Source: Picrophilus oshimae DSM 9789 (lineage in GTDB: Archaea > Thermoplasmatota > Thermoplasmata > Thermoplasmatales > Thermoplasmataceae). Taken from it: 64,000 nucleotides of DNA. The position numbers were made by a program, and so were the translations under genes. Location: positions 1 to 64,000 of the forward strand of contig NZ_FWYE01000005.1 in assembly GCF_900176435.1 (NCBI RefSeq), read 5' to 3'. Positions 1 to 64,000 of the stretch are shown in pieces. Numbering within the stretch: the stretch's first letter is position 1; every line of letters starts with the position of its first letter. The notes under the pieces are model-generated. The model was not told the origin of the DNA. It made no database searches and saw only the letters and a list, made by a program, of their open reading frames with translations.

Positions 1-216
1 AAGTCACTGCCTGATGGAACATACAATGTTACAATAACAAGTGTGCAAAAGGATGGCCTGTCATCATCTGGTTATACTACAATGAACATAGATAATTCAG
101 CGGTTTCATTGAAGAGCAAAGCATTAATGGATTCATACTATGGATACATAGCAATAGCGCTTGCTGTAATTGCAATAATAATAGGAATAGTTGCAATAGT
201 AATAAAAAGGAAATAA
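1..216 (+). CDS. C-terminal end of a membrane-anchored surface protein (partial)
   Basis: The frame is open from the first base to the TAA at 214-216, so only the last 71 residues are present and the start lies outside the window. The visible part begins with a Ser/Thr/Asn-rich beta-like stretch containing DGTYNVTITS. It is followed by one strongly hydrophobic segment at about residues 47-68 (YIAIALAVIAIIIGIVAIVI) and ends in the charged tail KRK. This is the layout of a protein exported with its bulk outside and held by a C-terminal membrane anchor, common among surface proteases and S-layer-associated proteins of Thermoplasmatales. No catalytic motif is in view, so the function is unknown. 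Confidence 0.7.
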   Translation, partial: KSLPDGTYNVTITSVQKDGLSSSGYTTMNIDNSAVSLKSKALMDSYYGYIAIALAVIAIIIGIVAIVIKRK

Positions 217-230
217 TTTTATTTAAATAA

Positions 231-246
231 TTTATTATATAATTTA
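231..246 (+). promoter_or_regulatory. TATA-box region of pyrF
   Basis: The stretch TTTATTATATAATTTA lies about 14-29 bp before the pyrF ATG at 260. This is the spacing expected for an archaeal TATA box driving a leaderless transcript, and no Shine-Dalgarno sequence precedes the ATG. Confidence 0.5.
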
Positions 247-259
247 TTAATAACCATTT

Positions 260-883
260 ATGAACAGAATTATATTTGCGCTTGATGTTTATGATTATAA
301 TGAGGCTTTAAGCTTATCAAGGGAGCTTTCAAATGATGTCTTTGCGATAAAGGTAAACTGGCCGCTTGTTATGAACAACGGCATATCAATAGTTAAAGAG
401 ATATCAAGGTATTCAAATGTTATATGTGATTTCAAGATAGCGGATATAGACAACACAAACAGGCTTATAACTGAAAAGGCCAGGGAAAACAATGCCTGGG
501 GGATTATAACACATTCATTTACAGGCAGAAGGAGCCTAAAGGCTGTTGTTTCTGCTGCCGGTGACATGAAGGTCTTTTCCCTTGTTTCAATGTCCCAGGA
601 ATCATTCATAGATAATTACACGGACGATCTTGTTAAAATGTCCATGGAGGAAAATGTTTACGGCCTTGTTGCTCCTGGAAACAGAATAGATATTTTAAGA
701 CATATAAGATCAATGTCAGGTGATCTTAAAATAATAGCGCCTGGCATAGGTGCCCAGGGTGGAGGCATAACCGATGCAATCATGGCCGGTGCAGATTATG
801 TAATAATAGGCAGATCAATATACAGTGATCCGGAGCCATTAAAAAAGGTTAAAAGTTTAAATGAAATTTTAGGTGATGATTAA
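260..883 (+). CDS. pyrF: Orotidine 5'-phosphate decarboxylase
   Basis: Catalyses decarboxylation of OMP to UMP, the last step of de novo pyrimidine synthesis, in the cytoplasm. The 207 residues form the usual short archaeal single-domain TIM barrel. The family signature D-x-K-x-x-D-I-x-N-T is at residues 57-66 (DFKIADIDNT), a second conserved Lys is K31, and the phosphate-binding end is seen in APGIGAQGG (about 159-167) and IIGRS (about 184-188). The ATG at 260 sits about 20 bp after a TATA-like stretch, consistent with leaderless translation. The downstream SppA-like gene begins 24 bp later and may be cotranscribed. No other pyr gene is nearby. Confidence 0.95.
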   Translation: MNRIIFALDVYDYNEALSLSRELSNDVFAIKVNWPLVMNNGISIVKEISRYSNVICDFKIADIDNTNRLITEKARENNAWGIITHSFTGRRSLKAVVSAAGDMKVFSLVSMSQESFIDNYTDDLVKMSMEENVYGLVAPGNRIDILRHIRSMSGDLKIIAPGIGAQGGGITDAIMAGADYVIIGRSIYSDPEPLKKVKSLNEILGDD

Positions 884-907
884 ATACTTTGTTTGTTATA
901 TATATTT

Positions 908-1639
908 ATGTACATAGCAACGTTGAATTTTTCAGGTGTAATAAATGGAGGTTCCATATCAAGATATTTACCGGTCTTTGATTATATAAAATCAAAGAAG
1001 AAGATTGCCGGCCTAATATTAATCATAAATTCCGGTGGTGGCGATGCAAACGCAACCGAGATATTATACAATAAGCTCCTGGATGTTTCAAAAAGCAAGC
1101 CTGTTTATGCACTGATAGAGGGTATAGGCGCCTCCGGTGCATACTGGCTTGCCTGTGCAGCAAGGAAGATCTATGCAATGTCCACATCGATAGTCGGATC
1201 TATAGGTGTTATATCAATATCACCTGATGTATCTGATTTCCTTGAAAACCTTGGAATAAAAATGAGGATAAACAAGATAGGAAAGTACAAGGATATTAAC
1301 TCGCCGTTCAGGCACATGAACGAGGATGAAAATGAGATATTTAAAGAGCTTTTAAATGACGTTTTCCTGAGATTCAGGGAAGAGGTAAAAAAAAGAAGGA
1401 ATCTAACAGATGATGAGATAAACGATACCGCAACAGGCCTTGTATTCTCTGCCAGGCAGGGACTTGAAAGGAAGTTAATAGATGGCATCGGCACCTTTGA
1501 TACAGTATTAAACGCGATAAAAAATGATAATAACATAAAAACAGCAAAGATAAAAAATCTAACGCCAAGGAAGCCATTTGTTCAAAGAATTACAGGGATG
1601 GCCTTTGATGCATTCTTTGATAAGATTTTTAATAGTTAA
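908..1639 (+). CDS. sppA: SppA-like serine protease of family S49, no membrane anchor
   Basis: S49 proteases use a Ser/Lys dyad. The nucleophile is recognisable in GIGASGAYW (Ser 76 from this start) and the general base in GKYKDINSP (Lys 126 or 128). The segment INSGGG (about 40-45) belongs to the crotonase-like core. Starting at ATG 908 gives 243 residues. A TTG at 893 would add five residues, but the ATG is better placed relative to TTAAATA at 880-886. Bacterial and many archaeal SppA proteins have an N-terminal membrane segment that positions them to cut signal-peptide remnants. Here the protein starts directly in the catalytic fold, so it may be cytosolic or membrane-associated through a partner. 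It follows pyrF closely and is 14 bp from the UPF0284 gene. Confidence 0.85.
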   Translation: MYIATLNFSGVINGGSISRYLPVFDYIKSKKKIAGLILIINSGGGDANATEILYNKLLDVSKSKPVYALIEGIGASGAYWLACAARKIYAMSTSIVGSIGVISISPDVSDFLENLGIKMRINKIGKYKDINSPFRHMNEDENEIFKELLNDVFLRFREEVKKRRNLTDDEINDTATGLVFSARQGLERKLIDGIGTFDTVLNAIKNDNNIKTAKIKNLTPRKPFVQRITGMAFDAFFDKIFNS

Positions 1640-1653
1640 TGCAATAATCTAAA

Positions 1654-2619
1654 ATGGATTTTAGAAATAAAAAATCTATTTACATACTGCTTGCAGGCAG
1701 CACTGAAATATCATTGATTCCAGGGATATCAGCGGCAGGTGCATCGCCAGGGGCAACATTGATGACGCCTGTTCTTGATTCAGAGATAATATACTCCGGG
1801 AAATGCCTTTCAATGGATGTAATACCCATGACCGATAATGGAATACCAACACCGGCAATTATAACCAGGGCATGCAATGTATTATCAAATGTAAAAGTGC
1901 TTATTGTTGATTCAGGATTTTATAAAAGCCCAGAAATACCGTTTTTTTACACAGGCCTTGGCCCGGCAAAAAATCCTGTAATGGAAACTGCCCTTCCAAG
2001 GTTCAATGAAGCCTTGGATTTTGGTTCCTATCTCGGGGATTTAATAGATGGCCTTTATGACAATATAATACTTGCAGAGAGTATACCAGGCGGCACAACA
2101 ACAGCATACATTGTATTGAATGCACTTGGTTATAATTACATGACAAGCTCATCAATGAGGCAAAATCCTATGGAAATGAAGAGAGATTTAATGGAAAGAT
2201 CCTTTAAAAGGGTATACAGGAATGAACCAATGGATGCTGTAAAAGAATACGGCGACTACATGATGGCCATGGCAATCGGCATGAGCCGTTCGGTAAAAAA
2301 ATCAGATTTAATATACGCTGGCGGCACCCAAATGATAACGGTCCAGCTTCTTGATTATTTAATAAATAAGAAGAAAAGATTGGTTTACTCAACAAAGTAT
2401 GTCTACAATGATGCCATGAATCTTATAAATAGCATATCGCTCAATTTTGAGTATTCGTCACCGGATTTCTCAGGAATAAAAGGACTGGAATACTATGAAA
2501 ATGGATTTGTAAAGGAGGGTACAGGTTTTGGCGCTGCCTTTGCACTGGCCTCTATTTACGGAACAGAGAACGTTTATAAATCAATAATCAACGTTTATAA
2601 TTCATTCCTGCGGTTTTGA
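1654..2619 (+). CDS. UPF0284 / archaeal CobT-like phosphoribosyltransferase family protein
   Basis: The 321-residue protein matches the archaeal UPF0284 family, distantly related to CobT, the nicotinate-nucleotide:dimethylbenzimidazole phosphoribosyltransferase of the B12 lower-ligand pathway. Recognisable stretches are ISAAGASPGAT (25-35), GIPTPAIITRA (63-73) and the glycine-rich IPGGTTTA near 146-153. The true substrate in archaea is not settled; a role in cobamide nucleotide-loop assembly is inferred from the family. It is interesting that a B12-dependent methylmalonyl-CoA mutase lies elsewhere in this window. The gene follows sppA at 14 bp, and its last 18 bp overlap the 3' end of the convergent gene on the minus strand. 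Confidence 0.75.
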   Translation: MDFRNKKSIYILLAGSTEISLIPGISAAGASPGATLMTPVLDSEIIYSGKCLSMDVIPMTDNGIPTPAIITRACNVLSNVKVLIVDSGFYKSPEIPFFYTGLGPAKNPVMETALPRFNEALDFGSYLGDLIDGLYDNIILAESIPGGTTTAYIVLNALGYNYMTSSSMRQNPMEMKRDLMERSFKRVYRNEPMDAVKEYGDYMMAMAIGMSRSVKKSDLIYAGGTQMITVQLLDYLINKKKRLVYSTKYVYNDAMNLINSISLNFEYSSPDFSGIKGLEYYENGFVKEGTGFGAAFALASIYGTENVYKSIINVYNSFLRF

Positions 2620-2994
2620 TTCCCTTATTTTTTCTTCTATTTCCTTAAAGATTCTCTCAGAATCTGGTATATCCTTTATTAGATAATTACCGCTCCTTGT
2701 TATTATATATATCGACATTAAACCAAAGCGCCTTTGAAGGAAGCCGCTGTTTGTAAAAATTTCATCTATATTTTTATACTTTATCTGCCTTGATCTAAAG
2801 AAATTTCTTATGTAAAGAAAATCATCGTTTAAATCAACCTTTACGCTCATTTTGTATAAAAGGTAAAATGCGGCTGATAAATAGACAATGCCAAGAAATA
2901 TTAAATAATTAAGTATGTTTTTATAGCTTATTTCAAGGAACAGTGAAAAAATAAGAACAAGTATTGTTATTTTTATCAGTGTTTTTTCAATCAT
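2602..2994 (-). CDS. Small membrane protein with two N-terminal helices and a PH-like cytoplasmic part
   Basis: Two hydrophobic helices (about residues 5-20 and 28-48) are followed by a soluble beta-rich segment of about 80 residues with alternating hydrophobics (DDFLYIRNFF, MSIYIITRSGNYLI), reminiscent of bacterial PH-domain (DUF304-type) proteins. That assignment is a shape-based guess. The chosen ATG at 2994 overlaps the TGA of the upstream oligopeptide ATPase gene as ATGA, which suggests translational coupling. A start at 3015 is possible but would overlap more. The gene is the last of the transporter operon and its 3' end overlaps the convergent UPF0284 gene by 18 bp. Function unknown. 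Confidence 0.6.
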   Translation of the reverse strand: MIEKTLIKITILVLIFSLFLEISYKNILNYLIFLGIVYLSAAFYLLYKMSVKVDLNDDFLYIRNFFRSRQIKYKNIDEIFTNSGFLQRRFGLMSIYIITRSGNYLIKDIPDSERIFKEIEEKIRESKPQE

Positions 2995-3938
2995 GAACTT
3001 CCATAGAGCCAGCATAAAACCTTTACACCATCTGAATCAATAAAACCGGGCTCCTGGGTTTTGCATATATCCATAACAAAGGGGCACCTGTCACTGAACC
3101 TGCAGCCTGCCGGCAGATTTATTAAGCTTGGCACACCACCCGTTGGCGATTTTAATTCTTTTGTTTCAAATGATGGAACCGAAGATAGAAGCAGCTGCGT
3201 GTATGGATGCTTTGGATTCTCTATAACCTTTTTTGTATCACCGTATTCAACAATTTTCCCTGCATATATAACGGCAATTTTATCAGATATGTATTTTGCA
3301 ACGCCTATATTATGCGTTATAAATATGTAAGTAAGATTATACTCCTTTTGAAGATCTATTAAAAGATTTAATATCTGTGCCTGTATTGATTCATCAAGGG
3401 CCGATGTTGGCTCGTCAAGCACTATTAACTCCGGCCTCTTTATTATTGCCCTGGCTATTGCAACCCTCTGAACCTGACCACCGGAAAGCTCCTTTGGCTC
3501 CTTGTTTCCTATTTCATCGTAATCAAGACCAACGTTTTTAAGCATCTGCCTTACCTGGTCTGCATCAAAATGGCCAAGCGGCTCTGAAACAAGGGATTTA
3601 ATCTTCATTCTTGGATTTACCGAAACTGCCGGATTCTGAAAGACCATTGATGTCTTTTTTCTTACCTCGTTGATGTTCTTTTTTGAAACCTCAATGTTTT
3701 CAAAGTAGATCTTTCCATCTGTTGGCTCCTCTATGGTCGATATTAATTTTCCCATGGTTGTTTTTCCTGATCCGGATTCGCCGACAACGGCCAGTATCGT
3801 TCCCTTCTCAACGCTTATCGAAACGTTATCCAGGGCCTTAACGTATATGGGCTTCTTGCCAAAAAGCCTGTCCAGAATCTGTATCTTCTCGGCAAGATAG
3901 TACTTTTTAATATTCTCTAGTGAAAGTATATCACTCAT
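2991..3938 (-). CDS. dppF: Oligopeptide/dipeptide ABC transporter ATPase (OppF/DppF type)
   Basis: One of two nucleotide-binding subunits that power peptide import. Walker A is GESGSGKTT at 53-61, the ABC signature LSGGQVQR is at 151-158, and Walker B is LIVLDEP shortly after. The C-terminal oligo-HPY extension typical of peptide-transporter ATPases is present (NPKHPYTQLLLSSVP), with a cysteine cluster in CRFSDRCPFVMDIC that in relatives can carry an iron-sulfur centre. The 315-residue length is normal. Its start overlaps the preceding dppD gene by 8 bp and its stop overlaps the next start, so the genes form one translationally coupled operon. The transported substrate cannot be read from the sequence. 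Confidence 0.92.
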   Translation of the reverse strand: MSDILSLENIKKYYLAEKIQILDRLFGKKPIYVKALDNVSISVEKGTILAVVGESGSGKTTMGKLISTIEEPTDGKIYFENIEVSKKNINEVRKKTSMVFQNPAVSVNPRMKIKSLVSEPLGHFDADQVRQMLKNVGLDYDEIGNKEPKELSGGQVQRVAIARAIIKRPELIVLDEPTSALDESIQAQILNLLIDLQKEYNLTYIFITHNIGVAKYISDKIAVIYAGKIVEYGDTKKVIENPKHPYTQLLLSSVPSFETKELKSPTGGVPSLINLPAGCRFSDRCPFVMDICKTQEPGFIDSDGVKVLCWLYGSS

Positions 3939-4899
3939 ATAACCAGCACCTTATCCTTGAATTGCCTTTGGAAACAATCAAATCTGGTTCCATCTCCCTG
4001 CATTTGTCAAAGGCCTTTTCACACCTTGGGTTGAACTTGCAGCCAGCAGGAAGATTAAAAAATGATGGTGGCGACCCTGATATGTAATAAAGCTTTGTTT
4101 CAGTTTTATACTTTGTTGGAACGCTAAGCAGAAGCGCTATTGTATAAGGATGCTTTGGATTCTTTATAATCTCCTCGGAATCATTGAGCTCCATTATCCT
4201 GCCTGCATACATAACCATGATCCTGTTTGATATTGAATATGCCAGACTCAGATCATGCGTTATGAATATTATTGACATCTTGTAATCCCTGTTAAGCTCC
4301 TTTAAAAGGTTTATAACCTGTGCCTGTATTGTCACATCCAGCGCCGTTGTTGGCTCATCGGCTATTAAAAGCTTTGGTCTTAGTATTAATGCCATGGATA
4401 TAACTATCCTCTGAACCTGACCACCGGAAAGCTCATGTGGATATCTTTTCATAATCTTTTCAGGGTCAGGGAGCCTCATGGCCCTTAATGTATCTATGAC
4501 CAATCTTTCCATGGCCTCCTCATCAAGGTTTTCGTTTGATCTGTCATTTCTTACCCTGGCAGCCTCCATTAACTGGTATCCAACAGTCTTTACCGGATTT
4601 AGGCTGTTAAGCGGGTTCTGGAAGATCATAAATATCGTTGTACCACGCATGTTTGTTATCTCTGATTCGCTCATTGGAACGATGTCCTTTCCATCAACGA
4701 TGACTGAACCGGTTTCTATTGCAGATGGCGGTAGAAGCTTTGTAATTGCACCGCCCAGCGTGCTCTTTCCTGATCCTGATTCTCCAACTATTGATATTAT
4801 ATCACCTGTGTCCATTGATAATTCAAAATTATTAAGCACGTTTGAAATACCGTTAACAGTCTTATACGAAACATTAAGATTTTTTATTTCTAGAAGCAT
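3931..4899 (-). CDS. dppD: Oligopeptide/dipeptide ABC transporter ATPase (OppD/DppD type)
   Basis: The second nucleotide-binding subunit of the peptide importer, 322 residues. Walker A is GESGSGKST at 39-47, the signature LSGGQVQR lies in the middle of the protein, and Walker B is LLIADEPTTALD. The C-terminal peptide-transporter extension (NPKHPYTIALLLSVP) is followed by cysteines in CKFNPRCEKAFDKC. It pairs with DppF as a heterodimer under the two permeases encoded just upstream. The ATG is 9 bp after the dppC stop codon. OppD and OppF types are told apart here by order and overall similarity, so the labels could be swapped. Confidence 0.92.
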   Translation of the reverse strand: MLLEIKNLNVSYKTVNGISNVLNNFELSMDTGDIISIVGESGSGKSTLGGAITKLLPPSAIETGSVIVDGKDIVPMSESEITNMRGTTIFMIFQNPLNSLNPVKTVGYQLMEAARVRNDRSNENLDEEAMERLVIDTLRAMRLPDPEKIMKRYPHELSGGQVQRIVISMALILRPKLLIADEPTTALDVTIQAQVINLLKELNRDYKMSIIFITHDLSLAYSISNRIMVMYAGRIMELNDSEEIIKNPKHPYTIALLLSVPTKYKTETKLYYISGSPPSFFNLPAGCKFNPRCEKAFDKCREMEPDLIVSKGNSRIRCWLYE

Positions 4900-4908
4900 C
4901 TTAACACC

Positions 4909-5850
4909 TTAATAGTCTATCCTGTTATTAATTATATCCTGATAGCGATCGCCAACAAGAACGAAGCCGACAACGATTAAAAGTATTGCCAGACTTGGGA
5001 ATATTGAATACCACCAGTCAGCGGGCAGGTATCCAAGCCCGTTTGATGCCATCGCACCAAGCTCCGGTATCGGTGTTGTTATTCCTATACCAAGGAATGC
5101 AAGTGTTGCATATGTTAATATTACATTTCCAAAGTCAAGGGCTGCGTATGCTATAACAGGATCAACACTGTTCAGGAACAGGTATTTAATGAATAATGAC
5201 ACTGGATTAACGCCGTTTATCTTTGCTGCCTTTACATAGTCCATTTCCTTGACGCGCAGTGTCTGTGCACGGAAGAACCTTGCATACGTTGGCCACCAGA
5301 CAATGCTTAATGCGAGTATAACAGCATCAAAGCCAGCCTTTAATGGTATTGCTATTGCTATAACGAGTATAATTGCCGGCAGTGAAAGAAATGCGTCTGT
5401 TAATCTCATTATTATGGTTTCAACCCAGCCACCAAGATATCCAGATGCTATGCCAAGAAGTGCACCTATGATAATGGCGCTGAAAACAACTATGACCGCA
5501 ACGGATGCATCCTTTGGCATTGAGAAGAGCATCCTTGACAATATTGATTCGCCAAGCTCATTTGTTCCAAATATGAGCCAGAGGTGCTTTGTTGAGGGCG
5601 CTGCAAGTGAATAATTAAAATTAACCGCAAATGGATTCGATGGAAGCAGGGCATATCCCCATGCCGCCTTTCCTGGTAGTTCCGCTATGAATTCCATTAT
5701 GCCCTGTATTAATGACCATAATAAAAACCAGCCAACTATTACAAGGCCGATAACTGCGGATTTATCCTTTATAAACATTCTAAGATAACCCAGAACGGGA
5801 TTTTTTCTCTTAACCTTCTGTTTAAGAATGCCTGGAGTTTCATCTATCAT
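4909..5850 (-). CDS. dppC: Oligopeptide/dipeptide ABC transporter permease (DppC type)
   Basis: Membrane-spanning subunit of the binding-protein-dependent importer, 313 residues. A hydrophilic N-terminal arm (to about residue 30) precedes the first helix. A long external loop contains PSTKHLWLIFGTNELGESILSR-like sequence typical of DppC, and five more helices follow. The EAA loop that docks on the ATPases is recognisable in VKAAKINGVNPVSLFIKYLF. The gene start overlaps the dppB stop by 4 bp (ATGA), showing coupling. DppC pairs with DppB to form the pore. Confidence 0.92.
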   Translation of the reverse strand: MIDETPGILKQKVKRKNPVLGYLRMFIKDKSAVIGLVIVGWFLLWSLIQGIMEFIAELPGKAAWGYALLPSNPFAVNFNYSLAAPSTKHLWLIFGTNELGESILSRMLFSMPKDASVAVIVVFSAIIIGALLGIASGYLGGWVETIIMRLTDAFLSLPAIILVIAIAIPLKAGFDAVILALSIVWWPTYARFFRAQTLRVKEMDYVKAAKINGVNPVSLFIKYLFLNSVDPVIAYAALDFGNVILTYATLAFLGIGITTPIPELGAMASNGLGYLPADWWYSIFPSLAILLIVVGFVLVGDRYQDIINNRIDY

Positions 5851-6875
5851 TGTACTCTCACCCTTGGATCTATAATGCCGTATAGTATATCGGCAACAAG
5901 ATTTGCTATAATTATTGAGATTGCTATTATAACCGTCGTTGATAGTATTGCTATGTAATCCAGTGAATATATCGAATGAACTATGAACCAGCCCATACCA
6001 TGGTAATCAAAAACGTCCTCAACAACAACGGCACCTGCAACTGCATAACCGAAGTTTAGTGCCAGAAGCGTTACAATTGGTATTGATGCGTTTCTCAACG
6101 CTGTTCTATAAACGGCACTCCTTCTTCTTATGCCCTTCATTAACTCTAGTTTAAAGTAATCTGATTCCATGGCATCAAGCATTGAGGCCCTGGTCAATCT
6201 TGTAACTATACCAAAGCTAAGTAATGCTATTGCAATAACCGGAAGGACCATATGACGTAACATGCTGTCGAAGTATGGTATGTCGCCTGTTATAAGTGCA
6301 TTAAGCAATGGGAATGGCGTAACATGTGGTGGTGCGGTAAGAACCGGGTTAACCATGCCTGTTGGTGGCAATAATCTTAAATAATAGGCAACGACAAGCT
6401 GTATTATTATTGCTATGAAAAATGGTGGGCTTGCCCACGTAACCAGGTATATACCCTTAACTGTATGATCCTGAACCTTTCTCCTGTTTGATGCACCATA
6501 TGCACCTGTTATTAAACCAAGAATTGTTGCAAGTATTATTGCAGGTATAACTATTTCAAGTGTTCTTGGCAGGTACGTGCCTATTAAAACAATCTCGGGT
6601 TCATGATAAACAGGATCGTATCCTAGATTGCCGTGAAATACGTTGCCTATGTATGTAAGAACCTGCGCGTACAATGGCGCATTTAAATGATACTCCTTAA
6701 TAATGGATGTTAATTCCGCCTTTGTTGCCCTGGGACCTGCATATATCTTTGCAAGAGCATACGGCGTCGGGGCTATTATATGTATAAGCAAATATACTAT
6801 TGTTATTATAACAATAAGTGTAACAATAGCATATATGGCCCTTCTGACTATGTATATTATCAAATTAGTATTCAT
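5847..6875 (-). CDS. dppB: Oligopeptide/dipeptide ABC transporter permease (DppB type)
   Basis: First gene of the operon, 342 residues. The N-terminal helix RRAIYAIVTLIVIITIVYLL is typical of DppB, followed by the periplasmic-type loop containing KEYHLNAPLYAQVLTYIGNVFHGNLG, a hallmark of this permease class. The EAA-type loop appears as KGIRRRSAVYRTALRNASIP. A TATA-like GTTAAATAC at 6898-6906 lies about 27 bp before the ATG, implying a leaderless message. No extracellular substrate-binding protein is encoded in the operon or next to it. In related archaea the binding protein can be elsewhere, so import function is inferred from the family. Confidence 0.92.
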   Translation of the reverse strand: MNTNLIIYIVRRAIYAIVTLIVIITIVYLLIHIIAPTPYALAKIYAGPRATKAELTSIIKEYHLNAPLYAQVLTYIGNVFHGNLGYDPVYHEPEIVLIGTYLPRTLEIVIPAIILATILGLITGAYGASNRRKVQDHTVKGIYLVTWASPPFFIAIIIQLVVAYYLRLLPPTGMVNPVLTAPPHVTPFPLLNALITGDIPYFDSMLRHMVLPVIAIALLSFGIVTRLTRASMLDAMESDYFKLELMKGIRRRSAVYRTALRNASIPIVTLLALNFGYAVAGAVVVEDVFDYHGMGWFIVHSIYSLDYIAILSTTVIIAISIIIANLVADILYGIIDPRVRVQ

Positions 6876-6897
6876 TCGGCTTTAAAATGAAAATATT

Positions 6898-6906
6898 GTA
6901 TTTAAC
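6898..6906 (-). promoter_or_regulatory. TATA-like box of the peptide-transporter operon
   Basis: On the minus strand GTTAAATAC is centred about 27 bp before the dppB start codon, the spacing expected for leaderless archaeal transcription. Confidence 0.4.
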
Positions 6907-7050
6907 ATTTATGAATGTACATTTTAAATAATGGAGATAAAAATGTCAATTAAATTTATATACCTGTTTATATAACGGTTTTTTAAAATTCATTTTGATA
7001 AAATAAATATAAAAATAAATGTTTATTAAATAGCAAGCAATTACCAATAA

Positions 7051-7413
7051 ATGTATGACCCTGCTGAGAAATATTTTAACTGTACAGATATTCAAAGGGC
7101 ATTCTTTGAGGCCGGCATAAAACTTGGAGCAATTTTTCATCAATACACAGGTATACCGGTAAACAGTGAAAATGCTTCAATGGCTGAAGAGTTTATAGAA
7201 AGAAGCACAATGATACAGCCTTTTGTTGAAAATGTAAGGATAAGCATTAATAATGTAAAAAGATCCAGTGGAACCTATTCATATTCATCTTTAAATGAAA
7301 AAATGCTGCATGCAGAGGTTTTAATAAACTATAATGGAAAAAAGGTGCTTGGCGTATTAAATTATGATGAGGGTCTCGATTACCCTGTAATGTATGCAAA
7401 GGAGGTTTTATAA
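7051..7413 (+). CDS. mptD: Archaeal dihydroneopterin aldolase, MptD family
   Basis: The 120-residue protein resembles the archaeal MptD family (formerly DUF372), which splits dihydroneopterin to 6-hydroxymethyl-dihydropterin and glycolaldehyde in the pterin branch leading to folate or methanopterin-type C1 carriers. Family-like stretches are EKYFNCTDIQRAFFEAGIK (7-25), GAIFHQYTGIPVN (26-38) and QPFVENVRISIN (56-67). The length is typical. TTTATTAAATAG at 7020-7031 provides a TATA box about 25 bp before the ATG. The stop codon overlaps the next ATG as TAATG, so the THEP1-like gene is translationally coupled. I recognise the family from memory of the motif pattern and hold it with moderate confidence. 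Confidence 0.75.
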   Translation: MYDPAEKYFNCTDIQRAFFEAGIKLGAIFHQYTGIPVNSENASMAEEFIERSTMIQPFVENVRISINNVKRSSGTYSYSSLNEKMLHAEVLINYNGKKVLGVLNYDEGLDYPVMYAKEVL

Positions 7414-7955
7414 TGGTTAAGGTTGGTATAACTGGACCTGTTGGTTCAATAAAGGCTGAGGCCTTGGCAAAGATTATGGAGATGCTGGCCAATGAGGGAA
7501 AAATCATAGAGGGTTTTCTTGTTTCAGAAAAGGTTGAGCATAACAAGCTTATAAGTTATTCTGTAATGGACATACTAAGCAAGAAGAAGGCAGAATTCGC
7601 AAGGCAGGACATAGTATCAAGGGTTAAAATAGACAAGCTTGGCGTTGATACAAGGTTGCTTGAGGACATAGTTATTCCCAGCCTTGAGAGGGCAAAATCT
7701 GAGGCGGATGTTATAATAATAGATGAGCTTGGTAAAATAGAGAACACAACAAAAAATATAAAGAACACAATAGAGGATGTATTAAAGCTTGACAAAACAA
7801 TAATAGTTACACTGCATAAAAAATCCAGGAACCCTGTTCTTCAGGAGTTCAGAAGCCTTGAGAGTGTCAGGGTTTTTGATATAACGCCAATAAATAAAAA
7901 TATATTGCCGTTTAAGATTTTAAAGGTTATAAACGGTGAGGAAGAATCAATATAA
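7413..7955 (+). CDS. THEP1-family nucleoside-triphosphatase-like protein with degenerate P-loop
   Basis: The 180-residue protein has the THEP1 (NTPase, KAP-type) layout: an N-terminal beta-strand and phosphate loop, the GF-containing strand (IIEGFLVSEKV, 31-41), and a well-preserved Walker B DVIIIDELGK at 99-108 followed by a strand with TLHKKSRNP. The Walker A position reads GPVGSIKA (8-15), where the family has G-x-x-G-x-G-K-T/S. The second glycine is replaced by Ile and the Thr/Ser by Ala, while the Lys is retained. Nucleotide hydrolysis is therefore doubtful; it could bind nucleotides or RNA without turnover. It is coupled to mptD by a TAATG overlap. Confidence 0.7.
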   Translation: MVKVGITGPVGSIKAEALAKIMEMLANEGKIIEGFLVSEKVEHNKLISYSVMDILSKKKAEFARQDIVSRVKIDKLGVDTRLLEDIVIPSLERAKSEADVIIIDELGKIENTTKNIKNTIEDVLKLDKTIIVTLHKKSRNPVLQEFRSLESVRVFDITPINKNILPFKILKVINGEEESI

Positions 7956-7957
7956 TG

Positions 7958-7979
7958 CCATGTAAAACATGGTGTTTTT
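7958..7979 (+). terminator. Hairpin plus T-run between the THEP1-like gene and trm1
   Basis: CCATGT (7958-7963) and ACATGG (7967-7972) form a perfect 6-bp stem with an AAA loop, followed by TGTTTTT up to the trm1 ATG at 7980. It could terminate the upstream transcript. The GGTG at the end of the stem could also act as a partly paired ribosome-binding site for trm1. Both readings are inferences. Confidence 0.4.
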
Positions 7980-8978
7980 ATGATTATAAATGAGGGGAAA
8001 ATAAAAATTAATGTGCCTGATAAATATTTTTTAAAAGGCCCAGGCAGGCAGATGCCCGGATTTTACAATGCCGACCAGAAATTTAACAGGGATGTAACGG
8101 TATCATTTATAAGATTCGTAAGACCCAGGCTTGCACTGGACGCATTTGGCGGCACCGGTGTCCGTGGTATAAGAATAAACGTTGAAACAGGAACAAGAAC
8201 GGTTATCTCAGAAATAAATAAAAAATCATTTGAATATATAGAAAAAAACATAAATGAGAATAACGCCGATGTTGAGGCCTATAACGAGGGCTTTGAATGC
8301 GTTCTGGATAAATACCTCTTTGATTACATAGATATAGACCCATATGGATCAATAGTTCCATATATAGATAAGGCAATATCAAGAATAAGAAATCATGGAT
8401 ACATTGGAATTACTGCAACTGATTTAACAGCGCTTACCGGCTCCAATGTCCAAAAATTAAAAAGAAGGTACAATGCCTTTGCATTGAATGATTCATTTAG
8501 ACATGAAACGGGAATAAGGATACTAATAGCCTTTTTTGTAAGGCACGCGGCTGCCATGGACAGGGGTGCATTTCCACTAATATCATTATGGCATTCACAT
8601 TATTATAGAATATTTTTTAAAATAGAAAACGGATCCTTAAATGCGGATAAAGCATTATCGATGATAGGATATTACAACAAAAAGAATGGCATTTACGATT
8701 ATTACAATGATGTAAACGAGGGCGAGATGTGGCTTGGCGAAATAAATAGAGATGCCTCCATGATTGATTATAAAATTGAAAGGCTTTGCCATGACGATGA
8801 ATCCATTTATTTTATAGAGCTTAAGGACATATCAAGGTTCAGGAACAGTGATCAAATATCTATAAAAAGGGCATTGAAGATACTCGAGGAAAACGGCATA
8901 AATGGCTACAGAACCCAGTTTTCTGATACCGGAATAAAGGTTAAGGATAAAAAAAGTGCATTTGAATTAATTGCCTGA
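7980..8978 (+). CDS. trm1: tRNA (guanine-26 N2/N2)-dimethyltransferase
   Basis: Uses S-adenosylmethionine to dimethylate G26 of tRNAs. Recognisable features are the N-terminal FYNADQKFNRDVTV (28-41), the SAM-binding ALDAFGGTGVRGIR (52-65) and the catalytic-site motif DIDPYGSIVPYID (118-130). TATDLTALTGS follows at about 144-154. The 332 residues are slightly shorter than many archaeal Trm1 proteins (about 370-380), mainly at the C-terminus. The start is the ATG directly after a small hairpin and T-run. The last 12 bp overlap the convergent DUF2240 gene. Confidence 0.93.
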   Translation: MIINEGKIKINVPDKYFLKGPGRQMPGFYNADQKFNRDVTVSFIRFVRPRLALDAFGGTGVRGIRINVETGTRTVISEINKKSFEYIEKNINENNADVEAYNEGFECVLDKYLFDYIDIDPYGSIVPYIDKAISRIRNHGYIGITATDLTALTGSNVQKLKRRYNAFALNDSFRHETGIRILIAFFVRHAAAMDRGAFPLISLWHSHYYRIFFKIENGSLNADKALSMIGYYNKKNGIYDYYNDVNEGEMWLGEINRDASMIDYKIERLCHDDESIYFIELKDISRFRNSDQISIKRALKILEENGINGYRTQFSDTGIKVKDKKSAFELIA

Positions 8979-9428
8979 TTTTTCCTGGACAAGGGATTTT
9001 ACATCAATGCCATTATCTGAAAGGATTGCCAGCAATGCTATCTCAAAATCTATAAACTTCATTGTTTCCATTAGCTCCCTTGCCCTCATGACCGTTTCCT
9101 TTTTTGTTAAAAGGCCTGATGCCGCTGCGGTATCAAGAATTCTGTCAACCAGCGGCTTTTCCACGTCCTCTGAGAATAGTCTTTCCTCATCAATTGAAAA
9201 GTCAAGCGGCACAATAATGCCCGATGTGCTAAAGTTCGGTATATAGTAATCTCCGTTTTTTATAAGCAGCTTTTCAGCCTCGCATTCATTTAAGAACCTG
9301 GTAACTGTATCAGGCCTTAAAAGGTGATTTTTATATGACAATGAATTTATAAAATCGTTCTTTGAATATTTTTCCTGTTTTTTAACTGCAACTATTGCTA
9401 TTAACTTTCTTGCCCAGTCCTTGTTCAT
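8967..9428 (-). CDS. DUF2240-family archaeal protein
   Basis: A 153-residue soluble protein that I recognise as the archaeal DUF2240 family. Its N-terminal half looks like a winged-helix arrangement (DFINSLSYKNHLLRPDTVTRFL, about 26-47, then a short hairpin GDYYIPNF). The C-terminal half is helical and acidic. No catalytic residues are evident. A nucleic-acid-binding role is inferred only from the fold-like pattern. It overlaps the upstream CinA-like gene by 4 bp, so the two are translationally coupled. Its 3' end overlaps trm1, which is convergent. Confidence 0.65.
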   Translation of the reverse strand: MNKDWARKLIAIVAVKKQEKYSKNDFINSLSYKNHLLRPDTVTRFLNECEAEKLLIKNGDYYIPNFSTSGIIVPLDFSIDEERLFSEDVEKPLVDRILDTAAASGLLTKKETVMRARELMETMKFIDFEIALLAILSDNGIDVKSLVQEKSGN

Positions 9429-10168
9429 CCTTTCACCATTAGTTTTTCAGATAATTCCCTTAAAACCTTATCAACCTTTTCATATATTGATGAATCACCG
9501 CGGCCTGAGACCTCAAGCTCTATGCCAGGCTTTGAGAACTCTATTCCATATGGATGTGATTTTATGTAAAGATCCGGATTGTTCTTTGCATACTCCTTTA
9601 TTAATGGCGCTGCAATGCTTTCCAGTACACCATCAAGTCTTAGCGACTTATCATAGTAAACGTAGCCTGGAACCTTTATCCTTTCCTGAACGTTTTCAAA
9701 TATGGATTCGACCTCCCTTGGAACGCCTGGAAGTATTATAATATCCTTATTGTTAATATTTACAAGGACCCCGGGTGCCGTTCCGGCATCGTTCCTTATT
9801 GGTATGCTGTTCTCCGGTATCATGGCCATCTTCTCACGCTCCGGCGTCATATTATCAAACTTTTCTTTTATCATTTCCAGGGCATCATTATTCAATGTTA
9901 ATTTTAAATTAAAGGCCTTTGAAAATGATAATAATGTCATATCATCATATGTCGGCCCAAGGCCGCCGGATGAGACAACGAGATCGGATGATTCAATGGC
10001 AGACTTAAATGCATTTCCTATTTCTTCGATATCATCCTTTACAATGATGCCGCGCAGGACATCATAGCCAAGATATGTCAGCTTCCTGGCTATGTACGTA
10101 AAATTTGTGTTTAATGTTCTGCCGCTTAATATCTCGTTTCCAATTGTTATTATAACCGCCTTTTTCAT
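9425..10168 (-). CDS. CinA N-terminal-like (MoaB/MoeA-fold) protein
   Basis: 247 residues with the molybdopterin-binding-like fold of CinA. The N-terminus AVIITIGNEILSGRTLNTN (4-22) and the signature SSGGLGPTYDDMT (66-78) are family hallmarks, and PGVPREVESIF (about 148-158) belongs to the same domain. Only the COG1058 half is present. The C-terminal PncC-type nicotinamide-nucleotide amidase domain of full-length CinA is missing, as is usual in archaea. The domain may bind or cleave ADP-ribose or nicotinamide nucleotides. It is followed by DUF2240 with a 4-bp overlap and preceded 5 bp away by the DUF6015-like gene, so the three are probably one operon. Confidence 0.85.
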   Translation of the reverse strand: MKKAVIITIGNEILSGRTLNTNFTYIARKLTYLGYDVLRGIIVKDDIEEIGNAFKSAIESSDLVVSSGGLGPTYDDMTLLSFSKAFNLKLTLNNDALEMIKEKFDNMTPEREKMAMIPENSIPIRNDAGTAPGVLVNINNKDIIILPGVPREVESIFENVQERIKVPGYVYYDKSLRLDGVLESIAAPLIKEYAKNNPDLYIKSHPYGIEFSKPGIELEVSGRGDSSIYEKVDKVLRELSEKLMVKG

Positions 10169-10173
10169 TTAAA

Positions 10174-10524
10174 TCACATATTCTTAAAGAATGAATCGTA
10201 TATATTTGATTCCTTGTCTGTTTCGCTTTTATCCTCGGCAAGCTTCATTATCTTTTGCTTATTTAGATACCATTGATTTATCCTCCATGTTTTACCCTTT
10301 ACAATGTTAACCTCCTCACGAACAGTTGAAACTATGCCGTATTCCTCAAGATTGTAAAAAACATCCCTTTCAGGTGGTGATAAAACATTATCAAGGACAT
10401 AGTCATCATATCCAAAGAATGCAAGTATAAAATCGCAGAGATCATCTATGTCCTTATCATTCATACCGTTTTTCCCATATGTATTTTTCAATGCCCTTAT
10501 TAAGGTATCTCTACTTATACCCAT
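10174..10524 (-). CDS. Conserved hypothetical protein (DUF6015-like)
   Basis: 116 residues, soluble, mainly helical, with a segment that looks like a winged helix (PPERDVFYNLEEYGIVSTVREEVNIV, about 50-75) followed by a basic-aromatic strand TWRINQWYLNK. I associate it with a Thermoplasmata-specific family (DUF6015) but only weakly. It starts with ATG at 10524 and ends 5 bp before the CinA-like gene, so it heads the three-gene minus-strand cluster. A DNA- or RNA-binding role is possible. No function can be assigned. Confidence 0.55.
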   Translation of the reverse strand: MGISRDTLIRALKNTYGKNGMNDKDIDDLCDFILAFFGYDDYVLDNVLSPPERDVFYNLEEYGIVSTVREEVNIVKGKTWRINQWYLNKQKIMKLAEDKSETDKESNIYDSFFKNM

Positions 10525-10599
10525 CTAAAACGAATTTTTTTATGGTTATTAAATATTATGATAAATAGTAAAAAATCTGTAAAAAATTTATCTATTGGC

Positions 10600-11535
10600 T
10601 CATGCCTTTATTTTTATTACTTCAAGCCTTGTGTTTTCTATTGCACTTATCCTTGAAGATGATTTTATTTCCAGGGCATAATCGCTTGTGTAAAATTCAG
10701 ACCTATCATTTATTGTTCCACGGCCGTCAATGAATCTTATAAGTGCGTATGGTTCAGATACATTAACCGTTTCACCGGCCTTTATAAAATATTCATGAAC
10801 AAGTTTTTTATCATCCTCGAAGATGCATTTTATATATCCCCATTCACGATCCTCTCTATTTATGTATTCCAGTCTCAGCGTTTCAAGATCCTTTTCACTG
10901 TCGACACCCACCCAGAAGGCCTTCTCCTTGTATGCGCCTATCAGGCCCTGCCTTGCAAGCTCCGGAAATATCGTTACCTCTATGTCCTTTCCATTGTAAT
11001 CTTTATAGAAATAATCTATGATGTTCTCCTTGATTAAATATATACCAGCATTTATATAATAATTAAGATATGGTTTCTCCTTGAAGTTTATAACCTTATC
11101 AAGAAGAGTGTCAACGATTCCATATGGGCTTCTCATCTCGGTAACAAACATTGTCATTCCATAATTATTATGTAATGAAAAATTAACGAATTCCTTGAAG
11201 TTTATATCTGTAACAATGTCACCATTTCTAAGCACAATATCATCAGTAACCTCATTTGCCAGGTTTCTCAATGAATACAATGTTCCTAAAGGCTTTTCCT
11301 CCTTAAGATAATATAAATTCAGACCGTTATAATGATTTCCATAGCGTTCCTCGATTTTTTCGCCAAGATGACCTGATAATATGTATATATCGCTAATGCC
11401 CATGACCTTAAAGTCAAAAAGCTGCCTGTCCATTATTGTATAACCAGGCTTTATCTCGACAAGTGACTTTGGAAGCTTATCTGTAAGTGGCTTTAATCTT
11501 TTGCCGTAACCGCCGGCAAGTATAGCACCGATCAT
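10600..11535 (-). CDS. Sugar-phosphate nucleotidyltransferase with C-terminal cupin-like domain
   Basis: The N-terminal domain (about residues 1-225) is an NTP transferase of the RmlA/GlmU-like superfamily. GAILAGGYGKRLKPLTDKLP is the nucleotide-binding signature, RNGDIV (98-103) carries the metal-binding Asp, and NAGIYLI (about 164-170) and GVDSEKDLE (211-219) complete the pattern. The last roughly 85 residues form short beta-strands (EYFIKAGETVN, RFIDGRGTIN), like a cupin barrel. Such enzymes activate sugar-1-phosphates as NDP-sugars for glycan synthesis. Whether the substrate is mannose, glucose or another sugar cannot be told. It is separated from its neighbours and faces the tRNA-Arg gene divergently. 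Confidence 0.8.
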   Translation of the reverse strand: MIGAILAGGYGKRLKPLTDKLPKSLVEIKPGYTIMDRQLFDFKVMGISDIYILSGHLGEKIEERYGNHYNGLNLYYLKEEKPLGTLYSLRNLANEVTDDIVLRNGDIVTDINFKEFVNFSLHNNYGMTMFVTEMRSPYGIVDTLLDKVINFKEKPYLNYYINAGIYLIKENIIDYFYKDYNGKDIEVTIFPELARQGLIGAYKEKAFWVGVDSEKDLETLRLEYINREDREWGYIKCIFEDDKKLVHEYFIKAGETVNVSEPYALIRFIDGRGTINDRSEFYTSDYALEIKSSSRISAIENTRLEVIKIKA

Positions 11536-11616
11536 GTCAGTTTAATATAAAATGAATATTAATAATTTTACCATCATATTTTATAAAGATTATATATTTT
11601 AAATTGATATAGAAGG

Positions 11617-11690
11617 GCCCGAGTGGGGTAACTTGGATATCCTGAAGGCCTGCGGAGCCTAAGATCCGGGTTCAAATCCCGGCCCGGGCA
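11617..11690 (+). tRNA. tRNA-Arg (anticodon GCG) with two non-canonical pairs
   Basis: The cloverleaf can be drawn with D-stem GGG/TCC(T), anticodon loop CTGCGGA giving anticodon GCG, and T-arm CCGGG-TTCAAAT-CCCGG. The acceptor strands are 11617-11623 and 11683-11689 with discriminator A at 11690, and no CCA is encoded. Pair 6-67 is A-C and pair 27-43 is A-A, so the gene is either unusually relaxed or its 5' boundary differs from my drawing. A TATA-rich stretch lies about 30 bp upstream. Identity Arg follows from the anticodon only. Confidence 0.7.
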
Positions 11691-11855
11691 TAAATACCCT
11701 ATTATTAAAATAAGATTTTAACATTTAAAGGCCAGATTATAAAACAAATTTATGTTCAATTTAAATATTTATAATTATTGTTTATAATCAGTGCCGGATA
11801 AAATTAATATATACCCTTTAAAAAATATAATATACGTTTTTACTTTGTTATTATC

Positions 11856-13388
11856 ATGAAGATGGACATGAACGTTTTTCATGATCTTGGCCTTGAGGAG
11901 GTAAACTCCGGTGTTTACGATGGTGAATGGGCAAGGCCATCAGGCAAAATGATTGATGTGAAAAGCCCAATAGACGGAAGCTATATTGCAAGGGTATCAA
12001 TGGCAACAGAATCAGATTACGAAAGAATAATTTCAAGGGCCGTTGAGGAATTCAAAAAATGGAGGATGATTCCGGCTCCAAAACGTGGAATTATAATAAA
12101 GGAGATAGGTGATGAGCTTAGAAAGGAAAAGAAGAATCTTGGAAAAATAGTAACCATGGAGGTTGGCAAAACAGCATCCGAGGGCGAGGGCGAAATACAG
12201 GAAATGATCGATGTATCAGATCTTGCCCTTGGGTTATCAAGACAGCTCTATGGCCTAACCATAGCAAGCGAGAGGCCATATCACAGGATGTATGAACAAT
12301 GGATTCCACTTGGGCCTGTTGCGGTGATATCATCATTTAATTTTCCAGCATCAGTATGGTCGTGGAACGCATTTATAGCGGCCGTTGACGGTGATGTTGT
12401 TATATGGAAGCCATCGTCAAAGGCTGCCCTGACAGCTGTTGCGGTGATGAGGGTAATAGAAAGGGTTTTAAAAAGAAACAATGCACCAAATATATTTTTC
12501 TTAATGGTAAGTCCTGGCCATGATGGCGGTGAATGGATAGCCAATGATAAAAGAATACCATTGGTGTCTTTCACGGGTTCTGTTGCCGTTGGTAAAAAGA
12601 TATCTGAAAACGTTGCAAAACGTCTTGGCAAAACCATACTTGAGCTCGGCGGAAACAATGGTGCCATAGTCTCTGATAAATCAGATATTAATATTGCATT
12701 AAGGGGCGTTGTCTTTGGTGCACTTGCAACGGCAGGCCAGAGATGCACAACAACAAGGCGTGTTATTGTTCAGGAAAACATCTATGATGATTTCCTTGAG
12801 AGGCTAAAAAATGCCTATTCCACGATAAAGGTTGGCGATCCCAGGGATAAGGGCGTCCTTGTTGGCCCGCTTATAGATGAGGATGCGGTAAAAAACTATG
12901 AAAGGGCAATAGAAACCGCCATAAAGCAGGGAGGGAAACTTGTATTTGGTGGCAGAAGAATAAAAATAAGCGGATGCGAAAACGGGCATTATGTCATGCC
13001 AGCAATAATAGAGGCAAAACCTGATATGGCAATAGTTAGCGAGGAGACCTTCGCACCGATATTATATGTAATGAAGTACAAGAACATAGAGGAGGCAATA
13101 GAGATACATAATTCTGTTCCCCAGGGGCTATCATCATCGATATTCACTAATGACCTGCGCGAGGAGGAGGCTTTTCTCTCAGCATACGGTTCTGACTGCG
13201 GGCTTGCAAATGTTAATACAAGCACTGCCGGTGCTGAGATCGGTGGTGCCTTCGGCGGTGAGAAGGACACCGGCGGCGGCAGGGAAAGTGGAAGCGATGC
13301 CTGGAAGTACTACATGAGAAGGCAGACCGTTACAAAGAACTGGGGAAAAACATTGCCGCTTGCCCAGGACGTTGTCTTTGACTTTTAA
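11856..13388 (+). CDS. Aldehyde dehydrogenase, ALDH7-like family
   Basis: NAD(P)-dependent oxidation of an aldehyde to the acid. The 510-residue length and features fit ALDH family 7 (alpha-aminoadipic semialdehyde dehydrogenase and relatives). The conserved SFNFPASVWSWN lies near 150-161, with WKPSSK following. The general base Glu is in LELGGNNG (about 265-272), and the catalytic Cys is in TAGQRCTTTRR (about 289-299). The C-terminal GGAFGGEKDTGGGRESGSD is typical of the family. The physiological aldehyde is not evident. In this group of organisms both non-phosphorylative glycolysis and amino-acid breakdown need such enzymes. A TATA-like AATATAATATAC about 27 bp upstream suggests leaderless transcription as a single gene. 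Confidence 0.88.
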   Translation: MKMDMNVFHDLGLEEVNSGVYDGEWARPSGKMIDVKSPIDGSYIARVSMATESDYERIISRAVEEFKKWRMIPAPKRGIIIKEIGDELRKEKKNLGKIVTMEVGKTASEGEGEIQEMIDVSDLALGLSRQLYGLTIASERPYHRMYEQWIPLGPVAVISSFNFPASVWSWNAFIAAVDGDVVIWKPSSKAALTAVAVMRVIERVLKRNNAPNIFFLMVSPGHDGGEWIANDKRIPLVSFTGSVAVGKKISENVAKRLGKTILELGGNNGAIVSDKSDINIALRGVVFGALATAGQRCTTTRRVIVQENIYDDFLERLKNAYSTIKVGDPRDKGVLVGPLIDEDAVKNYERAIETAIKQGGKLVFGGRRIKISGCENGHYVMPAIIEAKPDMAIVSEETFAPILYVMKYKNIEEAIEIHNSVPQGLSSSIFTNDLREEEAFLSAYGSDCGLANVNTSTAGAEIGGAFGGEKDTGGGRESGSDAWKYYMRRQTVTKNWGKTLPLAQDVVFDF

Positions 13389-13499
13389 ATTAAGATTGAT
13401 TTAAATATTTATATATTTTTAAAATAATAACTTTAATGCACTCTTATTAAAAATGATGCCATAAATAAAATTAATAATAGATATAAAGATACATGGTCA

Positions 13500-14489
13500 A
13501 TGGATGCCATTGATTTTGTTAAAAAGAACACAGAGGAAATAGTAACAATGGATGAGGCATTTAAAGCCCTGAATAACAATCCAAAAGGTTATATAGGATT
13601 CGAGCCATCAGGCAATCCACATCTTGGGACATGCCTGCTGCTGGCAAACAAAATAAATGACATGGTAAATGCCGGAATAAAAATGACTGTTTTGCTTGCA
13701 GACTGGCATGCAATGGTTAATGATAAACTAAACGGCGACCTAAATGAAATAAGAAAGAGCGGTGAGCTCTTTAAAAGGGCATGGCTCGCCGCTGGTTTAA
13801 ACAGTAATGTTAAATTTGTATGGGCATCTGAACTTGTTGAAAAATCAGATTACTGGTCTCTTCTTTTAAAGGTTGCAAAGAATGCATCGCTTTTAAGGAT
13901 AAGAAGATCGCTGCCTATAATGGGCAGAAGTGAGGAGGATGCAGACAGAGATTTCAGCAAATACATATACCCGCTGATGCAGGTCACTGATATATTCTAC
14001 CTTGATGTTGATTTTGCCCTTGGCGGCATGGATCAGAGACACGCACACATGCTGGCCAGGGATATAGCAGAGAGGATGAATATAAAAAAGCCCGTGTCTG
14101 TCCACACGCCATTGCTTTCAAGTTTGAAGGGCTCAGGGCGCATGGATTCATTTAAAAAGATGTCAAAGAGTGAGCCGGACTCTGCAATATTCATGACAGA
14201 TTCTAATGACGATATAAAAAGAAAGATAAAAAACGCATACTGCCCCATGAAGGAAGTTAATGGCAATCCAGTAATAGATATATTAAAATACATAATCTTC
14301 CCATATTACAATGATAGAATAAGCATAAAAAGACCTGAAAGCAAGGGTGGGCCCGTTGATGTTGATATGGATTCATTAACAAGAATGTACATTTCCGGTG
14401 AGATACATCCTGTCGATCTTAAAAATGCTGTTGGCGAGCTATTGTGCGATATAATAGGTCCTGTAAGGGAAAAGCTTACCGGTGATTAG
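13500..14489 (+). CDS. tyrS: Tyrosyl-tRNA synthetase, archaeal type
   Basis: Class I aminoacyl-tRNA synthetase charging tRNA-Tyr. The HIGH-type motif appears as EPSGNPHLGT (35-44), the KMSKS loop as KKMSKSEPDS near 218-227, and the tyrosine-binding region as DIFYLDVDFALGGMDQRHAH (about 163-182). The 329-residue length without an S4-like anticodon-binding domain is the archaeal/eukaryotic form. AGATATAAAG roughly 20 bp upstream serves as a TATA box. The TAG stop is followed immediately by the ATG of the next small gene, so they are cotranscribed. Confidence 0.95.
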   Translation: MDAIDFVKKNTEEIVTMDEAFKALNNNPKGYIGFEPSGNPHLGTCLLLANKINDMVNAGIKMTVLLADWHAMVNDKLNGDLNEIRKSGELFKRAWLAAGLNSNVKFVWASELVEKSDYWSLLLKVAKNASLLRIRRSLPIMGRSEEDADRDFSKYIYPLMQVTDIFYLDVDFALGGMDQRHAHMLARDIAERMNIKKPVSVHTPLLSSLKGSGRMDSFKKMSKSEPDSAIFMTDSNDDIKRKIKNAYCPMKEVNGNPVIDILKYIIFPYYNDRISIKRPESKGGPVDVDMDSLTRMYISGEIHPVDLKNAVGELLCDIIGPVREKLTGD

Positions 14490-14762
14490 ATGCCATGGGT
14501 GCCTATAAAGGGTGTTGAAAAGAGCATTTATTCGATGTGCATGAAGTTGAATGATGGCTATACTGTAACGCTTAAGAGCTTTAAAAAGGACAGAATAGTT
14601 TCAATAAAAAGATGCAATGATAATTTTCATATAAACGTTGACGGCTTTGTTAAAAATGATTACAATGTAAACGCTGATGATTTAAAAAGAATTCTTAAAG
14701 ACCTCATCAATGAGGAATTCCCGAGGAGCCATCAGGTCATGGTTTCAGTCCATAAGGATTAA
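14490..14762 (+). CDS. Small conserved-looking hypothetical protein after tyrS
   Basis: A 90-residue protein beginning directly after the tyrS stop (TAG-ATG, zero gap), which is strong evidence that it is translated. It has beta-strand-like segments (YTVTLKSFKKDRIVSIKR, DNFHINVDGFV) and a helical region (ADDLKRILKDLINEEFP), is basic overall, and has no cysteines beyond C17 and C42, no signal peptide and no membrane segment. I do not recognise a family. The position suggests a link to translation, but that is an inference. Its stop overlaps the convergent fen1 gene by 4 bp. Confidence 0.65.
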   Translation: MPWVPIKGVEKSIYSMCMKLNDGYTVTLKSFKKDRIVSIKRCNDNFHINVDGFVKNDYNVNADDLKRILKDLINEEFPRSHQVMVSVHKD

Positions 14763-15775
14763 AAGAACCTGTCAAGGCTTGACTGATGATCTTTTTTATA
14801 ATTCCTTGATATTTTCTCCAGGGTCTCGTTTACCCTTGATTCTGAGAAATTATGCTTCCCGCAGAGAAAATCAATTATACCATCGAAATCGGGTTCATTG
14901 AATTTTATTTCATAATCGTTATGTGGTGGGTTCATAAAGAACTCTATTATCTCATCAAGGTTATCTATACCTATATTTTTTATTTTTATAACGCTGTATA
15001 TATCGTTATATTTTTTTATCAATGAAAGCGCTGTTTTTGCACCTATGCCCTTTACACCTGGGTTGAAATCCGTTCCTGTTAATATGCCTATGTATATAAG
15101 CTGCTCCCTGGATATTCCCAGATTGCTTAAATTCTCATTTAAATCTATAATCTCTGGATTAACATTTATGGTTCTTGATGTTCCCGCTATCCTTCTTCTT
15201 CCGTATACAGTAAAATTCCTTAAGATGCGTTTTGCACCGAACAATAGGCAGTCATAGTCCTGGGAAACAACGGCATTTACATCGCCCTTTAATGTCATGT
15301 ACGATGCCTGTGCCTCACCCTCTGATGGCGCCTGCACGTATGGAAGACCCATAAGATTTAGTAAAGTTTTTGATTCATTTACAATATCATCTGTTATGTA
15401 ATTTATCCTTGATGACAGTGACCTTATTTTTGCATCATCATTGCTTGCAATGGCCTCCTCAAGTTTCATAATATTTTTTTCCTTGATTAATGATCTTTCC
15501 CTTAATGTCTCGGATTTTAAATGAAATGGCTTTCCATCGAAGACATAGACCGGTTTTATATTATTTTCCAGAAGATTTGATGTCCTGTAGAATATACCTG
15601 ATAGATGCGATGTTATGTTTCCATTTGAATCCTTTAACGGCTCGCCATCATCACCGCGGATGCTGCTCAGGAACTGGTATATAATATTATATGCATCCAC
15701 TGAAACTATTGATCCGGAATTGTCCTTTAAACTCGTTTCATGCTTTATTAATATAGATGATAGATTTACCCCCAT
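14759..15775 (-). CDS. fen: Flap endonuclease 1
   Basis: Structure-specific nuclease that removes 5' flaps during Okazaki-fragment maturation and repair. Starting at ATG 15775 gives the family N-terminus MGV and 338 residues, the normal length; an upstream in-frame ATG at 15805 would add an unlikely ten-residue extension into radB. Active-site carboxylates are seen in VSVDAYNIIYQFL, VFDGKP, SEGEAQA and QDYDCLLFG, and the helix-hairpin-helix in GVKGIGAKTAL. The last residues QSSLDRFF are a canonical PCNA-interacting peptide. GAGTGAT shortly before the ATG can act as ribosome-binding site, and the radB stop is only 4 bp upstream, so the two genes are coupled. Confidence 0.95.
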   Translation of the reverse strand: MGVNLSSILIKHETSLKDNSGSIVSVDAYNIIYQFLSSIRGDDGEPLKDSNGNITSHLSGIFYRTSNLLENNIKPVYVFDGKPFHLKSETLRERSLIKEKNIMKLEEAIASNDDAKIRSLSSRINYITDDIVNESKTLLNLMGLPYVQAPSEGEAQASYMTLKGDVNAVVSQDYDCLLFGAKRILRNFTVYGRRRIAGTSRTINVNPEIIDLNENLSNLGISREQLIYIGILTGTDFNPGVKGIGAKTALSLIKKYNDIYSVIKIKNIGIDNLDEIIEFFMNPPHNDYEIKFNEPDFDGIIDFLCGKHNFSESRVNETLEKISRNYKKDHQSSLDRFF

Positions 15776-15779
15776 GGTA

Positions 15780-16466
15780 TCACTCGCATGATATTCCGCT
15801 GTCATTTATTATAAATGTTGTATATAAGCCTTCTTTAATGGACCTGTGCTTTACTATCTCAATTCTTCTTTTATTATTTATCTTTTCCAGCTTGTATATG
15901 GCCTTCATTGAATGGTCTATAAAAAAGCCACCAAAGGGCTCAAGGCTTTTTTTGTCTATGTCCTCATAGATTTGATTTGTCAAAAGCACGGGTATGTTAT
16001 ACCTAACTGCTATATTATTTAACATGCCAAGCTCCTTTTCAAAGCCAGACATCCTTGATGATATGTCATTTCCCTTTTCTATTCTAAAAAAGCTTGTCAG
16101 TGAATCAAGTATTAAAAGTGAATAATTCTTTTCCTTCATGAGTTTTTCTGATCTTATTATTGCAAGATCCTGGTCATCTATTGATGATGCCCTGAATAGA
16201 ACCATGTTTTTGTAAAGACTTTTATCAGGGCATACCTGTGAGAACCTTTCGGTTGAAAAGCCCTCTGTATCTATGTAAATAACACGTTTCCCTGATAATA
16301 GGACAGATCTTGCAAAGATCATTGATATATTGGTTTTCCCTGAACCGCCCTGGCCATAGATCTCGGTAATAATCCCGGGCTCAAGACCGCCATTCATAAG
16401 CTCATCGATGCATTTAACGTTGCTGGGAAGCTTTTCTGGAATGTCCTCAAGATTGATTTTTTCCAT
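15780..16466 (-). CDS. radB: DNA repair and recombination protein RadB
   Basis: RecA/RadA-superfamily ATPase lacking the N-terminal HhH domain of RadA, as expected for RadB at 228 residues. The Walker A motif is YGQGGSGKTN (about 38-47), the TEGF motif typical of RecA-like cores is in YIDTEGFS, and Walker B is in SLLILDSLTSFF. LLTNQIYED matches the conserved NQ region before the switch. RadB modulates homologous recombination by assisting RadA. It is followed directly by fen1, forming a repair-linked pair. The ATG at 16466 is preceded by an AT-rich region that could hold the promoter. Confidence 0.93.
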   Translation of the reverse strand: MEKINLEDIPEKLPSNVKCIDELMNGGLEPGIITEIYGQGGSGKTNISMIFARSVLLSGKRVIYIDTEGFSTERFSQVCPDKSLYKNMVLFRASSIDDQDLAIIRSEKLMKEKNYSLLILDSLTSFFRIEKGNDISSRMSGFEKELGMLNNIAVRYNIPVLLTNQIYEDIDKKSLEPFGGFFIDHSMKAIYKLEKINNKRRIEIVKHRSIKEGLYTTFIINDSGISCE

Positions 16467-16508
16467 TATTTCTAAATCATAGGATCTAAAAAAAGCTTTT
16501 CTTATTAA

Positions 16509-17273
16509 TTATTTATCTGGTGTGCTCACAGGTGCAAGAACGCTGAGACCACCGTCAACGTATATTGATGACCCGGTTATAAATGATGATTCATCTGATG
16601 CAAGAAATGCAACAACGGATGCAACCTCATCAGGCCTGCCTATGCGCCTCATTGGATAGAGATTGCCCCATTCAAGCTTCTTTCTTGCTATCTTTTCCGG
16701 GTCTTTTCCAACCTCAAGCATTGCAGCCATATCAACAAGTGGTGTATCTATTGTTCCTGGAAGAACTGCATTGCACCTTATCGCTGGTGCATAATCAACG
16801 GCAATGCTCTTTGTTATTCCTATTATTGCATGTTTTGATGTTACGTATGCCGCTGCGTTTCTGGTAACAATATTGGCCTGAACAGATGATACATTTACAA
16901 TTGAGCCTGTTTTCATGTGTTTTATTACCTCCCTTGATACATAAAATACACTGTTCATGTTTGTGTTTATTATCTCATTCCATGTCCCTGAATCTGTTTT
17001 TCCAAGGCTGGCATATTTTTCAATGCCGGCGTTGTTAACAAGTACATCTATATTCCCGCACTGTGACGATATCTCATTTATTGTATTGTAAACTTCATCC
17101 TCATTTGAAACGTCGCATTTTAGATATTTTACTTTATTTATCATTTTTTCAGGCATGCTTCTAGATATCGAAAAGACATTTGAACCCTCATCAATAAATC
17201 TTGATACTATTGCAGCACCAATGCCCTTTGAACCACCTGTTACTATAACATTTTTATTTTTAAGGCCGCGCAT
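16509..17273 (-). CDS. Short-chain dehydrogenase/reductase
   Basis: Classical SDR of 254 residues. The nucleotide-binding motif is VTGGSKGIG (11-19), the NNAG motif is at about 86-89, the catalytic Ser is in NVSSVQ, and the Tyr-Lys pair is in AAYVTSKHA. The C-terminal [13 protein letters not shown] is the usual family ending. Arg/Ser in SISRS after the second strand suggests possible NADP preference, but this is weak. The substrate (sugar, hydroxy-acid or acyl) cannot be inferred. It stands alone between radB and the divergent MFS gene. TTTATTTAAAG upstream at about 17301-17311 could be its promoter. Confidence 0.85.
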
Positions 17274-17429
17274 AAAACATTATAAAATGGAATTTTAAAA
17301 GTTTTATTTAAAGGTGATTTTTATATAATCTCAGCGTGATATTTTAATACATTTAATAAATTACAGATCGTAAATCAGTGTTTCTTTGTATGTTGAATAA
17401 TACTGACTAGGCTCTTAATGGTGATTTTA

Positions 17430-18215
17430 ATGTACTCGCAAAGGTTGCAGGTAATGGCTGCCTGGGGAGGATGGCTGCTTGACGGATACACATCGATATC
17501 GTATTTGCTTGTATTTTCATATATGGCACCTGTTTTTTTGCCCGGGTACCTTGGATCTTTAAGGTTCATAATTGTACTTATACCGGTAAGTTTTGGTGGT
17601 TTTGCCAGATCAATAGGCTCCGTTATTTTTGGCAGGCTCGGCGACAAAAGGGGAAGGCACTTTCTTTTAACATTTTCAATACTTGGATTTTCGATTTCGT
17701 CGGCATCCATAGGACTCATACCTGGATACAAAACCATTGGCATTGCAGCACCGACCATACTTTACATATTAATATTTATACAGGGCATGTTTGCCGGTTC
17801 AGAGTATGGTGCCGGTTCTGCATTTTCAATGGAATCGTCAGGAAGATCATCAAGGCCGCTTACCGGCGCATTTATGCAGAGCGGCTATGGCATGGGCTAT
17901 TTAATGGTTGTTACCGTGGACCTTATAATATTATATATCACTGGCAATAATATTTTTATAATATATGGATGGCGCATCCTGCTTCTTACATCGTTAATAC
18001 CAGGACTTATAACACTATTACTAAGAAAAATATCAAGGGAAACAAATGTTTTTATTGATATGGCTGCATCCGGAAAAATTGAGAAAAGGCCATTTACAGC
18101 AATGTTAAATGAAAATAAGGGCAGATTATTTTACATAATTACATTCATGTCAGCATTGTTATTTATAAACACTGGAACCTTCTCTTTTATCCTGCAGGCA
18201 GTGAGAATCTTTTAA
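17430..18215 (+). CDS. MFS transporter, N-terminal part (frameshifted gene)
   Basis: Encodes the first six or so helices and the large cytoplasmic loop of a major facilitator superfamily permease. The MFS motif A is clear (GRLGDKRGRHF, about 66-76), and the helices GWLLDGYTSISYLLVFSYMA and TILYILIFIQGMFAGSEYGAG fit metabolite/sugar-proton symporters. The start at ATG 17430 has GGTGA four bases upstream; an earlier ATG at 17418 is less likely. The frame stops at 18213-18215 within the sequence for the seventh helix, and the rest of the protein continues in the -1 frame. One more T in the run at 18210-18213 would restore a single 421-codon gene, giving IFLNLGGNLLYA across the junction. Confidence 0.75.
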   Translation: MYSQRLQVMAAWGGWLLDGYTSISYLLVFSYMAPVFLPGYLGSLRFIIVLIPVSFGGFARSIGSVIFGRLGDKRGRHFLLTFSILGFSISSASIGLIPGYKTIGIAAPTILYILIFIQGMFAGSEYGAGSAFSMESSGRSSRPLTGAFMQSGYGMGYLMVVTVDLIILYITGNNIFIIYGWRILLLTSLIPGLITLLLRKISRETNVFIDMAASGKIEKRPFTAMLNENKGRLFYIITFMSALLFINTGTFSFILQAVRIF

Positions 18216-18241
18216 ATCTTGGCGGAAACCTTCTATATGCA

Positions 18242-18694
18242 TTGATTATAATAAACGGTGTATCCCTGTTTGGTGTCATTTTTGGCGGTTACATTTCATT
18301 AAATAAAAACATTAAAAAAAGAATAATATTATATTCATTCATATTCCTTGCAACCTCCTGGTTATTTATTATAATTGGTTACACAAGAAATATATATATT
18401 TTTATTGCAATGTTCAGCATCCAGGCATTCCTTGAGGCAATGATATTTTCGCTAATACCTGAATTTTTATCAGAATCATTTAGCAAAAAGTACAGATCCA
18501 CCGCAACCGGGTTTATTTATAATTTTGGTGCTATACCGGGAGGCCTGGCAATACTTTTAATATTAATTCCAGGAGAGATCCTTGGCATTAAAATTGTATG
18601 GTCCCTGGAAATACTTCTGGCATCATTGCTTCTGGTATTATCAATGGTATTTACCAGGGATAATAATATGGATCTTGATCCAATAATGGTGTGA
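18242..18694 (+). CDS. MFS transporter, C-terminal part (frameshifted gene)
   Basis: Open frame carrying the last five helices of the same MFS permease (for example GVSLFGVIFGGYISL and GFIYNFGAIPGGLAILLILI), including RSTATGFIYNFG, a typical helix-11 pattern. It is listed from the first available start codon, a TTG at 18242, but the coding sequence in this frame extends upstream to the frameshift at about 18210. It is more likely the downstream half of one gene than an independent protein. Possibilities are a true inactivating deletion, a sequencing error in a T-run, or a programmed -1 shift. The coaA gene follows after 6 bp. Confidence 0.65.
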   Translation: MIIINGVSLFGVIFGGYISLNKNIKKRIILYSFIFLATSWLFIIIGYTRNIYIFIAMFSIQAFLEAMIFSLIPEFLSESFSKKYRSTATGFIYNFGAIPGGLAILLILIPGEILGIKIVWSLEILLASLLLVLSMVFTRDNNMDLDPIMV

Positions 18695-18700
18695 TTCATC

Positions 18701-19528
18701 ATGGATTTTTACTTCAGACCTGATTTAAGAAGATTTATTTTAAGTGATTTACCTGAGATGAATTTAATGGTGGATCGGAAAGATCTGGTAAATGCATACG
18801 TTCCCCTGGCAGGATATATAAACATGCTTGCAACCCTTAAGAGGAGATCATCCATTTTGGGCGATGTTCCATATTTACTTGGAATAACAGGATCTGTAGC
18901 TGCAGGAAAGACAGTAATGTCAAAAACGTTTTCCGAGATTTTTGCAAGAATTTTTAAAAAAAATGTGGATATTATATCAACAGACAGCTTTCTTAAGAAG
19001 AATAATGAGCTTATAAATGAGGGCATTATTGATAGAAAGGGCTTTCCAGAAAGCTACAGAATCAACGATATGATGAATTTTCTTAAAATGGCCAGACTTG
19101 GTATTAAGAATCTAAAGGTTTATGAGTATTCACACGATGTTTATGATGTAACGGATAATTTAATATCAATTGATTCTCCTGAGATATTAATAATCGATGG
19201 AATAAACATACTCTTTGATTTTAATGTGCCTGTTATGCCATACAATCTTATGGATTTCATAATATTTATAAGATCTGATGAAGGCTGCCTTGAAAGATGG
19301 TATATTAAAAGATTCCTTGATCTTGTGAAAAATGCCGGTTCAGAATCGTTTTATAGCAGATTCGTTGGCATGGATGAAAAAACATTAAAAAACATTGCAT
19401 TAAATGTGTGGAGCAATATAAATCTTAAAAATTACAGGGAAAATATAATAAAAAATATCTTTAGATCAAACGCAATCATCGAAAAGAGGTGCGATCATTC
19501 CATTGAATCGATCTATTTCAGGATATAA
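18701..19528 (+). CDS. coaA: Pantothenate kinase, bacterial type I (CoaA-like)
   Basis: Phosphorylates pantothenate, the first committed step from pantothenate to coenzyme A. The P-loop GITGSVAAGKT is at 61-71. Conserved type I motifs follow: ISTDSF (93-98 region), RKGFPESY and YEYSHDVYDV, and the Walker B-like ILIIDGINILF. Most archaea lack this enzyme and use pantoate kinase plus phosphopantothenate synthetase instead. Thermoplasmatales are known exceptions, and I recall that a Picrophilus enzyme of this class was characterised. The gene was probably gained from bacteria. It lies 6 bp after the MFS frame, so an altered pantothenate or vitamin transporter upstream is a tempting but unproven idea. 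Confidence 0.9.
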   Translation: MDFYFRPDLRRFILSDLPEMNLMVDRKDLVNAYVPLAGYINMLATLKRRSSILGDVPYLLGITGSVAAGKTVMSKTFSEIFARIFKKNVDIISTDSFLKKNNELINEGIIDRKGFPESYRINDMMNFLKMARLGIKNLKVYEYSHDVYDVTDNLISIDSPEILIIDGINILFDFNVPVMPYNLMDFIIFIRSDEGCLERWYIKRFLDLVKNAGSESFYSRFVGMDEKTLKNIALNVWSNINLKNYRENIIKNIFRSNAIIEKRCDHSIESIYFRI

Positions 19529-19585
19529 TTATTTTATATCAACATAAAGCCCTGAATATAAAAGTTTGTCCAGATTTTTACATAA

Positions 19586-19620
19586 TTTGCATATAAATTG
19601 CAAATATTATTTAAATAATA
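19586..19620 (+). promoter_or_regulatory. Inverted repeat and palindromic TATA region upstream of a small membrane-protein gene
   Basis: TTTGCA (19586-19591) and TGCAAA (19599-19604) form an inverted repeat with a 7-bp spacer. It directly abuts the perfect 16-bp palindrome TATTATTTAAATAATA (19605-19620). The palindrome centre lies about 27 bp before the ATG at 19640, so it probably contains the TATA box. The repeat just upstream is where a dimeric regulator could bind. Confidence 0.45.
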
Positions 19621-19639
19621 TCATTTATTTAATATTCAC

Positions 19640-20008
19640 ATGGCATCAAAATTTATTGATACATTAAGATGGCTTGCCATTCTCGGCTCTTCCATATGGG
19701 CTGGGATACATATGACATTGCTTGGCATAAGGATACCATACATAGCAAAGGCATTCTTCGGTTTCGTAATAGCCATAGCAATAGTTGCATCAATGATCTA
19801 TGTAAGTGAAAAAAAGGATTTTTACCTGCCGGTCTTTGTTTTTTACATACTTGATACATTGTTACTTCTGGAATCCAGGATAACAATAGCCCCGGTATTC
19901 AATAGAAAACTGCCATGGACACCATCAGCAATAGACAGCATAATACTTGATATAATCATGATTGTATTATCCGGTGTTTTATATTTTGCTGCAAAAAGAT
20001 CAAAATAA
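19640..20008 (+). CDS. Small four-helix integral membrane protein
   Basis: 122 residues with four hydrophobic segments (about 8-24, 31-52, 60-80 and 98-117), short connecting loops and a charged tail AAKRSK. No signal peptide cleavage pattern, no catalytic motif and no recognised family. Several Arg/Glu residues lie at membrane borders (LLESRIT). It is preceded by a well-placed TATA palindrome and a TTTGCA/TGCAAA inverted repeat, suggesting a regulated single-gene unit. Function unknown. Confidence 0.6.
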   Translation: MASKFIDTLRWLAILGSSIWAGIHMTLLGIRIPYIAKAFFGFVIAIAIVASMIYVSEKKDFYLPVFVFYILDTLLLLESRITIAPVFNRKLPWTPSAIDSIILDIIMIVLSGVLYFAAKRSK

Positions 20009-20090
20009 TTTTTAGATTGATGATAAATATTTAATTATCATTATTATCTATATAAAAACATTTTAATGCTAAATTTGATATGGAAGATGA

Positions 20091-20534
20091 ATGAAGAATC
20101 CATTTATTATATTCGGTGTCCTGTTTTTACTGGCCGCAATATTCTCATATATATTTGGCCAGGTAATAATAGCAATAATCGCACTCATTATATCTGGATA
20201 TTTCATATATCAGAGCCTTAGAACATCGCCTGCCAGGGCAGATAAAAAGATAGGCGATATAACATATAATGGCATAATGGATATTGCAAGAACAAAGTAT
20301 AATAATGGAACGTTCCATGTTGATCTTGAAAACTTCTCTAAAACTGTTTCTAATATAAAGGATATAATAGTAAGCTCTGGCAAAATGCCAGAGTTCGGTC
20401 TGGATTCCATTTTTCTTGTTTACTTTACACAGGCCTCGGCTGAAAATGCATATAAGGAGATAACAAAAAGGGGTGTAAAGGCACAGGTTATGCAGGAAAA
20501 GAACAACTGGTATGTAAGGATAGAATTCGAGTGA
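20091..20534 (+). CDS. Two-helix membrane protein with C-terminal soluble domain
   Basis: 147 residues. Two adjacent hydrophobic helices at about 5-20 and 23-43 are followed by a soluble domain of about 100 residues with alternating helices and strands (LENFSKTVSNIKDIIVSS, FLVYFTQASAENAYKEITKRG, NNWYVRIEF). Residue patterns resemble a small alpha/beta sandwich, but no known motif is visible. The ATG follows an AT-rich promoter-like region (TTTAATTATCATTATTATCTATATAAAA). It lies between another small membrane protein and a HemK-like methyltransferase. Function unknown. Confidence 0.6.
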   Translation: MKNPFIIFGVLFLLAAIFSYIFGQVIIAIIALIISGYFIYQSLRTSPARADKKIGDITYNGIMDIARTKYNNGTFHVDLENFSKTVSNIKDIIVSSGKMPEFGLDSIFLVYFTQASAENAYKEITKRGVKAQVMQEKNNWYVRIEFE

Positions 20535-20566
20535 AAAACTAAAATATTCTTAATATATCATAATCT

Positions 20567-21115
20567 GTGGATATAAAATACAATGATGATGTTTACAGGC
20601 CTGCAGAGGACACATATCTTATGATGGACAATATAAAATGCGGCAAAAAGGTTCTTGAGATAGGGGCTGGCACAGGAATAATATCGGTAAACCTTGCTTT
20701 AAATAATCACGATGTAACCGCAACTGACATAGATGATAAGGCTATAGATCTAATAAAGGAAAATGCCAGAATAAATCATGTTAATATAAAAATAATAAAA
20801 TCTGATCTTTTTGATAATATATATGATAAATATGATACAATAATATTTAATCCGCCATATCTGCCTGTGGAAAACGAGGATATAAAATGGTCAGGCGGTT
20901 CAGACGGTTTCAATGTTACATCAAGGTTTTTAAAGGATGCCTACATGCATCTAAATGATAACGGTTCAATATATATTATACTATCAGATTTAACAGATAT
21001 AAATAAATTAAAAAACGATTTTAAAAACTATGAATTCATAGAGATAAAGAGGTGCACCTTTGATTTTGAATCAATAATATTATACATGTTAAGGGTGAGA
21101 ACATGCCCACAATAG
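20567..21115 (+). CDS. HemK/Mtq2-like class I SAM-dependent methyltransferase
   Basis: 182 residues. The SAM-binding motif VLEIGAGTG is at about 28-36 and ATDID follows the second strand. The N6-/glutamine-methyltransferase signature NPPYLP is at about 94-99. The N-terminus VYRPAEDTYLM (8-18) is characteristic of the archaeal/eukaryal HemK2 (Mtq2) group, which methylates the Gln of the GGQ loop in aRF1. It has the expected short length without the bacterial PrmC N-terminal domain. The start is GTG at 20567, with no in-frame ATG before conserved residues. It overlaps the DRG GTPase start by 13 bp, so both translation-related genes are coupled. Confidence 0.85.
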   Translation: MDIKYNDDVYRPAEDTYLMMDNIKCGKKVLEIGAGTGIISVNLALNNHDVTATDIDDKAIDLIKENARINHVNIKIIKSDLFDNIYDKYDTIIFNPPYLPVENEDIKWSGGSDGFNVTSRFLKDAYMHLNDNGSIYIILSDLTDINKLKNDFKNYEFIEIKRCTFDFESIILYMLRVRTCPQ

Positions 21116-22182
21116 GTGAAAGAATAAAGGAGCTTGAGGAGGAAATAAAGAGGACACAGTACAACAAGGCAACGGAGAAGCATATAGGCATCCTAAAGGC
21201 AAAGATATCAAAGCTTGAAATGGAGGAATCTGCCCATAAGAAGGCCTCAGGCCATGGTTTTTATGTTCCAAAAACTGGTGATGCCACTGTTGCCCTTGTT
21301 GGCTATCCAAACGTTGGAAAGAGCTCTTTATTAAATAAATTAACAAATAAAAAGAGCGAGGTTGGTAACTTCGCATTCACAACATTAACCATTGTTCCTG
21401 GAACCATGAACTACCGCGGTGCACAGATACAGATTCTGGATTTGCCAGGAATAATAGACAATGCGGCCCTTGGAGCCGGCCGTGGCCGTGAGGTTCTTGC
21501 TGCAGTGAGAAACGCTGATCTGATTTTAATAGTTACCGATCCTGAAACCAAAGGTCTTGACAGAATAAAATCTGAACTTTACAAGGCCGGCATAGTATTA
21601 AATAAAAAGAGAAAGGATATCTCATTTAAGAAGAGCAACTATGGCGGTTTAAGAATATACAAGCCCAGGAACATAGACCTGAGCGATGATGATATAAGGG
21701 ACATTGCAAAGGAGTTTAAGGTTGTCAATGGAACATTGTATATAAGAGAGAATATAGATTACGACGATTTAATAGACTTTTTTAAGGGAAACATTGTTTA
21801 TATAAAGGCAATACTCGTTATTAATAAGATAGATCTGGCAAACAGGCCACTGGATGATATAGAAATGTCCTTTAATGACTACATAGAGGTTTCTGCTGAA
21901 AAAAACATAAACATAGAAAAATTAAAGGAAAAGATCTTTGATAACCTTGATCTTATAAGAATTTACATGAAAAACAAGTCAGGCGAGGTTGATTATGAAA
22001 GGCCAATGATATTAAACAATGGTTCCACGGTCAGGGAGGTTTGCAGGAAGATAAGCAGGGAGATGCTTAACAGCTTTAGATATGCCATAATTTCAGGTCC
22101 AAACAGAAAGGCGGAAATGCGTGTTGGCCTTGATTATGAATTAAAGGATGAGGACACGGTAACCTTGATAAGCAAGAATTGA
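21103..22182 (+). CDS. DRG-family GTP-binding protein
   Basis: Developmentally regulated GTP-binding (DRG) protein of the Obg superfamily, 359 residues. Layout: N-terminal helical hairpin (1-50), G1 GYPNVGKSS (67-75), G2 with the TTLTIVPG segment, G3 DLPGI, G4 NKID near residue 245, and a C-terminal TGS domain (about 285-359). The DRG-specific insertion after G3 (NAALGAGRGREVL) is present. Eukaryotic relatives associate with ribosomes, so a translation role is likely. It starts inside the upstream methyltransferase gene, and the acylphosphatase gene follows after 10 bp. Confidence 0.92.
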   Translation: MPTIGERIKELEEEIKRTQYNKATEKHIGILKAKISKLEMEESAHKKASGHGFYVPKTGDATVALVGYPNVGKSSLLNKLTNKKSEVGNFAFTTLTIVPGTMNYRGAQIQILDLPGIIDNAALGAGRGREVLAAVRNADLILIVTDPETKGLDRIKSELYKAGIVLNKKRKDISFKKSNYGGLRIYKPRNIDLSDDDIRDIAKEFKVVNGTLYIRENIDYDDLIDFFKGNIVYIKAILVINKIDLANRPLDDIEMSFNDYIEVSAEKNINIEKLKEKIFDNLDLIRIYMKNKSGEVDYERPMILNNGSTVREVCRKISREMLNSFRYAIISGPNRKAEMRVGLDYELKDEDTVTLISKN

Positions 22183-22192
22183 ATTATTTAAT

Positions 22193-22438
22193 ATGTACAT
22201 ATTCCATGGTAGGGTTCAGGGCATAGGCCTCAGGGCCAGGACCTATTCAATGGCCAAAAGCCTTGGATTATCGGGTTATATCAAAAACCGTGATGACGGA
22301 ACAGTTGAGGCCGTGTTTCAGGGAGATGAGGAAAAAATAAAAAGGATCATTGAATACATAAAAGGCATAGCATATATAGAAAAAATCGATTATTTTGATG
22401 ATGATGTTAAATATAACGATTTTCAGATAAGGTATTAA
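22193..22438 (+). CDS. acyP: Acylphosphatase
   Basis: Small alpha/beta enzyme hydrolysing acyl phosphates such as acetyl phosphate or carbamoyl phosphate. The signature reads GRVQGIGLRARTYSMAK, with the phosphate-binding Arg (GLR) where most families have GFR, and the catalytic Asn is in YIKNRDDGTVEAVFQG. The 81-residue length is slightly short because the first beta-strand begins almost at the initiator Met. It probably belongs to the same operon as the DRG GTPase, with a 10-bp gap. Its stop overlaps the convergent ilvA gene by 4 bp. Confidence 0.88.
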   Translation: MYIFHGRVQGIGLRARTYSMAKSLGLSGYIKNRDDGTVEAVFQGDEEKIKRIIEYIKGIAYIEKIDYFDDDVKYNDFQIRY

Positions 22439-23640
22439 TTTATTATATTATATTTATATCCAAGGGAGTCCAGTGCGTTCAATAGTTTTTCTATTCTATT
22501 TGCGTCAACTATGTTTACGGTAAATGTAAGATTTTGATAGCCTATAGGCGTGTTCTTTTTTAAATTATCGACCTCGGCATGGTATATATTTGCGCCAACG
22601 CTTGATATTGCGTTTACTATTTTTACCATGGTTCCCGGCCTGTCAGGAAGGTTGAACTCAAGCCTTATTAATTTATTCTCCATCTCCATGGATTTGTATA
22701 TAATTTTTGATAGCAGCAGAAAATTTATGTTTCCGCCTGATAGTATTATTGCAGTTTTCTTTGATTCTGAGTCTATCTTACCCTCGTAGAGTGCGGCAAG
22801 ACCAACTGCCCCGGATGGCTCAACAAGAACCTTTTCACGCTCAAGCAGTTTAAACAATGAATAGGCTATGCTTTCATCATTTACTGTAACAACATCGTCA
22901 ACATAGTTTTTTACAATGTCAAATGTTATATCCCCGGGATATTTCACGGCTATGCCATCGGCTATTGTATCAGAGCTTGTGTATGGAACTATTCTGTTTT
23001 CCCTTAATGATAGCATCATTGCATTTGCCTTTTCTGATTCGACACCTATGATTTTTACATTTGGATTTATGTGCTTTGCGGCAAAGGCTATCCCGGATAT
23101 TAAACCGCCACCCCCAATGGGCACTATTATCTGATCAAGATTTCCAAGATCCTCAAAGAGCTCAAGTGCTATTGTACCCTGGCCTGCTATAATGGCCTCA
23201 TCATTGTATGCCTCTATAAATGTTCTATTTTCATCCATTGCTATTTTTAATGCATGGCTATGTGATTCATCGTATGAGCTCCCGGTTAGTATTACATGGC
23301 CGCCGTATGCCTCAACAGCGTTTACCTTTGCCGGTGTTGTGTTTTCAGGCATTACTATCTTTGCATCTGTTTTAAAGATCGATGCGGCATATGCAACGCC
23401 CTGCGCATGGTTTCCAGCGCTTGCCGTTATGACACCGTTTTTTAGTTCCTCATCGCTTAACCTTGAGAACTTTGTAACCGCACCCCTTGATTTAAATGAG
23501 CCGGTCTTCTGGAAATTCTCCATTTTAAAAAATATATCCCCGTGGAACATGTCGCTGAAGGTCTTTGAATGAAAAACAGGCGTCCTGTGCAGATACCTTG
23601 ATACAACTGATTTTGCATATAATATATCATCGAATTCCAT
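22435..23640 (-). CDS. ilvA: Threonine ammonia-lyase with ACT domain
   Basis: PLP enzyme converting threonine (or serine) to 2-oxobutanoate and ammonia, the entry to isoleucine synthesis or threonine breakdown. The PLP Lys is K50 in FQKTGSFKSRGA, the phosphate-binding glycine loop is VPIGGGGLISG (about 168-178), and SGGNIN lies near 300. Residues of about 325-401 form a single C-terminal ACT domain (LEFNLPDRPGTMVKIVNAI), typical of the 400-residue catabolic/TdcB-like archaeal form, usually an allosteric site. It is transcribed alone; the convergent acylphosphatase gene overlaps its 3' end. Confidence 0.92.
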   Translation of the reverse strand: MEFDDILYAKSVVSRYLHRTPVFHSKTFSDMFHGDIFFKMENFQKTGSFKSRGAVTKFSRLSDEELKNGVITASAGNHAQGVAYAASIFKTDAKIVMPENTTPAKVNAVEAYGGHVILTGSSYDESHSHALKIAMDENRTFIEAYNDEAIIAGQGTIALELFEDLGNLDQIIVPIGGGGLISGIAFAAKHINPNVKIIGVESEKANAMMLSLRENRIVPYTSSDTIADGIAVKYPGDITFDIVKNYVDDVVTVNDESIAYSLFKLLEREKVLVEPSGAVGLAALYEGKIDSESKKTAIILSGGNINFLLLSKIIYKSMEMENKLIRLEFNLPDRPGTMVKIVNAISSVGANIYHAEVDNLKKNTPIGYQNLTFTVNIVDANRIEKLLNALDSLGYKYNIIN

Positions 23641-23692
23641 GTAAATGAAATATTAATCATAAATATTATATTATTCAATAAGAAATTTAATA

Positions 23693-26335
23693 TTATAATG
23701 GTATAATCTTTGATGAGCCTGAGGACTTATCAATTTCGTATGAAACATCGGCAACGGATGACATATCGCTGTGATGCGTTATCATTATTAACTGATCTAT
23801 ATCTCCTGACTGCCTTAATGAATACTGTATTATATCCTTTAGATTTGTTCTTCTGTCCTCATCGAGATAGTTTGTGGGCTCATCCATTATTATAAAACTT
23901 TTATTATTTAATGCATACTCTGCAACCGCAAGTCTTAATGCCAGTGAGAGCGCTGTTTTTTCCCCACCGCTTAATGAATCAATGTCCTGAACCATGGATC
24001 TCTGGGAAACCTTTATGTTAAAATCCTCATCTATATCTATATCATCAAAATCAAAGTTGAATTCAAAAAGGTATTTTCTAACAAGCGAGGTCATTGCCTG
24101 CGATGCCTCCTTTCTTATCATTGACTGTATTCCGCTGACATCAAGGGCGTTCCTTAGTTCATCAAGAAAGCCTATCGCGGCTTTTATCTTTTTCATTGAT
24201 TCAAGGGTTTCATTAATTTCATTTATTCTGTCTGAAAGCTCATTTATCCTGGTTCTATTGATCTCTATTGTTGCCTCGAGCCTTGCCCTGTTTGCCTTTG
24301 CATCATCAAGGGCCTTTCTGCTTTTATTATAATTATCCTCAATATCATTAATTCTTGATGTTATAGTCTTTAAATCCGGGATCCTTGAATCGATCTCGGC
24401 AATCTGCTTTTTATAGTTATCAATCTTTCCCCTTAATTTTTCAATTAAAATTTTATTTTCCTGTATCTCATTGTATTTATTGTTATAATTATTCGCCTCA
24501 TTCTCCATTTCCCTTATTTTATCAATACAACTTCTGTCAGGTTCAAAACCTATGATTTTTATAATCTCCTGTAACCCTGACTCCAGATCATTTATCTGCG
24601 ATTTTATCTCATTGGATCTTGACTGATTCGTGTCTATGTCTATTAGATCCCTTTGCGATAACAGATTTAGGTATGATGTTCTCCTTGAATCAAGGATTTC
24701 TATTGATTCTTTTAATGATTTAATCCTATTTTTTATCTCATTGTATTTATCCTCTTTATCCTTTAATTCATTTATTTTAATTTTAATGTCCTCGAGATCG
24801 TGCCTTGCTGATTCAATTTTATTATATTCATTTATACTTTTGTTTATTTCTTCTGATTCAAGATATTCCTTCCTTTTTTTTAGATCGACGATTTTATTAT
24901 TTATATCTTTTACATCGATCTCTATCTCTCTTATTTTTGATTCAATCCCGGATTTTTTATTATTGTAATCATTTATTATATGATTAATTTTGTCTTCTCC
25001 AAGGGTTGTGCCACAGACCGGGCATACGCTCTGACCGTTCAATATCTCCATATTCCTGGATAGTTCATCAAGGTTTTCAATCAAGGATCTTTTTCTTTGA
25101 TTTAATGATGATACTTTTGATGAATAATCCTGAAGTTTAACATTGATTTCATTTAATTCCTTTTTTATTGCGTCAGGATCGATATTAATTGAATATTCTC
25201 TGATCTTCATGTTTAGTGATTCGTATGATTTTAAATAGCCATTGTAATCCATATGGTATCCTTCAAGCTCCAAAATTTGATTATTTAGATCGTCATACTC
25301 ACTTTTCTTTTTTATATAATCATTGTAATCCTTTTCAAGAACTGATAATTTTTTAATAATTGCATGGTATTTGTTTATTTCTGCATCTATATTTGAAAGG
25401 ATCTGTTTTTTGTTTTCAATATCATTAATGTATTTAAAATAATCATTTATGTAATTCCTGTTTTTATAAACAGGATCGTTAATTATTTTCATGTGCCTCT
25501 CCTCAAGTTCTTTATAGTAATTGTTTTTTTCCAGTTCCATGGAAAGATCACTCTCTGCAGTTTTAATATCGCTGTTTAGCCTGTTTTTCATATCCTCCAG
25601 GGATGAGAGCTCGTTCATTGCGGATTTTGCATTATTATAATCATCCATGGCATTCTGATAAACAATGCTTAATCTTTCTATCTCCTTTAAAGTAATGGAA
25701 TGGCTTTTCTCATCATCGGCCAGTGATTTTTTAATATTTTCCAGTTCAAGATTACTTGATTTGAGCTTTTCCTCAACATCGTTTATATTTGATATCTCTG
25801 GCCTAAGCATTTTTAATACATCCTTTAATTTATCGGCATTCCTTGATAATGAGTTTATTTCAAGTATCTCGCTAAATATCTCCTTTCTCTGCTTTGGTGT
25901 TCCTGATATTAAAGAATCCATCTCACCCTGGCCAACGAAGATTGAGTTTTTAAAAACGTCCTTTGATATGCCGAGTATATTCTCAATGGCTTTTGTTGTC
26001 TGATCAAAACCCTCCGCAATGATCTCATTGTTCTTTTTTATGTATGATTCACGCCTTGAGCCTTTGCCAAACTTGTAGGATCTAAAAACCTGGTAAACAT
26101 CATTGCCAATGTAGAATTCAAGCATTACTGATAGATTGTTTTTACCCTTCTTTACCATCTCCTCGATTTTCTCTGAATTCCTTGTTTCGGTAAACAGCGC
26201 AAACTTTATTGCGTCAACAATGCTTGTCTTCCCGGCACCGTTTTTTCCTGTTATAATTGTTATTCCTGGTGTGAACTCTATTTCAGCATCATCGTATGAG
26301 ACAAAGTTTTTTAATTTTAATGATTTTATTATCAT
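23693..26335 (-). CDS. rad50: DNA double-strand break repair ATPase Rad50
   Basis: SMC-like ATPase that, with Mre11, tethers and processes DNA ends. Walker A GKNGAGKT is at 30-37. Long coiled coils flank a zinc hook CPVC near residue 435, and the C-terminal half has the signature SLSGGEKTALSLALRLA and Walker B FIIMDEPTNYLDED. 880 residues is the usual archaeal length. It is the last gene of the nurA-herA-mre11-rad50 operon, only 6 bp after the mre11 stop. Lys/Glu/Asn-rich coiled coils dominate the middle of the protein. Confidence 0.96.
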   Translation of the reverse strand: MIIKSLKLKNFVSYDDAEIEFTPGITIITGKNGAGKTSIVDAIKFALFTETRNSEKIEEMVKKGKNNLSVMLEFYIGNDVYQVFRSYKFGKGSRRESYIKKNNEIIAEGFDQTTKAIENILGISKDVFKNSIFVGQGEMDSLISGTPKQRKEIFSEILEINSLSRNADKLKDVLKMLRPEISNINDVEEKLKSSNLELENIKKSLADDEKSHSITLKEIERLSIVYQNAMDDYNNAKSAMNELSSLEDMKNRLNSDIKTAESDLSMELEKNNYYKELEERHMKIINDPVYKNRNYINDYFKYINDIENKKQILSNIDAEINKYHAIIKKLSVLEKDYNDYIKKKSEYDDLNNQILELEGYHMDYNGYLKSYESLNMKIREYSINIDPDAIKKELNEINVKLQDYSSKVSSLNQRKRSLIENLDELSRNMEILNGQSVCPVCGTTLGEDKINHIINDYNNKKSGIESKIREIEIDVKDINNKIVDLKKRKEYLESEEINKSINEYNKIESARHDLEDIKIKINELKDKEDKYNEIKNRIKSLKESIEILDSRRTSYLNLLSQRDLIDIDTNQSRSNEIKSQINDLESGLQEIIKIIGFEPDRSCIDKIREMENEANNYNNKYNEIQENKILIEKLRGKIDNYKKQIAEIDSRIPDLKTITSRINDIEDNYNKSRKALDDAKANRARLEATIEINRTRINELSDRINEINETLESMKKIKAAIGFLDELRNALDVSGIQSMIRKEASQAMTSLVRKYLFEFNFDFDDIDIDEDFNIKVSQRSMVQDIDSLSGGEKTALSLALRLAVAEYALNNKSFIIMDEPTNYLDEDRRTNLKDIIQYSLRQSGDIDQLIMITHHSDMSSVADVSYEIDKSSGSSKIIPL

Positions 26336-26341
26336 GTTTAT

Positions 26342-27454
26342 CTACCTTAAAAGCATCTTTTTAATAATTTCGTAGGCATCATCAACGCTCTCGTTTTTTA
26401 TTGAGGTATAAATATTATATGCAAGCTCGGCCTTTTTATCATCATGGAAGTATCCGTGGAAGTAGTCTATTAATTTTCTCTCTGATTTTACAGGATTTTC
26501 AGGCATGTTTACTGATTTGTTAAAAAGGCATCTTATCTCTGCCTTTTGATTATACATGGCAAGAACCTTCCTTGAGTATTCTTTATCCTCGGTATTTATT
26601 ATCAATGTTATCAGCGGCTTCTTTATGCCGGTTGCATTTTCAAGTGATTTATCAAGATCGATTATCAAATTTATATTATCCGTTTTTATTAAATCCTGGT
26701 ACCTTGTGCTGTTAAGTTTTATCCTGCTTACAGATGCAGTTCCGCTGTTTATATCCACGAGGTTTACAGATTTTCCGTATTTTTTAAAATGATTTAATTC
26801 ATTTGTATCATTTATTTCTGTTGAGCCTGCGTATGAAAAAACAGGCTTTTTATTATCTATTAATTTTGAATCATGTATATGCCCAAAGGCCAGGTATGTA
26901 TAATTTACAGGGAGATCGCTTGAATCAACCTCGCTCTGCTCCTTTATAAAATATGGTGAGACACCCTCATGGGATATTAAAACTGAATTTTTCTCTGATT
27001 CTGCAATAACATCGGCCTTTTTATAAAGCTCAAGAAGCTGCGGTATCCTTAAACCCTTCATGTTTGATATTCCTGATATTATTATTTCCTCATCAAATTT
27101 TTTTCTTACAACATCAAGGTCATCGTAGCCAAGTAAATGAACCCCAAGAAAATCAAAGATCCTGGAAGCGACCTCATCACGGCGCTTTGGCCTGTCGTGA
27201 TCGCCCATTATAAGGTACATATCGATGTTCCTTTCATATAATTTTAGCATGGCCTTTTTAAATTCATTCATTGCCCTGTTTGATGGCAGCCAGGTATCAA
27301 AAAGGTCTCCAGAGTGAACAAAGAAATCAACATGTTCATTTATGCCTATGTCTATTGCCTCGTTGAATGCCTCATAAAAATCGTTTTCACGTTCATCCAT
27401 CATATATTGTTTGTAACCCAGATGTGTATCAGAAAAATGTATAAATCTCACCAT
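26342..27454 (-). CDS. mre11: DNA double-strand break repair nuclease Mre11
   Basis: Metallophosphoesterase nuclease of the Mre11-Rad50 complex, 370 residues. Phosphoesterase motifs appear in order: HFSDTHLG (6-13), HSGDLFDTW (47-55), MGDHDRPKR (a variant of GNHD, near 83-91), ISHEG and FGHIHDS. These provide the two-metal site. The GDHD in place of GNHD is common in archaeal Mre11. The start codon overlaps the herA stop by one base (TAATG), giving coupling. The C-terminal region binds Rad50 coiled-coil bases in relatives. Confidence 0.95.
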   Translation of the reverse strand: MVRFIHFSDTHLGYKQYMMDERENDFYEAFNEAIDIGINEHVDFFVHSGDLFDTWLPSNRAMNEFKKAMLKLYERNIDMYLIMGDHDRPKRRDEVASRIFDFLGVHLLGYDDLDVVRKKFDEEIIISGISNMKGLRIPQLLELYKKADVIAESEKNSVLISHEGVSPYFIKEQSEVDSSDLPVNYTYLAFGHIHDSKLIDNKKPVFSYAGSTEINDTNELNHFKKYGKSVNLVDINSGTASVSRIKLNSTRYQDLIKTDNINLIIDLDKSLENATGIKKPLITLIINTEDKEYSRKVLAMYNQKAEIRCLFNKSVNMPENPVKSERKLIDYFHGYFHDDKKAELAYNIYTSIKNESVDDAYEIIKKMLLR

Positions 27455-28968
27455 TAAAGATCACCCAGAAGCTTTTTATTTCTTTCCTTTATTTTCCTGG
27501 GATCGTTCATTGAATCTATTTCATCGCGGGCCATTCTTAGCAAAGATATTATATCTATATCGGAGCCACCGGCCCTTGTCTCACGGTTTCTTATCTTTAC
27601 AATGCATGGCATCTTTACAAATTCGCCTGTTAGCACTGCCTCGCCTATGTCAAGTGATGGAAGATCCTCTATAATATACTCGGTTATACTCTCACTGCTG
27701 TTTATAACTGCATTTTGATCTGCCGGGTTCGTTATCCTTAGTATAATCTGTGAATTACACTGGCTCAGGACGTCCTGATCTATCTTCCCTGGCCTCTGTG
27801 TTATTACTATTAAAAATATACCAAATTTTCTGCCCTCGGCTGCGATCTTCTTTATTATCTCACCGGTTTTTGTCCTTCCACGTTCCCTTGGGGGCACGAA
27901 CCTGTGAGCCTCCTCAACAACAACAAAGACCGGGTACTTAAAATCATTTGAGAACTTTGCGTCATATACAGTGTTAAGTATGCGCCATGCAAAGTAATCG
28001 GCAAGGTATTCATCAAGGCCTGAAAGATCCAGAATCGAGAGCCTTCCAGGTGATAGATAATCATTGATCCCTGTCGATTTATTTGAAAAGACGCCTTTTA
28101 TTTTTTCAAGATACCTTAAACGGTTTCTTATTTTATTATAGTTTTCTCCAAGGGATTTTGCAGTTTCCATAAAATCATCGTAATCATGCTGGCCCTTCAT
28201 GTTGTCAAAGATATCGTTGACTATGCCCGTTAAATTTGCCCAGGATTCATTTATATCCATTATGCCGCAGAGATCCTCCTGATTAAGATCCTGGAATCTT
28301 ATTGTGAATGTATTGACTATTCCAACCTCGCTGCCGTAGCGGCCAGTGCTCATTGGTGTTCTAAAAACCATGACGTTTTCATTGTATATTTTATCATCAT
28401 GAGTTTTTTTCATGAAAACATAATCCGCATGTGGGTCCAGAACGATTACAGAGACGCCCTTCTTGATTAATTCCTCTATGATAACACCGGCCGTATGGCT
28501 TTTACCAGCGCCTGTCTGTGCAAGTATTGCAACATGCCTTCTCAGGCCATTTATATTTATTGAGACATCAATGTTTGAATCCATTAATTTTCCTATTTTT
28601 AATGACTCCTCATCATTGAATGAAAAGATCCTTGAAAGCGTGTCGCTGTTTGATAGATACACCGGCGTTCCAATATTTATGATCTCCCTGGAGTTTCTAA
28701 CATTATCATTAACGACATGGCCAAGTATCTGAACATGGCATATGTTTGTACTATCATTTATATTATTTTCAATGTACCTCTTCATGCTCTTATAGTCTGT
28801 ATTTAAATCCACCAGCTGGCTTCTTGATTCTATTGATATTATTCTTCCTATGATCTCGCCGTTATTAAAAACAGATACATAATCCCAGCGCCTCACGTTT
28901 TCGCCCGGGTTTAAAACGAAGCTTAAATCATCACCGGAGCTTGAAATAACATAACCAATCTCAGACAT
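27454..28968 (-). CDS. herA: HerA hexameric DNA translocase
   Basis: FtsK-like ATPase that forms a complex with NurA to resect DNA ends together with Mre11-Rad50. The N-terminal HAS-barrel (about 1-90), Walker A AQTGAGKSHT (about 149-158), Walker B VFVVVEEAHRF and the downstream VITQRPGKID are all recognisable. I chose ATG 28968, which overlaps the nurA TGA in ATGTCTGA and begins exactly at the HAS-barrel sequence SEIGYVIS. An earlier in-frame ATG at 29001 would add 11 residues inside nurA. The resulting 504 residues are normal for the family. Confidence 0.94.
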   Translation of the reverse strand: MSEIGYVISSSGDDLSFVLNPGENVRRWDYVSVFNNGEIIGRIISIESRSQLVDLNTDYKSMKRYIENNINDSTNICHVQILGHVVNDNVRNSREIINIGTPVYLSNSDTLSRIFSFNDEESLKIGKLMDSNIDVSININGLRRHVAILAQTGAGKSHTAGVIIEELIKKGVSVIVLDPHADYVFMKKTHDDKIYNENVMVFRTPMSTGRYGSEVGIVNTFTIRFQDLNQEDLCGIMDINESWANLTGIVNDIFDNMKGQHDYDDFMETAKSLGENYNKIRNRLRYLEKIKGVFSNKSTGINDYLSPGRLSILDLSGLDEYLADYFAWRILNTVYDAKFSNDFKYPVFVVVEEAHRFVPPRERGRTKTGEIIKKIAAEGRKFGIFLIVITQRPGKIDQDVLSQCNSQIILRITNPADQNAVINSSESITEYIIEDLPSLDIGEAVLTGEFVKMPCIVKIRNRETRAGGSDIDIISLLRMARDEIDSMNDPRKIKERNKKLLGDL

Positions 28969-29950
28969 GGATTCTTGCACGCCTATCACCCCTGCTCTCA
29001 TAGAATGGTATTCCTGTTAACCTTTCAAATGTACGCATATAAAGGTTTTCAACCTCCTTTTTTCTGAACTTTACCATTCTATCAACGTAGTAAAGCCATA
29101 TATTATAATTCCTGTAACCATTGTATCCGTAGAATATTAAATCAACTATATCATATACACTGGCATTATTGTTAAGAAACCTGTTTGAAACAACGTTTAT
29201 TTTTAATGGTATATCTGTTATTTCAGGTAGTATATCCATTATTGCGTATTTCCCTGAACTTTCTATTACGGGTTCAGTGTACCCCGGTTCCTTTGCAAGT
29301 GATTTTATTATCAAATGATCGCTGGCATTTCTTAATCTTGATTTTTCATCATTGCTTAAACCATTAATAAGAAGGTTTCTAAACGAATTATCTACACTGC
29401 TCTTTGCTATATAAATTAGGTCAATGCCTTTCTCCCTTGCCATTGAGATCATCTCATTCATTGTTGAAAAGTATTCACGCATGAATGATTCATTGCCCGG
29501 TATCTTTAAATCAATGTTAAAATGATTTAGCCTGCTCTTGTATGAACCATCGATAAAGATATAATCGTATCTTTCATTTTCAATGCTTTTTATTACGCAT
29601 TTATGCTCAAGGTGCTCCATTAAAAGTATCTCGAAGTTTCTAAGCTCCATTGGATTTAGATCATAGATGCCAGCAGAAAAGGTCTTTTCAACAAATTTAT
29701 TTGAAAATGAGTATGCCCTTGCCATTATAAAGACCATGCCGCTGTAAAGCTGCCTTGAGAAGATTGAGCTGTCCACGGCAAGTATCCTTTTATTCTTTAG
29801 ATCTTTATTACTCCTATAATAATGAAAGTATTTATCAAAATTTTTTTTGTAAATATTATAATCGTATGAATCACCTGCAATTATTAGGTTTGATCTTATT
29901 TCATCTAAATTTGAATTAATGTAATTAATAAAATCCGTGTATGTTTCCAC
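28961..29950 (-). CDS. nurA: NurA 5'-3' nuclease
   Basis: RNase H-like nuclease paired with HerA for 5'-strand resection. The first acidic motif is AVDSSIFSRQ (about 58-67), and the second is FIDGSYKSR near 151-159. A later DIVDLIFYGYNGYRNY region corresponds to the C-terminal motif. It is first in the nurA-herA-mre11-rad50 operon. 329 residues is within the family range (about 330-450). The ATG at 29950 is followed by no alternative start before the conserved region. Confidence 0.9.
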   Translation of the reverse strand: METYTDFINYINSNLDEIRSNLIIAGDSYDYNIYKKNFDKYFHYYRSNKDLKNKRILAVDSSIFSRQLYSGMVFIMARAYSFSNKFVEKTFSAGIYDLNPMELRNFEILLMEHLEHKCVIKSIENERYDYIFIDGSYKSRLNHFNIDLKIPGNESFMREYFSTMNEMISMAREKGIDLIYIAKSSVDNSFRNLLINGLSNDEKSRLRNASDHLIIKSLAKEPGYTEPVIESSGKYAIMDILPEITDIPLKINVVSNRFLNNNASVYDIVDLIFYGYNGYRNYNIWLYYVDRMVKFRKKEVENLYMRTFERLTGIPFYESRGDRRARIHV

Positions 29951-29983
29951 GGAATGCTATTTGTTAATGAAAAATAAATTTTT

Positions 29984-31056
29984 CTATGGTTTTATGGGCA
30001 GCGGTGTGAATGTAATTATAAACATTAGCAGGCAGAAGATGCCTATGAAAACATCGCGCATTTTTATTCTTGCGTAATCATTCAATGCAGGTGGATGGAC
30101 AAGACCAAGAAATATAACGAAAAGAGCCAGAAAGAGCCAGCCAAGATAATTGTATACTATTGCCAGGTAGAAGAGGAAGCCAAGAAAGATGTAATTTAAT
30201 ATATATGCCCTTGACCCAAGGAGACCCCTTACGATGTGACCACCATCAAGCTGCCCTGCGGGTATTAAGTTCATTGCCGTTGCGAAGATACCAACCCAGA
30301 CTGCAAAGACCATTGGAAAAACCGGAACCTTAACAGGCTCAAAAATACCGAAGAGCTTATAGATCAATGGATAATTTAACTGAAATGGTATTACATTGTT
30401 TACAGGCTTTATAACCTTTTCAAAGTACTGTGCAAGAAACATCAATGGTATTGATGCAAGAAAGCCTGCTATTGGGCCTGCAGCACCAATCTCGGTCATG
30501 GCCTTTCTATCCGGTATTGGATCCCTTAAAGAAACAAATGCACCAAAGGTGCCTATAATATATGGAAATGGTATAAAAAATGGCAGTGATGCGTTTACCC
30601 TGTATCTTCTTGCAACAAGATAATGCGCCGTTTCATGTATGCCAAGTATGAACATTAATGGCAATGAGAAGAATACAAAGCCGTACAATAGCTTGTAAAA
30701 CTCATAGTATGGTCCTGGCCTAACAAAGCTTGCTGCGTATATAGATCCGACGTATACTGTCGATAAAAGCGTAAGAACAAGCATTATAATATTAACGTAG
30801 ATGCTTCTATAATTCTCCTTTGGCCTTCTTGTTACCTCTATGTAGTTTTCAGGGCCCTTGATAACAGCAGGTATGTATCCACTTGGAACAAGAATCTTTC
30901 TTATCTCGTCAAAATTTTCATCCAGGAGTGGATTGTCACTCTCAAAGAAATAAAACCTAATGTAAAGCGGGTTAACATCGGTTTCATATGAATTTATATA
31001 TGATCTTACCGTGCTTACAACGTATTCTAAATCATCACTCTGCACTTTTACTTCCA
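29984..31056 (-). CDS. Site-2 protease family membrane metalloprotease (M50)
   Basis: Intramembrane zinc metalloprotease. The zinc motif HETAH (residues 141-145) lies in a hydrophobic helix, and the third ligand is in AGQLDGGHIVRG (about 244-255), matching the N/G-x-x-DG motif of S2P enzymes. About six or seven hydrophobic helices follow an N-terminal soluble region of about 85 residues; no PDZ domain is seen. The ATG at 31056 has AGGTGA at a good distance, whereas an upstream GTG at 31066 would overlap that site. Just before it lies a strongly structured RNA of about 190 nt, starting after its own TATA box, suggesting a regulated leader. Confidence 0.88.
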
Positions 31057-31069
31057 TTGCTTTCACCTT

Positions 31070-31262
31070 TTCCCTGTTTTAACGGAAATTAATCACGTTT
31101 CATAATTTCCTGACCCACAGGGAATTCTTAGCCAGCCGCTGATCGGATTTTCACAGCAGGGTGACACACCATAAACTGAATCCGAGGCCCATTATGGCGT
31201 GGCCATTTATAGGTTCCGTGTCGTCATATGCATTCATAAATCATGCATACTTTCTGCGGAAT
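31070..31262 (-). ncRNA. Highly structured RNA element: candidate cis-regulatory leader or small RNA
   Basis: Read on the minus strand, four helices can be drawn in order. H1: TTCCG/CGGAA (31257-31261 with 31214-31218) enclosing a perfect 7-bp TATGCAT/ATGCATA stem (31243-31249 with 31227-31233). H2: GGCC/GGCC (31201-31204, 31186-31189). H3: CGGATT/AATCCG (31179-31184, 31144-31149) enclosing GGTG/CACC. H4: TTCCCTG/CAGGGAA (31118-31124, 31070-31076) enclosing GGAAATTA/TAATTTCC (31103-31110, 31084-31091). The strand is much richer in G and C than the flanks. H4 ends immediately before the ribosome-binding site of the site-2 protease. I match it to no RNA family that I know. Confidence 0.6.
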
Positions 31263-31282
31263 CATATAATGCATTGAATCAA

Positions 31283-31292
31283 TATTTTTAAA
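31283..31292 (-). promoter_or_regulatory. TATA-like box of the structured RNA
   Basis: TTTAAAAATA on the minus strand is centred about 26 bp before position 31262, where helix H1 of the structured RNA begins. The expected transcription start therefore coincides with the 5' edge of the folded element. Confidence 0.45.
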
Positions 31293-31389
31293 CTTTTATA
31301 TCAAAGCTATAAAATATTTAAATTATTTTATAAAATTAATTGTAATAAAGTATTAAAAAGATTAATATAAAGTTTAGAAATTTAGCTTT

Positions 31390-31461
31390 GGGCTTGTGGT
31401 CTAGTGGTATGACGTCTCCCTCACACGGAGGAGGTCGCCGGTTCGAGCCCGGCCAGGCCCA
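31390..31461 (+). tRNA. tRNA-Val (anticodon CAC)
   Basis: Acceptor GGGCTTG pairs with CAGGCCC (one G-T pair), anticodon stem TCTCC/GGAGG holds the loop CTCACAC with anticodon CAC, and the T-arm is GCCGG-TTCGAGC-CCGGC. Discriminator A, no encoded CCA, no intron. TTAATATAAAG about 25-30 bp upstream is a likely TATA box. Confidence 0.92.
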
Positions 31462-31633
31462 CTTATATTTATATACACTGGATTCATATTTTATTAAGAT
31501 GTGCTGGAAATTATATTTTCCATTATAATTGTATTTTTATTATATAGATCAAAAATTGACAATAACATTATAATATATTTATCAAGTTCGAAAATTAAAT
31601 TCATGCATGGTTTTTATTTATAATATTCTTTTT
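31462..31633. other. AT-rich intergenic stretch after tRNA-Val
   Basis: No gene is visible. GGAAATTATATTTTCC at about 31506-31521 can form a small hairpin (GGAAA/TTTCC) that may mark the end of the tRNA-Val transcript. The remainder is AT-rich without a clear open frame, up to the inverted-repeat element. Confidence 0.4.
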
Positions 31634-31958
31634 ATAAATAGATAAAACTATGATATCCTGAAATTAGTTCCCATATTTATATTCTTAACATTTAATTTTC
31701 TTGTATATTATAAAAGTGATTTCTATTATATATTGATAATTACATAATTTCCTCTTTTAATTAATAATATAATATTATATTGCTCTTGCATGTGTTATAA
31801 ATTATATATTAACCATATTGCAATATTATGTTTTTATTTATTATTATAAAAATATTATCAATGCCTACTTCAACTGTTTAAATTAGTTTATAGTTCCTAT
31901 ATTTAAGTTGTCTTTAAATAGGAACTAATTTCAGGATAAAACAATAAATAGATAAAAC
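31634..31958. mobile_element. MITE-like element: inverted repeats flanked by 15-bp direct repeats
   Basis: ATCCTGAAATTAGTTCC at 31655-31671 recurs as its exact inverse at 31921-31937 (17 bp). Outside each, after exactly 6 bp, lies the same direct repeat ATAAATAGATAAAAC (31634-31648 and 31944-31958). The right side also carries a hairpin AGTTCCTATATTTAA / TTAAATAGGAACT (about 31891-31933). The interior is very AT-rich and encodes nothing. Terminal inverted repeats plus flanking direct repeats suggest a non-autonomous insertion of about 295 bp. A 15-bp target duplication would be long, so a repeat-derived alternative is possible. No other copy is evident in this window. Confidence 0.5.
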
Positions 31959-31977
31959 ACCATAATATTTATATTAA

Positions 31978-31992
31978 AAAATAATACCCTAT
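31978..31992 (+). repeat. 15-bp direct repeat upstream of tRNA-Trp (copy 1)
   Basis: AAAATAATACCCTAT occurs here and identically at 32250-32264 before rps15, each time between a TATA-like stretch and the gene start. It may be a shared start-site element or coincidence. Confidence 0.4.
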
Positions 31993-31998
31993 ATGCAT

Positions 31999-32140
31999 GG
32001 GAGCATGGGGTAATCAGGCATCCTAGCGGGCTCCAGTCAGTTTGTGATTAGCGAGAGGGTCAACTGATTTCATGATGATTGACTGGAACTATGAAACAGG
32101 AAGAGACCCGTAGATCTGGGTTCAAATCCCAGTGCTCCCA
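31999..32140 (+). tRNA. tRNA-Trp (anticodon CCA) with a 69-nt intron
   Basis: Exons are 31999-32036 and 32106-32140. Acceptor GGGAGCA pairs perfectly with TGCTCCC, the anticodon stem is GCGGG/CCCGT, the loop CTCCAG|A contains anticodon CCA, and the T-arm is CTGGG-TTCAAAT-CCCAG. The intron sits at the canonical position between bases 37 and 38. TTTATATTAAAAAAT at about 31966-31980 is the likely promoter. The intron has box C/D features and is listed separately. Confidence 0.93.
32037..32105 (+). ncRNA. tRNA-Trp intron resembling a box C/D methylation guide RNA
   Basis: Boxes in order: C-like GTGATTA (32044-32050), D' CTGA (32064-32067), perfect C' ATGATGA (32072-32078) and D-like ATGA (32091-32094). 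GTT/AAC (32040-32042 with 32095-32097) can close the kink-turn stem. The guide before D, TGACTGGA (32080-32087), is complementary to TCCAGTCA across the exon-intron junction, and the fifth nucleotide before D (G32086) pairs exactly with C34. The guide before D' contains GGGTC, whose fifth nucleotide (G32059) pairs with C39. This matches the known haloarchaeal tRNA-Trp intron that directs 2'-O-methylation of bases 34 and 39. Confidence 0.7.
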
Positions 32141-32249
32141 TAACCTGAATTATAAAGATTAATAATAAAAGGCTGAATCCTAAAATTATTAAATTTAAAA
32201 TATCCATCGTTGTATTTTAATTATAAAAACAAAAAAGGATAAATTTATG

Positions 32250-32264
32250 AAAATAATACCCTAT
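32250..32264 (+). repeat. 15-bp direct repeat upstream of rps15 (copy 2)
   Basis: Identical to AAAATAATACCCTAT at 31978-31992. Here it ends 8 bp before the rps15 start codon. Confidence 0.4.
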
Positions 32265-32272
32265 GGATAAAT

Positions 32273-32713
32273 ATGGCACGAATGCACACAAGGAAGAGGG
32301 GAAAATCAGGATCAAAACGTATTGAGGTAAAGGAAAGACCTTCATGGATACAGTACAGTGATGATGAAATAAAGGAAATGATAGTTAAGATGAGAAAGCA
32401 GGGCATGACAAAGTCAATGATTGGTATAAGATTAAGGGATCAGTATGCAATTCCAGGAACAAGGCCGGTGCTTCACATGAAGCTTGGCCAGGTATTAAAA
32501 GAGAATAATCTTGAATCAGATGTCCCAGAGGATTTACAGGCATTGATAGAGAGGTACAAAAGGGCAATGAAGCACCTTTCATTAAATAAGCACGATATGA
32601 ACAATAGGAGAAAGGCACAGTTAATAATGTCAAAAATGTTAAGATTAATAAGGTATTACAAAAGGACGTCAAGGCTTCCACAGGATTGGTCTCTTGAGAG
32701 AGTCCTGCAATGA
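32273..32713 (+). CDS. rps15: 30S ribosomal protein S15 (uS15)
   Basis: Small-subunit protein binding the central domain of 16S rRNA. The archaeal/eukaryal form of 146 residues has the N-terminal extension MARMHTRKRGKSGSKR and the core helices with GTRPVLHMKLGQVLKENNL and LSLNKHDMNNRRKAQLIMSKMLRLIRYYKR. The C-terminal end WSLERVLQ is typical. The start is preceded by TATA-like ATAAATTTAT at about 32240-32249. The stop overlaps the ATG of the DHH gene by 4 bp, a gene pairing known from many archaea. Confidence 0.96.
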   Translation: MARMHTRKRGKSGSKRIEVKERPSWIQYSDDEIKEMIVKMRKQGMTKSMIGIRLRDQYAIPGTRPVLHMKLGQVLKENNLESDVPEDLQALIERYKRAMKHLSLNKHDMNNRRKAQLIMSKMLRLIRYYKRTSRLPQDWSLERVLQ

Positions 32714-34044
32714 TTAATGATATAATAAATAATGATTTTTACAGCCTTTTAAAGAAAGGTTCGGAAAAAATACGTGAAAATGATTACGTTAGGATTCTTG
32801 CCCATTACGATGGTGATGGTGTAAGCTCCGCCATTATATTAACAAACGCGTTGAAAAGGGAGGGCATAAAGTTCCATTTAAGCTATGTAAGCAGCCTTGA
32901 TGAAAAGGGCTTCAGGCAGCTATACGAGGAGGAAAAGGACGTTTTTACAATAATGGTTGATGCCGGATCTGATCAGGCCCAGTTCATATCTGATTATAAT
33001 AATTATGTTATACTTGATCACCATTTTCATCGTGATTTTAAAGCACCTGGAATAAACATAAATGCAAGGGATTTTGGATACAATGGAACGACAGAGGCCT
33101 GCGGCGCAACCATGGCCTTTCTCATGGCACTAACAATGAACGAGGATAATAAGGATCTATTACCGTTCTTTGTATCCGGTGTGATGGCCGATAAGCAGGA
33201 TATAGGTGGCTTTAAGGGCCTTAATGCATCCATTTATAATGAATACAATAAAAACAAAACATTTCACATGATAAACATAGACGGTTCTAATATACATGAG
33301 GCAATAACCTATTCAACAGATCCGTTCTTTTATAATTTAACGGGCTATCCTGATAATGTGAATGAAATGCTCTCATCATTAAATATAGATCCTGAAAAGC
33401 ATGTTTATGACCTTGATAATGCCGAGATGTTAAGGCTTGGAAAGGCCCTTTCACTTAGATTATTATCACAGAATATCGGTATCGATGGTATAAAATACCT
33501 TGAAACAGACGTTATAATGTTCGATGAAATAAAAATGTCATCAAAGCTTTTAAGCGATATCATTGATGGAAACAGCAGGATAGGTGCTAATTCGATACCG
33601 GTTCAGTATTTTCTTGGTGATAAAAGCGTTGAGAACGAGATGAATTCCAACAGAAGGATATTTAAAACCAAATTAATAGATTATATATACAGATCAAAAA
33701 ATAATATAAAGGAAAATGATTATTTAAGATACTTCTATGCACCGGAGTCAGAGATGGCCGGGCCAATAACAGGCACAATGGCCCTTTACCTTTTTGATGT
33801 TAAAAAGCCGATAATAGGCTTCAATGCAGGAACAGAGAACATAAAGGTCTCATCCAGGGGCACCAGGCATCTGGTTTCAAGGGGGCTTAATCTATCCGTT
33901 GTTATGAGGGAGGCTTCCCAGAGGGTTGGTGGCTCAGGTGGCGGCCATGACATAGCAGCCGGTGCGGTAATACCCCTTGATACTGAAAAGAAGTTCATAG
34001 ATTACTGCTCTGAAATCATAAAATCACAGCTTGGTAGTATTTAA
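32710..34044 (+). CDS. RecJ-like DHH-family phosphoesterase
   Basis: Single-strand-specific exonuclease family related to RecJ and Cdc45. The DHH-domain motifs are HYDGDGVSSA (31-40), a VDAG strand (about 82-85) and LDHHFHRD (about 102-109). The DHHA1 domain ends with RVGGSGGGHDIAAGA near 401-415. 444 residues is the usual archaeal size. Some relatives attach to GINS (GAN) or act in RNA turnover, and which applies here is open. The start overlaps the rps15 stop by 4 bp, so it is cotranscribed with the ribosomal protein gene. Confidence 0.88.
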   Translation: MINDIINNDFYSLLKKGSEKIRENDYVRILAHYDGDGVSSAIILTNALKREGIKFHLSYVSSLDEKGFRQLYEEEKDVFTIMVDAGSDQAQFISDYNNYVILDHHFHRDFKAPGININARDFGYNGTTEACGATMAFLMALTMNEDNKDLLPFFVSGVMADKQDIGGFKGLNASIYNEYNKNKTFHMINIDGSNIHEAITYSTDPFFYNLTGYPDNVNEMLSSLNIDPEKHVYDLDNAEMLRLGKALSLRLLSQNIGIDGIKYLETDVIMFDEIKMSSKLLSDIIDGNSRIGANSIPVQYFLGDKSVENEMNSNRRIFKTKLIDYIYRSKNNIKENDYLRYFYAPESEMAGPITGTMALYLFDVKKPIIGFNAGTENIKVSSRGTRHLVSRGLNLSVVMREASQRVGGSGGGHDIAAGAVIPLDTEKKFIDYCSEIIKSQLGSI

Positions 34045-34082
34045 TAATAAAAGATTTATAAAGATAGCTGATATTATTATCC

Positions 34083-35255
34083 ATGAAGGGTGTTAATGAT
34101 TACCTTTTGGATTATAAAGATGATATATTAAAATTATCAAAATCAATATATGATTTTGCTGAGCTTGGCAGCAGCGAATATAAATCATCTGGCCTTATAT
34201 CAAAAAGGCTTGAGGATGCAGGCTTCTATGTTGAAATGCCATTCATGAACATGGACACGGCATTCAGGGCAGAGTTCGGTGATGGTAGACCATACATTGG
34301 ACTGCTTGCAGAATATGATGCCCTGCCCAATGGCCATTCCTGCGGCCATAATCTAATATCGGCATGGGCATACGGCACAGCAGTGATTCTATCAAAGATG
34401 ATAAATTCCGGAAAGATCATTGTCTTTGGAACCCCATCCGAGGAGGGTATAGGGCCATACGCCGGCAGCAAGGCCATAATGGCATCAAAGGGTGCATTTG
34501 ATGATCTGGATTTTGTTATTGGCATGCATCCCGATGACCGCTGGGCCGTTGGCTCAAAGGCACTTGCAGATGCAGAGATGGAGTTTACATTTATAGGAAG
34601 GGCATCACACATGGCAGCATCGCCATGCCATGGCATAAATGCACTGGATGCACTTGTCGCATCTTATAATGCAATAAACAGCCTGCGTGACTGGGCAAGA
34701 AATGACAGGCATATAGTTATAGGTATGATAATAAAGGAAGGCGGAAAGGCATCAAATGTCGTTCCTGACAAAGCTGTTCTTGAGGTTGATATAAGATCAA
34801 CATCATATGATTTTCTTATAAGATTTGTGTCAAAGGTAAAAAGGCTTGTTAAATCGATATCAGAGGGCTTTGGAACAAAATTGATTATAAGGGATTTAAT
34901 GCCAGTTTACTCTGAATACAAACATAATTATACCATTGATAATATTATAGAGGACGAATTAAAAAAGATAAATATAAGACCATACAATATAGATAAATCC
35001 GATGAAATAGCCTCAGGAAGCACCGACGAGGCAAATGTAAGCCTAAGGGTTCCAACAGGCCATATAGATGTAAAAATAGGAAATAACCTGCCAGGGCATT
35101 CTGAGGAGTTCAGGCTTGCCGCGGACCCATATAATGCATCTGAGAACCTTATAAAGGCAATAAGGGCAACATGCAATTCAGTGCTTAGAATAATAAACGA
35201 TCCTGAAATATTAAAAAAGGTTAGGAGTGATTTTAATGAATCGAATAAGGCCTGA
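34083..35255 (+). CDS. M20-family amidohydrolase / metallopeptidase
   Basis: Zinc hydrolase of the M20D group (aminoacylase, p-aminobenzoyl-glutamate hydrolase and relatives), 390 residues. Metal- and catalysis-related motifs: AEYDALPNGHSCGHNL (about 78-93), GTPSEEGIG (about 118-126) with the catalytic Glu, GMHPDDRW, and the dimerisation-domain motif GRASHMAASP (about 174-183). Likely substrates are N-acylated amino acids or small amide-linked compounds. TTTATAAAG at about 34056-34064 supplies the TATA box. The LD-carboxypeptidase-like gene begins inside its last 20 bp, implying a joint peptide- or amide-degrading role. Confidence 0.88.
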   Translation: MKGVNDYLLDYKDDILKLSKSIYDFAELGSSEYKSSGLISKRLEDAGFYVEMPFMNMDTAFRAEFGDGRPYIGLLAEYDALPNGHSCGHNLISAWAYGTAVILSKMINSGKIIVFGTPSEEGIGPYAGSKAIMASKGAFDDLDFVIGMHPDDRWAVGSKALADAEMEFTFIGRASHMAASPCHGINALDALVASYNAINSLRDWARNDRHIVIGMIIKEGGKASNVVPDKAVLEVDIRSTSYDFLIRFVSKVKRLVKSISEGFGTKLIIRDLMPVYSEYKHNYTIDNIIEDELKKINIRPYNIDKSDEIASGSTDEANVSLRVPTGHIDVKIGNNLPGHSEEFRLAADPYNASENLIKAIRATCNSVLRIINDPEILKKVRSDFNESNKA

Positions 35256-36165
35256 GAGGCTAAAACCGGGTGATGAGATACGTGTTATAGCACCGGCAAG
35301 TGCGCCTGATCTTCTGAGACTTTCAAGGGGCGTTGCAAGGTTAAAGAAGCTTGGATTCAAGGTTTCACTTGGCAGAAACCTGAAAAAGCTTGTGCAGAGA
35401 AATGATCTTGCAGCACCTGCAAAGGAGAGGGCCGATGAATTAATGGCCGCTTTCAGGGATGATAACGTCAAGGCGGTAATATGTGCACGTGGTGGCTACG
35501 GCAGCATACATATTCTTCCATTAATAGATTACGATGTAATAAAGGAGCATCCAAAGATCTTTGTGGGCTACAGCGATATAACCGCATTGCACCTTGCGAT
35601 AAACAGGAATACAAATTTAATAACGTTCCATGGCCCCATGGTTGCATCCGATATAGAAGAAATGAACAAGCCAACCTTTAAATCTTTCCTTGATGTGCTA
35701 ATGGGTAAATCACAGAAGATAAATATATACGAGGATCGTATAATAAAATATATAATACCTGGAACCGTTGACGGCATATCCCTTGGGACAAATATATCAC
35801 TGGTTGCCTCACTGCTTGGAACAAATTACCTCCCGGAGCCTGATAACAGGATATTCTTTATAGAGGATACGGATGTAACAACAGGAGATATCGATAGATA
35901 CTTTTTCAGCATGAAGCTTGCCGGCATACTTGACAAGTTCAATGGCTTTGTCTTTGGCGATTTCAAGGCCATATTTGATAAGGAGGAGCCAATGCCGTCA
36001 ATAGAGGACGTTGTTCAAAAATACATGAACGAGCTTAACAAGACATCGCTTTACGGCGCACCCTTTGGACATGGTGAGGAGCAGATGATAATACCATTAA
36101 ATGCAAGGATAAGAATATCAAGCGAGGATCCATACATAGAATTAATAGAGGAGGTTGTAGATTAA
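35236..36165 (+). CDS. S66-family LD-carboxypeptidase-like serine peptidase
   Basis: Members of S66 cut the L-D bond of murein tetrapeptides or inactivate microcin C-type compounds. The family pattern ARGGYGSIHILPLIDYDVI leads to the nucleophile Ser in FVGYSDITALH. The Glu is in FFIEDTD and the His in FGHGEEQ near the C-terminus, so the Ser-Glu-His triad is intact. With ATG 35236, preceded by GGAGTGAT, the protein has 309 residues, a normal length. Archaea of this group have no murein, so the role must be something else, for example peptide turnover or detoxification. It is coupled to the M20 gene by overlap. Confidence 0.88.
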   Translation: MNRIRPERLKPGDEIRVIAPASAPDLLRLSRGVARLKKLGFKVSLGRNLKKLVQRNDLAAPAKERADELMAAFRDDNVKAVICARGGYGSIHILPLIDYDVIKEHPKIFVGYSDITALHLAINRNTNLITFHGPMVASDIEEMNKPTFKSFLDVLMGKSQKINIYEDRIIKYIIPGTVDGISLGTNISLVASLLGTNYLPEPDNRIFFIEDTDVTTGDIDRYFFSMKLAGILDKFNGFVFGDFKAIFDKEEPMPSIEDVVQKYMNELNKTSLYGAPFGHGEEQMIIPLNARIRISSEDPYIELIEEVVD

Positions 36166-36193
36166 TTAAAATAATTTATTATAATATATAACC

Positions 36194-37456
36194 ATGAAGG
36201 GCGATGATCTTTTCAGCGAGGCTTTAAAGCTTTTTCCGTCAGGTGTGAATTCACCTGTGAGATTTTACAGGCCTGTGCCTGTCATGTTTGAAAGGGGCCG
36301 TGGATCAAGGATTTATGATGTTAATGGAAAGGAATACATTGATTATTCCCTTGGCTTTGGGCCGATGATACTTGGCCATGCCGATCCTGACGTTGCTTCG
36401 GCTATAAAAAGGCAGGCCGATAACGGAATATTATTTGGTTCAATAACAGAAAACGAGGTAAGGCTTGGAAATATAATAAAAAACCATGTTAAATCAATAG
36501 AAAAGATGAGGTTTACAAATTCAGGAACCGAGGCAACCATGCATGCAATAAGGCTTGCCCGTGGATACACAAAAAGAAAGTACATATTAAAGATGGAGGG
36601 GGGCTTCCATGGAGCACATGACTATGCCTTAATAAAATCAGGCAGTGGCACAATGACCTTTGGGGTTCCATCATCAAACGGTGTGCCAGAGGAAATAACA
36701 AAAACTGTTCTTGTCGGCAAATACAATGATGAGAACAGCATAGAATCATTATTTAATGAATACGGAAATGATATAGCAGCGGTTATAACCGAGCCCATTC
36801 TTGGAAATATCGGTGTGATAAATCCTGAGCTCGGCTTCCTTGAATTCCTAAGGGAGATAACAAATAAATACAATTCACTTCTAATCTTTGATGAGGTTAT
36901 AACAGGCTTTAGATTTGCATTCTCTGGATACCAGGATATAATAAATATAAAGCCGGATATTACAACAATGGGCAAGATCATAGGTGGTGGCGCACCCATA
37001 GGTTTATTTGGTTCATCATCAGAGATCATGGATTTAATATCACCATCAGGAAACGTCTATGAATCTGGTACATTTTCTGGAAATCCATTGAGCATGGCAG
37101 CCGGCATAGCTGCAATGGAAAAGCTCCAGGGCATGGACTACAGCAGGATAAATAATTATACAGCAGATCTGGTAAAATCTCTTTATGATATATTCAATGA
37201 TAAAAACATAGACGTTAATATAAACCATTATGGCTCAATGTTCCAGATCTTTTTCAATAAAAATGAGGTTAAAACATACGATGATGCCATTAAATCTGAT
37301 AAGGATAGATTCTTTAAATTCTTTAAAAAGATGCTTGATCATAACGTTTATCTGCCGCCAAGCCAGTTTGAAACAAACTTTGTCAGCTTTGCACATGGGC
37401 GTGATGATTTAAATAAAACCATTGAGGCAGCAAAGGAGGCGGTATCTTGCATATAA
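36194..37456 (+). CDS. hemL: Glutamate-1-semialdehyde 2,1-aminomutase
   Basis: PLP enzyme forming 5-aminolevulinate from glutamate-1-semialdehyde in tetrapyrrole synthesis. Family hallmarks are the N-terminal [31 protein letters not shown] (about 102-121), and the PLP Lys in [14 protein letters not shown] near residue 260. 420 residues is standard. AATTTATTATAATATATAACC before the ATG supplies a TATA box. The hemC start lies in its last 10 bp. Neither hemA nor hemB is in this window. Confidence 0.95.
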
Positions 37457-38295
37457 GGATAGGCACAAGGTCAAGCAAGCTTGCCATGATACAGGCCATG
37501 ATGGTTAAGGACAGGCTTGATTCGCTTGGTATTGAAACCGAGGTTAAAGGTTTTACATCAAAGGGTGATATAAATCTTGACAGCCCGCTTTACAGTATTG
37601 GTGGTACCGGCGTCTTTGTTGATGATTTGAATAGAATGATACTAAAGAATGAGATAGACATAGCCGTGCATAGTGCCAAGGATATACCGTCCTTTATCGA
37701 TGATTCACTGGAGATATCAGCTGTTCTAAAGAGGGATGACCCAAGGGATGTTTTAATATCACAGCATTCATTGAATGATCTTGAGGCATCATCTGTAATA
37801 GGCACATCAAGCCTTAGAAGAATAAAAGAATTAAAAACACTAAGGAATGATATATTAATAAAGGATCTAAGGGGAAATATAGATACAAGACTAAAAAAGC
37901 TTGATAACGGAGATTACGATGGGATTATAATGGCAAAGGCCGCCTATGATAGAATGAAGATAAACAGAAGGCATTTTATATTAAACTATGATGATTTCGT
38001 GCCGGCACCAAACCAGGGCATAATAGCAATCATTTCAAAAAAGGATTCAGAAATAAACGATGTATTGAAAAAGATAAATGACGATGAAACATACAATGAT
38101 ATGAAGGCTGAAAGATTAATACTGTCAGGCCTTAACCTTGGATGCTCAAAACCTGTCGGCATCTATGCACATAAAAATAGAATATTTATGAGGTTTTACT
38201 CATTAAAAAACGATGATTATAAAGACATTGTTATGGATTACAATAATATCGATCTTGAATTTATAAGAAGTGAGATACATGACTATGGATACTAG
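37447..38295 (+). CDS. hemC: Hydroxymethylbilane synthase (porphobilinogen deaminase)
   Basis: Polymerises four porphobilinogens into hydroxymethylbilane. The N-terminus [14 protein letters not shown], the catalytic region [10 protein letters not shown] with its Asp, GTSSLRR (about 118-124), [12 protein letters not shown] and the cofactor-bearing Cys in [10 protein letters not shown] (about residue 233) are all present. The start appears to be TTG at 37447, overlapping the hemL stop, because no ATG or GTG lies close to the conserved N-terminus. The length is 282 residues, slightly short at the C-terminus. It overlaps hemD, so hemL-hemC-hemD are one operon. Confidence 0.94.
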
Positions 38296-38947
38296 ATTCA
38301 TTGTAACAATCAGGCCGGCTGAAAAGTATAATGAAATAAAGGGATCCTGCTTTGATGTTATAAACATTCCGGTAACAAGGATCGTTGACCTTGAACCGCC
38401 GGTTATAGATTATAAACCTGATGTGATTGTTCTCACAAGCGAGCATGGGGCAGATCTGTTCTTTAAATATTATAATTTAAAAGGCATCTTCATGGCAATA
38501 GGCAGAAAAACAGGAGATGAGATAAAAAGGCATGGAATTAATCCATTAATACCTAAGGACGAGAGCTCATATGGTCTGATAAACCTCCTTGATAAATATA
38601 AGGATAAAAGGATTGCAATGTTCAGAAGCATGAAATCAAACAATATAATCAGGGATTATTTAATAAAAAATCACTTTGATTTTAAAGAATACTTTTTATA
38701 TGATATAGTTCCTGTAAATAGTGATATATGCAATTATATAAATGATGATAAATGCATGGGTGTTGTTATAACATCATCAATGGAGGCCGAAATAATAGTA
38801 TCAATGTGCCATGGTATAAAAAACGCATTCGCCATTGGAAGGGTCACAGAGGAAAAATTAAGATCCATGAATATAAATGTTATAAAAACAGGAAAATCTG
38901 ATTTTATTGATCTTATAAAGGAGATAGATAAAATGTACTGCAAGTAG
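38279..38947 (+). CDS. hemD: Uroporphyrinogen-III synthase
   Basis: Cyclises hydroxymethylbilane with inversion of ring D. The family is poorly conserved; assignment rests on the two-lobe pattern (VIVLTSEHGADLFF in lobe one, GVVITSSMEAEIIV in lobe two), the near-C-terminal AIGRVTEEKLRS, a length of about 222 residues, and the position after hemL-hemC. I chose ATG 38279 with GAAGTGAG upstream; ATG 38285 is nearly as good, and a GTG at 38270 would add three residues. The TAG stop (38945-38947) overlaps the 3' end of the convergent initiator-tRNA gene. Confidence 0.85.
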   Translation: MTMDTRFIVTIRPAEKYNEIKGSCFDVINIPVTRIVDLEPPVIDYKPDVIVLTSEHGADLFFKYYNLKGIFMAIGRKTGDEIKRHGINPLIPKDESSYGLINLLDKYKDKRIAMFRSMKSNNIIRDYLIKNHFDFKEYFLYDIVPVNSDICNYINDDKCMGVVITSSMEAEIIVSMCHGIKNAFAIGRVTEEKLRSMNINVIKTGKSDFIDLIKEIDKMYCK

Positions 38948-39019
38948 CGGGGAATGGATTTGAACCATTGATCTACGGGTTATGAGCCCGTCGGGATGTC
39001 CTGACTACCCCACCCCGCT
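38945..39019 (-). tRNA. Initiator tRNA-Met (anticodon CAT)
   Basis: On the minus strand acceptor AGCGGGG pairs with CCCCGCT. The anticodon stem is ACGGG/CCCGT with loop CTCATAA, and the three G-C pairs next to the loop together with A1-T72 mark it as an initiator. T-arm AATGG-TTCAAAT-CCATT. Discriminator A at 38945. TAAGTATATATTTAC about 25 bp upstream may be its own promoter. Its 3' end shares three bases with the hemD stop codon. Confidence 0.93.
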
Positions 39020-39052
39020 GTATATATGGTATTGTAAATATATACTTAAATA

Positions 39053-39613
39053 TTATCCAAAGGTCTGCTCCATCCTTTTGAATTTTATCTCTGAAACGGA
39101 TTTCTCAAGATATGAGTAGACTGTTTTGTGCTTTCTCCCAAGGAGGAGCATCTCAACGGCCTCCTTTGAGTATCCTATGCCTATAAAGTCCCCTATTATT
39201 GATACAGTGTTTCCGCTAACAGATATATATGTATTTGTCAATTCCTCTATGATCTGCCTGGTCCTGCCATTCCTTCCTATGACACGGCCGCGAAGTTCAT
39301 TTATCCTGTTTGAATTATGTCCTGCAAAATCTTTTAATGATATTACTATTAATTGCATGTTTTCGTTGAATAATGTAAGTGCCTTTTCAGGTGAGAAGCC
39401 GCGGGCTATTGCCTGGACAACGTTTAATGCTATTAATGCCTTTAATGCATCCTTTTTTTGATAAACGGTCACGAGGCCGGTCTTTGAATCTATGTCTATT
39501 ACACTCTGGCCAAGCCTTTCTATTTCATTTTTTGTTTCGCCATTTTTGCCTATAACCACGGCAATTCTATTCATTGGTATCTTTAAACTGCCAGTCTCGT
39601 ACATTTTAACCAT
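39053..39613 (-). CDS. KH-domain RNA-binding protein, aDim2/Pno1 family
   Basis: 186 residues with two KH domains. The first has the GxxG loop in VIGKNGETKNEIE (about 20-32) and the second in GRVIGRNGRTRQIIEELT (about 108-125). Archaeal Dim2 binds the 3' end region of 16S rRNA and also aIF2alpha, linking small-subunit maturation to initiation. Its start overlaps the RIO1 stop by 8 bp. The order aIF1A-RIO1-Dim2-initiator tRNA gives a compact cluster for small-subunit maturation and start-codon selection. An ATG at 39604 (MYETGS) is an alternative start. Confidence 0.9.
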   Translation of the reverse strand: MVKMYETGSLKIPMNRIAVVIGKNGETKNEIERLGQSVIDIDSKTGLVTVYQKKDALKALIALNVVQAIARGFSPEKALTLFNENMQLIVISLKDFAGHNSNRINELRGRVIGRNGRTRQIIEELTNTYISVSGNTVSIIGDFIGIGYSKEAVEMLLLGRKHKTVYSYLEKSVSEIKFKRMEQTFG

Positions 39614-40373
39614 CCACTATGCTTTTAAATATGATATCAGGATCTTTTTTAATACCTTTTCTGCTAAAGAAAGAGCATATATTATTAACATCCCTTTTTA
39701 AAAAATCATGGGCCATGGGATGCTTTATGCTTACTGATTGGCCGGTATCAATTATGTATATCTTCCTTCTGTAATATAAAATATTGTAATCGCTTAGATC
39801 CGCATGAACAAGGCCTGCGTTTCTATACATCTTTTTCATATTGTCAAGAACGGCATCAAAGATGTCATTAAAATCGGCATTATCGACGTATCTTAACTGT
39901 GGTGCCGGTGATTTTTTTGTTCCTATATAAGACATCAAAAGCACATTCTTATAAAAGCCCAGGGGCCTTGGAACAGAAACACCAGCGGACCTCATCTCAC
40001 TTAGATTTGTGTATTCCTTCCTTGCCCATATGTAAACGATGTTAACACGATTAAGCTTTTCCCTTTCAAATCTGTAATCGCCAAGTATGTAATCACTGGT
40101 GTTTGAAAACTTCAACGTTGACATCTTATATATCTTTATCACAAGCGGCTTCCTATTGCTTAGAACCCTGAAAACAACTGATTCCTTGCCGCTTGATATT
40201 GGAAAATCAAACATATCGATATTATACTTTTTTATTACCTCGTATACTGCTATTAATGTCCTTTTATCAAAGACCAGTCCATAGGTCTTCCTGTCAAGAT
40301 TGAATTTGTTTAAAAACTCGCCACTTTCTATCAATGTTTTAAGTGCACTTTCACTGCTTTTCGTTGAAGACAT
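39606..40373 (-). CDS. rio1: RIO1-type serine protein kinase
   Basis: Atypical kinase/ATPase that releases late assembly factors from the small ribosomal subunit. The phosphate-binding region SSGKESVVFRV (about 61-71), the flexible loop with a basic cluster, the catalytic loop VHADLSDYNILYY (about 195-207) and the metal-binding IYIIDTGQSV follow in order. 255 residues is normal for archaeal RIO1. The first ATG lies within the aIF1A gene (23-bp overlap), and the stop overlaps Dim2, so all three are translationally coupled. Confidence 0.93.
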   Translation of the reverse strand: MSSTKSSESALKTLIESGEFLNKFNLDRKTYGLVFDKRTLIAVYEVIKKYNIDMFDFPISSGKESVVFRVLSNRKPLVIKIYKMSTLKFSNTSDYILGDYRFEREKLNRVNIVYIWARKEYTNLSEMRSAGVSVPRPLGFYKNVLLMSYIGTKKSPAPQLRYVDNADFNDIFDAVLDNMKKMYRNAGLVHADLSDYNILYYRRKIYIIDTGQSVSIKHPMAHDFLKRDVNNICSFFSRKGIKKDPDIIFKSIVDG

Positions 40374-40677
40374 CTATAATCTCCGGCAACATATGGTTTC
40401 TGCTTAAATATGCTGCCTGCGTCTTTGTGTATCTGTAAATAATATCGCCCTTTTCATCCTGGAATTCCCAGGGCTTTACAATGACGAGATCTCCCTCTCT
40501 TATCCACATCCTCTTCTTCATCTTTCCTGGAATCCTGCAGTTCCTTGTAACGCCGTCCTCACACATGACTATTAACCGTGATGCACCTGACATTTTTTCA
40601 ACTATACCGTATATTTCACCACTTTTTTTATTTGGTGTGATTACCCTTATCGTATTTTCATCATTATCGTTATCCAT
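40351..40677 (-). CDS. eif1a: Translation initiation factor aIF1A
   Basis: OB-fold factor that stabilises mRNA and initiator-tRNA binding to the small subunit. 108 residues with the conserved GEIYGIVEKMSGASRLIVMCEDG (core), RNCRIPGKMKKRMWIREGDLVIVKPWEFQ and YTKTQAAYL segments. The N-terminal acidic tail MDNDNDENT is typical. It is first in the aIF1A-RIO1-Dim2 operon. Confidence 0.95.
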   Translation of the reverse strand: MDNDNDENTIRVITPNKKSGEIYGIVEKMSGASRLIVMCEDGVTRNCRIPGKMKKRMWIREGDLVIVKPWEFQDEKGDIIYRYTKTQAAYLSRNHMLPEIIDVFNEKQ

Positions 40678-40792
40678 CCCATCTTAATTGCATCTATGCA
40701 TATAAATATGATCAATAACAGATTCGTACTGAATGATTTTTTATTGTATTATTAAATAAATGAATAATTTACTTAAATTGATTAGGAAAACC

Positions 40793-40802
40793 TTATATAT
40801 AC
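40793..40802 (+). promoter_or_regulatory. TATA box of the APC permease gene
   Basis: TTATATATAC is centred about 24 bp before ATG 40821. The nearer in-frame ATG at 40803 would begin inside or directly after the box, which favours the later start. Confidence 0.5.
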
Positions 40803-40820
40803 ATGTTCCATGATATCACT

Positions 40821-42566
40821 ATGGTTGCGACTAACCAAAACATAGCCTCAGATGTAACAGAAGATAAGAAGCTGAAAAAAGCTTTATCAACATGGGATCT
40901 TCTGTTTCTAAGCCTTGGAGGTATAATAGGTTCAGGATGGTTATTTGCCGCAGCTGCCTCTGCAGGCACTGCAGGCCCTTCTGCAATATACGCATGGATA
41001 ATAGGCGGTGTTCTTATAATATTTATAGCCCTTGTCTATGCGGAGCTTGGTGGCATGCTGCCCAGATCCGGTGCCATTGTCAGATATGGCCATTATTCTC
41101 ATGGCGGCCTTGCCGGCTTAATTTTCGGATGGGCATACTTTCTCTCAGCAGTATCAGTTCCTGCTGTTGAGGCCGAGGGTGTTATAACCTATGCGGCCTC
41201 CTATACACCTAAATATCATATAATACTTGCAACAACATCGACAAACCCGATTACCGGAGCGCCCTTATTGATATTAACGCCGCTGGGCATACTGCTTGCC
41301 GCAATACTGATCGTTGCATTCTTCATGCTTAACTACGCCGGCGTTAGGTTAATGGGAAAAACAAACACAGGCATGACATGGTGGAAGTTAATAATACCGG
41401 CAGCAACGATAGTAATACTTTTCGTCGTGGGCTTTCATACATATGAATTCACTGATATAGCCAGCGGTGGCTTTTTGCCATACGGATGGCCTGCGGTCTT
41501 TGCTGCAGTATCAACAGACGGCATAGTCTTTTCATACCTTGGATTCAGGCAGGCTGTTGATTACGGTGGAGAGGCCAAAACACCGCAGAAATCTATACCA
41601 ATAGCTGTCATAGGCTCCGTTTTAATAGGCATATTTGTTTACGTTCTTTTACAAGTTGTTTTCATAGGGCATTTAAATCTGGGTGCAATAGGAAACAACT
41701 GGTCAATATTAACAGCACCGCCCACCAGCAACGCCTATGCAACATCAGTAGCAAGCGCTCCTTTCGCATCACTGGCAACATCAGCAGGTCTTGTTGCATT
41801 AACATACATATTATACGCTGATGCATACGTATCACCATCAGGCACATTAAACGTCTATGCAGGAACGTCCGCAAGGACATTGTTCGGACTTGGTGAGAAT
41901 GGATATTTACCTGAATCTGTAAAAAGGATTAACAAAAGGACAAAGGTACCGGTGCTTTCAATAATATTATCAATGATCATAGGTCTGGTATTTCTTGCAC
42001 CCTTCCCAAGCTGGTATGCCCTGGTCGGTTTAATAACAAGCTCAACGGCGTTCACATACATAGTTGGTGGCTCGGCATTGATGGTCTTTAGAAGGGAGGC
42101 TGGTGAATTAAAAAGACCGTTTAAGCTTGCGGGTGCATCAATACTTGCCCCGATAGCATTCATAGGTGCAACATTGATAGTTTACTGGTCAGGCTGGCCA
42201 ACCGTTGGCATACTATCCATAGCAATCTTCCTTGGACTGCTCGTTTACTTTATACTACTGCTGCTTGCAAGGTATAATATTGTTCACGGCATAGAGAACA
42301 TATTCACAAACAAAACTATAAAGGCAGGTATCTGGGTTCCGGCATATATATTAATTCTTGATTTACTGTCATACATAGGTGAGAAGGACTATGGCGGCAT
42401 AGGCATATTAAAGTTCCCGATAGATTTCCTTGTTGTCATAGTCGTTGGAATAATATTCTATGTAATATCATACTACTCCGGATACAGAACAGAGGAGATA
42501 AGCAATATAATCGAGTCAGGAACACAGTACATAGGTGAAGAAACAGAAACTGCAGGTGCAAAATAA
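40821..42566 (+). CDS. APC-superfamily amino acid permease
   Basis: Integral membrane transporter of about 581 residues with 12-14 hydrophobic helices. The first helix carries the APC hallmark LSLGGIIGSGWLFAAA (GxxxGxG-type unwound region). GMLPRSGAIVRYGHYSHGG follows helix two, and SYLGFRQAVDYGGEAKTP in helix six to seven is typical of amino acid/polyamine antiporter-like permeases of acidophiles. The start at 40821 is chosen because it fits leaderless spacing from TTATATATAC. The long hydrophobic C-terminus ends in an acidic tail (EETETAGAK). Substrate unknown; uptake of amino acids or proton-coupled acid resistance are options. Confidence 0.88.
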   Translation: MVATNQNIASDVTEDKKLKKALSTWDLLFLSLGGIIGSGWLFAAAASAGTAGPSAIYAWIIGGVLIIFIALVYAELGGMLPRSGAIVRYGHYSHGGLAGLIFGWAYFLSAVSVPAVEAEGVITYAASYTPKYHIILATTSTNPITGAPLLILTPLGILLAAILIVAFFMLNYAGVRLMGKTNTGMTWWKLIIPAATIVILFVVGFHTYEFTDIASGGFLPYGWPAVFAAVSTDGIVFSYLGFRQAVDYGGEAKTPQKSIPIAVIGSVLIGIFVYVLLQVVFIGHLNLGAIGNNWSILTAPPTSNAYATSVASAPFASLATSAGLVALTYILYADAYVSPSGTLNVYAGTSARTLFGLGENGYLPESVKRINKRTKVPVLSIILSMIIGLVFLAPFPSWYALVGLITSSTAFTYIVGGSALMVFRREAGELKRPFKLAGASILAPIAFIGATLIVYWSGWPTVGILSIAIFLGLLVYFILLLLARYNIVHGIENIFTNKTIKAGIWVPAYILILDLLSYIGEKDYGGIGILKFPIDFLVVIVVGIIFYVISYYSGYRTEEISNIIESGTQYIGEETETAGAK

Positions 42567-42595
42567 TTTAAATAAAAATTTTTTATTTTTAATTA

Positions 42596-43246
42596 ATGAT
42601 AAGGATAGGTTTAATAATACCTGCAAATAACGCTGCAATAGAATATGATTTGTATAACATGCCACATGATGATATGAGCTTTCATTTTACAAGGATGAGA
42701 TCCACCGGCGGCTGTGAGCCAAGGGATGTAAAACAGTTTAAAAGGGATTTAAATAATGCATTTAAAATGCTTGAATGGTCTGACATCATTGTCTATGGAA
42801 GAACCTATGGCACACATAAAAACATGGATTCAATCATCGAGATATTGAAAAATCCAATTATACCTGAAATAGCGGTAAAAAATTTTTTAAATGATAATAA
42901 TTATAGATCTGTATTTATAGGCACACCTTATATATATGAAAGGGCTAAAAAGGAATCCGAATTTTTTAATGATTATAATGTAACCGGATTCTTCTATATG
43001 AATAAAATATACGGAATAGACATTTCAAACACCAAACCTGATGAGATTATATCCATGCTTGATGAAAATTCCGATAAAATAAAGGATGCAGATGCAATAT
43101 ATATAGCCTGCACGGCATTGAGCACATCAAATATACTAAACCGTATAAGGGATGAATTTAATAGACCGGTTATATCCGAGAACTCTGCAATACTCTATGG
43201 TATTGAAAGGGCCCTGGATATAAATATTAATATACCTGGTCTTTGA
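42596..43246 (+). CDS. Asp/Glu racemase / maleate isomerase-like protein
   Basis: 216 residues with the fold pattern of the AMDase/maleate cis-trans isomerase/Asp-Glu racemase superfamily. The N-terminal RIGLIIPANNAAIEYDLY has the P-x-N-x-x-x-E pattern that binds the substrate carboxylate, and YIACTALSTSNIL near 165-178 holds the second catalytic Cys. The first catalytic Cys is expected in the strand ending IIVYGRTYGTH (about 63-73) but is absent there. The enzyme may be a single-Cys decarboxylase-like member or use another residue. It starts 29 bp after the APC permease stop, behind an AT-rich hairpin-like stretch, and ends with zero gap against the convergent nusA. Confidence 0.65.
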   Translation: MIRIGLIIPANNAAIEYDLYNMPHDDMSFHFTRMRSTGGCEPRDVKQFKRDLNNAFKMLEWSDIIVYGRTYGTHKNMDSIIEILKNPIIPEIAVKNFLNDNNYRSVFIGTPYIYERAKKESEFFNDYNVTGFFYMNKIYGIDISNTKPDEIISMLDENSDKIKDADAIYIACTALSTSNILNRIRDEFNRPVISENSAILYGIERALDININIPGL

Positions 43247-47850
<4,604 letters not shown>

Positions 47851-47854
<4 letters not shown>

Positions 47855-50800
47855 CTCATATCACCCAGCTCAAGCCTCATAATAATACCAAGTGAACTTA
47901 ATTCATCACGCATCAATTTAAATGCGTAGCTTGTTTCTATTGGGTATATATTACCTGTATTGCCGCAAACAGGGCATTTTAAGGCTCCACGCTTGAAATC
48001 ATATATAGCTATATGTCCGCAGGATGGATTTCCGCAGACGTAAAGTATTGTGCCATCACTCTGGTCCAGCAGGCGATCCTTTATAACCATGGATGCACCG
48101 TGTGCTATTAATGTATCACGCTCCATCTCTCCGAAACGGAGACCGCCCTGTCTTGAACGTCCCTCGGTTGGCTGTCTTGTTAATATCTGCACCGGACCCC
48201 TGGAACGGGCATGGAACTTGTTTGCAACCATGTGATGCAGCTTCTGGTAATATATAACACCGATAAAGATCCTTGCCTTGAATTTCCTTCCGGTGATGCC
48301 ATCGTACATTACCTCCTCGCCTGATTCGCTGAAACCGTATTTCTTTAATTCCTCACGGAGGCTCTTCTCAGGCTCACCGTCAAAGATCGTTGAATCTATA
48401 TTCTCGCCCGTGGCCGTTGAGACCTTTGCACCCATCATTTCCAGGACATGACCAAGTGTCATCCTTGATGGAACTGAATGCGGATTGAATAGTAGATCCG
48501 GAATTATACCATCCTCTGTAAATGGCATGTCCTCCTGTGGAACAACGGCGCCTATAACGCCCTTCTGGCCATGCCTGGATGCAAATTTATCTCCGGGCTG
48601 CGGTGTCCTGTCCATTCTTACCTTTACCTTTACGATGCGGCTGTTGCTCTCTGATACCGTTAAAAAGACGTTATCAACGTAGCCTGATTCGTTTGGCCTC
48701 ATTGTAACAGATGATTCACGGCGCCTCATTGGACCAAGCTTATCTGCGTTCTCCTCCAGGAACCTTGGCGGTGATGTCTTTCCAACAAGGACGTCTGAGC
48801 CGTTAACCTCTGATTCCGGATATATTATACCGCTTTCATCGAGATTCTTGTAATACTCCTCGGCGCGGGCGCCCAAAACATCATGTGTTGGAATCTCGAA
48901 TCTATCCTCCTGGCCTCCGGGATACCTTATCTCCTCTGCTGTGTATGTCCTGAAGAATGCACTCCTTCCAAGGCCGCGCTCTATTGATGCCTTGTTCATG
49001 ACTATGGCATCCTGTATGTTATATCCCTGGTATGATACTATTGCAACGACAAAATTCTGGCCGGCCGGCTTGTTATTGTACTTTATAAAGTCCATGACCT
49101 TTGTCTTAACCAGAGGAACCTGTGGATAATGCAGCAGATGGCCGCGTGTATCAACCCTTATTCTATAATTTGCCGCCGGCAGTCCTATTGACTGCTTTGT
49201 CATTGCAGATGCCATTGTTATCCTTGGTGATGAGTTATGCTCAGGATATGGTATCAAAGATGCAACAACACCGAGTATCATTGATGGATCTATCTCACAA
49301 TGTGTATGCTCACTGGTTAAAAGTGATTTTCCATCAAAATGGGCATGGCATTTATCACATTCAAGCACAATATTATCCTCACCTGGATTTACCCATGTAA
49401 CCATGTCGCGGTAAAGTATTGAGTTGCAGTTCGGGCACCTCTCAGGATAAGAAAATGGGTAAACCGCTATGTAAGAGTTTTCCTCCTCCTCGGCATCAAG
49501 CCATTCGATTGCACCAAGGTTTACAAGATCATCTATTGTGTAATCACCCATCTTTAACTTTTCAACCATGTCCCTGTTTAAAACGGTTTTACCATCATTA
49601 ACTATCAGCAATGGCCTTCTTAATCTGCCGCGATCACAGTTCATTATAACCTCGTTTGTTTTGTTATCATATCTTATGTTAAGCTCCTGTGATATCCTTC
49701 CTGCGCGCCTGAGATCGCGGACCGTGTTAACAAAGGCAATAGGATCGTTATGATAGCCTATGAAATCGCCGTTTAAATATATTCTTGATGATGATTCCTC
49801 GGATTCAACATCATATATTCCAAGGTTCTTTATCTTATCTATTATTATATCAGGGTCTATTCCCTGGGTAACGTTTATTATTAATGCGGCATTTTTAACA
49901 AGACCGCAGTTCTGGCCCTCAGGTGTTTCATTTGGGCAGATCCTTCCCCACTGCGTTGGATGTAGATCCCTGGCCTCAAAATGCGGCTGTGACCTTGTTA
50001 ATGGCGATATAATACGCCTTAGGTGGCTTAGCGTGCTCACATTTGATGTTCTGTCAAGAAGCTGTGAAACGCCTGTCCTGCCGCCTATCCAGTTTCCGGT
50101 GGCCATCGAATGCAGTATTTTTTGGGTCAAGAGATCCTGCCTTACAGCGGGCCTTATCCTTATACCACGTTTTCTGTTATAAGTTTTTTCAAGCTGATAT
50201 TTTAAATCCTTCATTATGCTCTGGAAGGCATTTGCAAATAATTCGTCAAGCAGATCGCCTGCAAGCTTTATTCTTTTATTTGCATAATGATCCTTGTCAT
50301 CCTCCTGCCTTATGCCAAGATTAAGCTCAAGAAGTGATCTTGCCATCCTGCCAAGGTAAAGGGCCTTTTTATATCTGTCATCAACGGTGTCTCCAAGATG
50401 CGGTAATAATGATCTGTCAAGCATCTGCGTTATCTTTTTCTCCCTGAATTCCTTTGCCTGACCTGATGCAAACCTCTTTTCAAGGTATGATATCGCATCA
50501 TCGGTTGTATTAATGCCGTTTGGTGGCAGTACCTTTGGATTCCTTGCCTCCTCTATGTTTGCATATATAATAGGATCCATTCTAATATCCGAGAATATTG
50601 CGTTGTGTATCTCTATATCCTTATCCATCCCAAGGGCCTTCATTAATATTACCAGAGGCACTGTTCCGGCAACTGTTGGTATTGAAACGTTGATAATACC
50701 GTCGTTGCCCTTTTCCATTGATGTTAATGCCCTGAAGTTACCCTTCTGTGAGAAAACCTTTGCAACCTCGACCTTGTTATCATACTTTTCCTCGTATTCA

Positions 50801-51435
50801 ACGAGTATCTTGTTTGGTGCAAGATCCTCTATTGAAACTATAACACGCTCTGAACCGCCTATGATGAAATAGCCGCCGGTATCATTTGGGTCCTCGCCAA
50901 CGTATTGCAGCTTTTCTGTTCTGGTTGCGTTTATGGGCCCGTTGTTCTTTTCTATGTAAATATCAAGATTGTTTCCTGTTAATGTGCATATCTTTGATCT
51001 GACCATTACCGGAATGTCACCAATCTTTATTGTATCGTTATCCTTCTCGATGCCGTCCTCGAAAATTCTTAATCTCAGCATGACAGGCGCCATGTAGTTT
51101 AAATCCCTGATCCTGGCCTCCTGAGGTGTTATTTGATTCGATGCACCAGATGCCTCCTTTATCTCGGGCTTTTCGACCCATATCGTCGGCTCCCCTGATG
51201 GCTTTCCGTTCTCACGGATCCTGCCAAAGTATATTTTAATCTCCTTTCCACGCGTTTTAACAGGATCAAGTAAAATCACACCTGGTTCAGAATCATCTGA
51301 AACCTTTGTTTCATCAACAATTTCCTGCATTCTATTGTTTGGATTATCCTTTGTTGCGTAAAAATGGTTCATTGACTCTATTTGATAGTTAACAACACTT
51401 TCAGTTTTAAAAAAATAATCAAGAATTGGATTCAT
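47851..51435 (-). CDS. rpo2: DNA-directed RNA polymerase subunit B, unsplit (Rpo2)
   Basis: Second-largest subunit in a single chain of 1194 residues, as in Thermoplasmatales, Thermococcales and crenarchaea, not split into B'' and B' as in methanogens and halophiles. Recognisable segments are [61 protein letters not shown] and the C-terminal zinc motif region [25 protein letters not shown]. The start codon follows the rpoH stop directly (TGAATG). Confidence 0.97.
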
Positions 51436-51699
51436 TCAAAACACCCCTTTAACAGTCACACGGTAATACTCATAATAGCCTGCCGTTGGACTCTTCCTTA
51501 TAATTTTAATGATCCTGTTCTCGCCAATCTTTGTATTAAGTGCCTCCTCCAGCGCCCTAATTGCCGGATCTGTTAAACTGATCTTCGGCAATGCCTCCTT
51601 TGTTGTTTTAAGCTCTGAAAGAATCTTATCCTCATCTTCCACTGGTACAAGATGATGCTCTGGTACTATCTCGTGCTCGAGCACATTAAACTTACTCAT
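51436..51699 (-). CDS. rpo5: DNA-directed RNA polymerase subunit H (Rpo5)
   Basis: Small subunit equivalent to the C-terminal domain of eukaryotic Rpb5, 87 residues. The hallmarks are the N-terminal HEIVPEHHLVP, LPKISLTDPAI and the C-terminal IIRKSPTAGYYEYYRVTV. It is first in the rpoH-B-A'-A''-nusA operon. GGGTGGG just before the ATG is a good ribosome-binding site. The tRNA-Lys gene ends only 12 bp upstream on the same strand, so no separate promoter fits between them. Confidence 0.96.
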   Translation of the reverse strand: MSKFNVLEHEIVPEHHLVPVEDEDKILSELKTTKEALPKISLTDPAIRALEEALNTKIGENRIIKIIRKSPTAGYYEYYRVTVKGVF

Positions 51700-51711
51700 T
51701 TTCCCACCCAG

Positions 51712-51785
51712 CGGGTCCGAGGGGATTTGAACCCCTGACCGCCTGGTTAAAAGCCAGACGCTCTACCTAGCTGAGCTACGGACCC
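51712..51785 (-). tRNA. tRNA-Lys (anticodon TTT)
   Basis: On the minus strand acceptor GGGTCCG pairs with CGGACCC, D-stem GCTC/GAGC, anticodon stem GTCTGG-like/CCAGGC with loop CTTTTAA giving TTT, and T-arm AGGGG-TTCAAAT-CCCCT. Discriminator G, no CCA encoded, no intron. It directly precedes rpoH by 12 bp and probably shares its transcript. Confidence 0.94.
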
Positions 51786-51907
51786 ATAAAGTAGCTCGCT
51801 ATATTATTTATTGAAATATAAACCATTCGGTATTGATTGATATTACTAAATAGTATTTTTACTTTTTCTATTCGATATCTTAATATTTGTTATGAATATT
51901 TAAGTTC

Positions 51908-52924
51908 ATGAAAGTTAATATAAACGGCGAGACAAAAACAGTGCTGGCAGTATGGTACGAGGACAATAAGGTAAAGCTCATAGATCAGAGAAAGATACCT
52001 GACGAGATATCAATTATAGAATTGAAAAACAGCAATGATGTTTACAATGCCATAAGGGACATGGCGGTTCGCGGGGCACCGGCAATAGGCGTAACAGCGG
52101 CCTATGGCCTTGCAATGGCAAAAAAGAACAATGAGGACATGGAAAAGGCTGTTGAGCTAATAAGGAGCTCCAGGCCAACTGCATACGATCTTTTCAAGGC
52201 AATAGACTACATGAAGAAGAATAACTTTTCAGAGAGCGCCGCAAGGAGGTATGCACTTGAAATAACTGAAAGATCAAAGAAGATAGGCGAGTATGGAAAT
52301 GAATTAATAAAGAACGGTGACAGGATACTTACGCACTGCAACGCTGGAGCGCTTGCGGTTGTTGACTGGGGAACGGCAATAGCACCCATGAGGATTGCAA
52401 AGGACTCTGGAAAGAATATCTTTGTCTACGTTGATGAGACCAGGCCCAGGCTTCAGGGTGCAAGGCTAACGGCATGGGAGCTTGCACAGGAGGGAATAGA
52501 CCATTCAATAATAGCCGACAACGCTGCAGGCTACTTTATGAAGAAGAAGGATGTTAATCTTGTTATAGTAGGGGCTGATAGAATAGCAGCAAACGGTGAC
52601 TTTGCAAACAAGATAGGAACATATGAAAAGGCCGTGCTTGCAAAGGTAAATAACATACCATTTTACGTTGCTGCACCTGGAAGCACCTTTGATTTTAATA
52701 TAAAAAGTGGTGATGAGATACCAATAGAGGAAAGGGATGAAAACGAGGTTTTATCAATAAACGGGAAAAACATAGGCCCTTCTCAGAGCCATGCAAGGAA
52801 TCCGGCGTTTGATGTAACACCAAACGAGTACGTTACTGCGTTTATAACAGAGTACGGTATATTTAAGCCGAACGAGCTTGAAAAATTAAGATCATTAATA
52901 TCAAAGGATCTATTCATGAGATAA
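51908..52924 (+). CDS. mtnA: S-methyl-5-thioribose-1-phosphate isomerase (MtnA / aIF2B-like)
   Basis: Converts methylthioribose-1-phosphate to methylthioribulose-1-phosphate in methionine salvage. The family shares its fold with eIF2B and ribose-1,5-bisphosphate isomerase. The MtnA-specific AVRGAPAIGVTAAYG (about 53-67), HCNAGALAVVDWGTAIAPM with the catalytic Cys (about 141-159), VDETRPRLQGARLTAWEL and the catalytic Asp in IVGADRIAANGDFANKIGTY are present. 338 residues is normal. TTAATATTTG about 27 bp upstream serves as TATA box. No other salvage genes are nearby. The 3' end overlaps trpS by 15 bp. Confidence 0.92.
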   Translation: MKVNINGETKTVLAVWYEDNKVKLIDQRKIPDEISIIELKNSNDVYNAIRDMAVRGAPAIGVTAAYGLAMAKKNNEDMEKAVELIRSSRPTAYDLFKAIDYMKKNNFSESAARRYALEITERSKKIGEYGNELIKNGDRILTHCNAGALAVVDWGTAIAPMRIAKDSGKNIFVYVDETRPRLQGARLTAWELAQEGIDHSIIADNAAGYFMKKKDVNLVIVGADRIAANGDFANKIGTYEKAVLAKVNNIPFYVAAPGSTFDFNIKSGDEIPIEERDENEVLSINGKNIGPSQSHARNPAFDVTPNEYVTAFITEYGIFKPNELEKLRSLISKDLFMR

Positions 52925-54190
52925 ATATTCGTCTATTTTTGATAACGATTCGTCTTTTTTCTCTTTTAATTCATTTAAAAGTCTTGAGATCATCTCTGAA
53001 GCCTCGTTCTTGCATGCACCGCACATCCTCACGCCCCCGCGACATTCCTCGTAAACCCTTTGAACATTTTTATCATCCTTGTCATGGTATAAATATAATT
53101 CATAAACCGGGCACCTTTCAGGATTTCCACCATAGATCTTTTGATCCTCTATGGTTTTCCTGCCTCCTGTGAGCGATGATTTTATCTTTCTTCTTGCATC
53201 GCTTTCATCGTCGTTCAATGATATCAATGAATCCGGGACATGCGATGACATCTTGCCACCCTTTAGGCCTGTTTCAAGCTTCTGGAACGTTGCAGATGGG
53301 GCTATAAAGTCAAGATCATTGTATTTTGATTCAAGAAGTGATAATTTTAGATCAATCTCTATTTTATCATTTTCGGTTGAGTTTTTCAGCTCGATGGTCC
53401 TGTAATCATAATTATATGAAGCATCATAATTATTTAGTAATGACACCGCATCATCTATGAATTTCCTTGAGTCCATTGTGCCCTTTATTGATATTAGAAC
53501 GTAGCCATCCTTTATGGAAACGCTGTATACCCTTAGTCGGGATGCAAGATCGCGCATCAATCTTATATGAGGATCCTGATCAACACCAACAGGTACTATC
53601 GTTGGCCTTGGGCCGCCGAATTTTTTTAACTGCGAGTGAAGAACATCCGCCGCCTGTATTAATGGTGAGTTTACATGAAGCATTGATGATGAATCATTTA
53701 AACCGTATATTGCCTTTAACTCGGTCATGTTTGTCTCGTTTGATAGTATAAATGCAAGCCTCTGGGTGTCTTTATCCTCAGATTGAAAGTATATCCTGCA
53801 TGGTTTTAATCCAAGGGAAATATAATTAACAATGTAATTGTTTATTGCTATCTCCCTTGCCCTTTCAAAGCCGATATTTCTTGTTGCGTATGATTCAAGA
53901 TCGGCAACGGATATAAAAACATCGGCACCAAGGCCTTGAAAGAATATTATCTGGTCTATTGTTATCTTATTGCCAAGATGCATGGCACCCGAGGGCATTA
54001 ATCCGGTAACGGCATTGAACTTAATCCTGTTTTTTATTGCATATTCTATATAATCTATGGATCTCTGCCCAAAGATTAAATGCCTCCTGAATAGATAATG
54101 ATCAAAAAAATTATCAGGAGCTGATATGCCAAATTCCTTCATAAGCTTTTCATAATCAAAGTACTGATTTGAACCCCATGGATCTATCAT
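52910..54190 (-). CDS. trpS: Tryptophanyl-tRNA synthetase, archaeal type
   Basis: Class I synthetase charging tRNA-Trp, 426 residues. The HIGH-type motif is PSGAMHLGNK (about 65-74), and the KMSKS loop is GGKMSSHVPDS (near 312-322), an archaeal/eukaryal variant. GPRPTIVPVGVDQDPHIRL in the middle is a strong family marker. The C-terminal part has cysteines in EECRGGVRMCGACKNE that could bind a metal. The ATG is about 25 bp after TTAATTAACC, which follows the 5S rRNA gene 30 bp upstream, so it may be transcribed alone or with 5S. Confidence 0.93.
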   Translation of the reverse strand: MIDPWGSNQYFDYEKLMKEFGISAPDNFFDHYLFRRHLIFGQRSIDYIEYAIKNRIKFNAVTGLMPSGAMHLGNKITIDQIIFFQGLGADVFISVADLESYATRNIGFERAREIAINNYIVNYISLGLKPCRIYFQSEDKDTQRLAFILSNETNMTELKAIYGLNDSSSMLHVNSPLIQAADVLHSQLKKFGGPRPTIVPVGVDQDPHIRLMRDLASRLRVYSVSIKDGYVLISIKGTMDSRKFIDDAVSLLNNYDASYNYDYRTIELKNSTENDKIEIDLKLSLLESKYNDLDFIAPSATFQKLETGLKGGKMSSHVPDSLISLNDDESDARRKIKSSLTGGRKTIEDQKIYGGNPERCPVYELYLYHDKDDKNVQRVYEECRGGVRMCGACKNEASEMISRLLNELKEKKDESLSKIDEYLSHE

Positions 54191-54220
54191 GAGAGTTAAT
54201 CAAAAATTGGTTAATTAAGA

Positions 54221-54341
54221 TAACGACAACGAATCATGCTTCCCATCCCCTCGCGGAAGACAGTACCACATGAAACACATCGGGCTTCACCGTCGGGTTC
54301 GGAATGGGACCTGGTATTTCCCCGATGTTATGGTCGTCGTC
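54221..54341 (-). rRNA. rrf: 5S ribosomal RNA, not linked to 16S or 23S
   Basis: The minus strand reads as a 5S rRNA of about 121 nt. Helix I is formed by ACGACGAC (54333-54340) and GTTGTCGT (54223-54230). The conserved CCCATTCCGAACCCG loop region and the GGTACTGTCTTCCGCGAGGGGATGGGA helix IV/V region are clear. No 16S or 23S sequence is present anywhere in the window, so the gene is isolated, as known for Thermoplasma relatives. Exact ends are uncertain by a few bases. Confidence 0.95.
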
Positions 54342-54364
54342 TAAACTAAATTACATTATAATAT

Positions 54365-54745
54365 TTAAATATTTCTGTTTTTTAGCCCCGATTCCAGGGC
54401 CTTTATGAGCCCTGATATCTTATTTATATACTCATCACCCAGGCTGAAAATTGATTTTAAATATTCTGGTTCAACATAAAGAACGTTTACACCATCTTTT
54501 TCATAGATTAGTATTCTGAGCGGCAGCTCTATGCCGGATCTTGGGTTATCAATCATTAGATGGGTTCCAAGAACAGGCGAGCCAAATACTATAAGGTATT
54601 CATTGTTTAATTCCATGTTTACAGATTCCGCATTCTTTTTATGATCTACCTCGCAGAAGATTGTTACATTGTTTTTATTTAAAAAATCCTTTATTTTTAT
54701 TAAAGTTTCATTGAAATCATATGACGATTTAAACTCCGAGAACAT
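54365..54745 (-). CDS. DUF302 domain protein
   Basis: 126 residues matching the DUF302 pattern: FNETLIKIKDFLNKNNVTIFCEVDHKKNAE at the N-terminus, LIVFGSPVLGTHLMIDNP in the centre, GIELPLRILIYEKDG thereafter. The fold is a small alpha/beta sandwich of unknown function, sometimes near metal or redox genes. Here it lies 32 bp downstream of mercuric reductase on the same strand. TAATTATTTTTAT directly before its ATG could be a promoter or part of a short intergenic spacer. A role in metal stress is an inference from position. Confidence 0.8.
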   Translation of the reverse strand: MFSEFKSSYDFNETLIKIKDFLNKNNVTIFCEVDHKKNAESVNMELNNEYLIVFGSPVLGTHLMIDNPRSGIELPLRILIYEKDGVNVLYVEPEYLKSIFSLGDEYINKISGLIKALESGLKNRNI

Positions 54746-54777
54746 ATAAAAATAATTAGAATCTATTATTTATTTTT

Positions 54778-56118
54778 TTATTCCATGCAGCAGCTCATCA
54801 TTGATACGTCACGTATAAACGACTGCGCCGTGATCTTTAATGATTCGGACACCGTTGGAAATACATGCATTGCCTCTATGAAATCACTGTATTTACCATG
54901 GTTTTTTATTATATTATATGCTTCAGGTATGAACTCTGCGGCGTATGGTGCAAATATTTGTACACCGAGAACATGATCCTCATCGTCTGTGAGCATCTTA
55001 ACAAGGCCATCCTCCATTAAAATGTTTGATTTGACAACATTTTTTAGATAAAGAACGCGCTTTTTGTATTTTTTTAATTCCCTTTCAGTGTAGCCAGCAG
55101 ATGCCACGTTAGGTTCTGTGAAAACGGCCCATGGAACATTGATAAGATCTATGGATCTATCAAGGCCAAGTATGTTCTCAACGGCAATGACGCCCTCCCT
55201 GCCTGCAAGCGTTTCAAGCTGAAATCTTTGATCGACGCAGTCTCCTGCTGCGTATATCATCTTATTCGATGTCCTTAGATGGTCATCGACTATTATTCCA
55301 TTTTTATAATCAACGGATGCTGCTTCAAGGTTAATATCTATGTTTGGAACCCTTGAAGTGGCAGCGAGTATTTTATCAAAGCCAGAATATTTTCTATCTG
55401 ATATTACATAATCATGATCGGCCTCCTTTATATCACCGAAGATGAATTTTACACCGAGGCCTTTCATATGATCGATAAGCATTTTATTTATATCACTGTC
55501 AAAGTTCTTTAAAACGTGATTGGATCTGTTAAATACATAAACATCAGAACCGAAATTTGAGAATGCATATGCCATCTCCATGGCAACAGCACCGGAACCT
55601 ATTATTGCAAGCCTTTTTGGTATTTCGTCCAGGGACCATAGATCATCGCTTGTTATGTAATTTTTTATATTTTCCGGTATATAAGGCCTTGAACCTGTTG
55701 CTATTATAAAATTCGTTGCCCTTATTTTAATGTTGTTTACCATTACCTCGTTTTTTGAAATAAATGAGGCCTTGCCCCTGTATAAATCAATATTATGAAA
55801 ATTTTTTATAACGTTTGTATACTTGTTCTCCCTTGATTTTAAAACGAACGATCTTAAAGACGACATTAATTCATGAAAATTTACACCTGCACTGGATGAT
55901 ATTCCAGGATATCTCGGTTTTAATGCATGATTATACTCCTTTGATGCCTCTATTAAATATTTCGATGGAACGCATCCAACGTTAACGCAGGTGCCGCCAA
56001 GATCACCATTGCCTATCAATGCTATCCTCATTCCATTGTATGTTAGCTCGCTTGCCCTTATTGCGGCTGCAAAACCGGCAGCACCCCAGCCTATTATGCC
56101 AAGATCGTAATCATTCAT
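54778..56118 (-). CDS. merA: Mercuric reductase (MerA), without N-terminal HMA domain
   Basis: NADPH-dependent flavoprotein reducing Hg(II) to volatile Hg(0). It has the FAD-binding GWGAAG region, redox cysteines in GTCVNVGCVPSK (C44, C49), an NAD(P)H-binding IIGSGAVAMEMAY stretch, FAD-binding IYAAGDCVD, and the diagnostic C-terminal vicinal pair CC at 443-444 (DVSMMSCCME), which delivers Hg(II) to the active site. These end cysteines separate MerA from dihydrolipoamide dehydrogenase. 446 residues lacks the N-terminal metal-binding domain, but a free HMA protein is encoded immediately upstream with an 8-bp overlap. Confidence 0.9.
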   Translation of the reverse strand: MNDYDLGIIGWGAAGFAAAIRASELTYNGMRIALIGNGDLGGTCVNVGCVPSKYLIEASKEYNHALKPRYPGISSSAGVNFHELMSSLRSFVLKSRENKYTNVIKNFHNIDLYRGKASFISKNEVMVNNIKIRATNFIIATGSRPYIPENIKNYITSDDLWSLDEIPKRLAIIGSGAVAMEMAYAFSNFGSDVYVFNRSNHVLKNFDSDINKMLIDHMKGLGVKFIFGDIKEADHDYVISDRKYSGFDKILAATSRVPNIDINLEAASVDYKNGIIVDDHLRTSNKMIYAAGDCVDQRFQLETLAGREGVIAVENILGLDRSIDLINVPWAVFTEPNVASAGYTERELKKYKKRVLYLKNVVKSNILMEDGLVKMLTDDEDHVLGVQIFAPYAAEFIPEAYNIIKNHGKYSDFIEAMHVFPTVSESLKITAQSFIRDVSMMSCCME

Positions 56119-56326
56119 CTTTTATCTCCCTTACCTGTGCCTTGTACCTTCCACTGAAAACTTCCAGGGACGGAATCTTATAAGGATCAATGCTATCATC
56201 GATTTCCAGGCTTGCGTTTCCATCAATTGAAACTTTAACGTTTTTTCCAACCTGTTCAAGGCCCTTCTTTACATGCAAAACACAGTCATCACAGGTCATG
56301 CCATAAACCTTTAATGTTACCTTCAT
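56111..56326 (-). CDS. HMA-domain heavy-metal-binding protein (MerP-like, cytosolic)
   Basis: 71-residue heavy-metal-associated domain with the metal-binding CxxC in VYGMTCDDCVLHVKKGLEQVG (C12 and C15). No signal peptide is present, so unlike bacterial MerP it stays in the cytosol and could hand Hg(II) to MerA, substituting for MerA's missing N-terminal domain. ATG 56326 is preceded by GGTGA at a good distance; an in-frame TTG at 56338 is less likely. TTTATAAAATTA at 56351-56362 is the probable TATA box of the HMA-merA unit. The stop codon overlaps the merA ATG. Confidence 0.88.
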   Translation of the reverse strand: MKVTLKVYGMTCDDCVLHVKKGLEQVGKNVKVSIDGNASLEIDDSIDPYKIPSLEVFSGRYKAQVREIKDE

Positions 56327-56410
56327 CTTGGTCACCAATTTAGTATTAAATAATTTTATAAATATTATAAAGTAAAAAAAAGTTTACCTATGCAGATTAA
56401 ATAATAAAGA

Positions 56411-57223
56411 ATGGTTGTCTTTGACAATTTCATGCATATAAGACCATCTGGATGTTTCATTAAGGCTGCGTTGAGATTTAAAATGGCTGGTGGAACGGCA
56501 CTTAACCTTGTTAATTTCCCGGAACATTATTTATGCAGTAATTATTACGAAAAATTATACAATGAAACAATAAAAACCGGAAAAATGATAGAAGAACACC
56601 TTAATGTCATCATAACGCTTGGGCCATATCCGCTGGATTACATATACTTTAAAAATTCTGGAAAAGACCCTTTAAAAGAGATGGTCAATGGTATCGATCT
56701 TGCAGTAAAAATTATAAAGGATGGCCATGCTGATGCCCTTGGTGAGATAGGCACACCGCATTTTAATGTCGATGATGATTTTTACAATGTTTGTTTAAAG
56801 GTTCTTGATTATGCGCTTGAGGCGTCCAGGGATAACAAAATACCATTAATAATACACAGCGAGGATTTTAACTGCAACGGTTATAAAAATCTTGAGGATA
56901 AAATAAAAAGGCTTGGGGATATTAATATAACGGTTAAACACCATGCAAACCCAAATGACATAGGCTGCAATGACTATTTGTATAAATCAATAATAGCCTC
57001 CAGGTCAGGAATAAGAAATGCAATAAATTATAAAAAACCGTTCATGATAGAGACAGATTACGTTGACGATAAATCAAAACCAGGTAAGGTGATACCGCCG
57101 GAATCTGTACCATTAAGGGCAAGGATGATAAGAAATTCCTATGATAACCATGATGAAATATTAAACATGATCTTTTCCGAGGTACCATACAAAATTTATA
57201 AAAAGGATTTTTTTATTGATTAG
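56411..57223 (+). CDS. TatD-related TIM-barrel hydrolase (COG1099-like) with altered first metal motif
   Basis: 270 residues resembling the archaeal TatD-like predicted metal-dependent hydrolases. Later ligands are in place: Glu/His in LGEIGTPHFN (about 119-128), His in LIIHSEDF (about 153-160), HH in VKHHANP, and Asp in IETDYVDDKSKPG. The first motif, normally D-x-H-x-H, reads DNFMHIRPSG (5-14), with Phe in place of the first His. One metal site may be lost or reshaped, so activity is uncertain. The start ATG lies about 50 bp after the divergent HMA gene region, and gins51 follows after 33 bp. Confidence 0.7.
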   Translation: MVVFDNFMHIRPSGCFIKAALRFKMAGGTALNLVNFPEHYLCSNYYEKLYNETIKTGKMIEEHLNVIITLGPYPLDYIYFKNSGKDPLKEMVNGIDLAVKIIKDGHADALGEIGTPHFNVDDDFYNVCLKVLDYALEASRDNKIPLIIHSEDFNCNGYKNLEDKIKRLGDINITVKHHANPNDIGCNDYLYKSIIASRSGIRNAINYKKPFMIETDYVDDKSKPGKVIPPESVPLRARMIRNSYDNHDEILNMIFSEVPYKIYKKDFFID

Positions 57224-57256
57224 CAAACTTTTTAATGATATTAAAGATCATTTTCC

Positions 57257-57880
57257 ATGGACAGGGAAAAGTACGATGAGATCATTGAAAATCTCAAGGC
57301 CCAGATACTATCCGAGAGAAATTCAAGCAGGATAAATAAGATAGATTCAAACTTTTACAGCGAGATAAGATCGATTAAAATGCAGCTCCAGGAGGAGCAG
57401 AAAAAGAACATGCAGGATATAACATTATACATGGATATAACAGGACTCTACGATGAATTGAAAAAGCTTTTTCACTCATTTTATGAATTAAGATTCTCAA
57501 AGATTGCAAAGTTTGCCGTTTACGATATACAGGACGATATATACAATTTAACGCCAGAGGAGAAAACATTCTATGAAAATCTGAAAAGGGAGATGAACAT
57601 ATATTTTAAGGAGATCTTTGATGGTGAGAAACCGAAGGAAGAGGAAAAAGTTGAGGAAAAAATAGAGGTAAATGAGGTAAATAATATTGAAGGCGATGCT
57701 GAAATAGGCAGCGAGGCCATCGATAATGAATACATTATATTAAGAATTACCGAAAACCAGCCCCCAATAGCACAGCCAGAGAGGAATTATTACCTTCATA
57801 AAAATGATGTTGTTTACCTTAGAAAGGGCCTTGCCGATATCTTAATAAAAAGGAATGCCGCTGTGAAAATAAATATTTAA
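57257..57880 (+). CDS. gins51: GINS complex subunit Gins51 (Sld5/Psf1-like)
   Basis: Part of the archaeal replicative helicase (CMG-like) with MCM and RecJ/Cdc45. The A-domain is helical (about 1-115), a Glu/Lys/Val-rich linker (PKEEEKVEEKIEVNEVN) follows, and a C-terminal B-domain of about 55 residues ends in HKNDVVYLRKGLADILIKRNAAVKIN, typical of Gins51. 207 residues is in range. The TATA-like AATGATATTAAAG upstream suggests a short leader. The small zinc-binding protein follows 23 bp downstream, a neighbourhood found next to archaeal GINS genes. Confidence 0.82.
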   Translation: MDREKYDEIIENLKAQILSERNSSRINKIDSNFYSEIRSIKMQLQEEQKKNMQDITLYMDITGLYDELKKLFHSFYELRFSKIAKFAVYDIQDDIYNLTPEEKTFYENLKREMNIYFKEIFDGEKPKEEEKVEEKIEVNEVNNIEGDAEIGSEAIDNEYIILRITENQPPIAQPERNYYLHKNDVVYLRKGLADILIKRNAAVKINI

Positions 57881-57903
57881 TATTCTATTTTGCATCTCTA
57901 ACC

Positions 57904-58092
57904 ATGGAAAAGATCTGCGATGTTTCAGGATGCAATGAGGAGAGATTCAAAACAGTGCCTGCTGATCTTGCAAGGAAGGCGTTCTCACTTAAAAGTGACA
58001 AAACAAAGGTTCATCTCTGCAAGGCCCATTACAAGGAATATAAAAAGAAGACAAAGCAGGATAGGGATATAGAAAAAATGGGATGGGAGTAA
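57904..58092 (+). CDS. Small zinc-binding protein (C-x4-C / C-x2-H)
   Basis: 62 residues with C5-x4-C10 (CDVSGC) near the N-terminus and C39-x2-H42 (CKAH) near the middle, forming a plausible single zinc site. The C-terminal third is strongly basic (YKEYKKKTKQDRDIEK). It is likely to bind nucleic acid or another protein. Its position between gins51 and a glycosyltransferase suggests a link to DNA replication, but I do not recognise a named family. The ATG at 57904 follows a TTTAATATTCTATTTTGC promoter-like region. Confidence 0.7.
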   Translation: MEKICDVSGCNEERFKTVPADLARKAFSLKSDKTKVHLCKAHYKEYKKKTKQDRDIEKMGWE

Positions 58093-58095
58093 TCC

Positions 58096-58848
58096 TTGGA
58101 GGGCATCTCAATAGTCACAACAGTTAAAAATGAGGAGAGACATATAAAGGATTTTATAGAATCGATAGCGGTCCAGGAGGGACCGTTCGAGCTTATAATA
58201 GTTGACAGCATGAGCTCTGATAATACATTAAAGATAATAAATGAGCTCATGGAGAGGTACGATTTTATAAGATTAATAAGAATGAAGTCTACAAGGGGCG
58301 CTGGCAGAAACATAGGTGCAAGGAATTCGATTTATAATTACATTGCATTTATAGATGGTGATGCCATTGCGGATAAAAACTGGCTTAAATCAATAAGAAG
58401 GCATCTGTCATATGATTTAATAGCGGGTGAAACCGTGACCCGTGGAAGGTACAGGCTGGACCGCGTTAAAATATATTATAAGGGCTTCGAGGTGACAAGG
58501 CCATCAGCCAATCTTATTTATAAAAAGGATTTGTTTTTTAGAATAAATGGTTTTGATGAGAATTTTATAACGGCAGAGGATATAGATCTTAACATAAGGG
58601 CCATTGATGCCGGTGCAAGATATACATTATGCCAGGACTGCATTGTTTATAATCTGTCCAGGGATGATATAAAAGGATTCATAAAACAGGCCTTCTGGAA
58701 CGGCTATGGCAGGCTTCAGTTAAAAAGAAAACATAAAAACATGAAGTTTGGATATAAAGGCGAGATAAAAAATATTTTTAGACCATACTATTTTATAAGG
58801 AATTTTTTTGGCGCCATCGGGTACATCTATGCAATTATGAAAAATTAA
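58096..58848 (+). CDS. Family 2 glycosyltransferase
   Basis: 250 residues of GT-A fold. The N-terminal ISIVTTVKNEERHIKDFIESI, the VDSMSSDNTLKI nucleotide-binding segment, and the metal-binding AFIDGDA (DxD-type) motif followed by the acceptor-side ITAEDIDLNIRA (the ED motif, near 160-171) are all present. No membrane helix is obvious apart from a short C-terminal hydrophobic stretch (FFGAIGYIYAIM). It probably adds sugars to a lipid or surface glycan. The start appears to be TTG at 58096, only 3 bp after the zinc-protein stop, since no ATG or GTG is near the conserved N-terminus. Confidence 0.85.
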   Translation: MEGISIVTTVKNEERHIKDFIESIAVQEGPFELIIVDSMSSDNTLKIINELMERYDFIRLIRMKSTRGAGRNIGARNSIYNYIAFIDGDAIADKNWLKSIRRHLSYDLIAGETVTRGRYRLDRVKIYYKGFEVTRPSANLIYKKDLFFRINGFDENFITAEDIDLNIRAIDAGARYTLCQDCIVYNLSRDDIKGFIKQAFWNGYGRLQLKRKHKNMKFGYKGEIKNIFRPYYFIRNFFGAIGYIYAIMKN

Positions 58849-58888
58849 CTTTTGGAAAAATTTTAATTCATTCTTGTGTTATTAGTTT

Positions 58889-60586
58889 ATGAATTACTGG
58901 GAGTCTAAGATAGATGAGATAGAAAGATCACTAAAAACAGGTGATAAATATAAAAAATGGAGGGGTGATGTCCTCGATCCATGGAATAAAAAAACAAATT
59001 ATAATGAAAGGGAATACTATAACTCATCAAGAATAAAGATTAAGGAGCTTTACGATAGGGATGACCTTCCATCGAACATTGACGATATTCTTGGCTATCC
59101 CGGGGTTTATCCATACACCCGGGGTATCTATCCAAACATGTACCGTGGAAAGCTCTGGACGATGAGGATGTTCTCGGGCTTTGGAACTCCTGAGGAGACG
59201 AACAGAAGATTGAAATATTTAATAGAAAATGGAGAGACAGGATTGAGCATTGCATTCGACATGCCAACGCTATATGGTTTTGACTGCGACAATGAAAGAT
59301 CACACGGCGAGGTTGGCAAGTGCGGTGTAAATGTATCATCATTGTACGATATGGAAAGGATCTTCGACGGCATAGACCTTTCAAGGGTAAGCACATCAAT
59401 GACCATAAATGCACCTGCTGCCGTTTTGACTGCAATGTACTTTGCACTTGCCAAAAAGCAGGGTCATCCACTTGAAAAGATCTCCGGAACCGTCCAGGCC
59501 GATATATTAAAGGAGTACATAGCACAGAAGGAATGGATCTATCCACCTGAGGCGCATTTAAGATTAATAAAGGATATGATGGTCTTCTGTACAAAGAACG
59601 CACCGAAATGGAATTATATAAGCGTCTCTGGATACCATATAAGGGAGGCTGGCTCCGATGCTGTGCAGGAGCTTGCATTCACACTTGCCGACGGGTTTTA
59701 TTACATAGATCTTGGCATAAATGCAGGTTTAAACGTTGATGATTTTGCACCGAGAATATCATTCTTTTTTAATTCATCAATAGATTTCTTTGAGGAGATC
59801 GCCAAGTTCAGGGCTGCAAGGCGCATATGGGCCACTGTTTTAAAGGAGAAATACAATGCAAGGAATCCAAGAAGCATGATGTTAAGGTTCCATACACAGA
59901 CTTCAGGTTATACATTAACATGGCAGCAGCCCCTGAACAATATTATAAGAACAACTGTTGAGGCAATGGCTGCAATACTTGGTGGAACGCAGAGCCTGCA
60001 TACAAATTCATACGACGAGGCCTGGGCACTACCGTCAGATGAGGCTGTCAAGGTTGCATTAAGAACGCAGCAGATACTTGCCGAGGAAACAGGCATAGCA
60101 AATACAATAGACCCCCTTGGAGGTTCATATTACATTGAGAGGTTAACATCTGAAATGGAGGAAAGGGCATACAAATATTTAAATGAAATAGAGAGGATGG
60201 GTGGCATATTAAATGCAATAAAGTCAGGATATATACAAAGGGAGATCGCTGAAACATCATATAAGAGGCAGATGCGCCTTGAAAACCTTGAGGACGTCAT
60301 GGTCGGTGTCAACAAATACATAGAAAAGGACGAAAGACCAATAAACACGTTAAAAATAACAGAGGAATCTGAAATTGAGCAGATAAATAAATTCCATGAG
60401 TTAAAGAAAAGAAGGGATATAAATAAGGTAAAAAGATCCCTGGAAAACCTTAGAAAGGCCATGGAGGGTGATGAAAACACAATGCCATATATAATTGATG
60501 CAGTTGAGGATTATGCAACCCTTGAGGAGATATCAAATATTGGGAGGGAGGTCTTTGGAGAATGGAAGGAACCAAAAATACTTTGA
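58889..60586 (+). CDS. mcmA1: Methylmalonyl-CoA mutase, catalytic subunit
   Basis: The TIM-barrel half of a B12-dependent mutase interconverting methylmalonyl-CoA and succinyl-CoA. 565 residues fit the archaeal separate large subunit. Recognisable are YPGVYPYTRGIYPNMYRG, WTMRMFSGFGTPEETN, ETGLSIAFDMPTLYGFDCD and LRFHTQTSGYTLTWQQPLNN, all highly conserved substrate-binding regions. The cobalamin domain is encoded by the next, overlapping gene. The pathway is used for propionyl-CoA breakdown or odd-chain and branched amino acid degradation. No epimerase or carboxylase gene is close by. Confidence 0.95.
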   Translation: MNYWESKIDEIERSLKTGDKYKKWRGDVLDPWNKKTNYNEREYYNSSRIKIKELYDRDDLPSNIDDILGYPGVYPYTRGIYPNMYRGKLWTMRMFSGFGTPEETNRRLKYLIENGETGLSIAFDMPTLYGFDCDNERSHGEVGKCGVNVSSLYDMERIFDGIDLSRVSTSMTINAPAAVLTAMYFALAKKQGHPLEKISGTVQADILKEYIAQKEWIYPPEAHLRLIKDMMVFCTKNAPKWNYISVSGYHIREAGSDAVQELAFTLADGFYYIDLGINAGLNVDDFAPRISFFFNSSIDFFEEIAKFRAARRIWATVLKEKYNARNPRSMMLRFHTQTSGYTLTWQQPLNNIIRTTVEAMAAILGGTQSLHTNSYDEAWALPSDEAVKVALRTQQILAEETGIANTIDPLGGSYYIERLTSEMEERAYKYLNEIERMGGILNAIKSGYIQREIAETSYKRQMRLENLEDVMVGVNKYIEKDERPINTLKITEESEIEQINKFHELKKRRDINKVKRSLENLRKAMEGDENTMPYIIDAVEDYATLEEISNIGREVFGEWKEPKIL

Positions 60587-61028
60587 AAGGCCAATAAAGG
60601 TGCTTCTCGCAAAACCGGCAATAGATGGCCACGACCGTGGCATCTTTGTGCTTGCAAATGCATTTAGAAACGCAGGCATGGAAGTACTATATCCAGGGCT
60701 GCTGCCAACACCTGAAGAGGTCGTTGACATAGCAATAAACGAGGATGTTGATGTCATAGCCCTAAGTCTGTTAAACGGCGCCCACATGACCGCATTTAAG
60801 AGGGTTGCCGATCTTTTAAGGGAAAGGGGAATAGATGACATAGCAATCGTTGGTGGCGGCATAATACCTGATGAGGACAAGCCAAAGCTTGAGGCCATGG
60901 GAATAACAGGCAACTACGGCCCTGGAACGCCATTAAAGGTAATAATAGAACATGTAAGGAAGAGGGCCATGGAGGCAAGGGAGAAGAGATGGAAGCATGT
61001 ATCTGGATCAGATAATAGCAGGTCTTAA
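60555..61028 (+). CDS. mcmA2: Methylmalonyl-CoA mutase, cobalamin-binding subunit
   Basis: B12-binding Rossmann-like domain with the base-off motif AKPAIDGHDRG (D-x-H-x-x-G) whose His coordinates cobalt, followed by ALSLLNGAHM (S-x-L) and VGGGIIPDED (GG). The start is TTG at 60555, 29 bp inside mcmA1, preceded by GGGAGG. It gives 157 residues beginning just before the domain. Earlier in-frame codons belong to the mcmA1 coding region read in another frame. It overlaps the meaB start by 32 bp, so all three genes are translationally coupled. Confidence 0.93.
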   Translation: MENGRNQKYFERPIKVLLAKPAIDGHDRGIFVLANAFRNAGMEVLYPGLLPTPEEVVDIAINEDVDVIALSLLNGAHMTAFKRVADLLRERGIDDIAIVGGGIIPDEDKPKLEAMGITGNYGPGTPLKVIIEHVRKRAMEAREKRWKHVSGSDNSRS

Positions 61029-61869
61029 ATCCGGTGACAGAAGATCAATAGCAAGATGCATATCAATAATGGAGAACGGCGATGACGATGATAGAAGATA
61101 TATAATAGAAAGGATATTTAATCTTGGCAATGCAAGGATAATAGGCATAACAGGCCCGCCCGGTGTTGGCAAGAGCACAATAATAGGAAGGCTCGCGCCA
61201 ATGCTGAATAATAAGGCTGTTACCTCAGTACTGGCAATTGATCCTTCAAGCCCATTTTCAGGCGGTTCAATACTTGGAAACAGGATAAGAATGCAGGAAT
61301 CACTTTCAAAGTATGGAATATACATGAGAAGCACAGCAAACAGAATGTATGAGGGTGGGCTTTCAGAATACACCTGGGATATAATAAAGGTTCTTGAGGC
61401 ATCAGGTAGCAGAAATATAATTATAGAAACCGTTGGATCCGGACAGGCAGATCTTGATATAATGAACTATGCAGATATAACACTGGTTGTGCTATCACCT
61501 GGCCTTGGTGACGAGATACAGGCATTAAAATCTGGTTTAATGGAGATAGGCGACATCTTTGTTTTGAACAAGATGGATCTTGAGGGCTCTTACCTTGCAA
61601 TGAAGGAAATAATGAATGTATTATCAATAAAGGATAACAGGCCGCCGGTTATAGGAATAAATTCAATAACAGGCGAGGGCTATAATGAACTATTATCAGA
61701 GATTGAAAAAATAAAAAAGAACAATAAGAATCTAAGATACAAAAGAAAGCTTAAACAGGTTATAATATCGGATCTTTACAAAAGGTACTCATCGATTATA
61801 GAGAACATGGTTATAGATTATAATATTGATCCGTACAGCCTTGCCAATGATATAATAAAGATAGAATGA
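60997..61869 (+). CDS. meaB: MeaB/ArgK-type GTPase chaperone of methylmalonyl-CoA mutase
   Basis: G-protein that gates cobalamin loading and protects the mutase, 290 residues. G1 is GITGPPGVGKST (about 49-60), the base of the nucleotide site is in VLAIDPSSPFSGGSILGNRIRM, a switch region is IIETVGSGQADLDI, and G4 NKMD is near residue 191. The C-terminal helices form the dimerisation arm. It overlaps mcmA2 by 32 bp, confirming the functional unit. Its TGA (61867-61869) abuts the 3' end of the convergent tRNA-Gln gene. Confidence 0.95.
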   Translation: MYLDQIIAGLKSGDRRSIARCISIMENGDDDDRRYIIERIFNLGNARIIGITGPPGVGKSTIIGRLAPMLNNKAVTSVLAIDPSSPFSGGSILGNRIRMQESLSKYGIYMRSTANRMYEGGLSEYTWDIIKVLEASGSRNIIIETVGSGQADLDIMNYADITLVVLSPGLGDEIQALKSGLMEIGDIFVLNKMDLEGSYLAMKEIMNVLSIKDNRPPVIGINSITGEGYNELLSEIEKIKKNNKNLRYKRKLKQVIISDLYKRYSSIIENMVIDYNIDPYSLANDIIKIE

Positions 61870-61942
61870 TAGCTCCGGGCAGATTCGAACTGCCGTCGAC
61901 TGGTCCAGAGCCAGTAATGCTTGGCCGCTACACCACGGAGCT
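61870..61942 (-). tRNA. tRNA-Gln (anticodon CTG)
   Basis: On the minus strand acceptor AGCTCCG pairs with CGGAGCT. The anticodon loop CTCTGGA carries CTG between ACTGG and CCAGT, and the T-arm is GGCAG-TTCGAAT-CTGCC. The A1-T72 start is typical of archaeal tRNA-Gln. Discriminator A at 61870, no CCA encoded. The gene lies directly against the meaB stop codon. Confidence 0.92.
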
Positions 61943-61948
61943 GCAAAT

Positions 61949-61957
61949 ACTATATAC
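61949..61957 (+). promoter_or_regulatory. TATA box of aroC
   Basis: ACTATATAC is centred about 25 bp before ATG 61978, which supports that start as a leaderless initiation site and rules against the longer frame that reads through the tRNA-Gln gene. Confidence 0.5.
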
Positions 61958-61977
61958 TAATTAGATATATTTGTTTT

Positions 61978-63060
61978 ATGTTTATTCTTGGTAATAAATT
62001 AAAATTATCGGTTTTTGGATCATCACACGGTAAATACGTTGGCGGCTCCATCGATGGTCTTCCTGCAGGAATAAGCATTGATTATGATTATTCAAGGAAG
62101 TGGCTTGACAGAAGGAAACCGGCACAGAGCGAGATAACAACACAGAGAAAGGAGGACGATGATGTTGAGATCATAGCCGGGATTCATAATGGCTACACTG
62201 ATGGATCGCCCCTGGTATTTTTAACAAAAAATAGAGATTACATAGACAGGCATTACGATGATCTTTATTACAATCCAAGACCGGGGCACGCAGATCTAAC
62301 AATGTACTATAAATACGGGGATTACAGAAACTTTGAGGGTGGTGGCTTCTTCTCTGGCAGAATGACGCTGCCGCTGGTATTTGCAGGTTCAATAGCCATG
62401 AGGATGCTGAGGGACATGAACATAACTGTTGTTTCGTATATAAAAAAATCCATGGATATAGTTTACAATAATGATGATGACTTCGATGAGGATTATCCAT
62501 ACAATTTCTCAACAAGGATTCCTGATAAGTATCTTGATGAAAGACTGCATGCATTAATAATGAAAACAATAAAGGAAGGCGACAGCCTTGGTGCTGTTAT
62601 AAGAACAAGGATAAACAACGTTCCGCCAGGCATAGGCGAGCCATTCTTTGATTCAATAGAATCAAATATATCCAAGGCCATGTTTTCCATACCGGCTGTA
62701 AAGGGCATAGCCTTTGGCGCCGGTTTTAACCTTTCAAATATGAAGGGGTCTGAATCAAACGATGAGTTCTATTACGACGAAAAAGATAAGAGAATAAAGA
62801 CCAGGACAAACAATGCCGGCGGCATTTTAGGAGGCATAAGCAATGGCATGCCCATAGAGTTCGATGTCGTTGTAAAGCCCGCATCATCAATAAGGATAAA
62901 GCAGAAAACTGTGAATCTAAAAACACTTGACGTGAGCGAGATTATTGTAAAGGGCAGGCATGACCCATTTATAGCATTCAGGGCGGTTCCGGTTGTTCAG
63001 TGCATGTCCGCATTTATAATCCTTGATTTTATTCTAGAGGAGCAGCATGAAAAACATTAA
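61978..63060 (+). CDS. aroC: Chorismate synthase
   Basis: Flavin-dependent last enzyme of the shikimate pathway, converting EPSP to chorismate. 360 residues with family signatures: LKLSVFGSSHGKYVGG at the N-terminus (FGxSHG), RPGHADLTMYYKYGDYRNFEGGGFFSGRMT-type region (RPGHAD and GGxxSGRxT patterns), and NNAGGILGGISNGMPI near 277-292. The ATG at 61978 begins directly before the fold (MFILGNKLKL); an upstream start at 61921 would lie in the tRNA-Gln gene. Other shikimate genes are not in the window. The 3' end overlaps the convergent DUF2070 gene by 27 bp. Confidence 0.95.
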   Translation: MFILGNKLKLSVFGSSHGKYVGGSIDGLPAGISIDYDYSRKWLDRRKPAQSEITTQRKEDDDVEIIAGIHNGYTDGSPLVFLTKNRDYIDRHYDDLYYNPRPGHADLTMYYKYGDYRNFEGGGFFSGRMTLPLVFAGSIAMRMLRDMNITVVSYIKKSMDIVYNNDDDFDEDYPYNFSTRIPDKYLDERLHALIMKTIKEGDSLGAVIRTRINNVPPGIGEPFFDSIESNISKAMFSIPAVKGIAFGAGFNLSNMKGSESNDEFYYDEKDKRIKTRTNNAGGILGGISNGMPIEFDVVVKPASSIRIKQKTVNLKTLDVSEIIVKGRHDPFIAFRAVPVVQCMSAFIILDFILEEQHEKH

Positions 63061-64000
63061 ATATTTAAATGCCAGAATTGACGTTATTATTGATAGCAAT
63101 AAAACCACGGCTATTGAGTACTTTGCACGCTTCAGTGATGAGATGACCGTATTTATCAATATCTGGAATGAGTTTTCCTCACCCATCCTGACCTTTACAT
63201 AGGATGTGCCCATGCCCATCTCAACGAGTTCTATATCATTTATCGATTTTTTTACAGCCTCTGCTATTGCATCTGCCACCTGCTGTGGATCCTTTGCGCC
63301 AAGTGGATTTACATCAAGATTGCTGGCATTTGCAAGATGGTTATCCGTTGTATAGATCTCAACATCGAAGTCAAATTTTGATCTTACCAGATTCATTGCC
63401 TCCTCTGTTATATTATTTGAATCTGTTAAAACAATACTCTGGTAGTTATCCGTCTTTAATGTTATGGCCTGTATACCAAGTGGGCCAAGGCTTTCTATAT
63501 TACTTTTAACGGAGCCAAAGCCTATCATGGCATCGTATTTTGTTTCCATGCTTTTAAACAGCCTCTGTGCACTGTTTAAAAACATTGAAAGGTCGTTTAA
63601 TTCCGGTGCATTCCTGGTAAAGCAGTTCTGTGCATCGATAACGGCAAAGTCCTCTGAAACGTTTTTCATTGCCTTTATTAGTTTTAAACCCTCCTTTAAT
63701 GATATATCATCGAATTTTTTCTCGTCCGGTATAATTGCAGATAAACCATAGTTTCCAAATCTAAACATGGACATTGAATATCCATTGATTCTTAACTTTT
63801 CAATCTTTGATATCCTTGATGAATAATTAATCTTCTTCAATGATGATTTTACTGCACCGGCAATGTTTTTTATATCTTCCTTTCCGCAGCAATTGTTGCT
63901 ATTCGTTGTTGCGGTGTGAAACACCATTATATTTTCAAGGCCAAGCTCAGCACTCAGCTTGTAAGGCAGATTGCTTGAGCACAGATTGCCGTATGGCCCT
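63034..64000 (-). CDS. DUF2070-family archaeal membrane protein (C-terminal part, partial)
   Basis: The frame is open to the window edge, so the gene starts beyond 64000 and about 320 C-terminal residues are present. Visible features are PYGNLCSSNLPYKLS followed by VFHTATTNSNNC, which occupy the place where DUF2070 proteins have their conserved glycine- and histidine-rich segment, and later LDVNPLGAKDPQQVADAIAEAV. The last about 25 residues form a membrane helix (YSIAVVLLLSIITSILAFKYLMFFMLLL). Full-length family members carry several N-terminal helices and a cytosolic domain; the function is unknown. An internal ATG at 63927 is not a likely start. Confidence 0.75.
   Translation of the reverse strand, partial: GPYGNLCSSNLPYKLSAELGLENIMVFHTATTNSNNCCGKEDIKNIAGAVKSSLKKINYSSRISKIEKLRINGYSMSMFRFGNYGLSAIIPDEKKFDDISLKEGLKLIKAMKNVSEDFAVIDAQNCFTRNAPELNDLSMFLNSAQRLFKSMETKYDAMIGFGSVKSNIESLGPLGIQAITLKTDNYQSIVLTDSNNITEEAMNLVRSKFDFDVEIYTTDNHLANASNLDVNPLGAKDPQQVADAIAEAVKKSINDIELVEMGMGTSYVKVRMGEENSFQILINTVISSLKRAKYSIAVVLLLSIITSILAFKYLMFFMLLL

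Follow-up and report, generated by a model that had tools for sequence, protein, structure and literature searches.

A very probable three-hairpin box H/ACA guide RNA gene, divergently related to HgcG, abuts the ribosome-binding site of an M50 protease gene in Picrophilus oshimae

What is the folded block that lies directly upstream of a site-2 protease gene in the archaeon Picrophilus oshimae DSM 9789? The block lies on the minus strand of the window, the whole 64,000-nucleotide stretch of contig NZ_FWYE01000005.1 that was analysed, and a preliminary description made from the sequence alone had taken it for an undescribed structured RNA: a riboswitch, a temperature- or acid-responsive leader, or an independent small RNA. 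We now consider it very likely that positions 31263-31068 (minus strand) are the gene of a three-hairpin box H/ACA guide RNA that is divergently related to HgcG/Pab40/Pf7, and that its product is a guide for 23S rRNA pseudouridylation rather than a regulator of the M50 gene. HgcG, identical to Pab40/Pf7, is itself a three-hairpin box H/ACA guide RNA (PMC4652768, PMC2241582).

The perfect helices reported initially are present on the minus strand: TATGCAT/ATGCATA (31249-31243 with 31233-31227), TTCCCTG/CAGGGAA (31124-31118 with 31076-31070) and GGAAATTA/TAATTTCC (31110-31103 with 31091-31084). The four consecutive helices that had been drawn are parts of three H/ACA hairpins, each consisting of a lower and an upper stem. 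The block is indeed richer in G and C than its surroundings (core G+C 0.42-0.50, upstream flank 0.16-0.17), and its predicted fold (-63.9 kcal/mol) is more stable than those of shuffled sequences (-51.5, sd 4.5; z = -2.8), with 0 of 200 shuffles as stable. The TATA-like element TTTAAAAATA (31283-31292, minus strand), a putative promoter, stands about 20 nt ahead of hairpin 1, where an AT-rich TTTAAA/TTATAA box occupies the same position in most of 41 aligned sequences; the guide RNA gene, present in one copy in its own genome, is probably transcribed from TTTAAAAATA.

Several other elements lie on the promoter side of the block. A tRNA-Val(CAC) gene (31390-31462, plus strand) is divergent from the guide RNA gene, and is also found beside the orthologue in seven other scanned loci. 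A perfect 18-base inverted repeat, TATCCTGAAATTAGTTCC, occurs in the window only at 31654-31671 (plus strand) and 31921-31938 (minus strand), 249 bases apart, and perhaps delimits a small mobile element. Another intergenic block rich in G and C (31999-32140, plus strand), missed by both ARAGORN and the default Rfam scan, resembles a tRNA-Trp gene (anticodon CCA) interrupted by an intron of some 65-70 nt, in which box C/D motifs are present (weak sR20 match, 23.4 bits). In other euryarchaea the tRNA-Trp intron is known to carry a C/D guide.

Orthologues of the block, identified by DNA search within the order and extracted with nhmmer, were recovered from most genera of the family to which the window belongs, and forty of them were aligned with the window copy (n = 41). 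Across this alignment 91.0% of pair cells are paired, compared with 74.6% in shuffles and 30-48% with slid partners; two-sided changes occur in 31 of 37 pairs, and compensated cells number 290 versus 86 in shuffles. The initial reading of a real structured RNA is supported by this strong covariation, all seven helices containing pairs with two-sided changes. RNAalifold had paired the two hairpin 2 pockets with each other, and these pairs were dropped, each strand being an invariant guide.

The covariation supports the arrangement of H/ACA units, a lower stem, an internal loop and an upper stem, three times over on the minus strand. Hairpin 1 (31208-31263) comprises a lower stem (31263-31257/31218-31212), a GA stem (31250-31241/31235-31226) with a UGA...UGA K-loop, and an ATA box (31210-31208); hairpin 2 (31126-31203) a lower stem (31203-31196/31137-31131), an upper stem (31184-31179/31149-31144), a K-turn-like element and an AGA box (31128-31126); and hairpin 3 (31068-31124) a lower stem (31124-31118/31076-31070), an upper stem (31110-31103/31091-31084) with a UGA...UGA K-loop, and an AAA box (31070-31068). 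The invariant columns of the alignment are the guide pockets, the K-loops of hairpins 1 and 3, and the spacing to the ANA box; the pocket bases ATGGGC and GATCAG (hairpin 2) and GGGTCA and GTTA (hairpin 3) are invariant in all 41 sequences, and GACGAC (hairpin 1) nearly so. H/ACA rules prescribe a GA stem of 10 layers and 14-15 nt between the closing pair and the ANA box (PMC4652768). The GA stem of hairpin 1 has 8 pairs plus 2 G-A (10 layers), and that of hairpin 3 has 10 layers if its first G-C is open. An ANA box at 14-15 nt is found in 38/41 (hairpin 1), 37/41 (hairpin 2) and 41/41 sequences (hairpin 3), compared with 13% when all columns are averaged, with the register chosen per hairpin for hairpins 2 and 3 and the hairpin 3 count using the 10-layer GA stem. 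These boxes read AAA, ATA or AGA, the literal ACA having been replaced in the window's family. Each hairpin also carries a bipartite pocket around an unpaired U-N that is complementary to rRNA, most weakly in hairpin 1, and the genome encodes Cbf5 (NF003280, 429.8 bits). Each hairpin would be expected to bind L7Ae at its K-loop or K-turn and Cbf5/Nop10/Gar1 at its ANA box; the internal-loop pocket would pair with 23S rRNA, and Cbf5 would then convert one uridine to pseudouridine.

Candidate targets were sought by comparing the pockets with the genome's own 23S and 16S rRNA (positions are given in E. coli numbers). The predicted targets are U1915 in helix 69 for hairpin 3, U2555 (or U2554) in the A-loop for hairpin 2, and U2511 for hairpin 1, where the numbers of pocket-like sites expected in Markov-shuffled rRNA are 0.0005, 0.001 and 0.003, respectively. 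Judged from these complementarities, the RNA probably directs modification of three key ribosomal uridines.

For hairpin 3, the 5' guide GGGTCA (31111-31116, minus strand) forms 6 bp with UGACCC of helix 69 and the 3' guide GTTA (31080-31083, minus strand) forms 4 bp with the UAAC preceding U1915, together fitting UAAC-UA-UGACCC. The 3' guide contributes 4 pairs only, and a permissive score puts another site ahead of that in helix 69, which comes second; the target is settled by two lines of evidence, neither of which was used to choose sites. In family f9 (genomes G100, G071 and G079), a guide reading GAGUCA faces a helix 69 reading UGACUC, as predicted before the rRNA was read, and in every other genome for which guide and helix 69 could both be read (many rRNA genes are missing from draft genomes), GGGUCA faces UGACCC. 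In addition, Pab40 and Afu4 have been reported to make pseudouridine 2016 in vitro, a position that corresponds to 1956 in H. marismortui and 1915 in E. coli (PMC2584109).

For hairpin 2, the 5' guide TAATGGGC (31187-31194, minus strand) forms 8 bp with the A-loop sequence GCCCAUUA and the 3' guide CAGC (31138-31141, minus strand) forms 4 bp with GCUG beside U2554/U2555, so that the pocket fits GCUG-U-UC-GCCCAUUA with a U-U mismatch adjoining the target. A second covariation occurs here, at E. coli 2551, which in the class is a U facing a guide A (guide ACAACCCC being fully paired to A-loop GGGGUUGU) and a C facing a guide G in the window's family (GGGGCUGU with CAGC). In a sister family (L083 in genome G170, and L101) U2555 of the 23S A-loop is replaced by an A, the 5' guide of hairpin 2 seems no longer to match and hairpin 1 is apparently absent, so that target and guide may have been lost together.

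The 3' guide of hairpin 1, GACGACA (31219-31225, minus strand), forms 7 bp with the UGUCGUC that precedes U2525 of the genome's own 23S rRNA (E. coli U2511), fitting UGUCGUC-UG-UU, and GACGAC is kept in nearly all orthologues. Its 5' guide side is weak (2-3 pairs), and under the loosest pattern about 0.1 chance sites are expected in rRNA. The first pocket of class-level HgcG, by which we mean the RNAs of other families of the class (L002-L031), is of the CGAAG/GCAAG type and fits CUUGC-UA-CUUCG, or E. coli 2496. The P. abyssi pseudouridines 2585, 2588 and 2603 can be placed by their spacing at E. coli 2493, 2496 and 2511, the only such placement common to 16 archaeal 23S sequences, and Pab40 has been published as the guide for P. 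abyssi 2588 (PMC6138745). From these pocket sequences, hairpin 1 appears to have switched its target from U2496 to U2511, where the 23S rRNA of the window's family has also changed (GGCUC to GUCUG). In T. kodakarensis the 2511 position (P. abyssi U2603) is reported to be modified by Cbf5 with Gar1 in a guide-free manner, and none of the P. abyssi guides could be assigned to it (PMC6138745). At one locus (L050, genome G282) hairpin 1 has the pocket GAGTGA where GACGAC would be expected, although the 23S target site is unchanged.

The gene downstream is the M50 site-2 protease gene originally proposed (29984-31057, minus strand; Pfam PF02163, E = 2e-21), a neighbour of the RNA and not part of its function; NurA and HerA genes (DNA-end resection; 27454-29950, minus strand) lie 3' of it on the same strand. 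Its ribosome-binding site AGGTGA (31063-31068, minus strand), ahead of the ATG at 31057, does adjoin the last helix and abuts the final bases of the RNA. M50 and the RNA probably share a transcript and, since the RNA end at about 31068 touches AGGTGA, the M50 message probably arises by read-through or by processing. This abutment is, alongside the apparent retargeting of hairpin 1, what is new about the gene. In most genera of the family M50 lies within a few tens of bases 3' of the RNA, at spacings of a few to ~30 nt. In two genera (g2 and g11; L034-L046) the RNA is followed by A+T-rich sequence with no adjoining M50 gene, and their M50 orthologues (69-74% identical) are located elsewhere without the RNA leader, in genome G024 about 281 kb from the RNA. 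Neither at the class-level loci nor in Thermococcus (L085) is this M50 gene adjacent to the RNA. Because the RNA is kept without M50, and M50 without the RNA, the RNA is selected for itself and acts in trans, and its place as an M50 leader in the window is incidental. Together with the identity of its conserved bases as rRNA guides, this bears out the independent small RNA among the options first listed.

A guide function in trans could be combined with a local one, if assembly of the H/ACA particle on the nascent transcript also gated M50 translation or processing wherever the two are fused. In Picrophilus, AGGTGA directly meets the ANA box of hairpin 3 (31070-31063), so that an assembled particle should cover the ribosome-binding site, and L7Ae has been proposed as an archaeal translation regulator (PMC5539422). 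However, the spacing between RNA and M50 varies from a few to ~30 nt among relatives and the link has been lost in two genera, and we consider such dual use unlikely. Equally unlikely, in our estimate, is the joint reading in which HgcG hairpin 1 was retargeted from U2496 to U2511 (guide-made here, guide-free in Thermococcales, with a changed rRNA site) and the RNA is at the same time an M50 leader that couples guide-particle assembly to translation.

A default Rfam scan of the block returned no match, and neither this nor a relaxed scan matched RNase P, SRP or TPP; these identities, which the preliminary description had also failed to recognise, are rejected. With relaxed filters, 401 bases including the block match RF00064 (HgcG) end to end (model positions 1-276) at 32.8 bits (E = 1.4e-7), below the Rfam gathering cut-off of 77 bits, and default scans miss the RNA for this reason; "undescribed" therefore applies to the divergent branch only. 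Of 200 genomes of the class, 81 contain a match to RF00064 with E no higher than 10 and in most cases much lower, with a best score of 78.7 bits and the cut-off exceeded in one genome; this class-wide, strict-filter search misses the window's own copy, so an absent match there means little. Most family-f1 orthologues go unreported even at E 0.05 in a 31-kb RF00064 scan, and the sister family (L083) is intermediate, at 31.7 bits. In the reciprocal search, a hairpin 3 model built solely from family f1 recovers the sister family at significance (L083, E = 0.009) but class-level HgcG only weakly; run against the window's own genome, the hairpin 3 model detected no complete class-type HgcG elsewhere.

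An H/ACA guide RNA that is not descended from HgcG, and that reached the same targets independently, would be consistent with the sub-threshold RF00064 score, the weak reciprocal search and the different hairpin 1 pocket. Such an origin is nevertheless highly improbable given that the number and order of hairpins are identical to those of class-level HgcG, that the hairpin 3 pocket GGGUCAG...GUUA and the hairpin 2 pocket AUGGG(C/U) occupy the same places there, that the sister family scores as an intermediate, and that the hairpin 3 model search found no class-type HgcG elsewhere in the genome. The RNA displays the HgcG trait of three H/ACA hairpins in a row with the third predicted, from its complementarity, to guide U1915; it departs from HgcG in that hairpin 1, with its pocket GACGACA, fits U2511 and not E. 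coli 2496 (P. abyssi 2588). It is best classed as a divergent HgcG orthologue, a new variant and not a plain member, whose descent is argued from architecture, pocket order and intermediates. Least tenable is a cis-acting riboswitch or temperature- or acid-responsive leader of M50, which the position of the RNA directly ahead of the M50 ribosome-binding site, and next to M50 in most loci of the family, had suggested, but which we reject as extremely improbable and, as a general function, refuted: such an element should stay with the gene it regulates, whereas RNA and M50 are separable in g2 and g11 and apart at the class-level loci, and the invariant bases are exact 23S complements that covary with 23S.

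In this archaeal group the HgcG-type RNA is probably what guides formation of U1915, the near-universal pseudouridine of helix 69; its divergence has carried it under the Rfam threshold and so out of reach of standard annotation, and it offers a case in which guide and ribosome visibly change together. The apparent shift of hairpin 1 to U2511 (P. abyssi U2603), a position that Cbf5 modifies without a guide in Thermococcales (PMC6138745), makes the replacement of guide-free by guide-dependent modification, or the reverse, testable, and a guide RNA that abuts the ribosome-binding site of a protein gene raises the question of transcript processing.

Like HgcG/Pab40/Pf7/Tko1 of Thermococcales (RF00064), the RNA consists of three consecutive H/ACA hairpins, and shares with it the hairpin 3 pocket GGGU(C/U)A...GUUA and the predicted target U1915 (P. 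abyssi U2016, PMC2584109). An archaeal-wide DNA pattern search retrieved one true HgcG, from a Thermococcus assembly in which no 23S rRNA was found; its guide reads GGGUUAG. In contrast to Thermococcales HgcG, the window RNA scores 32.8 bits rather than the 194 seen in Thermococcus, carries ANA instead of ACA boxes, has K-loops in place of longer apical stems and a different downstream gene, and fits U2511, not U2496 (P. abyssi U2588), with hairpin 1; its hairpin 2 fits the A-loop, unlike Pab40.2, which has been reported for L1932 (PMC4652768). In Archaeoglobus Afu4 and the two-hairpin Haloferax HP1/HP2 RNA, as predicted here, a hairpin III homologue guides U1915 (PMC2584109, PMC4652768), although the Haloferax RNA lacks hairpin I and its HP1 has been proposed for E. 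coli 2586. Class-level HgcG shares with the window RNA the order of hairpins, the pockets of hairpins 2 and 3 and the complementarity of guide and target, but differs from it in its canonical ACA boxes, a hairpin 1 pocket that is mostly of the 2496 type, and an M50 gene that is not adjacent.
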